Below are positions 1 through 21,555 of a stretch of DNA of 21,555 nt, in pieces; the first letter of the stretch is position 1; the number at the start of each line of letters is the position of its first letter. The DNA comes from a virus. The translations under genes were made by a program, and so were the position numbers. The notes under the pieces were generated by a model. That model was not told where the DNA came from. It searched no databases and saw only the letters and a list, made by a program, of their open reading frames with translations. The DNA is taken from positions 1-21,555 of the IMG/VR virus record IMGVR_UViG_3300031857_017910. One strand, 5' to 3'.

Positions 1-1
1 T

Positions 2-535
2 GAGCCGCTCGGTCTGCTGCCGGGCCCGGCCACCGTCCGCACCGTCGCCGTGCCGTGCGTCAAGCCAGACGTTGTTTCCATGGTCAACGCTGCCGTCGAG
101 GCCGCAACGCAGCCGTGGGTCAGCGTCATTGGCGTGGACGACTGCTATACGCCAACGGCCTTGACGGATTTGGTCAAGGCCGACGCCGCTGGGGCGGAGA
201 TTCTGGTGTGGCATCAGCGGGAGGTCGGGAGTCACGTCTGGAATTGCTACTGGAACCCCGACGTACTTCAGAGGGCCAATACGCTTGCCGGCTCCTGCCC
301 AGTACGGCGGGATTTGTGGCTGCGGGTGGGCGGGCCGCCCAGAATCGCGTGGTCTGATTGGGGGTTCTGGCTGCGGTGTGCGAAAGCCGGTGCCACGGCC
401 TACCAAAGCGACGTGGTGGGCGTCGATTTCGACGCCGGCCGCGGCCATGCCACGTTCAGCGGGTCGGCCACGTTCGAGCAGCTCGCCGCCAGGGACGCCG
501 AGGCACGGGCGTTCGCCATGGAGTTGTTCCTGTGA
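2..535 (+). CDS. Glycosyltransferase-like protein, C-terminal part (5' end outside window)
   Basis: The frame is open from the window edge to the stop at 533-535, so only the C-terminal 177 residues are visible. Seen: a GT-A-like stretch with VSVIGVDDCYTP (hydrophobic strand followed by an acidic DD pair), then SCPVRRDLWLRVGG and WSDWGFWLRCAKAG, the order usual in family 2 glycosyltransferases (nucleotide-sugar strand, then the acceptor-side G/E-D-W-D-like segment). An in-frame GTG at 50 exists, but the reading frame continues upstream with codon use like the rest, so the gene is more likely truncated by the window. It overlaps the next gene, also glycosyltransferase-like, by four bases (GTGA). 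Function is inferred: transfer of a sugar onto phage DNA, phage protein or host surface. The acceptor is unknown. Confidence 0.7.
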   Translation, partial: EPLGLLPGPATVRTVAVPCVKPDVVSMVNAAVEAATQPWVSVIGVDDCYTPTALTDLVKADAAGAEILVWHQREVGSHVWNCYWNPDVLQRANTLAGSCPVRRDLWLRVGGPPRIAWSDWGFWLRCAKAGATAYQSDVVGVDFDAGRGHATFSGSATFEQLAARDAEARAFAMELFL

Positions 536-1587
536 AAATCGGCATCTACGCACTAGCGAGGAACGAAGCCGCGAACGTCACGGCGTGGGAAGCCTCGTGC
601 CGCGAGGCCGACGTGCGGGTCGTCACCGACACGGGCTCGACCGACGCGACGGTGGAGTTGCTCCACTCCGGCGGCGTGGAGGTGGCCCACGGGGCACCCG
701 TGCCGTGGCGGTGGGACGATGCCCACAACCTGTCGCTCTACCATCTGCCGTCCGACGTGGACGTGGCCATCCGGCTCGACCTGGACGAAGTCCTCGACCC
801 AGGATGGCGGGCGGCCCTCGAGGCCGCGTGGCGGCCGGAAACGACGAAAGGCCGCTATTGGTATCAGTGGTCCGAGAACGTCCGATTCCTGTCCGATCGC
901 GTCCATCTGCGGGCCGGCTACCGTTGGGTGGGGGCGACGCACGAGGGTCTGGCCTGCTGGAGTGGCGACGAGGTGCAGACGCAACTCGACGGGTTCACGA
1001 TCCGGCATCACCGCCAGCCAGGCAAGACCCACAAAAGCGACCTGACGCTGCTCCGCCAGGCGGTCCGCGAGAATCCCCTGGACACGCGGATGCACTGGTA
1101 TCTCGCCCGCGAGCTGGACTATGCCCGCGACGCCGAGGCCGCCGAAGCCTTTGAGAGATACCTGGCCATGCCAAACGGGGCGGCCACCGAGCGGGCCTAT
1201 GCCTGCCGGATGCTGGCAAAGCTCCAGCCGGACCGTGCCAAGCCGCGGCTTCTGGAGGCCATCATGGCGGCCCCTCGCGAGCCGGAAGCGTTCCTGGCGT
1301 TCGCGGAACTGGCCGAGAAGATGGGCGATTGGGTGTCGTGCCTTTATTACGCCCGCCATGCTGCGTTCTGCCCAGCGCATAGCCAAAGCCACGCAAGCGA
1401 TCCACGGGCCTACGGGGCCGCTGCCCCCGACCTGGCCTGCATCGCTGCGTCCAAGCTGAACCTCACGTCGGAAGCCCTGCAGCACGCCCGCGAAGCGTTC
1501 AAGCGGTGCCCAGGAGATCAACGTCTGGCGGCGAATCTCGCCATCCTCGAGCAACAGTCCCAGGAGCAAGGCCCGCGGGCCGCATAG
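532..1587 (+). CDS. Family 2 glycosyltransferase with C-terminal TPR-like helical region
   Basis: 351 residues from a GTG start at 532 that overlaps the upstream stop (GTGA). The open frame extends further back, but that part reads as Arg-rich out-of-frame sequence. Residues 1-45 give the GT2 N-terminus: IGIYALARNEAANV followed by VTDTGSTDATVELL, typical of the TDD/SGSTD substrate-binding segment. An acidic DxD-like motif lies at RLDLDEVLDP (about 81-90), the expected metal/nucleotide-sugar ligand. From about residue 170 the protein is helical with repeated A/L/Y spacing (MHWYLARELDYARDAEAAEAFERYL), like TPR units, as in many phage and anaerobe GT2-TPR proteins. Known for the family: inverting transfer from a nucleotide sugar. 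The acceptor cannot be read. It sits translationally coupled behind another glycosyltransferase and directly before the tail genes. Confidence 0.8.
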   Translation: MKIGIYALARNEAANVTAWEASCREADVRVVTDTGSTDATVELLHSGGVEVAHGAPVPWRWDDAHNLSLYHLPSDVDVAIRLDLDEVLDPGWRAALEAAWRPETTKGRYWYQWSENVRFLSDRVHLRAGYRWVGATHEGLACWSGDEVQTQLDGFTIRHHRQPGKTHKSDLTLLRQAVRENPLDTRMHWYLARELDYARDAEAAEAFERYLAMPNGAATERAYACRMLAKLQPDRAKPRLLEAIMAAPREPEAFLAFAELAEKMGDWVSCLYYARHAAFCPAHSQSHASDPRAYGAAAPDLACIAASKLNLTSEALQHAREAFKRCPGDQRLAANLAILEQQSQEQGPRAA

Positions 1588-1589
1588 TC

Positions 1590-2060
1590 ATGCCATCCGT
1601 CGCAGTCGAGATCGCCGAAGCCCTTGCGGATGGATTGTCCGCGTACACGTTCTCGCCGCCATACGAGTCGATCACGGCTCGTCGGCTCTATGTGCCGGAC
1701 TACGAAGGGCCGGACCTACGCACCCTCAAGGTGTCGGTGGTGCCGGGTACGATTGAGAGTGAGCGGTCGTCGCGTGGCCAGGATTTATTCACGCACGAAA
1801 TCGACGTGGTCATCGGCAAGCTGGTGGACGGGTCCAACGCGGAGATCGACGCCCTGACGCGGCTGGCCGAGGAGATCATCGACGCCATCCGCAGCAACGT
1901 GCTAACCATGCCAACCATGCCGGAGAACGCACTGTATTTCGGTGCCACGATGGCCACGACGTTCGACCGCGATTCCCTGACTGACCGGAGAGTATTTCTG
2001 TCGCAAATCAGCGTCACCTACCGGGTGCCGCGAGATCACTCTACGCCCACGGGACCGTAG
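1590..2060 (+). CDS. Tail completion / tail terminator-like protein
   Basis: 156 residues from ATG 1590, two bases after the preceding stop. The frame is open further upstream but the extension is Arg/Pro-rich shadow. Seen: an alpha/beta protein with N-terminal helix VAVEIAEALADGL, central strands TLKVSVVPG and FTHEIDVVIGKL, a helix ALTRLAEEIIDAIR, and a C-terminal strand FLSQISVTYRV. This helix-strand order, size and position (directly before an HK97-gp10-like gene and the tail tube genes) fit the small ring proteins that close the tail or join head to tail. Assignment is by context and architecture, not by a diagnostic motif. It could equally be another connector protein. Confidence 0.5.
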   Translation: MPSVAVEIAEALADGLSAYTFSPPYESITARRLYVPDYEGPDLRTLKVSVVPGTIESERSSRGQDLFTHEIDVVIGKLVDGSNAEIDALTRLAEEIIDAIRSNVLTMPTMPENALYFGATMATTFDRDSLTDRRVFLSQISVTYRVPRDHSTPTGP

Positions 2061-2061
2061 C

Positions 2062-2826
2062 ATGGCAATCTTTCCGACCGGCAACCTGTTCCCCGGCCTC
2101 GGCAGCGGCTTCCGCATCCCCGGCGTTGCCATGCGGGCGAGTGTGAAAAACTTCTTTGACCGCGACGCGGTCAAGAACGCGCTAAGCGAAATGGAGTACC
2201 GGGCTCTTTCGAAGGGCTCCATGCGGATCAAGGATCACGCAAAGCGGTCGATTCGCAAGATGGGCATGGCCAAGCCCAAGCTGAAGGTCATGCGGCAAAA
2301 CCCCAACATGAATCTCCGCCAGGCCGCAGCCGTTCCCGGCCTCACGGCGCGGACGCGACGTGCCATCGAAGCAAGGGCACGCGAGATCAAGACGCGGCCG
2401 CCGTCGTCACCGGGGACGCCACCGCACACGCACGTTCCATACGGCCATATGCTCGGGTTTCGACGCAATCTCTGGAACTTCTACGACCCGATCAGTCATT
2501 CGGCCGTCGTCGGACCGTCGCAGAAGGGCAAGATGCTGCCGTACCTTCATGAGTTCGGCGGGACGCAAATGCTTGCGACGTGGCAATACGTCCCGCAGTA
2601 CCCACGGAAATACAACCCGATTTTTTGGCGTCTTTCCGTTGGCCAGAAGCCGCGAAACACCGGAAAGTGGGTGGATGCCGGACACACGAGCCGCGCGACG
2701 TACCCAGCACGTCCGTTCATGCAGCCAGCCATGCGGAGGGCTATCGCTCGGGGCGACCTGGCGAAGCCCTTTGGAGGCCAATTCAAGGCTGCGATCGGTC
2801 CGCGCGCCGGCTTCGGCAACCTCTGA
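2062..2826 (+). CDS. HK97 gp10-like tail/connector protein
   Basis: 254 residues, ATG 2062, one base after the previous stop. Recognisable gp10-family features: a basic helical N-terminal half (VKNALSEMEYRALSKGSMRIKDHAKRSIRK), a Pro/His segment (SPGTPPHTHVPYG) like the PGxPPHxxTG seen in many members, a YLHEFGG motif corresponding to the family's Y/HEFGT, and TYPARPFMQPAMRRA corresponding to the C-terminal PARPFLRPA. At 254 residues it is longer than the usual 120-160, the extra length being the N-terminal 35 residues and a central basic block. Known for the family: small head-tail joining or tail-completion proteins. It is followed by a 59-base leader before the first tail-tube-like gene. 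Confidence 0.75.
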   Translation: MAIFPTGNLFPGLGSGFRIPGVAMRASVKNFFDRDAVKNALSEMEYRALSKGSMRIKDHAKRSIRKMGMAKPKLKVMRQNPNMNLRQAAAVPGLTARTRRAIEARAREIKTRPPSSPGTPPHTHVPYGHMLGFRRNLWNFYDPISHSAVVGPSQKGKMLPYLHEFGGTQMLATWQYVPQYPRKYNPIFWRLSVGQKPRNTGKWVDAGHTSRATYPARPFMQPAMRRAIARGDLAKPFGGQFKAAIGPRAGFGNL

Positions 2827-2832
2827 TTGCGG

Positions 2833-2885
2833 TATACTGACGTACAGGTGGGCGATTTCCGCCCCCGCACGGAGTAACCGCCCAT
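2833..2885 (+). promoter_or_regulatory. Leader with -10-like hexamer and small hairpin before tail-tube gene
   Basis: One of only two real gaps in the rightward operon. It holds a TATACT hexamer (2833-2838) without a convincing -35, a 5-bp stem GGGCG/CGCCC (2850-2854 with 2860-2864, loop ATTTC), and a Shine-Dalgarno CGGAG (2871-2875) before ATG 2886. It may be a phage-specific late promoter or an RNA element raising expression of the abundant tube protein. This is weak evidence. Confidence 0.3.
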
Positions 2886-3263
2886 ATGTCGGCTCAAGCC
2901 CACAAATATTTCCTCGGAAAAGACGCCTCGTTCACGTTCGCAAGCTCGATCGCCAACAAGGACGTGAAAAGCGTCACGGTCAATCGGGAGACTGCGGCCG
3001 AGGCCGACGTGACGACCCGCGGGTCCGGAAACGAGCAGGAGTTCGCGTTCGTCCGGTCCAACACCACGATCGAGGTCGTCGTGTTGGACCACTCCGCAAC
3101 CGTGGGCTCGACCGGCAGCGTCACGATGTCGCTGTCTCCTACCGGCCCGGCGCAGCCCAGCGGCACGTTCCAGGTCATGAGCATCTCGGAGCCGCAGGAG
3201 TTGGACGGCGCGATTGAGTGGACGATTTCGCTGCGAAAGACGCCGAGCACGACCGGCGCCTGA
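2886..3263 (+). CDS. Tail tube-like protein 1
   Basis: 125 residues from ATG 2886 with a GGAG Shine-Dalgarno ten bases upstream. Almost wholly beta-strand, no Cys, Thr/Ser/Val-rich: KYFLGKDASFTFAS, VKSVTVNRETAAEADVTTRGSG, TTIEVVVLD, GAIEWTISLRK. It shares a line of matching positions with the next gene (K-[YF]-x-L-G-x-D-x-x-FT near residue 7-17, V-x-x-VTV-x-R, E-x-[DA]-x-T-x-G-x-G, and a closing strand), so the two look like paralogues. Position just upstream of the G/GT chaperones and the tape measure is that of the major tail protein, which polymerises as hexameric rings around the tape measure. Function is from context and fold type. Confidence 0.55.
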   Translation: MSAQAHKYFLGKDASFTFASSIANKDVKSVTVNRETAAEADVTTRGSGNEQEFAFVRSNTTIEVVVLDHSATVGSTGSVTMSLSPTGPAQPSGTFQVMSISEPQELDGAIEWTISLRKTPSTTGA

Positions 3264-3276
3264 CGCGAGGTGAGTG

Positions 3277-3654
3277 GTGCCGAGCGCATCTGACAAGTTT
3301 CGCCTGGGGCGTGACTGCGTATTCACGCTGGACGGGCAAATCCTGTCGGGTGTGAGCGACGTGACTGTGTCCCGCCGCACCCAGGAGGTCGAAGCGACCG
3401 GGTACGGGCATGGCTCGCAGTCCACGATAGTCACTCACCGGACGGTGGAATTGACGGTGTCCGTCATCAAGCCGGCGGACGCCGCCAAGCTGATAGCTGC
3501 CGAGGCCGACGGCAGCGTGGTGACGGTTACGACCACTAACGGCCTGCGGCCGTTGACGGCCGATTTCATCGTGTGCGACTCCTCGACTGACGAGCCGCTG
3601 AACGATGCCGTCCTGGCGACATTCACCTTGAAGCAGTGGAGCCACGGAAAATGA
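3277..3654 (+). CDS. Tail tube-like protein 2
   Basis: 125 residues from GTG 3277 (alternative GTG 3274). The later start is preferred because GAGG at 3267-3270 is then six bases away. Beta-rich: KFRLGRDCVFTLDG, VSDVTVSRRTQEVEATGYGHG, RTVELTVSVIK, GSVVTVTTTNG, AVLATFTLKQW. The alternation resembles tail-tube folds, and the match to the preceding gene suggests duplication. Its stop overlaps the next ATG (ATGA), coupling it to the tail chaperone. Either this or the preceding protein may be the true major tube subunit and the other a minor tube or initiator ring. Confidence 0.55.
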   Translation: MPSASDKFRLGRDCVFTLDGQILSGVSDVTVSRRTQEVEATGYGHGSQSTIVTHRTVELTVSVIKPADAAKLIAAEADGSVVTVTTTNGLRPLTADFIVCDSSTDEPLNDAVLATFTLKQWSHGK

Positions 3655-4208
3655 AGACGTTCACCGACGTAGAGGGGCGGCATTGGAATATCCGCGGGAC
3701 GCTCGGCACGTTTGAGCGGGTCAAGACCGCCACCGGCGTCGATATGCTCGACCTCCCTACGACGCAGCAGTGTCTTCGCGACATTTCGGACGTGTTCAAG
3801 CTCGGTGCCGTTCTCTACGTCGTCTGTGAGCAGCAGGCCCAGGAGCGGGGCATCTCGCCGGAGCAGTTCAGCGATTCGTTCAACGCCGACACGCTCCACG
3901 CCGCTGCCGATGCGCTAATCGAGGAGACGATTTTTTTTTGCCGGAGCGACGTGAGGCCCGCCCTCGAGATGGCCTACGAGAAGGCGAAGTTGGCGGAAAA
4001 GAAGGCAGTCGAGGTGATGCAGACGCGACTAGCAGCTCTCGGGAAGGAGATGGACGCGGCCCTGGAAAACCTATCGACCCCTACCGACTCTGTTACGAAC
4101 TTGCCGGAATCATCGGCGTCCATCCCGGCGAGTGGACGCTCCGCGGCCTCGTCTGGGCGTCGGAGGCGAAACAACGCGAGCGATGGAATCACACGTCGAG
4201 CCTCGTAG
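3651..4208 (+). CDS. Tail assembly chaperone, unshifted (lambda gpG-like) product
   Basis: 185 residues from ATG 3651 (ATGA overlap). The N-terminal 140 residues look native: FTDVEGRHWNIRGTLGTFERVKTATGVDMLDLP, then helices FSDSFNADTLHAAADALIEETIFF and a charged helix EKAKLAEKKAVEVMQTRLAALGKEMDAALEN. After position 4070 the zero frame turns Ser/Arg-rich and loses its G/C-third-position bias, which passes to the -1 frame. That is the hallmark of the overlapping G/GT arrangement: G is made by normal decoding and GT by programmed slippage. G and GT coat the tape measure during assembly and are absent from the virion. Placement directly before the tape measure supports this. Confidence 0.75.
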   Translation: MKTFTDVEGRHWNIRGTLGTFERVKTATGVDMLDLPTTQQCLRDISDVFKLGAVLYVVCEQQAQERGISPEQFSDSFNADTLHAAADALIEETIFFCRSDVRPALEMAYEKAKLAEKKAVEVMQTRLAALGKEMDAALENLSTPTDSVTNLPESSASIPASGRSAASSGRRRRNNASDGITRRAS

Positions 4209-4351
4209 CGCAGCAGTATTCAATCCACCGCGATCCCAAAAAGCGACCGAAACCGTATCAGCCGCACGAGTTCAACCCCTTCCACGAAACGCCGGAAGTT
4301 AGACCCAAGCTGATAACGCCCGAAGTCTTCCACGAACTGTTTGGTGAATGA
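3651..4351 (+). CDS. Tail assembly chaperone GT, -1 frameshift product
   Basis: Predicted fusion: zero frame 3651-4070, then the -1 frame from 4070 to the stop at 4349-4351, about 233 residues. The downstream part reads IDPYRLCYELAGIIGVHP, then EWTLRGLVWASEAKQRERW and NPFHETPEVRPKLITPEVF, with clear protein-like composition and G/C third positions, but has no good start codon of its own (first is TTG 3938 inside an Arg/Gly-rich shadow). The switch of coding signal at 4070 places the slip at GGAAAAC. In the lambda family the T domain binds the tail tube protein while G binds the tape measure. I infer the same role here. Confidence 0.65.
4064..4070 (+). other. Candidate -1 ribosomal slippery heptamer GGAAAAC
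   Basis: Read in the zero frame as G GAA AAC. A -1 slip re-pairs GAA on GGA and AAC on AAA, so it is not a perfect X XXY YYZ site but close to lambda's G GGA AAG. Codon third-position bias leaves the zero frame and enters the -1 frame exactly here. A similar GGAAAAG at 3995-4001 is less likely because the zero frame still looks coding after it. Confidence 0.55.
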
Positions 4352-4354
4352 ACT

Positions 4355-6685
4355 ATGGCTAGTGCTGGAAGCGTTCGGGCCGGCGCCGCGTTCGTGGAAA
4401 TCTTCGCCAAGGACGGCCAGTTCCAGCGGGCGATGGCCCGCGTCCACGGACGACTCAAGGCCATTGGATCGGCCATGCAGTCATTCGGAACGAAGGCCAT
4501 GCTGGCCGGGACGGCCGCCGGGCTTCCGCTAGTCCTGGCCGCCCGGCAGGCCGCCGGGTTTGAGGACGCCCTTCTCGGGATGCGCGCGGCCGCCGGGCTG
4601 ACGGCCGATCAAGTCAAGGTGATGGAAGCCGAAGCGCTGCGACTGTCCCGCGCGATGGGAGTGGCGCCGGAAAAGATCGCCAACGCGATGCTCGAGCTGG
4701 CCAAGGCCGGCATGGACGTGAAGGACGTGCTGGCAGGGGCGGCCGAATCGGCTGTTCAGTTCGCCCGCGTGTCCGGCGTCGAGATGGCAGACGCGGCCGT
4801 GTTCATGAAAGTGGCCATGAACTCGTTTGGCGTGTCTGCAGTTGAGGCAGTCGATACCCTTTCGGCCGCTGCCGACGCATCGGAAACGTCTATTGCGGCG
4901 ATGGTGGAATCATTTGCTCTCGTCGGCTCTGCCGGCGCGTTGTTCAACCAATCGCTATTCGATATTTCGCAGGGTCTTGCCGTCCTAGCACGGTTCGGAA
5001 TCCGCGGCGAGGAGGCCGGAACCGGCATCAAGACGATGCTCGTGCGGCTTACGTCGCCAAGCAAGGAGGCTCAACAGTCGCTCGCGAGGATCGGATTGTC
5101 TGTTGAGAGTTTCCGCGGAGCGGACGGAAAAATCCTGCCGCTCGTGCAGATTGTCGAAGTGCTCGAGAAGGCGCTGGTGGGCGTTGACGAACAAGTCCGC
5201 GATCAAGTCCTCACCGACGTGTTCGGCGATCGCGGAATCCGTGTCGTCGGTGCCTTTCTAAACGTCGGGACGAAAGGGTTCACGACCATGGCGGACGCCA
5301 TGGAGAGCAACCTTCCGGTGGCCGCGAAGTTCCAGATTCTCATGAGCGGGTTGAGCGGGGCGTTTGAGAGGCTCGGCGCTGGGGTGCAGCGTCTTTCCAT
5401 CGCGTTCGCCAAGGCGCTGGGCGATTCAGCCGGAAGTGTCGTGTCTGGTCTTGTGTGGATGATGGACGTGCTCGGAATCTTGATTCAGAAGTTCCCGCTT
5501 GCGGCAAAAGTGGTCACTGGCGTCGTGGCCGGGATGCTCGCGTTGGGGATCGCGGCGATTGCGCTCGGCCTGGCGTTCAAGGTTGTTGCGGCCGGTGTTT
5601 CCCTCGTGGCGGCCGTGCTCGCTGTTCTGATGACGCCGGTGGGGCTCATTGTTGCGGCCTTCGTCGGTGGCATCGCTGCGATCTTGGTGGCGACCTACCA
5701 GTTGTCGCCAGCATTTCGCACGGAAGTGAACGCCATCATGGCCGCGGTCGGGAAACTCGACTTCAGGACGGCCTGGCAGATTATGAACCTCAATCTCGCC
5801 ATCGCGCTGACGCAGATGTCGCAACTGTTCTCCAACGCTTGGTCGGCGATCCAGAACACCGCGGCCTCCACTGGGTCATTCATAGGTGACAAGCTCATTG
5901 AGGGGGTGGATCGCTTCTTGGGCCTGTTCGGCGCCGACATACTCACGCTCCAGGGGTCGCTAGAAAAACTGGGGCTCTATTTTCGGTCCGCGTTCGATTT
6001 CTCGTGGGCTACCGGAGAGCTGCAGCGAGCACTCGGAGAAGTCGATGCGAGAATTGCGCGCGAGCGTGAAAAGTCAGGCGGTGCAGACGGTCGGGCGCAG
6101 TCTCGTGCGGACGCTCGCCAAGCCAATGCCGACGCTAGGCAGGCCGCAAATGACGCAAGAGACGCATTTTTTGACGGCACTCTCGAGGGTCTGCGTGGAG
6201 ACCTGGCACGGGCCAGGGATCGCGCCAACGCGAAGGATAAGGCTCCTGGGGACAAGACTTCCGCCAAGCGCCGCGAGCGGGTGGAAGTTGGGCCAGGCGC
6301 GCAATCGCCTGGTGCGGCGGCTCCAGTTGGCTTCGGCGACGTGCTTTCCACGTTTGCCGGCGGAATCGCCAGCCAGATCGGCATTGGCCCAAAAACCGAC
6401 TTTCAGCCAGAGATCGCCGACAACACGAAGCGGGCCGCCGACGGGATCGAAGCCCTTCTCGACAAGGCCGATTTCGGCAAGGGTGGCATCCAGGCTTTCG
6501 ACCCGGCCGCCGTCCAGAACGCCATGGCCGCAGTCCAGCAAGGGGTTTCCGCCCCGGTTGCCGGTGACGACCGCGATATGGTTTCCGCCGCAGAGAAGAC
6601 CGCAGCGGCGTCTGAGCGTCAAGTGGCCCTGCTCGACCGGATTGAACGGTCGCTCCGCGGGGCCGGCACCCTGGCGTTTACCTGA
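4355..6685 (+). CDS. Tail tape measure protein
   Basis: 776 residues from ATG 4355, three bases after the GT stop. The N-terminus (AAFVEIFAKDGQFQRAMARVHGRLKAIGSAM) and the following helical core (FEDALLGMRAAAGLTADQVKVMEAEALRLSRAMG, GTGIKTMLVRLTSPSKEAQQSLARIGL) match the TP901-type tape measure core. Residues about 380-450 form a long hydrophobic block with several membrane-length helices, as expected for the segment that enters the host envelope. Residues about 570-640 are a charged Ala/Arg/Asp repeat (DARQANADARQAANDARDA). The protein fixes tail length and is ejected ahead of the DNA. By the usual rule of about 0.15 nm per residue, the tail would be near 115 nm (inference). Longest gene of the window, in the standard place after G/GT. 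Confidence 0.9.
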   Translation: MASAGSVRAGAAFVEIFAKDGQFQRAMARVHGRLKAIGSAMQSFGTKAMLAGTAAGLPLVLAARQAAGFEDALLGMRAAAGLTADQVKVMEAEALRLSRAMGVAPEKIANAMLELAKAGMDVKDVLAGAAESAVQFARVSGVEMADAAVFMKVAMNSFGVSAVEAVDTLSAAADASETSIAAMVESFALVGSAGALFNQSLFDISQGLAVLARFGIRGEEAGTGIKTMLVRLTSPSKEAQQSLARIGLSVESFRGADGKILPLVQIVEVLEKALVGVDEQVRDQVLTDVFGDRGIRVVGAFLNVGTKGFTTMADAMESNLPVAAKFQILMSGLSGAFERLGAGVQRLSIAFAKALGDSAGSVVSGLVWMMDVLGILIQKFPLAAKVVTGVVAGMLALGIAAIALGLAFKVVAAGVSLVAAVLAVLMTPVGLIVAAFVGGIAAILVATYQLSPAFRTEVNAIMAAVGKLDFRTAWQIMNLNLAIALTQMSQLFSNAWSAIQNTAASTGSFIGDKLIEGVDRFLGLFGADILTLQGSLEKLGLYFRSAFDFSWATGELQRALGEVDARIAREREKSGGADGRAQSRADARQANADARQAANDARDAFFDGTLEGLRGDLARARDRANAKDKAPGDKTSAKRRERVEVGPGAQSPGAAAPVGFGDVLSTFAGGIASQIGIGPKTDFQPEIADNTKRAADGIEALLDKADFGKGGIQAFDPAAVQNAMAAVQQGVSAPVAGDDRDMVSAAEKTAAASERQVALLDRIERSLRGAGTLAFT

Positions 6686-6697
6686 CGAGCTCGCAGC

Positions 6698-7624
6698 ATG
6701 GCATATCCACAGGTCATCGAACTGTTCGATTCGCAGTCCGGCGGACTGACGCTCAACGACGACGGCATCCTCGTCCGAGACAAGAGCCTGCGGTGGTTGG
6801 TCAGCGGCATGGCGTCCTATGACGCCGCCGAAACCAAGGGCAACGAACTTGCGCCGGTGTATCTCGGCGACCTCCGCCGCAACCGGCTTGACGTGCGCAG
6901 TCTTGGAAACCGTTGGTACGAAATAACGGCCAGTTACGACGTAAAGCTGCCAGATTCCGAGCAGAACGAAGACGGTGGCGACGACTCGATCGCCAATACG
7001 CTGTCATTCGACACGACCGGCGGAACCGAGCACATCACGCAGACCATCGACCAGAACAACAACGCGAAGTTGCTCGCGCAGGGGTCGAACGTCGGACTGT
7101 CTGGCCAAATGGTTCACGCCCGGTCCGGCGAAGATGCAACAAAACCGGACCTTCAAGGCGCGATCAACGTCGAGGGCGATCAAGTCAAGGGTATCGACAA
7201 GGTTGTGCCGCTGTTCAACTGGTCCGAGACGTGGGTGGTTCCGATGCAACGGATGACAAACAAATACATCGGCGACTTGTACCACGCGACCGGGAAGGTG
7301 AACTACAAGGATTGGAAAATCTTCAAGGCTGGAGAGGTCTTGTTCATGGGGGTCCGCGGCGAAGCGACCCGGGGGGCTACCGCCGCGTCCCTGACGTTTT
7401 CGTTCTCCGCCCGGCCCAACATCGACACATATTTCAAGGTCGGCGACGTTGAGGTGGGCGGGAAGCAAGGCTGGGAGCAAATGTCCGTCATGTACGAAAC
7501 GGCCGCAACGTCCGGCACCATATTTCGCAGGCCGAAGTACGTCGCCATCAACGCAATCTACGAGGCCGTGGATTTCAGTGTCCTCGCCATCGGCGGCAGC
7601 TTCCCGGCCGTGCCAGGGAAATAA
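6698..7624 (+). CDS. Minor tail protein of unknown class
   Basis: 308 residues, ATG 6698, 12 bases after the tape measure stop. Beta-rich with aromatic strands (RWYEITASYDVKLPDS, LTFSFSARPNIDTYFKVGD, NWSETWVVPMQRMTNKYIGDLY) and a Gln/Asn loop (ITQTIDQNNNAKLL). No transmembrane segment and no enzyme motif seen. Position right after the tape measure is that of distal tail/baseplate hub proteins in siphoviruses, so a tail-tip structural role is likely, but I recognise no named family. It is followed two bases later by the next gene, consistent with one tail-tip transcription unit. Confidence 0.55.
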   Translation: MAYPQVIELFDSQSGGLTLNDDGILVRDKSLRWLVSGMASYDAAETKGNELAPVYLGDLRRNRLDVRSLGNRWYEITASYDVKLPDSEQNEDGGDDSIANTLSFDTTGGTEHITQTIDQNNNAKLLAQGSNVGLSGQMVHARSGEDATKPDLQGAINVEGDQVKGIDKVVPLFNWSETWVVPMQRMTNKYIGDLYHATGKVNYKDWKIFKAGEVLFMGVRGEATRGATAASLTFSFSARPNIDTYFKVGDVEVGGKQGWEQMSVMYETAATSGTIFRRPKYVAINAIYEAVDFSVLAIGGSFPAVPGK

Positions 7625-7626
7625 CC

Positions 7627-8163
7627 GTGCCAGACCCTTATAGCAGCGTCCAGCCGGGCCAATCGCTGCAAATCCCCGCCGCGGCATGGAACCGGCTGAT
7701 GGAGGGTGTGCGAAACCTTCCCGCGACCAACGGGCCCGGTTCCGTAGGCATCCAGCCCGCTCCCAACGCGGTCTTCATACGCAACGATAGCGGCCAGGAT
7801 GTCGAGCGTGGGAGCGTCCTCGGCGTGTCTGGCGTGGTTATCAACCCAAGCGATGGCGCGTCCCAAGAGTTGGAGTTCATCCGCCGGCCTGTCATCACCG
7901 GCGTCACGCCAACCGTGGCGGACCACGCTGACCGGTTTGTCGTCATGCTTGAGAACGTCAAGGACGGTGCGTTCGGCCTGGCGGCCACGGGCGGCGTCTT
8001 CGCCTGCAAGGTGCAGCTCAAGAACACGTCGCACCGTTTCGCCAAGGTCAAGGGCGGTGGCGGAGTCTGCCGGCTCGAGACCGCGGGCTGCGGAATGGTG
8101 AATCTTCTCTGGGTGCAGCCGGGTGCAATCAACTCGGACCGGTGGGCAGTGGGGGTCATGTAG
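7627..8163 (+). CDS. Putative tail-tip structural protein
   Basis: 178 residues from GTG 7627. The N-terminus (PDPYSSVQPGQSLQIPAAAW, then NRLMEGVR) carries a short proline/glutamine start and a helix. The rest is beta-sheet with small loops (GSVLGVSGVVINPS, ADRFVVMLENVKDGAFGLAATGGVFACKVQL). It ends with a Gly-rich turn (KVKGGGGVCRLETAGCG) containing two cysteines. No named family recognised. It may be a baseplate or fibre-attachment protein, inferred from its place between the post-tape-measure protein and the candidate fibre. Its stop overlaps the next start. Confidence 0.5.
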   Translation: MPDPYSSVQPGQSLQIPAAAWNRLMEGVRNLPATNGPGSVGIQPAPNAVFIRNDSGQDVERGSVLGVSGVVINPSDGASQELEFIRRPVITGVTPTVADHADRFVVMLENVKDGAFGLAATGGVFACKVQLKNTSHRFAKVKGGGGVCRLETAGCGMVNLLWVQPGAINSDRWAVGVM

Positions 8164-9668
8164 TGCCAAGGAAAAACTACAACTGCCGCGCGTGTTGCGA
8201 CAAGGACTGCGTTCCAGCGTCGTCTGCCATCACGTTGCAAGCAGACAAGCCGGCTATAAATAAAATTACGACTGACAATACAACATACGACGTTCGTTTC
8301 CCGGCAGTGCTTACCGGAAACGATCAATTATATGTGTTCACCGATTACGAAGCAGTTCCGGTAAAGGCCAAGTTTCGGTGGGGGTGCGACGCAGACGGCA
8401 AAAATGCCGCGATTGAGGTTCGTGTTTCGCGCGTCGTCGATAACGCAGAAGATCGCCCGTGGAAGACTCTGATGTTTGACGCCGCGGGAGTCGATGTTTT
8501 TCCATCCGGCATTAGCAACGGTCGGTGCAAGTGGCCGAAATCATTCTTCTACGAACTGGAGTTGCTGCGCAATGGCCAGTCCGTCAGCAAAGTAATGATC
8601 CCAACAATGCCAGCACGGACAGAGGTATATTCCGACCTTTTTTCCCCATGGAGAGTGACGCCGCGAGAGTTTTCGCACGTCGCTTTTGATGTTCGCGTGA
8701 CACACAAACGCATAGGCGCGGAATCCGTTGTAGCTGTTTATGTAGGAACTTGGGGTAACCGCAAAGACGGCGGCTATCCTGGAACAAACCAAATGCGCGG
8801 CACATGGGCGGCCGCGGAGTTGCAGTCGTTCGTAAGTGTAATACATACATTTAGCCCTTCTGGTGTACGGCATATCTTTGACGCGATCGACGTAGAGTTT
8901 ACAGACGATTACACATCTTTAGAGTGCGACGTTGCAATTCCCGCAACGCTCGTGACAAGCATTGTCACGCAGGAAATCCCCAGCGCACTCCCATCTGATG
9001 CTGGGCTGGCTGTGTGCGATCCTACTGCGCCTGCTATATTGCCAGAGAATGTTGACGATCCGTTCCCTTACATACAACTTACGCAGTGCGAATACCGCAA
9101 GCGCCGCGGCCACGTCACAAACTCCGCTGAAGGAAAAGATTTCACGAAGTTGAAGATGACGGCCGGAGACCTCAACGTCACGCTCGGGAACACGGCGGAC
9201 GACGGAACACCTCTTGCAGACGGAACTTTTTGGTGGGCGGGCGATCGCTACGTCGAACTGTTCGGAAACACGACGTTTGCGAAATTGCAGGGCGTGGTGC
9301 GCGTCGAGGTTGCGGCGAGCATCATCACGTCGCCGGGGCTTCCGTGCTCGGCTTCATACAATTTCGGAACATTTCATGATGGTAACTGGCAGACCTTGGT
9401 GGCCATCACGATGCGGATGAACGGTACAGCGTATTGGCATGGCGTCCGGTACATAGGCAACCATCCAAGCGAAGGGTTCGAAAACAACAACGTCGGAAAT
9501 TACCGCTCCGTTCCTGGCGCCCCATTTCCGTACAACGGGTTCAACTTTCTGCGAGGTGAGCCCGTGACCATCGACTTCTACGTTAGTCGCATGGCTTGGA
9601 TTTTTGCGCCGGATACTTGGGACAACCCGATAGCCCCGTTCGATCTAATTACGCTGCAACTCCTATGA
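8163..9668 (+). CDS. Candidate tail fibre / receptor-binding protein (AT-richer gene)
   Basis: 501 residues from GTG 8163, which overlaps the preceding stop (TAGTG). The N-terminus has a tight cysteine cluster C8-x2-C-C-x3-C16, then a long beta-rich, aromatic-rich body (NAAIEVRVSRVVDNA, ESVVAVYVGTWGNRKDGGYP, YNFGTFHDGNWQTLVAITMR, PFPYNGFNFLRGEPVTIDFY) without enzymatic motifs. Composition differs from its neighbours: stretches around 8220-9100 drop to roughly 42-48% GC by direct count of sample lines, against roughly two thirds elsewhere, with many A/T third positions. Last large gene of the tail-tip series, so host recognition is a reasonable inference. The base composition suggests recent acquisition or diversifying exchange. 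It could also be a baseplate protein. Confidence 0.5.
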   Translation: MPRKNYNCRACCDKDCVPASSAITLQADKPAINKITTDNTTYDVRFPAVLTGNDQLYVFTDYEAVPVKAKFRWGCDADGKNAAIEVRVSRVVDNAEDRPWKTLMFDAAGVDVFPSGISNGRCKWPKSFFYELELLRNGQSVSKVMIPTMPARTEVYSDLFSPWRVTPREFSHVAFDVRVTHKRIGAESVVAVYVGTWGNRKDGGYPGTNQMRGTWAAAELQSFVSVIHTFSPSGVRHIFDAIDVEFTDDYTSLECDVAIPATLVTSIVTQEIPSALPSDAGLAVCDPTAPAILPENVDDPFPYIQLTQCEYRKRRGHVTNSAEGKDFTKLKMTAGDLNVTLGNTADDGTPLADGTFWWAGDRYVELFGNTTFAKLQGVVRVEVAASIITSPGLPCSASYNFGTFHDGNWQTLVAITMRMNGTAYWHGVRYIGNHPSEGFENNNVGNYRSVPGAPFPYNGFNFLRGEPVTIDFYVSRMAWIFAPDTWDNPIAPFDLITLQLL

Positions 9669-9901
9669 CGCCCGGCCTTGGAGACCTCGTCGCCGCCGCG
9701 GCCTCCGCCGTCGGCATCACGCCCGAACGGGCCGACGCTGCGGCCAAGGCCGTCGGCCTCGACGGGTGCAACTGCGACGCCCGCCGCAAGCTGATGAATC
9801 GGCTGGGGCAGCGGTATTTCGGTATCGGCGGTGCTAGCACGAAACCGGGGTTGACGCCTATTGAGGGCATGGCAGAACCGACTAATGAGCCCGAAGCGTA
9901 G
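9665..9901 (+). CDS. Small phage protein with GCNCDARRKLMNRL motif
   Basis: 78 residues from ATG 9665, overlapping the upstream stop (ATGA). Seen: an alanine-rich helix LGDLVAAAASAVGITPERADAAAKAVG, then CNCDARRKLMNRLGQRYFG with a C-x-C pair followed by a basic helix, and a flexible tail. Short C-x(1-2)-C plus basic-helix proteins of this look are common next to late genes in phages but have no assigned role. Codon bias returns to the GC-rich norm after the AT-rich fibre gene. Its end overlaps the next gene start by 17 bases. Confidence 0.55.
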   Translation: MTPGLGDLVAAAASAVGITPERADAAAKAVGLDGCNCDARRKLMNRLGQRYFGIGGASTKPGLTPIEGMAEPTNEPEA

Positions 9902-10178
9902 AAAGCCGACGCGGGTTTACATCGGGGATCGGCGGTGGTCGATCCGCCGCGTCGATTACCCGCGAGACCGCGAGGGCGATTGCAACTGGGAGAAGCGGAC
10001 CATCCGCGTTCACCGCTCCATGCACGGGCTGGCGCTGATGGACGTGCTCCTCCACGAAATCCTTCATGCCAGGTTTCCCGATCTGAGCGAGTCCACGGTC
10101 GAGGAGGTGGCCAGCACGGCGGCCGCCATCCTCGACGCCGAGGGGTTCCGCCAGGACGACGACCACGAGGACGACTGA
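9885..10178 (+). CDS. Mini zincin-like metalloprotease fold protein (HExxH)
   Basis: 97 residues from ATG 9885, inside the end of the previous gene. It has a zinc-peptidase motif LLHEILHARF (H57-E58-x-x-H61) on a predicted helix, followed by SESTVEEVASTAAAIL, whose Glu73/74 could be the third metal ligand as in gluzincins. The N-terminal half is basic strands (VYIGDRRWSIRRVDYP, CNWEKRTIRVHRSM), like the small single-domain SprT/ImmA-like or phage mini-zincin proteins. The C-terminus is a highly acidic tail (DDDHEDD). Predicted to bind zinc. Target unknown. It may process a tail or capsid protein or act on a host regulator. Confidence 0.6.
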   Translation: MSPKRRKPTRVYIGDRRWSIRRVDYPRDREGDCNWEKRTIRVHRSMHGLALMDVLLHEILHARFPDLSESTVEEVASTAAAILDAEGFRQDDDHEDD

Positions 10179-10421
10179 ATGGCCACCAAGGGCATCGTGC
10201 AGACGATTCAATCGCTGATCCCGCCGAACGGCGTCCGGCCGTGGTGGCAACGGGTGACGCCGAAGCAGGCCGCCATGCTCGAGGAAATCCTGGCCGCATG
10301 GAAATCGGGGGCACTGGGAAGCCGGCGTCGGACGGCCGCAAGGGCGATCGCCACCGGCCTGGCGTCCGAGGGTATTTCGATAGGCGAACAGGGGGTCGAG
10401 ACTTGGCTACGTCGAAGCTAG
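10179..10421 (+). CDS. Small basic protein, possibly DNA-binding
   Basis: 80 residues, ATG 10179 immediately after the preceding stop. Mostly helical: KQAAMLEEILAAWKSGALGS, then RRRTAARAIATGLASEGISI and GEQGVETWLRRS. The last two helices (TAARAIATGLASEGI - turn - GEQGVETWL) look like a short helix-turn-helix, as in small phage regulators, but no family is recognised. It ends inside the next gene, overlapping it by 19 bases, so the two are translationally coupled. A role in regulating or delivering the following phosphoesterase is only a guess. Confidence 0.5.
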   Translation: MATKGIVQTIQSLIPPNGVRPWWQRVTPKQAAMLEEILAAWKSGALGSRRRTAARAIATGLASEGISIGEQGVETWLRRS

Positions 10422-11488
10422 TTGAGGCCGTCGCCGCTGACGTGGCCGCTACGGAGCGGCTCGCGGCCGACGCCGAGATCGCCAGGCTGCGGGCCGAGGT
10501 GGCGAGCCTGCGCGGGCGGCACCGGACCGCAGTGGCCGCCCTCAACGCCGAGCGGGATCGAGTGGCAACCCTGACCGCCCTGGCCGGCATCGAAACTAAG
10601 AAGATGCCACCGGCCCGCCAGGCCAAGCAGGGACGCAACCAGGCGACGGCGATTGTCGTGCTGTCGGATTGGCACGTCGAGGAAACCGTGGGCCAGGAGG
10701 TCGGGGCCGCGGGCCAGTGGAACCGCTACAACCTCGACGTGGCCGACGCCCGCATCACGGAACTGGCCGAGCGGTTCGCCACGCTGGTCGAGCACGAGCG
10801 GCAACTGGTGAAGGTTGACCGGCTCGTGATCGCGGCCCTCGGCGATTTCATCTCGGGGCATATCCACGAGGAGCTGCTGGAGTCCACGAGCCTGGCCCCC
10901 CATGCGGCCATGCGTTGGGCCGCGGCCAGGCTCCGCGGCATCATCGACCTGGCCGCCGATATGGCCCGCGAGGTCGTCGTCGTCACGCAACCGGGGAACC
11001 ACGGCCGCAGCAACCACGGCAAGCCGCGGGCCAGCACGGAGCACGACCACAGTTTTGAACAGAACCAATACATCATCCTGGCGAGCGAGGAACGGCGGAA
11101 AAACGTCCGCTGGCAAGTCGGGGAGTCCTACTTGGGGTTCCTCGACCTGGAGGGATTCGTTGTGCGCTATCACCACGGCCACGCCATCCGGTACGGAGGC
11201 GGCGTCGGCGGCATCACGATTCCGGTGAACAAGGCCATCGCCCAGTGGAATCGTTCGCAGCCGGCGCACCTCGACCTGTTCGGTCACTGGCACCAATTCG
11301 GTTGGCTCCGTGGGAGGTACGTTTCCAACGGGTCGCTGATCGGGATGAACGCATACGCCATCCGCATCAAGGCGGAGTTTGAGCCGCCGTGCCAGAGTTT
11401 CGTCGTGGTCGATCACGGCCGCCGGGAGGTCACGAAAGCCCTGCCGATATTCGCCGACCGCGACCTGGAGAAGCGGAGGCCGGCGTGA
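10403..11488 (+). CDS. Calcineurin-like metallophosphoesterase
   Basis: 361 residues from TTG 10403, chosen because AGGGGG at 10389-10394 sits eight bases upstream and because the longer open frame reads as Arg/Pro-rich shadow. Residues about 24-58 form a coiled-coil-like helix (EIARLRAEVASLRGRHR). The catalytic core has all metallophosphoesterase motifs in order: DWH (D89, H91), GDFISG (D148), GNHGR (N199-H200), HHGH (257-260) and GHWH (H295, H297). These bind two metal ions and cleave phosphodiester or phosphomonoester bonds. The substrate cannot be read. Mre11/SbcD-type nucleases and 2',3'-cyclic or ADP-ribose phosphatases share this fold. It lies in the late operon, which is unusual for a DNA-repair role. 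Confidence 0.85.
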   Translation: MATSKLVEAVAADVAATERLAADAEIARLRAEVASLRGRHRTAVAALNAERDRVATLTALAGIETKKMPPARQAKQGRNQATAIVVLSDWHVEETVGQEVGAAGQWNRYNLDVADARITELAERFATLVEHERQLVKVDRLVIAALGDFISGHIHEELLESTSLAPHAAMRWAAARLRGIIDLAADMAREVVVVTQPGNHGRSNHGKPRASTEHDHSFEQNQYIILASEERRKNVRWQVGESYLGFLDLEGFVVRYHHGHAIRYGGGVGGITIPVNKAIAQWNRSQPAHLDLFGHWHQFGWLRGRYVSNGSLIGMNAYAIRIKAEFEPPCQSFVVVDHGRREVTKALPIFADRDLEKRRPA

Positions 11489-12237
11489 GCAAGCCGCTGC
11501 CGGCCGACTACCTCGCCGACGTGGAGCGGCGTTGCCGGCGGTTTCAAGGGACGTGGGATCAAGGGACCAGCGGCTCGTTGGCCGCTGATGCGTTTCGACT
11601 ACTAAGAGAAAGGAAGACGCTGATGGGCACGATCTCGGAACTGGAACGGGCGAATCACGAGCTGCGGGCGGCGGTCGAGGGCCGGCTGGCGGTGGCCGAA
11701 GCGGCCTGCTGTGAGGGGGCTCCCCTCTGCCAGACGATCGACACCCGCGGCCCGCTCGCCGATCCAGACCGGGAGATCGCCGAGGACGACGAGCTGCTCG
11801 AGGATGCCCCGCGGTGCGTCGCCGCGATGGACGAGGGGGCGATGGCCGCCGCCTGGGATGCCATCAAGGAGAAGCACAACGCCATGCACGAGCGGATCAA
11901 GGAGCCTCGCGTGTTTGCCACGCCGGCCTCCGCCGAGGTCACGCCGGCCGAGCGGCTCCTGCAAACGGCCATCGCCACCATCCGCGACCGACGTGGAACC
12001 TACGGGCCGCCGCGGGACCATTTCGCCATCACGATCGGCCTGCTAAATGCGGCCTTCGCCGAGCGGATTCGCCGCAGGCTTGCGGCCGGGGCACCGCCCT
12101 TCGCCCTGGACGATTGGCCAATCATCATGACGCTCGACAAGATCGCCCGCGACACGGGCGGTCCGCGGCAAAGCGCCGATACGCCGATCGACCTGGCCGG
12201 ATACGCGGCCACGCTGGCGGAGTGCCGCACGGCATGA
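11485..12237 (+). CDS. DUF6378-domain phage protein
   Basis: 250 residues from GTG 11485 overlapping the upstream stop (GTGA). The N-terminal half is helical/coiled (RLLRERKTLMGTISELERANHELRAAVEG) with an acidic linker. The C-terminal approximately 90 residues carry the pattern I associate with DUF6378: a DRRGTYGPPRDHFAITIGLLNAAF segment, then DDWPIIMTLDKIARDTGG and the closing DTPIDLAGYAATLAEC. This domain is common in phages and usually stand-alone. Its biochemical role is not established, though it resembles all-alpha nucleotide-binding proteins. Here it is fused to an extra coiled N-terminal region. Domain call by pattern memory, moderately sure. Confidence 0.65.
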   Translation: MSKPLPADYLADVERRCRRFQGTWDQGTSGSLAADAFRLLRERKTLMGTISELERANHELRAAVEGRLAVAEAACCEGAPLCQTIDTRGPLADPDREIAEDDELLEDAPRCVAAMDEGAMAAAWDAIKEKHNAMHERIKEPRVFATPASAEVTPAERLLQTAIATIRDRRGTYGPPRDHFAITIGLLNAAFAERIRRRLAAGAPPFALDDWPIIMTLDKIARDTGGPRQSADTPIDLAGYAATLAECRTA

Positions 12238-12319
12238 CCATCCGTCCGCTGTTTCGTGGGGATGCCGCGCGCGGGAAACGTGGTGAACATCCGTACAATG
12301 GAGGGTAGGAGCGTTGCCC
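12238..12319 (+). promoter_or_regulatory. Gap with -10-like TACAAT and Shine-Dalgarno
   Basis: Second real gap in the rightward operon. TACAAT (12294-12299) resembles a sigma70 -10, but no -35 is seen 16-18 bases upstream. GGAG at 12308-12311 fits the GTG at 12320. It might serve as an internal late promoter for the lysis-like genes. The evidence is only the hexamer. Confidence 0.3.
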
Positions 12320-12556
12320 GTGATCGCGCGTGCCCAGAGCTACGAGACGGCGTTTCGGACTACCGGCCGAGGCCGGGAGCCCCTGGCGCCGCCATCGGGC
12401 GAGCACGTTCACTACCAACCACGTCGCGGCGTCGGGATCGGGTCCATCACGAGCCGGCCGAGGCCGTCCGTCACGTTCTGGGAACTGCTGGCGTTCAAGC
12501 TGGGGTGCAACGTCACGACCGCCAAACGACTCTACGAGGAAGGACTGATTAGCTGA
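12320..12556 (+). CDS. Small protein with C-terminal HTH-like segment
   Basis: 78 residues from GTG 12320, eight bases after GGAG. TTG 12314 is possible but only two bases from the SD. The N-terminal 45 residues are Arg/Gly/Pro-rich and probably disordered. The C-terminus (SVTFWELLAFKLGCNVTTAKRLYEEGLIS) looks like a helix, a turn and a recognition-type helix. No family recognised. Its stop overlaps the next start (TGATG). It could be a small regulator or a structural adaptor for the following beta protein. Confidence 0.5.
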   Translation: MIARAQSYETAFRTTGRGREPLAPPSGEHVHYQPRRGVGIGSITSRPRPSVTFWELLAFKLGCNVTTAKRLYEEGLIS

Positions 12557-13065
12557 TGGCCACCTCTTTGTCCGTGAGCGGCAATTCCCGACTCACCTAC
12601 TCGTTTTCCGATTCGCCCACGATCGGCAGTCTCGGCGAGTCCGTGGAACTCAAGACCTCGAGGACCGTCGGCAACGGCACGGGGGCCGGCGAGGCGAACG
12701 TGGCGTGGCGCGACCGGGTCAGCATCACGGCCGGCCAGGTCTATTCGCTGAACCTCTTGAACCTTGGGGCAACGGCGTTCGGGTTCGGCGGGAAGGTCGT
12801 CATCAACACGCTGAAAGAGTTTTTTCTGGTCGTCAACACGACGACCACCAATCGGTACGTCCTCGTCGGGGCGATCGGGCCGAGCGACACGACCGGCTAT
12901 TCCGCCCGCGTCAACCGCGGCGGCGACTACCGCGTGAGCGACTACCAAGACGGTTGGACCGTGACGAACGCGGTGAACAACATCATCTACATCGCCAATC
13001 CGTCGGGCGGCACCGTGTCGATCGACCTCCTGGTGGTGGGCGTCGGGAGCACGGTGGATACATGA
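12556..13065 (+). CDS. Beta-rich putative virion structural protein
   Basis: 169 residues from ATG 12556. Sequence is nearly all beta-strand and small polar residues (SLSVSGNSRLTYSFSDSPT, VVINTLKEFFLVVNTTTTNRYVLVGAIG, GDYRVSDYQDGWTVTNAVNNIIYIANPSGGTVSIDLLVVGVG), without cysteine or enzyme motif. This profile resembles small virion decoration or fibre-associated proteins of phages, but there is no diagnostic motif. It overlaps its downstream neighbour by four bases (ATGA) and links the structural genes to the membrane-protein set. Confidence 0.5.
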   Translation: MATSLSVSGNSRLTYSFSDSPTIGSLGESVELKTSRTVGNGTGAGEANVAWRDRVSITAGQVYSLNLLNLGATAFGFGGKVVINTLKEFFLVVNTTTTNRYVLVGAIGPSDTTGYSARVNRGGDYRVSDYQDGWTVTNAVNNIIYIANPSGGTVSIDLLVVGVGSTVDT

Positions 13066-13436
13066 TTCACGAGGCTCCCGTCTTTGCGTCCAGCGGCCTG
13101 CCCGGCGTCGCCGAGAAGGTGCGATCGTTCATCCTGGCCGCCCAGGAAGCCGCCGCCGGCGGTATTTCGGTGGCGGAGTTTGGCGAGCTGGCGGTTGCCC
13201 TCATGAGGGTCGTGATCGCGGCCGCCGAGAGCATCCCGGCGGACGGGGCCAGGAAAAAGGCGTGGGTTGTCGAGGCCGTCGGTCTGCTGTTTGACGCCGT
13301 GGCCGACGAGGCCGTGCCGACTCTGGCCTATCCCGTCTGGCTGGTCGTCCGGCCAACCGTGCGGACGCTCGTGCTGATGGCGGCCGCCGGTGCGGTCGAG
13401 TCCCTCCTGCCCCTGGTGCGAAAGGCCGCCGCATGA
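13062..13436 (+). CDS. Small hydrophobic helical protein, holin-like candidate
   Basis: 124 residues from ATG 13062 (ATGA overlap with the upstream stop). All-helical and Ala/Val-rich: VAEKVRSFILAAQEAAAG, SVAEFGELAVALMRVVIAAAES, then TLAYPVWLVVRPTVRTLVLMAAAGAVESLLPLVRKAAA, whose last 35 residues are hydrophobic enough for a membrane or membrane-surface helix. It is directly before a two-segment membrane protein and the papain-like peptidase, the place of a holin. The N-terminal part is soluble and charged, unlike a classical small holin. Membrane role inferred from composition and place. Confidence 0.45.
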   Translation: MIHEAPVFASSGLPGVAEKVRSFILAAQEAAAGGISVAEFGELAVALMRVVIAAAESIPADGARKKAWVVEAVGLLFDAVADEAVPTLAYPVWLVVRPTVRTLVLMAAAGAVESLLPLVRKAAA

Positions 13437-13996
13437 TCTTCGCCCTCCTCGCGATCGCGTCGCTGGCCGTGCTGGCCTGGCCGTGGTTGGTCCGTCAGGC
13501 CGAGACCATCATGGCGGACGTGGAGCTGCCGGCCCTCGGCCGGCGGCACCTGGCGGCCGCCCTGTTGGGAGTGGCGGCCGTCTTCGCATGGGTTTCATCG
13601 CCGGCCGTTCCCGACTCCCCGACTCCGGCCCCGCCGCCGGCCGACGCGAAGCTCGACCTTCGCGGGAAGTTCGTCGGGCCCACGGCCGCAGTCGATGCGG
13701 CCATCACGGCGGCGCTCATGGAGGAGGTGGCGGCGGAACTCGAGTACGACGCCGGGCTCCCCGAGCCGCTCCTGCGGACCGGCCAGGCCATGGATCAACT
13801 CCGTCAGCGGGCCCGGCTACTGATGTGCCGCGGCGTCAGCCTCGGCGAGCGGCACCCGTTGGCCAGGGACGCCATCAAGGGCTACCTGGATCAAGCCGCT
13901 GGAGTGGCCGGTGGCCCGCTGTCGCCCGCCGAGCGGTCGGCATGGGTGGCGGCATATCGCGACGTGGCGAGGGCTGCAGCCGATGCCTGCCGGTGA
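13433..13996 (+). CDS. Two-segment membrane protein, holin/spanin-like candidate
   Basis: 187 residues from ATG 13433 (ATGA overlap). Two strong membrane segments: residues 2-20 (IFALLAIASLAVLAWPWLV) and about 39-56 (HLAAALLGVAAVFAWVSS). A Pro/Ala spacer (about 60-70) and a C-terminal helical domain of about 115 residues with two cysteines follow. Two membrane helices at the N-terminus with a longer tail is compatible with a class II holin extended by an extra domain, or with an anchor for the peptidase encoded next. It shares 14 bases with the peptidase gene, so the products are probably made together. Confidence 0.5.
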   Translation: MIFALLAIASLAVLAWPWLVRQAETIMADVELPALGRRHLAAALLGVAAVFAWVSSPAVPDSPTPAPPPADAKLDLRGKFVGPTAAVDAAITAALMEEVAAELEYDAGLPEPLLRTGQAMDQLRQRARLLMCRGVSLGERHPLARDAIKGYLDQAAGVAGGPLSPAERSAWVAAYRDVARAAADACR

Positions 13997-15116
13997 CACC
14001 TACTCGCACCGCCGGCCGGCCCGCCTGCTCGTGGCGGCTCTGCTGGCCGGCGTGGCCGTGGCGTGGTTCGTCCACTGGCGTGGCGCCGGCGGCCCCACGC
14101 CAAGGAACTTCGGGTATCAACCGGACCCCGTGGGCGAACGGGCGTTTCTGGCGAGTCTGCCGGAGCCCTACTTTGCCCAAGCCGGGGCCGAGTGCATCCG
14201 CCAGGCCCGTGGCGTTGATACGTTCCTCTATCGGCCGATGTATCGGGCGCATATGGCCCGCTACAAAAAGCCGTTCGTGGTTGGCCGGCAGCTCATAGGG
14301 GACTGCATAGGCTGGGGTGCGATGCACGCTGTCTACTGCCAGGAGAGCGTGGCCTGGTCGCTGGGCGACGCGGCGGAGCCACCGATCCTCCCGAGCACGG
14401 AAGCCATCTATGGCGGGGCCAGGTGCCAGGCCATGGGGCGATCGTTCGCCGGCTGGTCCGACGGTGCTACCGGGTTCGGTGCCGCGAAGTGGTTGCGGGA
14501 TTGGGGCGTCGTGTATCGCGAGCCGTTTCCCGATCTCGGATTCGATCTGACGACCTACGACCCCAAGCTGGCCAAGGATTGGGGAGCCTACGGGGCGGGT
14601 GGCGAGAAGGGCCGGCCAGGGCTCGAGAAGGTCGCCAAGCAATCGCCCTGCCGTCACGTCGTGGCCGTCCGCACCTGGGCGGAATTGGCGGCGGCCCTGG
14701 AAGCCGGGTTCCCCGTAACGCTCGCCAGCTCGCAGGGGTTCACGAGCAAGCTAGGCCCGTCGGGCATCATGGAAGCCAGCGGCCAGTGGATGCACCAGCT
14801 CGTGGCCCTAGGCATCCGCTACAAGGCCAACGGTTCGCCGGACGACTGCGTTCTGATTCTCAATTCCTGGGGGCCGTCTTGGTGCGGCCCCTATGACAAC
14901 CGATGGCCGGACGATATGCCCGCGGGCTCCTTCTGGGCGCGGCGTCGCGTGGTCGAGGGGATGCTGGGTGATGCGTGGGCGATTGGCAACGTGAAGACCG
15001 GATTCAAGTGGCGTGATCTCCATAACGGCAACTGGCTGCAGCCGGTGCCGGCGGAGGCCCGGCCGGCCGCCCCCGACGTGATGTTCGATCCTGGTTCGTT
15101 GTCTCTGTCGCCGTGA
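13983..15116 (+). CDS. Membrane-anchored papain-like (C1-type) cysteine peptidase
   Basis: 377 residues from ATG 13983, overlapping the membrane protein before it. Residues 13-31 form a signal anchor after a short basic start (RRPARLLVAALLAGVAVAWF). The papain tetrad is visible in order: Gln103 and Cys108 in GRQLIGDCIGWGA, His271 in WMHQLVALGI, and Asn294 in LILNSWGPSWCG, the last matching the family's N-S-W-G-x-x-W-G. Known for C1 peptidases: cysteine-nucleophile peptide hydrolysis. The spacing from Gln to Cys is five residues instead of six, and the usual Cys-Trp is Cys-Ile-Gly-Trp. Location in the holin-adjacent slot suggests it breaks host envelope protein or peptidoglycan peptides during lysis. 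No other lysozyme, amidase or transglycosylase is seen in the window. Confidence 0.75.
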   Translation: MPAGDTYSHRRPARLLVAALLAGVAVAWFVHWRGAGGPTPRNFGYQPDPVGERAFLASLPEPYFAQAGAECIRQARGVDTFLYRPMYRAHMARYKKPFVVGRQLIGDCIGWGAMHAVYCQESVAWSLGDAAEPPILPSTEAIYGGARCQAMGRSFAGWSDGATGFGAAKWLRDWGVVYREPFPDLGFDLTTYDPKLAKDWGAYGAGGEKGRPGLEKVAKQSPCRHVVAVRTWAELAAALEAGFPVTLASSQGFTSKLGPSGIMEASGQWMHQLVALGIRYKANGSPDDCVLILNSWGPSWCGPYDNRWPDDMPAGSFWARRRVVEGMLGDAWAIGNVKTGFKWRDLHNGNWLQPVPAEARPAAPDVMFDPGSLSLSP

Positions 15117-15126
15117 GGGTATTTCG

Positions 15127-15381
15127 ATGCTCGACCGCAAGACGTTGCTCGTGGTAGTGGCCGCCCTGGCCGTCGGCTACTGGTTGGCGGGCGGTGCCCA
15201 GCGGCCGACGCCCGAGACCGATCGCCCCGTCCTGCGGTGGATCGTCAAGACGGCCAAGAGTTTGCTCTGGCTCGCCCTCGTGGCCGAGCCGGCGCCGCCC
15301 GAGCAACCGACGCGGCTTGTGCAGTCACGAGCGGTCGGTGAGGACGGCTATCCCCTGGTCGATCACGGGCAAGGGTGGTGA
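15127..15381 (+). CDS. Small single-pass membrane protein
   Basis: 84 residues from ATG 15127 with GAGGG ten bases upstream. Charged start MLDRK, then a membrane helix (TLLVVVAALAVGYWLAGGA, residues 6-24), a Thr/Pro linker, and a second partly hydrophobic helix (LRWIVKTAKSLLWLALVA). The tail is Pro-rich and polar. Size, single anchor and Pro-rich tail recall spanin or Rz-like accessory lysis proteins, but there is no lipobox and no coiled coil. Function is inferred from its place three genes into the membrane block. Confidence 0.5.
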   Translation: MLDRKTLLVVVAALAVGYWLAGGAQRPTPETDRPVLRWIVKTAKSLLWLALVAEPAPPEQPTRLVQSRAVGEDGYPLVDHGQGW

Positions 15382-15384
15382 ATC

Positions 15385-15678
15385 ATGACGATCTGGCGTT
15401 GGTTCGTGTCGTGGCTGGTCTGGTTGTCCGCCGATCCGGCGGAGATTGACCGCCAGGCGCCGCGGGCCGCGGCGGCGGTGGCCGCCGCTCGAGCCAGCAT
15501 GACGCCGGACGAATCCCCTGCCCCGCCCCCTGCCCCTGCGGAGTGTGTCTGCGGCCGGACGTGCGTGAACGGCTATTGGAAGCCCGATGGGCGAATCCTG
15601 CAGCCGTGCCCGTGCAAGTGCTCGCGATGCGTCAAGAAGCCGGCATCGTGCCCCGACGGCCGGTGCCCGCCGAGGTAG
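15385..15678 (+). CDS. Membrane-anchored cysteine-rich small protein
   Basis: 97 residues from ATG 15385. A short aromatic hydrophobic start (TIWRWFVSWLVWL) is followed by an Ala/Pro linker (residues 25-52). A compact cysteine module then follows: CVCGRTCVNGYWKPDG, CPCKCSRC and a final SCPDGRC, ten cysteines in about 40 residues. The spacing (C-x-C-x3-C, C-x-C-x-C-x2-C) suggests zinc binding or a disulfide knot. Being behind an N-terminal membrane segment, it may be exported and oxidised, or face the cytoplasm and bind metal. No known family recognised. Confidence 0.55.
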   Translation: MTIWRWFVSWLVWLSADPAEIDRQAPRAAAAVAAARASMTPDESPAPPPAPAECVCGRTCVNGYWKPDGRILQPCPCKCSRCVKKPASCPDGRCPPR

Positions 15679-15680
15679 TC

Positions 15681-16055
15681 GTGGACGCTCTCGAGCAGCT
15701 CACCGCTCACCTTCGGCAAGCCTGCGGCAGTCGCGCGGCGATCTGTAGCAGTCGGTTTGACGAGCTGGCCAGGTTGGTTGTCCGGCATTGGCCGCACCGG
15801 CACCTGGAAGCGATTGAGAGCAACGGCGGCCGCAACCACAAGGCACTCGACCATGCGATCGCGCTGGTTCGGGCCCAGGTTCGGGAGCAGTGGGAGGCCC
15901 GGCACGGCGTCGGGCCGCTGTGGTCCCTACTGCTGCGTGGGACCGTTGACGCCATCGCTACGGTCCTGCTGAATCTCTGGTGGTCCGACGAGCGGATGCG
16001 GCTCGTGCTGCGTGGGTTGTCCGCCAGGTTGGCTACCGGCGAAAAACCCCGATAG
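15681..16055 (+). CDS. Unknown protein closing the rightward operon
   Basis: 124 residues from GTG 15681, chosen because GAGG at 15672-15675 lies five bases upstream and the preceding gene ends at 15678. ATG 15627 would also be in frame but would start inside the upstream gene. Helical: ALEQLTAHLRQACGSRAA, ARLVVRHWPHRHLEAIESNGG, DHAIALVRAQVREQWEARHG, then an amphipathic/hydrophobic segment WSLLLRGTVDAIATVLLNLWW which may touch the membrane. No family recognised. Its end overlaps the oppositely directed gene by 23 bases, so no terminator separates the two convergent operons. Confidence 0.5.
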   Translation: MDALEQLTAHLRQACGSRAAICSSRFDELARLVVRHWPHRHLEAIESNGGRNHKALDHAIALVRAQVREQWEARHGVGPLWSLLLRGTVDAIATVLLNLWWSDERMRLVLRGLSARLATGEKPR

Positions 16056-16281
16056 CGGCGTCTGCCAGGTCGAGCGTCGCCCGGCCGACACGGCGTAGCG
16101 GGCCGGGTTCGGGCGTCACGGGTTGTCCGACGTGGTGCCAGGCCGGCATGGGTTGGCCGGCGAGTGCCGCCCGGTACGCCAGGTCGGCAACGTGGAGCTG
16201 GTGCCGCGTTTCGATGACGATCCCGGCGGCCGCCGCGAGCACGGCGACCGCCAGGGCGGCGCGGACGGCGTCGCGGATCAT
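16033..16281 (-). CDS. Small protein with N-terminal membrane segment
   Basis: 82 residues starting at 16281, where its ATG overlaps the preceding stop (ATGA on the minus strand). Begins MIRDAVRAALAVAVLAAAAGIVIE, a basic start and a 17-residue hydrophobic helix, either a signal anchor or signal peptide. The rest is soluble with His/Pro-rich patches (AWHHVGQPVTPEPGPLRR). No family recognised. It is the last gene of the leftward array and overlaps the end of the rightward operon by 23 bases. Protein-like start and coupling support it, but shadow reading of the opposite gene cannot be excluded at its end. Confidence 0.5.
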   Translation of the reverse strand: MIRDAVRAALAVAVLAAAAGIVIETRHQLHVADLAYRAALAGQPMPAWHHVGQPVTPEPGPLRRVGRATLDLADAAIGVFRR

Positions 16282-16685
16282 GCCTTTGGCCCTCGCTTGG
16301 CTTTTGATTTCTCGCTGTCGATCAGTTTTTGCAGGCTGTCCAAAAACTCGTCAGAGCATCCATCGACGGCGATTTCCGTCATGTTGATGATTTGCTCCTC
16401 CAGGCCATCGCGGATTGAAAGATCAAATACTATGTCCGCTATCAAACCGGGAAGGCGCCATCCTGCTTCGCCACCCAACCGCTCGATACAACTTGTAATA
16501 CACTTGACGACGTTTGATGCGTCGTCTCGCAGCGGAGCTTCACGCTTTTCTTGGCTCTTGAAACATGTCGGCGCTGGCTTCACCTGGCGGGCGATAGACT
16601 TCCTGATAGAAAATGCGTCGCGGTGCGATTCATCCTCGGAGTCGGCTGGGTTCCAATCTATGCGGATCGCGAAAAACGGTTTCAT
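16278..16685 (-). CDS. Unknown protein of lower GC content
   Basis: 135 residues from ATG at 16685, overlapping the Prim-Pol stop (ATGA). Composition differs from the neighbours: a counted line (16381-16440) is 45% GC. Sequence starts MKPFFAIRIDWNPADSEDES, has a basic middle with two cysteines (NVVKCITSCIERL), then an acidic helix (EQIINMTEIAVDGCSDEFLDSLQKLIDSEK) and a Lys/Arg tail. No domain recognised and no membrane segment. It is translationally coupled between Prim-Pol and the small membrane protein, so it may serve the same early function. Composition suggests separate origin. Confidence 0.5.
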   Translation of the reverse strand: MKPFFAIRIDWNPADSEDESHRDAFSIRKSIARQVKPAPTCFKSQEKREAPLRDDASNVVKCITSCIERLGGEAGWRLPGLIADIVFDLSIRDGLEEQIINMTEIAVDGCSDEFLDSLQKLIDSEKSKAKRGPKA

Positions 16686-17167
16686 GCGTAGGCTCCTGCA
16701 AGAAGTTGCGACGGAAACGGGGCGACGGGCACGGTGGGCGGGACGATCCATTCATAGGTTGTCCCGTCGGGGTGGCGGGACGGCGGAAGGACGGACTGCG
16801 CCGCCCGGCCGCCAATCCGTATTTCGATCGCGTCCAGTTTGACCACGGCCACGGGCGGCATCCACGGCTCCCAACGGAATAGCCTGTGCTCGCCCCTGGC
16901 CGATCGCCAGGTTGGGGTGGCGAGGTCGGTTATCCCGTAGGCCGCGAGTTGGTCGAGCCCGTCGGGCTCGTCATACTCCACGTCCACGAGCCCCGACGCC
17001 GGGCCGAGGAGTAGGCCGACGTTGGAACCGGACCGCAGCCATCCGGCCACGTCGGCCGGGTTGTCGGTGCTGCGGGTTTGCCATGCGGCGCCGAGCGGGC
17101 GCTTTTCCCGGCGGGCGAGCCGGACGAAACGGCCGCCGATGGCCGCCAGGTGCTCGAGGTCGGTCAT
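16682..17167 (-). CDS. Stand-alone Prim-Pol (bifunctional DNA primase/polymerase) domain protein
   Basis: 161 residues from ATG at 17167, preceded by the leader AGGAGAGAACCC. Archaeo-eukaryotic primase-type motifs are visible: the start FVRLARREKRPLGAAWQ, the metal-binding VDVEYDEPDG (D62, E64, D66), the ARGEHRLFRW segment (H94) matching the family's G-x-H motif, and the third-motif region IEIRIGGRAAQSVLPPSRHP with GTTYEW. Known for the family: templated primer synthesis, in phages usually fused to a helicase. Here the protein ends right after the domain and no helicase follows, so it may act with a host or distant helicase, or be a remnant cassette. It lies in an array under the leftward promoter. 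Confidence 0.75.
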   Translation of the reverse strand: MTDLEHLAAIGGRFVRLARREKRPLGAAWQTRSTDNPADVAGWLRSGSNVGLLLGPASGLVDVEYDEPDGLDQLAAYGITDLATPTWRSARGEHRLFRWEPWMPPVAVVKLDAIEIRIGGRAAQSVLPPSRHPDGTTYEWIVPPTVPVAPFPSQLLAGAYA

Positions 17168-17179
17168 GGGTTCTCTCCT
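17168..17179 (-). repeat. Start-associated leader, type 2 (AGGAGAGAACCC) of the Prim-Pol gene
   Basis: Reads AGGAGAGAACCC on the minus strand right against the start codon. The SD part is AGGAG. It is identical over 12 bases to the leader of the next upstream gene at 17464, and beyond it both run on with the same CCCCAACCC stretch. Confidence 0.75.
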
Positions 17180-17193
17180 GGGTTGGGGTGGGG

Positions 17194-17463
17194 TCACGCG
17201 GGAATCTTGGAATCAAGCATGGTGAACGTCTCACGCATGGGGATGCCGGCGGCCGCAGTGATGCGGCGAACCTCCCGCCGGATGCGCTCGCAGCGGTGCT
17301 CCACCTCGGGGGCGCCGATGTCGTAGTAGGTGTCGAGGATGGCAAACTTTTCGGGCATCTCCCGCCCGCCGGCGATCGCGTGGACGATCGGCTGGGTGAG
17401 CGGGTCGCAGTCTCGGAAGGCCGAAAGCCTGGCAATCATCTTGTAGCGTTCGATGGGCGTCAT
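17194..17463 (-). CDS. Unknown small early protein
   Basis: 89 residues, ATG at 17463 after the type-2 leader, first gene behind promoter A. Helical with a charged C-terminal half: ERYKMIARLSAFRDC, IVHAIAGGREMPEKFAILDTYYD, then EHRCERIRREVRRITAAAGI. No membrane segment and no recognised family. Two cysteines (18 and about 58). It is followed by the Prim-Pol gene after 26 bases. Being the first product of its unit, it may be an early host-takeover protein, but this is only position-based. Confidence 0.55.
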   Translation of the reverse strand: MTPIERYKMIARLSAFRDCDPLTQPIVHAIAGGREMPEKFAILDTYYDIGAPEVEHRCERIRREVRRITAAAGIPMRETFTMLDSKIPA

Positions 17464-17475
17464 GGGTTCTCTCCT
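17464..17475 (-). repeat. Start-associated leader, type 2, second copy
   Basis: Same AGGAGAGAACCC as at 17168-17179, again directly before ATG. It is followed upstream by a short C-rich tract and then the GGCCGC hairpin and promoter A. Confidence 0.75.
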
Positions 17476-17482
17476 GGGTTGG

Positions 17483-17497
17483 GGCCGCGGTGCGGCC
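17483..17497 (-). promoter_or_regulatory. 5' UTR hairpin GGCCGC/GCGGCC below promoter A
   Basis: Perfect 6-bp stem (17483-17488 with 17492-17497) and three-base loop between the promoter and the first gene. The same stem with a different loop lies in the equivalent place below promoter C. Confidence 0.6.
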
Positions 17498-17511
17498 GGG
17501 TTGTCTCTGGC

Positions 17512-17540
17512 ATACTACCTATCGGAACATTCATCGTCAA
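17512..17540 (-). promoter_or_regulatory. Promoter A (sigma70-like), leftward
   Basis: On the minus strand: -35 TTGACG (17535-17540), exactly 17 bases, then -10 TAGTAT (17512-17517). The spacer holds the 14-base shared motif (plus-strand tacctatcggaaca, 17516-17529), which overlaps the -10. It drives the genes from 17463 down to 16033. Confidence 0.7.
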
Positions 17541-17570
17541 GCGTGAACTGGTTTGGAATCCGTCGGCGTC

Positions 17571-17792
17571 TTACCCCCTGCCGTCCGCCGGGCGGGTTCG
17601 GGGGCGACCGCGTCCAACTGGGTCGCGCTCGAACTTCTCGCATGAGGTCCGCAGGGCGAAATAGTAGCCGTCGATTTCGATTCCTTGGATGCGTCCGGCT
17701 TTGATAAGCCGCCGCAAGTGGAGCCGGGACAGCCCGGCGATACGGGCTCCCGTCTGAATCGAAACGTAGGCTTTGGGGTCGATCTTTGCCAT
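17571..17792 (-). CDS. Excisionase-like / MerR-type HTH protein
   Basis: 73 residues with ATG at 17792. After MAKIDPKA the sequence YVSIQTGARIAGLSRLHLRR, LIKAGRIQGIEIDGYYFALRTSCEKF is the short winged-helix of the excisionase/HTH_17 family: helix-turn-helix (SIQTGARIAGLSRLHLRRLI) plus a strand hairpin wing (GIEIDGYYF). A basic Arg/Pro tail follows. Known for the family: DNA bending in prophage excision or transcription control. It is the only leftward gene without a start-associated leader. Its ATG sits about where promoter B should start transcription, so the mRNA would be leaderless. No integrase gene is in the window, so excision remains unproven. Confidence 0.7.
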   Translation of the reverse strand: MAKIDPKAYVSIQTGARIAGLSRLHLRRLIKAGRIQGIEIDGYYFALRTSCEKFERDPVGRGRPRTRPADGRG

Positions 17793-17798
17793 GGGCGA

Positions 17799-17826
17799 AT
17801 TATTACCGATCGACACTGTGCGTCAA
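17799..17826 (-). promoter_or_regulatory. Promoter B (sigma70-like), leftward, for the excisionase-like gene
   Basis: -35 TTGACG (17821-17826) and -10 AATAAT (17799-17804) with a 16-base spacer. The shared motif (plus-strand taccgatcgacact, 17804-17817) lies in the spacer. Transcription would begin at or within a few bases of the ATG at 17792. Confidence 0.6.
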
Positions 17827-17830
17827 GCGT

Positions 17831-17910
17831 CATGGGTTCGGGGTGGGTTGGCTATGGGTTCGGGGTGGGTTGGCCATGGGTTCGGGCCGGGTTGGCCATG
17901 GGTTGGCCGG
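17831..17910 (-). repeat. 22-bp tandem repeat, about 3.6 copies
   Basis: Unit borders 17831-17852, 17853-17874, 17875-17896 and a shortened 17897-17910. Units 1 and 2 differ at one base (the first). Unit 3 has two substitutions (gtg to ccg region). Each unit contains the gene-start motif CATGGGTTCGGG without the Shine-Dalgarno part, so it looks like multiplied and decayed start leaders. It sits between a stop codon and promoter B. Confidence 0.85.
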
Positions 17911-17913
17911 GCG

Positions 17914-18180
17914 TCAATCCTCGAGCAGCTCCGCCAGTTCGGCCGCCGCGGCGTCGGCCGCGGTCGGCCGCTGCCGGCGGCCGCCGCGGGCCCGCCTGGC
18001 CAGTTCGTCGGCGCAATAGCTGATCTCATCGAGGTAGTATCCTGCGTTCGGGTTCTCGGGGTTTGCGTCGTGGGCGGCGCGGGCGTCGGCGATCACGAAT
18101 AGCAGCTCTGCGTCTGACCGCCGGCGGCAAAGCCGGGGGTATGCTGCGTGGTCGATGTTTTTCTGGGCATAGGCTGGCAT
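17914..18180 (-). CDS. Unknown small protein
   Basis: 88 residues with ATG at 18180 behind a type-1 start leader. Basic helical start (MPAYAQKNIDHAAYPRLCRRR), a middle DAELLFVIADARAAHDANPENPNAGYYLDEISYCADELARRA, and an Ala/Glu C-terminus (AADAAAAELAELLED). The middle resembles a short helical hairpin; no domain recognised. It is the last gene of the ArdA-containing unit and its 3' end runs into the 22-bp tandem repeat. Confidence 0.55.
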   Translation of the reverse strand: MPAYAQKNIDHAAYPRLCRRRSDAELLFVIADARAAHDANPENPNAGYYLDEISYCADELARRARGGRRQRPTAADAAAAELAELLED

Positions 18181-18193
18181 GGGTTCGGGCTCC
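18181..18193 (-). repeat. Start-associated leader type 1, copy 1
   Basis: GGAGCCCGAACCC on the minus strand, directly before ATG of the gene ending at 17914. Followed upstream by CTACGAGG, so the SD is GAGGAG. Confidence 0.85.
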
Positions 18194-18274
18194 TCGTAGG
18201 GGCGGGCGTTCGGCACAGTGCCGGCGGCCCCGGTTCCGGCCCGCGGGCGGCCGGTGGCGGGGGCGTCGGCGGGG

Positions 18275-18571
18275 CTAGGCGTTGGCGTGGCGCTCCAGGT
18301 CGGCGAGCACGAGCCGCCGGATCGCGGACGGGCTCCAGCCGTTCGCCAGTGCGATCGCTCGCCAGTGGCGGGCGCTGGCGGCGGCCCGGTCTCGCGTGTG
18401 CTGCGACCCGTTGAAACAGTCCGCGCGCTCTTCGCGGACGTAGTAGGTTCCGATCGTGCGGGCGATGCGTTGGCGTGTCTTCTGAAGCCGGCGGGCGTGC
18501 TCAATGCGATGCTGCACCGTCGCGGGCACGTCCACGATTGCGGCTGGGTGGGGGTAGGTGGTGGATGGCAT
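18275..18571 (-). CDS. Unknown small basic protein
   Basis: 98 residues with ATG at 18571. Very Arg/His-rich: VQHRIEHARRLQKTRQRIARTIGTYYVREERADCF, then DRAAASARHWRAIALANGWS and a final helix IRRLVLADLERHANA. All helical, possibly nucleic-acid binding by charge. No family recognised. A gap of 94 bases to the next gene downstream holds GC-rich sequence and the type-1 leader. Confidence 0.5.
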   Translation of the reverse strand: MPSTTYPHPAAIVDVPATVQHRIEHARRLQKTRQRIARTIGTYYVREERADCFNGSQHTRDRAAASARHWRAIALANGWSPSAIRRLVLADLERHANA

Positions 18572-18584
18572 GGGTTCGGGCTCC
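18572..18584 (-). repeat. Start-associated leader type 1, copy 2
   Basis: Identical 13 bases before ATG at 18571. The plus strand continues with four GGGG/GGG tracts separated by TT, a G-quadruplex-capable extension (to about 18613). Confidence 0.85.
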
Positions 18585-18619
18585 TCGGTTGGGGTTGGTG
18601 TTGGGGTTGGGTTGGTTGT

Positions 18620-19225
18620 CTATGCGTAGGAGCGGACCTCGGCGAGCACGTTTTCCGCCTTCCGTATTTCGCGGCGGATGCGGGCGGCTATCCCCGACGG
18701 CGTCTTGAGTTGGGGCAGCCGGATACACTGGTGGACAGGCTGACGATCGCGAAGCCGCAGCCCGGCGCCCGGCCGGCGGTAAACGTGGTACGGTTCCCAA
18801 CGGTTGGCGGGGTGGGAATCCCGCCAAGCTTGAACCGCGGCGTCGATGGCGTATTCGATGGCGGACAGCTCCGCGATGGCCGCGGCGGCGGCTTCCTGCT
18901 TCGCGGCGTCGCGGGCGACGCGGGCACGTTCGGCCTCCGCCGCCTCGAGCCGATCGGCGTCCGCCCTGACGGCCTCGAGCGTCGCCGGAGTGATGCCGGC
19001 ATAGGTTGTGACGCATACCCTCCCGACGATGGCGGTCCGGCCGTCGTCGATGTTGTGGAGCGTGAATAGGAAACGGAGCCCGTGGTGGCCGCACGCGCAA
19101 CGGCCGGTTGCCCTGGGAAGTTCGGCACACTCCCCGCGATACTCCCAGCGGGAGCCATCGCCGAGCACGGCGGCGAGTCTCTCAACGTAGTGGCATCGGC
19201 TACGGGCCTGGGTTGCGGTCGTCAT
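18620..19225 (-). CDS. Protein with zinc-ribbon-like N-terminal region
   Basis: 201 residues from ATG at 19225. Residues about 14-72 contain a C-x(5)-containing segment RWEYRGECAELPRATGRCACGHHGLRFLFTLHN, followed by IVGRVCVTTYAG: a Cys/His cluster (C-x(9)-C-x-C-G-H plus a later C) in the pattern of small zinc-binding phage/plasmid domains that end with a Gly-rich strand. Next comes a long Ala/Glu helix (ATLEAVRADADRLEAAEAERARVARDAAKQEAAAAAIAEL), probably coiled, and a C-terminal basic part (RRPGAGLRLRD, AARIRREIRKAENVLAEVR). Function unknown. Its size and metal-binding look single it out among the array genes. Confidence 0.55.
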   Translation of the reverse strand: MTTATQARSRCHYVERLAAVLGDGSRWEYRGECAELPRATGRCACGHHGLRFLFTLHNIDDGRTAIVGRVCVTTYAGITPATLEAVRADADRLEAAEAERARVARDAAKQEAAAAAIAELSAIEYAIDAAVQAWRDSHPANRWEPYHVYRRPGAGLRLRDRQPVHQCIRLPQLKTPSGIAARIRREIRKAENVLAEVRSYA

Positions 19226-19238
19226 GGGTTCGGGCTCC
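19226..19238 (-). repeat. Start-associated leader type 1, copy 3
   Basis: Exact 13-base match before ATG at 19225, with CAGGAG as the SD. Confidence 0.85.
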
Positions 19239-19291
19239 TGCTGGGTGTCGTGGGTTGTCGGTCCGGCGAAATTGCCGGGCCGGCCCGGTTC

Positions 19292-19313
19292 CCCCTCGCC
19301 GGTTGGCAAGGGG
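19292..19313 (-). terminator. Intercistronic hairpin after the 19333-19683 gene
   Basis: Nine-base-pair stem (19292-19300 with 19305-19313, one wobble pair in RNA) and a four-base loop, 19 bases beyond the stop codon. It is flanked by a perfect 14-bp palindrome at 19275-19288. No T-tract follows, so it may stabilise the mRNA or pause polymerase instead of terminating. Confidence 0.4.
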
Positions 19314-19332
19314 TGGCCGGGGCGGCCGGGCG

Positions 19333-19683
19333 TCAAACCTCGACTGGGCGGACGATCTGCCGGGGGTCGGTGTCCACGGCCGCGAGAATGTCGCGGGCGG
19401 CGTCGTCGTCTCGCGTGACACTGCCGGACGTGTCGGCCGTGAACGTGTCAACGTCGCCGATCGTCCAGCGGCCGACCGCGTCGCGGTATACGGTCACGCG
19501 GGCGATACGCCGCCGGCCGCTCGAGCCGCTGGCTAGGTGGCAAACGTATTCGCGGGCGTCGTCCGGCCTCATATAACCGCCGGCGGCCGGGCGGGCCCAG
19601 CTGTCTACGGGGGCGGAGCCGTCGCCGATCTGCGCGGCGATCGTGTCGAGGTCGGCAGCGGTTAGGGTTTCGCGGATGGTCAT
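19333..19683 (-). CDS. Unknown acidic protein, next after ArdA
   Basis: 116 residues, ATG at 19683. Asp/Glu/Thr-rich with strands ARVTVYRDAVGRWTIGDVDTF and a helical start (TLTAADLDTIAAQIGD). The acidic run TRDDDAARDILAAVDTD near the C-terminus is notable. Net charge looks negative, as for DNA-mimic counter-defence proteins, but nothing diagnostic is present. It directly follows ArdA in the array across a long hairpin, which makes a related anti-host role plausible yet unproven. Confidence 0.5.
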   Translation of the reverse strand: MTIRETLTAADLDTIAAQIGDGSAPVDSWARPAAGGYMRPDDAREYVCHLASGSSGRRRIARVTVYRDAVGRWTIGDVDTFTADTSGSVTRDDDAARDILAAVDTDPRQIVRPVEV

Positions 19684-19696
19684 GGGTTCGGGCTCC
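19684..19696 (-). repeat. Start-associated leader type 1, copy 4
   Basis: Exact 13-base match, SD CAGGAG, before ATG at 19683. Confidence 0.85.
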
Positions 19697-19725
19697 TGGT
19701 GGTGGTTGTGGTCGGTCGGAAGTCG

Positions 19726-19778
19726 GCCGGCCCGTCGCCCCACGGCCGCGGGCGCCGTGGGGGTGCGGGCGGGCCGGC
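19726..19778 (-). terminator. Long two-part hairpin at the ArdA stop codon
   Basis: Outer arms 19726-19734 and 19770-19778 pair over 9 bp. Inner arms 19738-19746 and 19754-19762 pair over 9 bp, with small internal loops. It begins inside the TAG stop (19778-19780) of ArdA. No T-tract follows, so strong pausing or 3'-end protection of the ArdA message is at least as likely as termination. Confidence 0.5.
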
Positions 19779-20314
19779 TACTCGCGGGTGTAGACGTAGA
19801 CGCGGCCGCCGTCGGCCTGGTGGGTCTCAACGTCGCCGGACAGTTCGAGGTCTCGGCCCATACGTTGCCAATCGACGTAACGGGCCGGGTGCCACCACGA
19901 GCCGCAGCTAGCCTTGTCGGCGTCGTAGCCCATGTCGTCCCAAAGGCTTTCGGCGTAGTCGGCTAGAGAGTCCCATACTCCGCGATACACGTCGGCGAAG
20001 TCGGCAGGATCGCGGCCGGGCTCGCCGTCGAGCCAGGCGAGCAAGGCGGGCGCGTCGTCGCCCGCCTGGTCGATCGCCTCGCCGATCGCGGCGACGCGGT
20101 CGATCTGCTCGTATTCGCCAATCCCGCCTAGTCCCTCGTGGTCGTGGATGGCGAACTCCTCGGCGCCGGGTTCGGGGCTCTCGGCGAGCATGGCGGCTAT
20201 CTGCTCGTGAATGGCGTCGGCGCCGATCGTGGCGTCGATCCATCGGCCATGAAGTCGGCCGCCGTTGTAGGCAGCGAGGCAGGCAACGTAGATGCGGGGC
20301 TTCGTCGTGGTCAT
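19778..20314 (-). CDS. ardA: ArdA antirestriction protein
   Basis: 178 residues, ATG at 20314 behind a leader with one changed base. The whole N-terminal half is family-typical: PRIYVACLAAYNGGRLHGRW then IDATIGADAIHEQIAAMLAE and EEFAIHDHEGLGGIGEYEQI. The C-terminal half has the acidic FADVYRGVWDSLADYAESLW and a DWQRMGRDLELSGDV block, as in other members. Length near the usual 165-180 residues. ArdA is a strongly acidic DNA mimic, working as a dimer, that binds type I restriction-modification enzymes and blocks them. It is carried by plasmids, conjugative elements and some phages. It is the first gene behind promoter C, suiting early expression on entry. Confidence 0.93.
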   Translation of the reverse strand: MTTTKPRIYVACLAAYNGGRLHGRWIDATIGADAIHEQIAAMLAESPEPGAEEFAIHDHEGLGGIGEYEQIDRVAAIGEAIDQAGDDAPALLAWLDGEPGRDPADFADVYRGVWDSLADYAESLWDDMGYDADKASCGSWWHPARYVDWQRMGRDLELSGDVETHQADGGRVYVYTRE

Positions 20315-20327
20315 GGTTTCGGGCTCC
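20315..20327 (-). repeat. Start-associated leader type 1, copy 5 (one mismatch)
   Basis: Reads GGAGCCCGAAACC before the ArdA ATG, SD CAGGAG. The changed base is the only difference from the other copies. Confidence 0.8.
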
Positions 20328-20335
20328 TGGGTTGT

Positions 20336-20351
20336 GGCCGCTCGTGCGGCC
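20336..20351 (-). promoter_or_regulatory. 5' UTR hairpin GGCCGC/GCGGCC below promoter C
   Basis: Perfect 6-bp stem (20336-20341 with 20346-20351), loop TCGT, between promoter C and the ArdA leader. Same stem as below promoter A. Confidence 0.6.
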
Positions 20352-20360
20352 GGTTGCTAG

Positions 20361-20389
20361 ATAGTACCGTTCGGAACAAATAGGGTCAA
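20361..20389 (-). promoter_or_regulatory. Promoter C (sigma70-like), leftward, for ardA
   Basis: -35 TTGACC (20384-20389), 17 bases, -10 TACTAT (20361-20366). The shared motif (plus-strand taccgttcggaaca, 20365-20378) again overlaps the upstream edge of the -10. Confidence 0.7.
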
Positions 20390-20412
20390 GGGGTGAGGAA
20401 AACTTTTTTCTT

Positions 20413-20652
20413 TCAGTCGGCAAACATCGGGACGCAACGCGCGGCCGCGGGCGTGGCCGGGCCGACGGCCGCCCCGACGGCGTCAAGGTCGAGGACGAAA
20501 CGGTCGGCCGTCCGGCGGCCGTCGGTGCCGCGGGCGGCGTGGCGCTCGGCCTCGGCCGTATCGGCCATGGCCAGGGCATCTACGGTCCGGCGGACCTCGG
20601 GCGGGAGGTTCGCATAACGGGCGGCGAGTCGGCAGAATTGCGCTGCGTTCAC
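20413..20652 (-). CDS. Unknown small protein (GTG start)
   Basis: 79 residues. GTG at 20652 was chosen because a perfect type-1 leader abuts it. Two-part: a helical N-terminal NAAQFCRLAARYANLPPEVRRTVDALAMADTAEAERHAARG and a C-terminal GRRTADRFVLDLDAVGAAVGPATPAA. No family recognised. It ends shortly before the promoter C region, with an AAAAGTTTTCC-like AT run (around 20397-20412) after the stop. Confidence 0.5.
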   Translation of the reverse strand: MNAAQFCRLAARYANLPPEVRRTVDALAMADTAEAERHAARGTDGRRTADRFVLDLDAVGAAVGPATPAAARCVPMFAD

Positions 20653-20665
20653 GGGTTCGGGCTCC
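20653..20665 (-). repeat. Start-associated leader type 1, copy 6, before a GTG start
   Basis: Exact 13-base match. The start codon here is GTG, showing that the leader is conserved independent of the start codon used. Confidence 0.85.
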
Positions 20666-20696
20666 TGGTGGGTTTCGGGTTCGGGCTCGGGCTCGA

Positions 20697-20725
20697 GCCG
20701 GCCGCCGCGACGTGCGGCGGCCGGC
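20697..20725 (-). terminator. Perfect 12-bp hairpin after the 20732-21148 gene
   Basis: Arms 20697-20708 and 20714-20725 are perfect complements, loop 5 bases (GACGT), six bases past the stop codon. All-GC stem. No T-tract, so termination is uncertain. mRNA protection or a pause site are alternatives. Confidence 0.5.
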
Positions 20726-20731
20726 GGTCGG

Positions 20732-21148
20732 CTAGTCGTTGGCCAGGGCGGCGGCTTCATCGGCCGCCCGATACGCTGAGAGAGCTGCCCGCAATCGGGC
20801 GGCGGCGGCGGCGCGCCGGGCGTTCACGACCGGCGCCGCGATCGTGGCCGCGCGCCAGCTTGTCCACGCCGCCGGCCCGCCGGACTGCGCGAACGCCCGG
20901 CGAAGCTGCTGGTGGGTTTCGGCGTGCGCGCGGGCGGCGTCCAGTTCGTTTTGCGTGGCCGCGTCCAGTTCGGCTTGCGTTGGCCGGTTGGCCGCGGCCG
21001 CGTCAAGCCGCCGCACTAGGTCGCGAGCCTCGGCGATCGTGTCGAGCGTGGCAATCCACGCGCGGCGGCCGTCGGGTGAAACGGTTTCCACCTCGTACCA
21101 TTGGTCGCGGGTGTCGCGGTGGCGGATGATGCGATGAAAGCTTTTCAT
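20732..21148 (-). CDS. Unknown protein with long helical C-terminus
   Basis: 138 residues from ATG at 21148. The N-terminus forms a small beta part (FHRIIRHRDTRDQWYEVETV, RRAWIATLD), then long Ala/Arg/Gln helices (AEARDLVRRLDAAAANRPTQ and AELDAATQNELDAARAHAETHQQLRRAF) follow, probably coiled coil, and a second helical section. No family recognised. The beta part resembles short phage domains that read out a modified residue, but nothing is diagnostic. It lies between two small unknowns at the right of the array. Confidence 0.5.
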   Translation of the reverse strand: MKSFHRIIRHRDTRDQWYEVETVSPDGRRAWIATLDTIAEARDLVRRLDAAAANRPTQAELDAATQNELDAARAHAETHQQLRRAFAQSGGPAAWTSWRAATIAAPVVNARRAAAAARLRAALSAYRAADEAAALAND

Positions 21149-21161
21149 GGGTTCGGGCTCC
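21149..21161 (-). repeat. Start-associated leader type 1, copy 7
   Basis: Exact 13 bases before ATG at 21148. The SD here is GGAG preceded by AAC rather than CA. Confidence 0.85.
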
Positions 21162-21164
21162 GTT

Positions 21165-21192
21165 GGGGTTGGGGTTGGGTTCGGGTTCGGGG
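21165..21192 (+). other. Five-tract G-quadruplex-capable run
   Basis: On the plus strand five G-tracts (GGGG, GGGG, GGG, GGG, GGGG) with loops of two to three bases, between two leftward genes. On the transcribed strand this is the template, so the mRNA is C-rich. Confidence 0.6.
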
Positions 21193-21197
21193 ACGAT

Positions 21198-21479
21198 TCA
21201 CGAGCGGGCGACGACGTAGGCCGGGCGGCCGTTGACGAAGAACACGGGCACCGGCGGCGGCACGGGCCGCGGGCGGCGGGCCGGAACCGGCGGAACCGGC
21301 GGCGGCGGCGGAGCCCGGCGGGCGGCGGCCGCGGGCAACGGCGGGGGCACCGGCGCCGCGGCGGCGCGGTTCCGTTCAATTTCGGCTACCAGCTCCGCGC
21401 GCCAGGTTTCGAGCGCGGCCGCGATGAAACCGAGCCCGCGGGCGATGGCCGCGGCGAGAGTGTCGGTCAGTGTTTGCAT
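21198..21479 (-). CDS. Proline-rich unknown protein
   Basis: 93 residues from ATG at 21479. The N-terminal 38 residues are helical (LTDTLAAAIARGLGFIAAAL, ETWRAELVAEIERNRAAAA). A Pro/Ala/Arg low-complexity part rich in PPPPPVPPVP follows, ending in a short strand VFFVNGRPAYVVARS. Pro-rich middle and a hydrophobic patch suggest a protein-binding or anchoring role, not an enzyme. It is the first gene of its unit at the right edge, with the fourth shared-motif copy upstream. Confidence 0.5.
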   Translation of the reverse strand: MQTLTDTLAAAIARGLGFIAAALETWRAELVAEIERNRAAAAPVPPPLPAAAARRAPPPPPVPPVPARRPRPVPPPVPVFFVNGRPAYVVARS

Positions 21480-21492
21480 GGGTTCAGGCTCC
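21480..21492 (-). repeat. Start-associated leader type 1, copy 8 (one mismatch)
   Basis: Reads GGAGCCTGAACCC before ATG at 21479. Confidence 0.8.
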
Positions 21493-21512
21493 GTTGGTTA
21501 GGGGTTAGAATC

Positions 21513-21526
21513 TACCGATCGGTCAA
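21513..21526 (-). promoter_or_regulatory. Fourth copy of the shared operator-like motif
   Basis: Plus-strand taccgatcggtcaa, closest of the four to the palindrome CCGATCGG. On the minus strand TTGACC overlaps it directly, but no -10 lies 16-18 bases on. It may be an operator without the usual promoter geometry, or the promoter may use different elements. Confidence 0.5.
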
Positions 21527-21555
21527 AAAGGGGCGGCGGATTGGAAAGCACGAAA

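Follow-up and report, generated by a model that had tools for sequence, protein, structure and literature searches.

Introduction

SAR endolysins, for example P1 Lyz, combine an N-terminal membrane tether with a periplasmic catalytic domain. The closest solved relative of the peptidase described here is xylellain (3OIS), a bacterial C1A peptidase with which it has its fold and active residues in common, and xylellain-type C1A genes have already been reported in tailed phages (Caudoviricetes; PMC10380794). Phage lysins with a papain-family domain also have precedents: the N5 domains of mycobacteriophage Lysin A are papain-family and C39-like (PMC3314691), and the phage pseudomurein endoisopeptidases PeiW and PeiP, as cited in PMC10318531, cut wall peptides. 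Such papain-superfamily peptidases are active, or thought to be active, in phage lysis, but they are joined to amidase, muramidase or wall-binding domains or cut pseudomurein, whereas the peptidase reported here stands alone.

What bears the load in the planctomycete wall, protein, peptidoglycan or the two together, has been debated since the 1980s, and a phage lysis enzyme offers an unbiased way to learn which bond in that wall must be cut. Planctomycete walls contain cysteine-rich YTV proteins, and peptidoglycan-synthesis genes are said to be missing in most Planctomycetales (PMC8567305), which favours a protein substrate. Planctomycete sacculi contain peptidoglycan, including DAP, and disintegrate with lysozyme (PMC4432640), which favours peptide cross-links as the substrate and means that host biology does not require a lysin that is purely a protease.

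We analysed a virus record of 21,555 bases, perhaps a fragment, which is referred to below as the window. In our view, its papain-like open reading frame (Table 1) probably supplies the catalytic component of an envelope-lysis module, made up of five genes, in temperate planctomycete phages. The role in lysis is drawn from computed context; no annotated homologue ties the module to lysis, and a literature search on planctomycete phage lysis returned nothing on the module; the C1A peptidase is its only recognisable enzyme. If the module lyses by proteolysis, it would represent a new exit route for tailed phages, present in hundreds of uncultured phages, and if the peptidase cuts peptidoglycan peptides it would represent a new class of stand-alone C1A endolysin.

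Table 1. Features of the window and of related loci. Counts of neighbouring genes come from profile scoring of 194 non-redundant papain loci, and denominators are the loci with enough sequence.
Feature	Coordinates	Strand	Remarks
124-aa protein, hydrophobic C-terminal segments	13062..13436	+	candidate holin by context; 165/170 loci
187-aa two-helix membrane protein, predicted periplasmic domain	13433..13996	+	directly upstream of papain in 185/185 non-redundant loci
Membrane-anchored papain-like (C1A, xylellain-like) peptidase	13983..15116	+	377 aa, ATG start
Predicted signal-anchor/transmembrane segment	14016..14072	+	residues 12-30 of the papain-like ORF, best hydrophobic stretch
Q103 codon	14289-14291	+	active residue
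C108 codon	14304-14306	+	active residue
H271 codon	14793-14795	+	active residue
N294 codon	14862-14864	+	active residue
84-aa protein with a clear membrane helix and a possible second one	15127..15381	+	150/152 loci
97-aa predicted secreted Cys-rich protein	15385..15678	+	CxCGxxC...CPCxC...CPDGxC; 142/145 loci
phrog_284 exonuclease-like gene	10418-11488	+	just upstream of the module
DUF6378 protein	11389-12237	+	just upstream of the module
Glycosyltransferase-like genes, window	2-1587	+	between structural genes
Glycosyltransferase-like genes, L125	1103-3748		between structural genes
Pap2 and secreted HtrA/MarP-like protease with Cys-rich motifs	L284:7248-8932		second phage group
Stand-alone N-terminal Prim-Pol domain, 161 aa	16682-17167	-	PF09250, E 2.3e-22
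ArdA antirestriction protein	19778-20314	-	PF07275, E 1.1e-34

Overall fold and active site

The four active residues named in the first-pass annotation (Q103, C108, H271 and N294) are all present at those positions, and an S-W-G segment directly follows N294, which is a papain-like arrangement. Structure prediction, which that annotation had named as a check, gave an AlphaFold2 model (built from a 26-sequence alignment, A1) with a mean pLDDT of 83.4, in which a papain fold of the C1A, xylellain-like type is predicted with confidence and the active site appears usable. The best solved match found by Foldseek was xylellain (E = 3e-11), and comparison of the model with this structure by VIA-align 2 supports the assignment (Z 22.0, 240 residues, 3.2 Å, about 20% identity). 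The next structural matches were cathepsins B and K and papain precursors. Searches of Pfam, PHROG, NCBIfam and PDB sequences with the window peptidase returned no match; the protein does not reach the cut-off of PF00112 and does not match the CHAP, NlpC/P60, M23, amidase or lysozyme profiles. A distant relative from a Planctomycetaceae MAG (L045) matches PF00112 at 24.9 bits, the cut-off being 20.7. The window peptidase is papain-like by fold and residues and lies outside the present Pfam model.

Among the best matches to the model in a viral fold library are Peptidase_C1 proteins from uncultured tailed phages; the model also matches proteins named N acetylmuramidase and peptidoglycan binding-like. 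These last matches speak for an ordinary endolysin, in which the papain fold is turned to the cross-link or stem peptides of peptidoglycan and a protein wall is irrelevant, as do the DAP-containing sacculi that fall apart with lysozyme (PMC4432640) and the wall-peptide-cutting lysins known within the papain superfamily (CHAP; PeiW/PeiP, as cited in PMC10318531; N5, PMC3314691). However, the peptidase has no peptidoglycan-binding domain, and the solved structures nearest to it are those of true C1A proteases. We regard an ordinary endolysin as a serious possibility that nonetheless falls short of an even chance; it is a narrower version of the envelope-lysis explanation, and the confidences placed in the two overlap.

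The N-terminal anchor proposed in the first-pass annotation is also borne out, since the hydrophobic stretch directly follows R10 and R11 and is mostly kept in the 26 aligned relatives. An anchor-type stretch with a mean hydropathy of at least 1.59 is found in 21 of these 26 sequences; in two others the value reaches 1.35, and the N-termini of the remaining three are truncated or wrongly assigned. By the charge rule, the N-terminus of the protein would be cytoplasmic and its catalytic domain periplasmic. A predicted N-terminal tether ahead of a periplasmic catalytic domain is also the layout of the SAR endolysins, whose anchor is releasable and weakly hydrophobic; the enzyme class differs, and the anchors of this family are only moderately Gly/Ala-rich (21-42%), with a mean hydropathy mostly of about 2.

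Family members and residue conservation

A single-sequence scan of IMG/VR with the papain-like protein found 38 relatives, and a search of the same resource with the 26-sequence alignment confirmed at least 517. Single-sequence scans found no relative in INPHARED (50,697 records) and no match in GTDB contigs, the cellular genomes being reached with the alignment only. Q103 and C108 are kept in every one of 201 distinct relatives, H271 in 199 of the 199 in which the residue is present and N294 in 195 of 198, a pattern which, judged from these sequences, is not due to chance. It had been suggested earlier that an altered Gln-Cys spacing might mark a distinct subfamily. The spacing is four residues in the window protein and in 160 sequences, and five, as in papain, in 37; both values therefore occur inside one family, the spacing marks no separate subfamily, and we have ruled it out as a marker.

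The five-gene module

Placement of the papain gene in a lysis slot, as first proposed, agrees with its position within a compact, co-moving set of genes for small membrane and secreted proteins. The gene for the 187-aa protein, which has two hydrophobic N-terminal stretches, ends 14 nt inside the papain ORF, in keeping with the coupling to a two-helix membrane protein that had been noted from the sequence. When the search was started from the 187-aa family, papain followed directly in 72 of 72 loci with room, and the complete module is present in 115 of the 121 non-redundant papain loci with enough sequence. Unlike xylellain, the window peptidase has a signal anchor and an obligate membrane partner whose gene is coupled to its own, and it belongs to a five-gene module of planctomycete phages. 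In two cellular-genome prophages, those of Blastopirellula marina (L043) and L041, a secreted thioredoxin-like protein replaces the Cys-rich one, and the B. marina protein has a Pfam match. None of the small membrane proteins of the window matched a holin family in Pfam and PHROG searches; the context and hydrophobic segments of the 124-aa protein make it a candidate holin. We also note a 75-aa Transgly_assoc-type protein (L119:15738-15962, minus strand; weak PF04226, and NF007771 at 1.7e-11, below the cut-off), which adjoins papain in 42 loci and is another holin-like candidate.

The structural genes around the module are lambda/Mu-like in two relatives (G013 and G015) and HK97-like in a third (G016), and in the B. 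marina prophage a terminase gene lies close downstream. Because the surrounding genes vary while the module stays constant, the module behaves as an independent unit. The position of the window papain gene downstream of tail genes could suggest a virion maturation or entry protease. Against this, the peptidase carries a signal anchor, relatives already have a head maturation protease of another family (Peptidase_S78), and the module accompanies membrane proteins and adjoins the differing structural types of G013/G015, G016 and B. marina; we consider a virion protease very improbable.

Carriers and hosts

The relatives that the alignment search found in cellular genomes are mostly in Planctomycetota MAGs, together with the genome of B. 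marina DSM 3645. The papain gene of this strain is accompanied by homologues of the 124-aa and 187-aa proteins, and terminase-, portal-, protease- and capsid-like ORFs could be read from the sequence nearby. Matches to the papain family occur in 12 of 392 Planctomycetota genomes, and the closest of them adjoin module proteins. The identifiable carriers of the module are mostly Planctomycetota prophages and MAGs, and from these carriers of relatives we infer that the host of the window phage is probably a planctomycete. Distant papain relatives without the module are found in other planctomycetes and in Mucilaginibacter. Two Mucilaginibacter chromosomes (L046:9815-10777 and L047) contain a relative of about 30% identity; these were set aside as distant host genes, that of L046 having neither an anchor nor phage neighbours.

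Two carrier records of about 44 kb represent nearly whole phages and encode terminase, portal, capsid, tape measure, tail, replication and integrase genes. Carriage by temperate phages with integrases would suit a gene for lysogenic conversion, superinfection exclusion or defence. However, PADLOC returned no match for the five module proteins of the window, and a same-strand, overlapping and near-obligate order of five genes in very diverse phages is unlike a mobile accessory gene. In our judgement there is little chance that the peptidase serves such a purpose.

Exchange of the protease

Three loci that encode the 124-aa protein lack the papain and 187-aa genes despite several kilobases of downstream sequence. 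In the two of these that were read (L284 and L282), the slot is occupied by a 289-aa protein, Pap2, together with a trypsin/HtrA-like protease that is secreted. At least 91 contigs encode Pap2; the serine protease comes after it in 73 of 73 loci with room, the 124-aa protein comes before it in 57 of 61, and papain is present in none of 83 Pap2 loci. Where loci of the 124-aa protein extend for more than 2.5 kb downstream, they contain either papain and its partner (26 loci) or Pap2 with or without the HtrA-like protease (19 loci), and no other content.

The serine protease of the slot matches Trypsin_2 (3e-19) and, at 1.8e-15, the MarP family, the second of these matches falling short of the curated cut-off. 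It is comparable with the membrane-associated MarP/HtrA serine proteases, but it is phage-encoded and fused to Cys-rich motifs of the module, with a CxxCxG segment and a CPDGRC tail that resemble the 97-aa protein of the window. Trypsin/HtrA-like serine proteases are not known to cut peptidoglycan peptides, and the presence of one in the slot of this second phage group argues further against an ordinary endolysin. In Pap2 an invariant Gln is followed, after five residues, by a Cys that is likewise invariant and, further on, by an invariant Gly-His-Ala-Val. Its AlphaFold2 model has a pLDDT of 30 and its comparison with the papain profile (A1) was negative; we make no claim that it has a papain fold, and by its sequence it would be papain-like by motif only.

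A slot that takes different peptidase classes, papain in one group and Pap2 with an HtrA-like protease in the other, would be understandable if any wall-opening protease suffices. Lysis would then proceed by proteolysis together with thiol chemistry on a protein wall that is rich in disulfides and bears the load, and no peptidoglycan hydrolase would be involved. We put forward lysis of this kind tentatively and hold it to be rather doubtful.

Conventional lysins and proposed mechanism

The first-pass annotation had seen no classical endolysin, and profile and ORF searches of the 21.5-kb window found no lysin. Seven families (Amidase_2, Phage_lysozyme, SLT, CHAP, Amidase_3, M23 and NLPC_P60) likewise gave zero matches in 17-22 long related records, in searches that detected their built-in positive controls. 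No amidase, lysozyme, transglycosylase, CHAP or M23 family is among the 25 Pfam families listed for each of the two relatives of about 44 kb (extending to E of about 5e-5 and 1e-4), and there is no lysin among the Pfam matches listed (E to about 2e-5) for 60 further proteins from seven other long relatives. As the long records are metagenomic and carry no completeness value, a divergent or unknown endolysin could escape detection.

Many proteins of the module-bearing phages match no family, and one of them might be an unrecognised enzyme that opens the peptidoglycan, with the module as an accessory to lysis in which a spanin-like or outer-layer protease frees the last protein layer. The anchor and the small membrane proteins would also suit a spanin-like step. 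The absence of the seven lysin families, with the controls working, argues against an accessory role, as does the finding that, in an initial set of 118 papain-bearing loci, none of the window's other enzyme genes accompanies the module constantly; we think such a role unlikely.

A tethered peptidase with small membrane proteins, a coupled partner and a thiol protein, in phages in which no endolysin was found, fits an envelope-lysis module, which is the interpretation that we prefer. In such a module the peptidase would be made late, and its signal anchor would place it in the inner membrane. From there the catalytic domain, lying on the periplasmic side, would cut peptide bonds on which the cohesion of the envelope depends, and so take the part that an endolysin plays elsewhere. 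The small membrane proteins encoded up- and downstream may set the timing or open the membrane in a holin- or antiholin-like manner, and the coupled 187-aa protein may hold the enzyme in an inactive state. Thiol management would be the task of the secreted Cys-rich (or thioredoxin-like) protein, which may keep C108 reduced in the periplasm or, alternatively, open the disulfides of host Cys-rich wall proteins.

Other features of the window

The phrog_284 exonuclease-like gene and the DUF6378 gene recur in about 30 of the initial 118 papain-bearing loci. In the G015 relative, methyltransferase and mannosyltransferase genes are present, apparently in the area of the glycosyltransferase genes. On the minus strand of the window between 16.9 and 21.5 kb, a near-identical leader, GGAGCCCGAACCCATG (plus strand CATGGGTTCGGGCTCC), ends at the start codons of small genes. 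It is found at seven genes at least (18178, 18569, 19223, 19681, 20312, 21146 and 21477), with variants at 17154, 17450 and 20648, and is perhaps a shared translation leader. Approximately three head-to-tail 22-bp copies of a ATGGGTTCGGGGTGGGTTGGC unit, which resembles this start-associated leader, are located at 17828-17909.
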